From an uncultured Lachnospiraceae bacterium (GTDB lineage Bacteria > Bacillota_A > Clostridia > Lachnospirales > Lachnospiraceae): DNA of 5,676 nucleotides. The stretch is taken from assembly GCA_902766415.1 (NCBI GenBank), contig CACXDR010000210.1, forward strand, positions 1-5,676. The letters run 5' to 3'. This document shows, one piece after another, positions 1-5,676 of the stretch; positions within the stretch are counted from its first letter, which is position 1; every line of letters starts with the position of its first letter. The notes beneath the pieces are model-generated. The model was not told the origin of the DNA. It made no database searches and was given only the letters and a program-made list of their open reading frames with translations. The translations under genes and the position numbers were made by a program.

Positions 1-1
1 C

Positions 2-2008
2 CCCTACCAGTGGGACCTGAACTACGCGAACCCGGTGGTCTTCAACGACATGACCGCCAACATGCTGAACCTCTGCAACCACGGCGTCGACATCATCCGC
101 CTGGACGCGGTCCCGTACATCTGGAAGACGCTCGGCACGAACTGCCGGAACCTTCCGCAGGTCCACACGCTGGTACGCATCATGCACATCGCGGCGGATA
201 TCGTCTGCCCCGGCACGCTGCTCCTCGGAGAGGTCGTCATGGAGCCCTCGAAGGTGGTCCCGTACTTCGGGACGGTGGACAAGCCGGAGTGCCAGATGCT
301 CTACAATGTCACGACCATGGCAAGCACCTGGCATACGGTCGCGACGAAGGACGTGCGCCTGCTCCGCCACCAGATGGATACGGTGTTCGCGCTGCCGAAG
401 CAGTATACCTTCCTGAACTACCTCCGGTGCCACGACGACATCGGCTGGGGTCTCGACTATGAGTTCCTGAAGCAGTTCGGCTTTGACGAGGTCAAGCATA
501 AGAAGTACCTGAACGATTATCTCACCGGCAGCTTCTGGGGCAGCCCCGCGCGCGGCGAGCTTTACAACAACTCGAAGGCGCTCGGCGACGCGCGCCTGAC
601 CGGCACCACGGCGTCGCTCTGCGGCATCGAGGCGGCGGAGTACGAGAAGGACCAGGAGAAGCTTGACAGGGCCATCCGCCTTGACATCATGCTCCACGCG
701 TTCCTGTTCACCCAGAGCGGCATCCCGGTGCTTTACGCGGGAGACGAGATCGGGCAGCTGAACGACTATTCCTATCATCAGGACCCGCTGAAGGCGGACG
801 ACAGCAGGTATCTGCACCGCGGGAACATGAACTGGGACGAGGCGGCGCTCCGCTCGGACCCGGAGTCCAGGCAGGGACGCATCTTCAACGCCCTCCGGAA
901 GCTTGAGACGATCCGTGACGAGTACGGCATGTTCAGCAGCGAGGCGGACGTCTGGACGCTGGAGCCCTACAACGACCACATCCTCGGGATCGGGCGCTAT
1001 TACAAGGACGAAAAGCTCCTTGCCCTCTTCAACTTCAGCGACAGCGACGAGATAGCCTGGATCAACGAGCCGGAGGAGTATACGGACCTGATGACCGGGC
1101 TTCCCAGGGAGGCGAAGGCAGTCGGGATCCCGGCGCACGATTTCGCGTGGCTTTACCACAGCTACAAAAAGCCGCCGGAGAAGGAGCCCATGAAGCTGAT
1201 CTTCCTCGACATCGACGGCACGCTGGTCGTCCCGGGCGAGAACACCCCGCCGGAAAGCGCCCTCGAGGCGATCCGGAAGGCGCAGGCAAAGGGCAACAAG
1301 GTCTTTCTCTGCACGGGGCGGAACCCCGACATGCTCTCACCGCTCCTGAAATTCGGCTTTGACGGGTACGTCGGCGCGTCGGGCGGCTACGTAGTACTCG
1401 GGGACAAGGTGATCTACGACCAGCCCATGGACCAGAAGGACACGGAGACGGCGCTGGAGCTCCTCCACAAGAACGGCGTGTTCTGCACGGTGGAGGCGGT
1501 GGACGGGTCCTTCGGTGACGAGAACCTCGGCGATTTCCTGGCGGGCCAGGGCGAGGGGAACTCGGAGATCGAGCGCTGGAGAAAGGCGCTTTCCTCGAGC
1601 CTGAACATCCGTCCCATGTCAGAGTACGACGGACGCCCTGTCTACAAGGTCGTCATCATGTGCCTTAAGATGGAGCAGCTCGACGAGGCGAAGGCAGCGC
1701 TTTCGGAGCGCTACGACTTCGTCGTGCAGGACATCCCGGAGCACGGCTGCGTGAACGGCGAGCTCGTGAACCGCGCGTTTGACAAGGGCCGCGGCGTGAA
1801 GCGCATCTGCGAGGCGCTTGGCGTCCCGGTCACGGACACCGTCGGCTTCGGCGACAGCATGAACGATCTTGAGATGACGAAGGTCGTCGGGACCTCCGTC
1901 TGCATGGCGAACGGGAGCGAGACGCTGAAGCAGCTTTCAGACATCGTCTGCCCCGCGGTCACGGAGGACGGGCTTTACAAGGCATTTGCGGACCTCGGGC
2001 TGTTCTGA
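2..2008 (+). CDS. Amylosucrase-type GH13 domain fused to Cof-type HAD phosphatase (5' end outside window)
   Basis: Partial: the reading frame is open from the first bases, so the N-terminus lies upstream; 668 residues are visible. Residues 1 to about 388 match the second half of amylosucrase-like GH13 enzymes. They show the nucleophile region GVDIIRLDAV (Asp35, nt 104-106), the acid/base Glu77 in LLGEVV (nt 230-232), and HDD with the stabilising Asp145 (nt 434-436). A DDSRYLHR motif contains Arg269, probably the glucosyl-subsite Arg of amylosucrase. From memory of the Neisseria enzyme, about 250 residues are missing upstream and the GH13 part runs to its normal C-terminus. After a short linker (HSYKKPPEKEP), residues 397-668 form a full-length HAD-IIB/Cof domain: DIDGT (nt 1208-1222), CTGR, a Lys in DKGRGVKRI, and GDSMND (nt 1850-1867). 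Amylosucrases cleave sucrose or transfer its glucose; Cof proteins dephosphorylate sugar phosphates. No signal peptide is visible in this part. The substrate is inferred from the adjacent sucrose-type permease and is unproven. Confidence 0.88.
   Translation, partial: PYQWDLNYANPVVFNDMTANMLNLCNHGVDIIRLDAVPYIWKTLGTNCRNLPQVHTLVRIMHIAADIVCPGTLLLGEVVMEPSKVVPYFGTVDKPECQMLYNVTTMASTWHTVATKDVRLLRHQMDTVFALPKQYTFLNYLRCHDDIGWGLDYEFLKQFGFDEVKHKKYLNDYLTGSFWGSPARGELYNNSKALGDARLTGTTASLCGIEAAEYEKDQEKLDRAIRLDIMLHAFLFTQSGIPVLYAGDEIGQLNDYSYHQDPLKADDSRYLHRGNMNWDEAALRSDPESRQGRIFNALRKLETIRDEYGMFSSEADVWTLEPYNDHILGIGRYYKDEKLLALFNFSDSDEIAWINEPEEYTDLMTGLPREAKAVGIPAHDFAWLYHSYKKPPEKEPMKLIFLDIDGTLVVPGENTPPESALEAIRKAQAKGNKVFLCTGRNPDMLSPLLKFGFDGYVGASGGYVVLGDKVIYDQPMDQKDTETALELLHKNGVFCTVEAVDGSFGDENLGDFLAGQGEGNSEIERWRKALSSSLNIRPMSEYDGRPVYKVVIMCLKMEQLDEAKAALSERYDFVVQDIPEHGCVNGELVNRAFDKGRGVKRICEALGVPVTDTVGFGDSMNDLEMTKVVGTSVCMANGSETLKQLSDIVCPAVTEDGLYKAFADLGLF
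1177..1192 (+). promoter_or_regulatory. Possible internal ribosome binding site and start for the HAD domain
   Basis: Just before the in-frame ATG at 1190, where the HAD domain begins (MKLIFLDIDGT), the sequence reads GGAG (1177-1180) followed directly by AAGGAG (1181-1186). The first lies 9 nt from the ATG and the second 3 nt. A stand-alone HAD protein of 272 residues could be made from here in addition to the fusion. The codons also encode the plausible linker PPEKEP, so the purine-rich match may be incidental. Confidence 0.3.
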
Positions 2009-2021
2009 GGGACGGGAAGCA

Positions 2022-2043
2022 TATGCAAATACGCATAAGGGGG
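2022..2043 (+). promoter_or_regulatory. Ribosome binding site of the permease gene with a small upstream inverted repeat
   Basis: AAGGGGG at 2037-2043 lies 7 nt before the ATG at 2051 and fixes that start. Just upstream, TATGC (2022-2026) and GCATA (2033-2037) form a 5-bp inverted repeat with a 6-nt loop that touches the first base of the Shine-Dalgarno. The stem is weak, so any effect on translation is speculative. The 42-bp gap from the preceding stop shows no promoter or terminator, consistent with co-transcription. Confidence 0.6.
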
Positions 2044-2050
2044 AATATTT

Positions 2051-3922
2051 ATGGCACTTGACTACAGGAAATGCGCGCAGGAGATCGTCGACCATATCGG
2101 CGGCCGCGAGAATGTCGCGCAGGCGGCGCACTGCGCCACCAGGCTGAGGCTGGTTATCAAGGATAACAGCAAGGTCGACAAGGACTACCTTGACAATGTG
2201 GACGGCGTCAAGGGCATGTTCGAGTCTAACGGACAGCTGCAGCTCATCATCGGTACCGGAACCGTCAACAAGGTCTATGATGAGTTCCTTTCCATCACCG
2301 GCATGTCCGCCGCGACCAAGGATGACGTCAAGGCCGCGGCAGCCGCGAAGCAGCCGCTCTGGAAGCAGCTTCTGAAGCCGATCGGCGACGTCTTCGTCCC
2401 GATCCTTCCGGCGATCGTCGCTTCCGGTCTTATGATGGGTCTTGTCGAGGCGCTCGCGAAAGCCATCCCGAGCTTCGCCTCGAGTGACTGGTTCGGATAC
2501 CTTGACATGATCGCGAACACCGCGTTCGCCTACCTGCCGGTCATCGTCGCCGTTTCCGCGGCGCGCGTGTTCGGCGGAAACATCTTCCTCGGCGCTGTCA
2601 TCGGCCTTATGATGATCCACTCCGCACTGACCAACGGCTGGGCAGCAGCGGGCGGCTATGAGGTATGGTACCTCTTCGGCAACGGGATCAAGATCGGCAA
2701 CTATACGCTGGGCCAGATCAACAAGCTCGGCTACCAGGGACACGTCATACCGGTCATCATAGCGATATGGATCATGTGCAAGATCGAGAAGAAGCTGCAC
2801 TCCATCGTTCCGGAGATGCTGGACCTCTTCGTCGTCCCGATCACCACGGTGTTCCTTACCGCGACCCTGACCTTCATGATCATCGGCCCGATCTTCTCCG
2901 GTCTTGAGACGCTCGTCCTGAACGGCGCGAAGGTCCTTGTCACCAACCCGCTCGGCGCCTGCGTCATGGGCGCGATCTACCCGGCGACCGTCGTCATGGG
3001 CCTCCACCACATGTACAACGTCATCGAGTCGGGCATGCTGGCGTCTGCCGACTTCGGCAACCTCAACATCTGGATGCCCATCGCGAGCTCCGCGAACTTC
3101 GCGCAGTTCGGCGCCTGCCTTGCGGTCGGCCTTAAGTGCAGGAACGCGAAGACCAAGCAGGTCGCGATCCCGTCCTCCATGTCCGCTGCCCTTGGTATTA
3201 CCGAGCCGGCGATCTTCGGTGTCAACATGCGCTTCTTCAAGCCGTTCGTCGCTGGTATGATCGGCGGCGCGGTCGGATCCATCTTCGGCGCGTTCACCGG
3301 TCTCGGCGCATCCTCCTATGGCGTTACCGGTATCCCGGGCTACCTGACCATCAATAACCCGGTCCTCTACACGATCATGCTTGCGATCGCAGGCGGCATC
3401 GCGTTCGCGATCACCTGGGTGGTCTGGAAGGAAGAGGAGAAGAAGCCGGCGGCCAAGGCTCCGGCAGCGGCGGACGTCAAGGCTCCGACGAACGCGATCA
3501 TCCGCTGCGGTGCAGGCGAGATCATCCAGCCGGTCGCAGGCTCCATGATCAGGCAGGAGAATATTCCGGATGATACCTTCGCTTCAGGCGTCCTCGGCGG
3601 CGGCTGCGCGATCGCTCCGGAGAACGGCGTCGTGTTCGCACCGTTCGACGGCACCATTTCCTCGGTCGCGGATTCCAAGCACGCGATCGGCATCACCGGC
3701 CCCGGCGACATGGAGGTCCTGATCCACGTCGGCGTCGACACCGTTTCCATGAACGGCGACGGCTTTGAGGACTTCGTCAAGGAAGGCGACGAGGTCAAGG
3801 CAGGCCAGAAGATCATGAAATTCGACCGCGAGAAGATCAAGGCGGCAGGCCATCCGGACTGCGTCGTCGTCCTTCTCACGAATTCCGATGATTTTGATGA
3901 TGTTTCCATTCAGGATTCATAA
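2051..3922 (+). CDS. scrA: PTS permease EIIBCA, sucrose (ScrA) type
   Basis: A complete membrane permease of 623 residues that imports and phosphorylates a sugar. The N-terminal IIB domain (about 1-85) carries the phospho-cysteine Cys28 in AAHCATRLRLV (nt 2132-2134). The VKGMFESNGQLQLIIG and VNKVYDEF stretches resemble sucrose permeases more than trehalose or beta-glucoside ones. The IIC domain (about 100-460) is a series of hydrophobic segments with the substrate-site motif GITEPAIFGVN (from residue 382, nt 3194). A Lys/Ala/Pro-rich linker (about 460-485) leads to a glucose-family IIA domain with both expected histidines: His544 in SKHAIGI and phospho-acceptor His559 in LIHVGVDTV (nt 3725-3727). 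Their 15-residue spacing equals that of His75 and His90 in E. coli Crr. It follows the GH13-HAD gene by 42 bp and is followed by ptsH and ptsI, so its phosphate donors are encoded next door. The family is certain; sucrose specificity is inferred from motifs and neighbours. Confidence 0.9.
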   Translation: MALDYRKCAQEIVDHIGGRENVAQAAHCATRLRLVIKDNSKVDKDYLDNVDGVKGMFESNGQLQLIIGTGTVNKVYDEFLSITGMSAATKDDVKAAAAAKQPLWKQLLKPIGDVFVPILPAIVASGLMMGLVEALAKAIPSFASSDWFGYLDMIANTAFAYLPVIVAVSAARVFGGNIFLGAVIGLMMIHSALTNGWAAAGGYEVWYLFGNGIKIGNYTLGQINKLGYQGHVIPVIIAIWIMCKIEKKLHSIVPEMLDLFVVPITTVFLTATLTFMIIGPIFSGLETLVLNGAKVLVTNPLGACVMGAIYPATVVMGLHHMYNVIESGMLASADFGNLNIWMPIASSANFAQFGACLAVGLKCRNAKTKQVAIPSSMSAALGITEPAIFGVNMRFFKPFVAGMIGGAVGSIFGAFTGLGASSYGVTGIPGYLTINNPVLYTIMLAIAGGIAFAITWVVWKEEEKKPAAKAPAAADVKAPTNAIIRCGAGEIIQPVAGSMIRQENIPDDTFASGVLGGGCAIAPENGVVFAPFDGTISSVADSKHAIGITGPGDMEVLIHVGVDTVSMNGDGFEDFVKEGDEVKAGQKIMKFDREKIKAAGHPDCVVVLLTNSDDFDDVSIQDS

Positions 3923-3929
3923 GTTGTTA

Positions 3930-3938
3930 TGGTATAAT
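3930..3938 (+). promoter_or_regulatory. Extended -10 promoter upstream of ptsH
   Basis: TGG immediately followed by a perfect TATAAT (3933-3938) matches the extended -10 of a housekeeping sigma-A promoter. It lies just after the permease stop, in a markedly AT-rich stretch within an otherwise GC-rich window. The -35 is weak: TTCAGG at 3909-3914, inside the end of the permease gene with 18-bp spacing, matches 3 of 6 positions. Transcription would start near 3945, giving a leader of about 58 nt before HPr. ptsH could therefore be expressed independently of the sugar-specific genes. Confidence 0.65.
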
Positions 3939-3940
3939 GT

Positions 3941-3973
3941 AACTGGTGTTTTTACTGAAACTGTTTTTCTGAA
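3941..3973 (+). repeat. Imperfect tandem repeat in the ptsH leader
   Basis: Two similar T-rich units follow each other: 3941-3959 (AACTGGTGTTTTTACTGAA) and 3959-3973 (AACTGTTTTTCTGAA). They lie between the probable transcription start and the HPr ribosome binding site (AAAGGAG, 3987-3993). The units differ by a few inserted bases. This may be simple low-complexity sequence, or a binding region for a regulator; the sequence does not decide. Confidence 0.35.
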
Positions 3974-4002
3974 TCATAATTTCTGCAAAGGAGAATACAG
4001 CT

Positions 4003-4266
4003 ATGAAAGAAGTAAAGTATACCATCGTTGATCCTGTCGGCTTCCACGCAAGACCCGCAGGCGCAGTTGCGAAAGCCCTTAAGGCGTTCGACGCGAAGGT
4101 CACTGTGTTCAAGGGCGACAAGAGCGCGGATATGACAAAGCTTCTCAAGGTCATGGGCCTCGGGATCAAGCAGGGCGACGAGATCACCGTCCAGATCGAC
4201 GGCGCGGCAGAGGCAGAGTGCGCTGCGGCTCTTGACGCTTTCATGAAGGAGAACAACTTAATCTGA
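4003..4266 (+). CDS. ptsH: Phosphocarrier protein HPr
   Basis: A complete 87-residue cytoplasmic phosphocarrier that takes phosphate from Enzyme I and passes it to IIA domains. The active-site motif GFHARPAGAV places the catalytic histidine at the canonical position 15, and the length is typical of the family. The start is supported by AAAGGAG (3987-3993), 9 nt before the ATG. Aligned without gaps to Bacillus HPr (anchored by His15 and by LGI at 53-55), position 46 is lysine (nt 4138-4140). That site is the regulatory serine phosphorylated by HPr kinase in many Bacillota; here Thr45 is adjacent, and the local sequence is DMTKLLKVMGLGI. The phosphotransfer role is therefore intact, but Ser46-based catabolite signalling through CcpA looks absent or altered in this protein. 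It has its own promoter and is separated by 182 bp from ptsI. Confidence 0.97.
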   Translation: MKEVKYTIVDPVGFHARPAGAVAKALKAFDAKVTVFKGDKSADMTKLLKVMGLGIKQGDEITVQIDGAAEAECAAALDAFMKENNLI

Positions 4267-4278
4267 CGTTGAATGGTG

Positions 4279-4419
4279 GCTGCCGCATGCAGTTTCCGGC
4301 CGGATCGTTTCCGCTGTGCATTGCCGCGTCTGTCCCTGTCCCTTCCGGACGGGGGCAGGCGTAAAGGAAGGGCGCAGCGGGGACGCGTCCCGGGCCGGGA
4401 CCGTGCGGCAGCTATTTTT
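4279..4419 (+). other. Candidate multi-arm structured RNA or attenuator/terminator
   Basis: A perfect 9-bp inverted repeat, GCTGCCGCA (4279-4287) and TGCGGCAGC (4404-4412), encloses 116 nt and is followed by TATTTTTA. Almost all the enclosed sequence can be drawn as three arms. Arm A pairs TGCAG (4288-4292) with CTG and CA (4314-4320, two-base bulge), with a possible inner CGGA/TCCG stem. Arm B is the long hairpin at 4325-4387. Arm C pairs GTCCC with GGGAC (4387-4401; its outer G is shared with arm B). The result resembles a four-helix junction, as in cis-regulatory RNAs, or an elaborate terminator with a 5-T tract. The pairing was found by eye; no covariation or energy calculation supports it yet. 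Confidence 0.45.
4325..4387 (+). repeat. Long interrupted inverted repeat (hairpin) in the ptsH-ptsI gap
   Basis: About 20 pairs can be drawn with small bulges. CGCGTC (4325-4330) pairs with GACGCG (4382-4387); a T-G wobble follows, then CC (4334-4335) with GG (4379-4380). CTG (4336-4338) pairs with CAG (4375-4377), a second wobble follows, then CCCTTCC (4340-4346) pairs perfectly with GGAAGGG (4366-4372). The loop is 19 nt (4347-4365). This is the strongest single hairpin I see in the window. Confidence 0.7.
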
Positions 4420-4448
4420 ACCGATAACTTACGAGGGAGGAAATACAC

Positions 4449-5676
4449 ATGCAAGTTGGAACCGGTAAAAGCATCCTGAACGGCATCGCGATCGGAAAGA
4501 TCAAGATCTACAAGGCGCCGAAGAGAGAGATCTCCATGGAACTCGTGCAGGACACCGCGCATGAGCTCGAGCGCTTTGACGACGCTGTCGAGAAGGTCAT
4601 CGACCAGCAGAACCTTCTGTACGAGAAGGCGAAGGTCACCGCGGGCGAGGACAGCGCCGCGATCTTCGAGGTCCACGCGATGATGATGCAGGACGACGAC
4701 CTCCTGGACGCTGTCAAGGAGATCATCACGGAGCAGAAGCACTGCGCGGAATATGCGGTCAACACCGCGTTCGACAACCAGGCACAGGTCTTCGCCTCAA
4801 TGGACGACCCGTACATGCAGGCGAGAAGCGCCGACATCGACGACCTGAAGGGCGCGACGCTCGACGTCCTCATGGGCCTGAACACCGACGCCATGCAGGG
4901 AAATGAGCCGGCCATCCTGGTCGCAGAGGACCTTGCCCCGTCCGAGACCGTCAAGCTCGACAAGAGCCTGCTGCTCGGCATTGTCACCCGCGAGGGTTCC
5001 TCCAACAGCCACACCGCGATCCTTGCCCGCAGCATGAACCTTCCGGCACTGATCCAGTGCAAGGAGATCAACGACGAGTGGGACGGAAAGCTTGGTATCA
5101 TCGACGGCTACAACAGCTGCGTCTACGTTGACCCGACGCCGGACCTCCAGAAGACGCTCGGCGAAAAGCAGAAGGCGGACCAGGCGAAGCTTGCCCTGCT
5201 CCAGGAGCTGAAGGGCAAGTCGAACACCACGATCGACGGGCATACCATCAAGGTGTTTGCGAATATCGGCGGACCGTCCGATCTCGGCGCTGTCCAGCAG
5301 AATGACGCGGGCGGTGTCGGCCTGTTCCGTTCCGAGTTCGTCTACCTCAACTCGAAGCAGGAGCCGACCGAGGAGGAGCAGTTCCACGCCTACAAGCTCG
5401 CGGTCGAGACGCTCGCGCCGAAGACCGTCGTCATCCGCACCTGCGATATCGGCGCGGACAAGACCATCGACTATATGAAGCTTGACCACGAAGAGAACCC
5501 GGCGCTCGGCTACAGGGCCATCCGCATCTGCCTCACCAGGAAGGAATTCTTCAAGAAGCAGCTGCGCGCCCTGCTCCGCGCATCCGCCTACGGCCACCTC
5601 GCCATCATGTTCCCGATGATCATCTCCGTCCGCGAACGCCGCGAGGCGAAGGACATCCTCCAGGAGTGCAAAGAAG
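4449..5676 (+). CDS. ptsI: PTS Enzyme I, phosphoenolpyruvate-protein phosphotransferase (3' end outside window)
   Basis: Partial: 409 codons are visible and the frame is still open at the window edge; Enzyme I is usually about 540-575 residues. It autophosphorylates from PEP and passes phosphate to HPr in the cytoplasm. The start ATG is supported by AGGGAGG (4434-4440), 8 nt upstream, and by the typical opening (GKSILNGIAIGKIKIY). The N-terminal and swivel domains include the phospho-histidine His188 in SSNSHTAILARSMNLPA (nt 5010-5012). The PEP-binding barrel begins with GGVGLFRSEFVYL and PTEEEQF, followed by VIRTCDIGADKTIDYM and EENPALGYRAIRI. These contain the two conserved PEP-binding arginines (FRSEF and IRT). 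The C-terminal catalytic cysteine region is beyond the window. It lies downstream of ptsH as usual, but separated by an unusually long structured gap. Confidence 0.97.
   Translation, partial: MQVGTGKSILNGIAIGKIKIYKAPKREISMELVQDTAHELERFDDAVEKVIDQQNLLYEKAKVTAGEDSAAIFEVHAMMMQDDDLLDAVKEIITEQKHCAEYAVNTAFDNQAQVFASMDDPYMQARSADIDDLKGATLDVLMGLNTDAMQGNEPAILVAEDLAPSETVKLDKSLLLGIVTREGSSNSHTAILARSMNLPALIQCKEINDEWDGKLGIIDGYNSCVYVDPTPDLQKTLGEKQKADQAKLALLQELKGKSNTTIDGHTIKVFANIGGPSDLGAVQQNDAGGVGLFRSEFVYLNSKQEPTEEEQFHAYKLAVETLAPKTVVIRTCDIGADKTIDYMKLDHEENPALGYRAIRICLTRKEFFKKQLRALLRASAYGHLAIMFPMIISVRERREAKDILQECKE

What the first reader, a model, noticed from the sequence alone, without database searches (positions are those of the whole stretch)
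2..2008. Amylosucrase-type GH13 fused to a HAD phosphatase beside a sucrose-type PTS
A sucrose PTS normally feeds a GH32 sucrose-6-phosphate hydrolase. Here the gene 42 bp upstream of the permease joins a catalytically intact GH13 amylosucrase-like domain to an intact Cof-type phosphatase. GH13_4 enzymes act on an unphosphorylated glucosyl unit, and the probable subsite -1 Arg is kept. One reading is that the HAD domain strips phosphate from sucrose 6-phosphate and the GH13 domain then hydrolyses sucrose or uses it to build glucan. Alternatives are that the GH13 domain accepts phosphosucrose directly, or that the HAD domain acts on a released hexose phosphate. The motifs are seen; the pathway is inference.
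Basis: partly seen in the sequence, partly recalled or inferred. Interest (0 to 1): 0.72.

Follow-up and report, generated by a model that had tools for sequence, protein, structure and literature searches.

The report
Sucrose enzyme fused to sugar-phosphate phosphatase
Gut and rumen bacteria appear to import sucrose with a phosphate on it, remove the phosphate with a dedicated phosphatase that is fused here to the next enzyme, and then split the sucrose or build it into storage glucan, instead of relying on the usual sucrose-phosphate hydrolase.

Summary
Bases 2-2008 encode the last 668 residues of a roughly 897-residue protein: an amylosucrase-type GH13 domain joined to an intact Cof-type HAD phosphatase. 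A ScrA-like PTS permease, HPr and enzyme I follow. The fusion is not a local sequencing error: 43 of 120 listed homologues carry both domains, and fusion state changed at least three times on a tree. In most relatives the phosphatase is a separate gene of the same operon.

In 250 related genomes the phosphatase occurs in 19; all 19 have the GH13 and 18 have the PTS. None of 24 genomes with PTS but no GH13 has it. Where GH13 lies elsewhere in the genome, the phosphatase stays beside the PTS (5 of 5). PTS genes have this phosphatase (18 of 55) or GH32 (31 of 55) beside them, both only once. The listed glucose-binding residues of amylosucrase are kept. So the phosphatase most likely turns imported sucrose 6-phosphate into sucrose for GH13.

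Against: several lineages keep GH13 and PTS without it, most genomes also encode GH32, and no biochemistry exists. It is a new variant of known logic (MapP; cyanobacterial sps-spp-amylosucrase operon).

The parts
2..1171 (+). GH13 amylosucrase-type domain (C-terminal part; the first 229 residues lie left of the window). Nucleophile Asp 104-106, acid/base Glu 230-232, His-Asp 431-436, salt-bridge Arg 806-808
   Evidence: Foldseek rows 1-26 for P0001 are amylosucrases and sucrose hydrolases
1172..1186 (+). short linker between the two domains
   Evidence: read from the translation and the Pfam limits
1187..2005 (+). Cof-type HAD-IIB phosphatase domain, motifs intact (Asp-x-Asp from 1208, Thr 1313, Lys 1784, GDSMND 1850); stop codon 2006-2008
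1190..1192 (+). in-frame ATG at the start of the HAD domain with GGAGAAGGAG just upstream: a possible internal start for free phosphatase
   Evidence: reading of the sequence, untested
2051..3922 (+). PTS IIBCA permease, ScrA/beta-glucoside type; IIB Cys in HCATR from 2129, IIA His in VLIHVGVDTV from 3716
4003..4266 (+). HPr phosphocarrier with His15; position 46 is Lys, not Ser
4449..5675 (+). enzyme I of the PTS, cut by the right edge

Best explanation
The operon imports sucrose through its own PTS, which phosphorylates it to sucrose 6-phosphate (glucose moiety). The HAD domain is a sucrose-6-phosphate phosphatase that returns it to sucrose inside the cell. The GH13 domain then takes the glucosyl unit, releasing fructose, and either passes it to alpha-1,4-glucan or to water. 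Fructose goes to the fructokinase (PfkB or ROK) encoded beside GH13 in many relatives. The HAD is thus an adaptor between a phosphorylating importer and an enzyme that needs free sucrose; the fusion puts the two steps on one chain. Shown here: the gene structure, the intact motifs, the distribution and neighbourhoods. Inferred: the PTS substrate, both activities, and the fate of glucose. Costs are even if the glucosyl unit goes to glucan and is recovered by phosphorolysis: one PEP and one ATP per sucrose, as for PTS plus a GH32 hydrolase (inference).
For: Sample of 250 genomes of one family: HAD (E<=1e-60) in 19, GH13 in 71, PTS (E<=1e-160) in 53. All 19 HAD genomes have GH13 (hypergeometric P 6e-12). 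Among the 71 GH13 genomes: HAD+PTS 18, HAD only 1, PTS only 11, neither 41 (Fisher P 2e-8); 0 of 24 PTS genomes without GH13 have HAD. HAD lies within 1 kb of the PTS in 17 of 19 HAD genomes, and in 5 of 5 genomes where GH13 is unlinked. Of 55 PTS hits 18 have HAD beside them, 31 GH32, 1 both. Close PTS relatives without HAD and GH13 (L087-L089) sit beside GH32, which points to sucrose. Residues equivalent to D144, H187, R284, H392, D393 and R509 of Neisseria amylosucrase are unchanged in every row that covers them (78-80 of 80 loci, 38 of 38 proteins). Fusion state changed at least 3 times on the tree. L028 has GH13 beside an MFS_2 transporter and neither HAD nor PTS was found in its genome.
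Against: GH13 next to PTS without HAD: 7 of 80 loci and 4 of 55 PTS hits of the family sample; on the PTS tree the window's nearest rows are three of these. HAD without a PTS found: L016/G012 and G213; in G106 the PTS is unlinked. GH32 is present in most genomes, and 6 of 80 loci hold a GH32 cluster in the fetched stretch, in L038 and L064 near the operon. Two of 31 aligned fused proteins have lost the HAD nucleophile (P0042 Asp to Glu, P0061 Asp to Ser) and 5 of 31 lack the exact GDS[MI]ND motif, so in some the domain may not be a phosphatase. Related genomes are not independent, and many are incomplete MAGs.
Confidence: 0.74

Rival explanations
1. GH13 accepts sucrose 6-phosphate directly and releases glucose 6-phosphate and fructose; the HAD is a relief valve that removes excess hexose phosphate when sugar phosphates build up.
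For: Seven of 80 loci and four of 55 PTS hits keep GH13 beside PTS without HAD. Structural neighbours of the HAD model include general hexose-phosphate phosphatases such as BT4131.
Against: Subsite -1 is that of amylosucrase, including the D144-R509 pair that PMC6949346 section 5 says gives the pocket its topology, and no position separates HAD from HAD-less GH13s. A general relief valve would not be confined to genomes with GH13 (0 of 24 PTS genomes without GH13 have it). Six of the seven HAD-less loci lie in genomes with 4-8 GH32 matches.
Confidence: 0.13
2. The PTS imports another glucoside (for example a sucrose isomer or other alpha-glucoside), and HAD and GH13 act on that.
For: The permease is below the curated cut-offs of both the sucrose and the beta-glucoside models and forms a branch of its own beside canonical GH32-linked permeases.
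Against: Three close relatives of the permease sit in operons with GH32, and GH13 is of the amylosucrase/sucrose hydrolase type by sequence and fold.
Confidence: 0.1
3. The HAD acts on a product (fructose or glucose phosphate) for regulation, and the fusion merely reflects gene adjacency.
For: In 23 of 56 loci the HAD gene overlaps GH13 or starts within 60 bases of its stop, so a chance fusion needs only a lost stop; some fused HADs have damaged motifs.
Against: Where GH13 is unlinked, HAD stays with the PTS, not with GH13, which points to the product of the PTS as its substrate.
Confidence: 0.08

Closest known systems
MapP, maltose 6'-phosphate phosphatase of Enterococcus faecalis (seen as passages in PMC3737437; the original paper is not held)
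   Same: A phosphatase gene beside a PTS permease turns a PTS-made disaccharide phosphate back into the free sugar for an enzyme that needs it unphosphorylated.
   Different: Maltose instead of sucrose; [quoted passage not shown] no fusion to the next enzyme is mentioned in the passages seen.
[quoted passage not shown] PCC 7002 (passages of PMC9971976 and PMC6949346)
   Same: A HAD phosphatase makes sucrose from sucrose 6-phosphate, next to amylosucrase and fructokinase.
   Different: There sucrose 6-phosphate is synthesised in the cell; here it would come from a PTS. The HAD here is Cof-type and scores below the SPP-subfamily cut-off.
Classical scr operon: ScrA permease, GH32 ScrB sucrose-6-phosphate hydrolase, fructokinase, LacI regulator (general knowledge; GH32-PTS pairs seen)
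   Same: PTS uptake, fructokinase, LacI-type regulator.
   Different: GH32 is replaced by HAD plus GH13.
Faecalibacterium prausnitzii fructan operon with amylosucrase, GH32, fructokinase and ABC transporter (passages of PMC8894670)
   Same: Amylosucrase-type enzyme with fructokinase and LacI regulator in a gut Firmicute.
   Different: Unphosphorylated import and no HAD among the genes listed; sequence relation to the window not tested.

Membership tests
GH13 subfamily 4 type (amylosucrase/sucrose hydrolase), as a sequence family | Catalytic Asp, Glu and Asp of GH13 | tested here: met
GH13 subfamily 4 type (amylosucrase/sucrose hydrolase), as a sequence family | Subsite -1 set of Neisseria amylosucrase (D144, H187, R284, H392, D393, R509; list from PMC6949346 section 5) | tested here: met
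   on P0001 (D121, H164, R262, H373, D374, R498); D144 and H187 lie left of the window
GH13 subfamily 4 type (amylosucrase/sucrose hydrolase), as a sequence family | Overall fold of amylosucrase | tested here: met
   AlphaFold2 model of P0001, mean pLDDT 85; Foldseek rows 1-26, TM by target about 0.87-0.90
Amylosucrase proper (glucan-forming, EC 2.4.1.4) | Arg446, which PMC6949346 section 5 links to polymerisation | tested here: met
   R427 of P0001
Amylosucrase proper (glucan-forming, EC 2.4.1.4) | Phe417, said in PMC6949346 section 5 to be present in all microbial amylosucrases | tested here: not met
   Tyr at the aligned place (P0001 Y398, window 506-508); 51 of 80 loci Tyr, 29 Phe
Amylosucrase proper (glucan-forming, EC 2.4.1.4) | Makes alpha-1,4-glucan from sucrose | not testable with these tools
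   needs assay
Cof-type HAD-IIB phosphatases | TIGR00099 above cut-off; HAD motifs intact | tested here: met
   151.6 bits against 137; motif residues invariant in 30 rows
Sucrose-phosphate phosphatase (SPP) family | SPP-subfamily model TIGR01482 above cut-off | tested here: not met
   69.4 bits against 107.15; PF05116 passes its cut-off but only over residues 592-642 of the fused protein
Sucrose-phosphate phosphatase (SPP) family | Hydrolyses sucrose 6-phosphate | not testable with these tools
   needs assay
Sucrose-specific PTS (ScrA) | TIGR01996 above cut-off | tested here: not met
   494.3 bits against 559.3
Sucrose-specific PTS (ScrA) | Genes of sucrose breakdown beside it | tested here: met
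   GH13 here; GH32 beside close relatives L087-L089
MapP phosphatases | Endonuclease/exonuclease/phosphatase fold | tested here: not met
   HAD by Pfam and by fold comparison

The most novel reading that the evidence does not exclude
A PTS-to-glycogen shunt on one polypeptide: the fused protein takes sucrose 6-phosphate straight from the PTS, removes the phosphate and adds the glucosyl unit to glycogen without ADP-glucose, so that sugar uptake and storage are coupled at no extra ATP cost compared with GH32 hydrolysis followed by glycolysis.
Probability: 0.4. Interest if true: 0.78.

Novelty: new variant of a known kind. Interest (0 to 1): 0.62.

Why it matters
It would be a sucrose counterpart of MapP: a phosphatase that lets a PTS feed an enzyme that needs the free sugar. 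Members occur in cultured strains (Kandleria vitulina, Sharpea azabuensis, Oribacterium, Clostridium vitabionis) as well as many rumen and gut MAGs, so it bears on how these bacteria handle dietary sucrose and may store it. It also warns annotation pipelines: a sucrose PTS without GH32 beside it, or an 'amylosucrase' with a trailing HAD, can be one pathway. Repeated changes of fusion state offer a natural set for testing whether joining the two steps matters.

Tried and rejected
Fusion as an assembly or frameshift error: rejected, because 43 of 120 listed homologues have both domains and P0001 is nearly identical over the junction.

'No GH32 in the genome' as the rule: rejected as a general statement. 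Kept in weaker form: GH32 is rarely beside the PTS when HAD is.

Literature: eight searches listed no paper that describes a PTS, HAD and amylosucrase pathway; only open-licence papers are held, and I judged by listings and passages.

Limits: the 250 genomes are a draw from one family and of unstated completeness; E-value limits were chosen by me (1e-60, 1e-60, 1e-160). The order of domains relative to each other in the model was not examined.

Full report
What is there. The window's first gene (2-2008, +) is open at the left edge and 668 codons long in the window. Its first part is a GH13 domain of the amylosucrase kind and its last part (from about residue 397) a Cof-type HAD phosphatase. 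A 897-residue protein, P0001, is identical to it except at 5 of 668 positions and supplies the missing 229 N-terminal residues. An AlphaFold2 model of P0001 has mean pLDDT 85 and pTM 0.70; the first 26 Foldseek rows are amylosucrases and sucrose hydrolases. After 42 bases comes a PTS permease with domains IIB, IIC and IIA, then HPr and enzyme I. The permease falls below the curated cut-offs of both the sucrose and the beta-glucoside model. The window's own genome is not held.

Active sites. The review PMC6949346 (section 5 read in full) lists the glucosyl-binding residues of Neisseria amylosucrase. By the alignments the residues equivalent to D144, H187, R284, H392, D393 and R509 are unchanged in 38 of 38 aligned proteins and in all rows of 80 loci that cover them (78 to 80). 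Arg446, linked there to polymerisation, is kept; Phe417 is Tyr in the window and in 51 of 80 loci (Phe in 29). The HAD motifs are intact here, and their residues are invariant in 30 aligned rows. Of 31 aligned fused proteins, 29 keep the FLDxDGTL motif and 26 keep the exact GDS[MI]ND motif; P0042 and P0061 have lost the nucleophile.

The operon elsewhere. A scan of one-per-species genomes gave 80 loci, the best of 175, mostly Lachnospiraceae and Erysipelotrichales relatives, including Kandleria, Sharpea, Oribacterium and Clostridium vitabionis. In 57 of 80 the HAD is encoded in the locus: one fused (L003) and 56 as a separate gene. In 23 of these 56 it overlaps the GH13 gene or starts within 60 bases of its stop, and in 25 it lies more than 700 bases on, in most cases with a called LacI-type gene between. 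A PTS IIBC match is in the same locus in 54 of the 57; of the other three, L006 and L040 end at the contig edge and L016 truly lacks it. A PfkB cluster is found in 16 of 80 loci and a ROK cluster in 12 (named by one representative each; members in L003, L029 and L077 checked). In L003, the other fused case, the PfkB gene ends just before the fused gene.

Distribution test. In 250 genomes drawn from the family of C. vitabionis, the HAD (E <= 1e-60) is in 19, GH13 (E <= 1e-60) in 71 and the PTS (E <= 1e-160) in 53. All 19 HAD genomes have GH13 (hypergeometric P 6e-12). Of the 71 GH13 genomes 18 have HAD and PTS, 1 HAD only, 11 PTS only and 41 neither (Fisher P 2e-8), and none of the 24 PTS genomes without GH13 has HAD. 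The HAD thus behaves as an adaptor needed when this importer and this enzyme meet. These P values ignore kinship among genomes.

Position test. For 22 loci without HAD I searched the genome: 5 have a close HAD (59-67% identity), one a distant one (38%) and 16 none at 1e-30. In all 5 the HAD stands directly beside a PTS permease although GH13 is elsewhere. Ten GH13 genomes with neither HAD nor PTS at the locus had no PTS match of 50% identity or more (best 36%). In L028 the GH13 stands beside an MFS_2 transporter.

HAD or GH32. Of the 55 PTS hits of the sample, 18 have HAD within 1 kb, 31 have GH32 within 4.5 kb, 1 has both, 4 have only GH13 and 3 none of them (Fisher P 8e-8). On a tree of 89 permeases the HAD-linked ones fall in one 81-row set (support 100), apart from seven GH32-linked rows and one row (L109) with both; three GH32-linked rows lie inside it. 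Those three, L087 to L089, have operons of PTS, HPr, enzyme I, LacI and GH32 (L087 with ROK too) without HAD or GH13. This exchange of HAD plus GH13 for GH32 around related permeases is the best evidence that the substrate is sucrose 6-phosphate.

What does not fit. Seven of 80 loci (L019, L026, L029, L036, L046, L062, L077) and four PTS hits of the sample have GH13 and PTS but no HAD (L077 and the hit in G079 are the same locus). On the permease tree the window's nearest rows are three of them. Six of the seven genomes have 4 to 8 GH32 matches, the seventh none; the mean is 4.6 against 1.8 in 55 HAD genomes (Mann-Whitney P 0.010; rows of split matches counted). So GH32 may do the work there, but direct use of sucrose 6-phosphate by GH13 is not excluded. 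HAD without a detected PTS occurs in L016/G012 and, with a distant HAD, in G213; in G106 the HAD is beside GH13 and the PTS elsewhere. GH32 is present in 42 of 50 and 23 of 30 genomes behind the loci (a few matches are fragments) and in 12 of 19 HAD genomes of the sample. It is not found in seven of those 19, among them C. vitabionis (G008) and Lachnospiraceae bacterium ACC2 (G049).

Fusion. On a tree of 106 GH13 domains the fused state (27 rows) needs 6 changes, at least 3 by well supported branches; gains and losses cannot be told apart. P0005 still has a Lys-rich linker like the C-terminal tails of unfused enzymes. Repeated joining of neighbours is what one expects of enzymes that act in turn, though adjacency alone makes it easy.

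How it would work. PTS makes sucrose 6-phosphate; HAD frees sucrose; GH13 releases fructose and passes glucose to glucan or water; fructokinase phosphorylates fructose. If glucan is made and later phosphorolysed, the cost is one PEP and one ATP per sucrose, the same as for GH32, so removing the phosphate wastes nothing (inference). Glycogen phosphorylase is found in 48 of 50 and glycogen synthase in 50 of 50 genomes (49 over the cut-off) behind HAD operons, which allows this but does not show it.

Known parallels. MapP of Enterococcus faecalis does for maltose what is proposed here for sucrose, with an unrelated phosphatase (passages of PMC3737437). Synechococcus PCC 7002 has sucrose-phosphate synthase and phosphatase genes in an operon with amylosucrase and fructokinase (passages of PMC9971976, and PMC6949346). 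In the window the PTS would take the place of the synthase. Eight paper searches listed nothing that describes the present arrangement; the library holds open-licence papers only. Verdict: a new variant of a known kind, with a well supported role for the HAD and an open question on glucan.

Noticed in passing
L005, L015, L017, L021 and others (29 of 80 loci); P0005: Many unfused GH13s carry a C-terminal tail of 40-213 residues rich in Lys, Ala, Pro, Glu and Thr (Lys 15-36%), like a histone H1 tail; the fused protein P0005 has such a stretch as its linker. Purpose unknown.
   Followed up: partly
4003-4266: The operon's HPr keeps His15 but has Lys at position 46, where HPr usually has the regulatory Ser (recalled); 33 of 43 rows of operon HPrs including the window have Lys there, 9 Ser, 1 Ala. 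With its own enzyme I this looks like a private phosphate relay outside catabolite control.
   Followed up: partly
1172-1192: GGAGAAGGAG followed by ATG in frame at the start of the HAD domain: free phosphatase might also be made from an internal start.
   Followed up: no
P0061, P0042: Two fused homologues have lost the HAD nucleophile (Ser or Glu in place of Asp), a possible decay of the phosphatase half after fusion.
   Followed up: no
L014:1102-5655: GH13 followed by a 202-residue protein with only a IIA match and then enzyme I; no HAD or full PTS was found in that genome: a remnant or an assembly fault.
   Followed up: no
L095:5020-9855 (G279): A PTS of the same branch followed by a distant HAD (38% identity), HPr and enzyme I, without GH13 or GH32 near it: perhaps a second phosphatase-linked PTS for another sugar.
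   Followed up: partly
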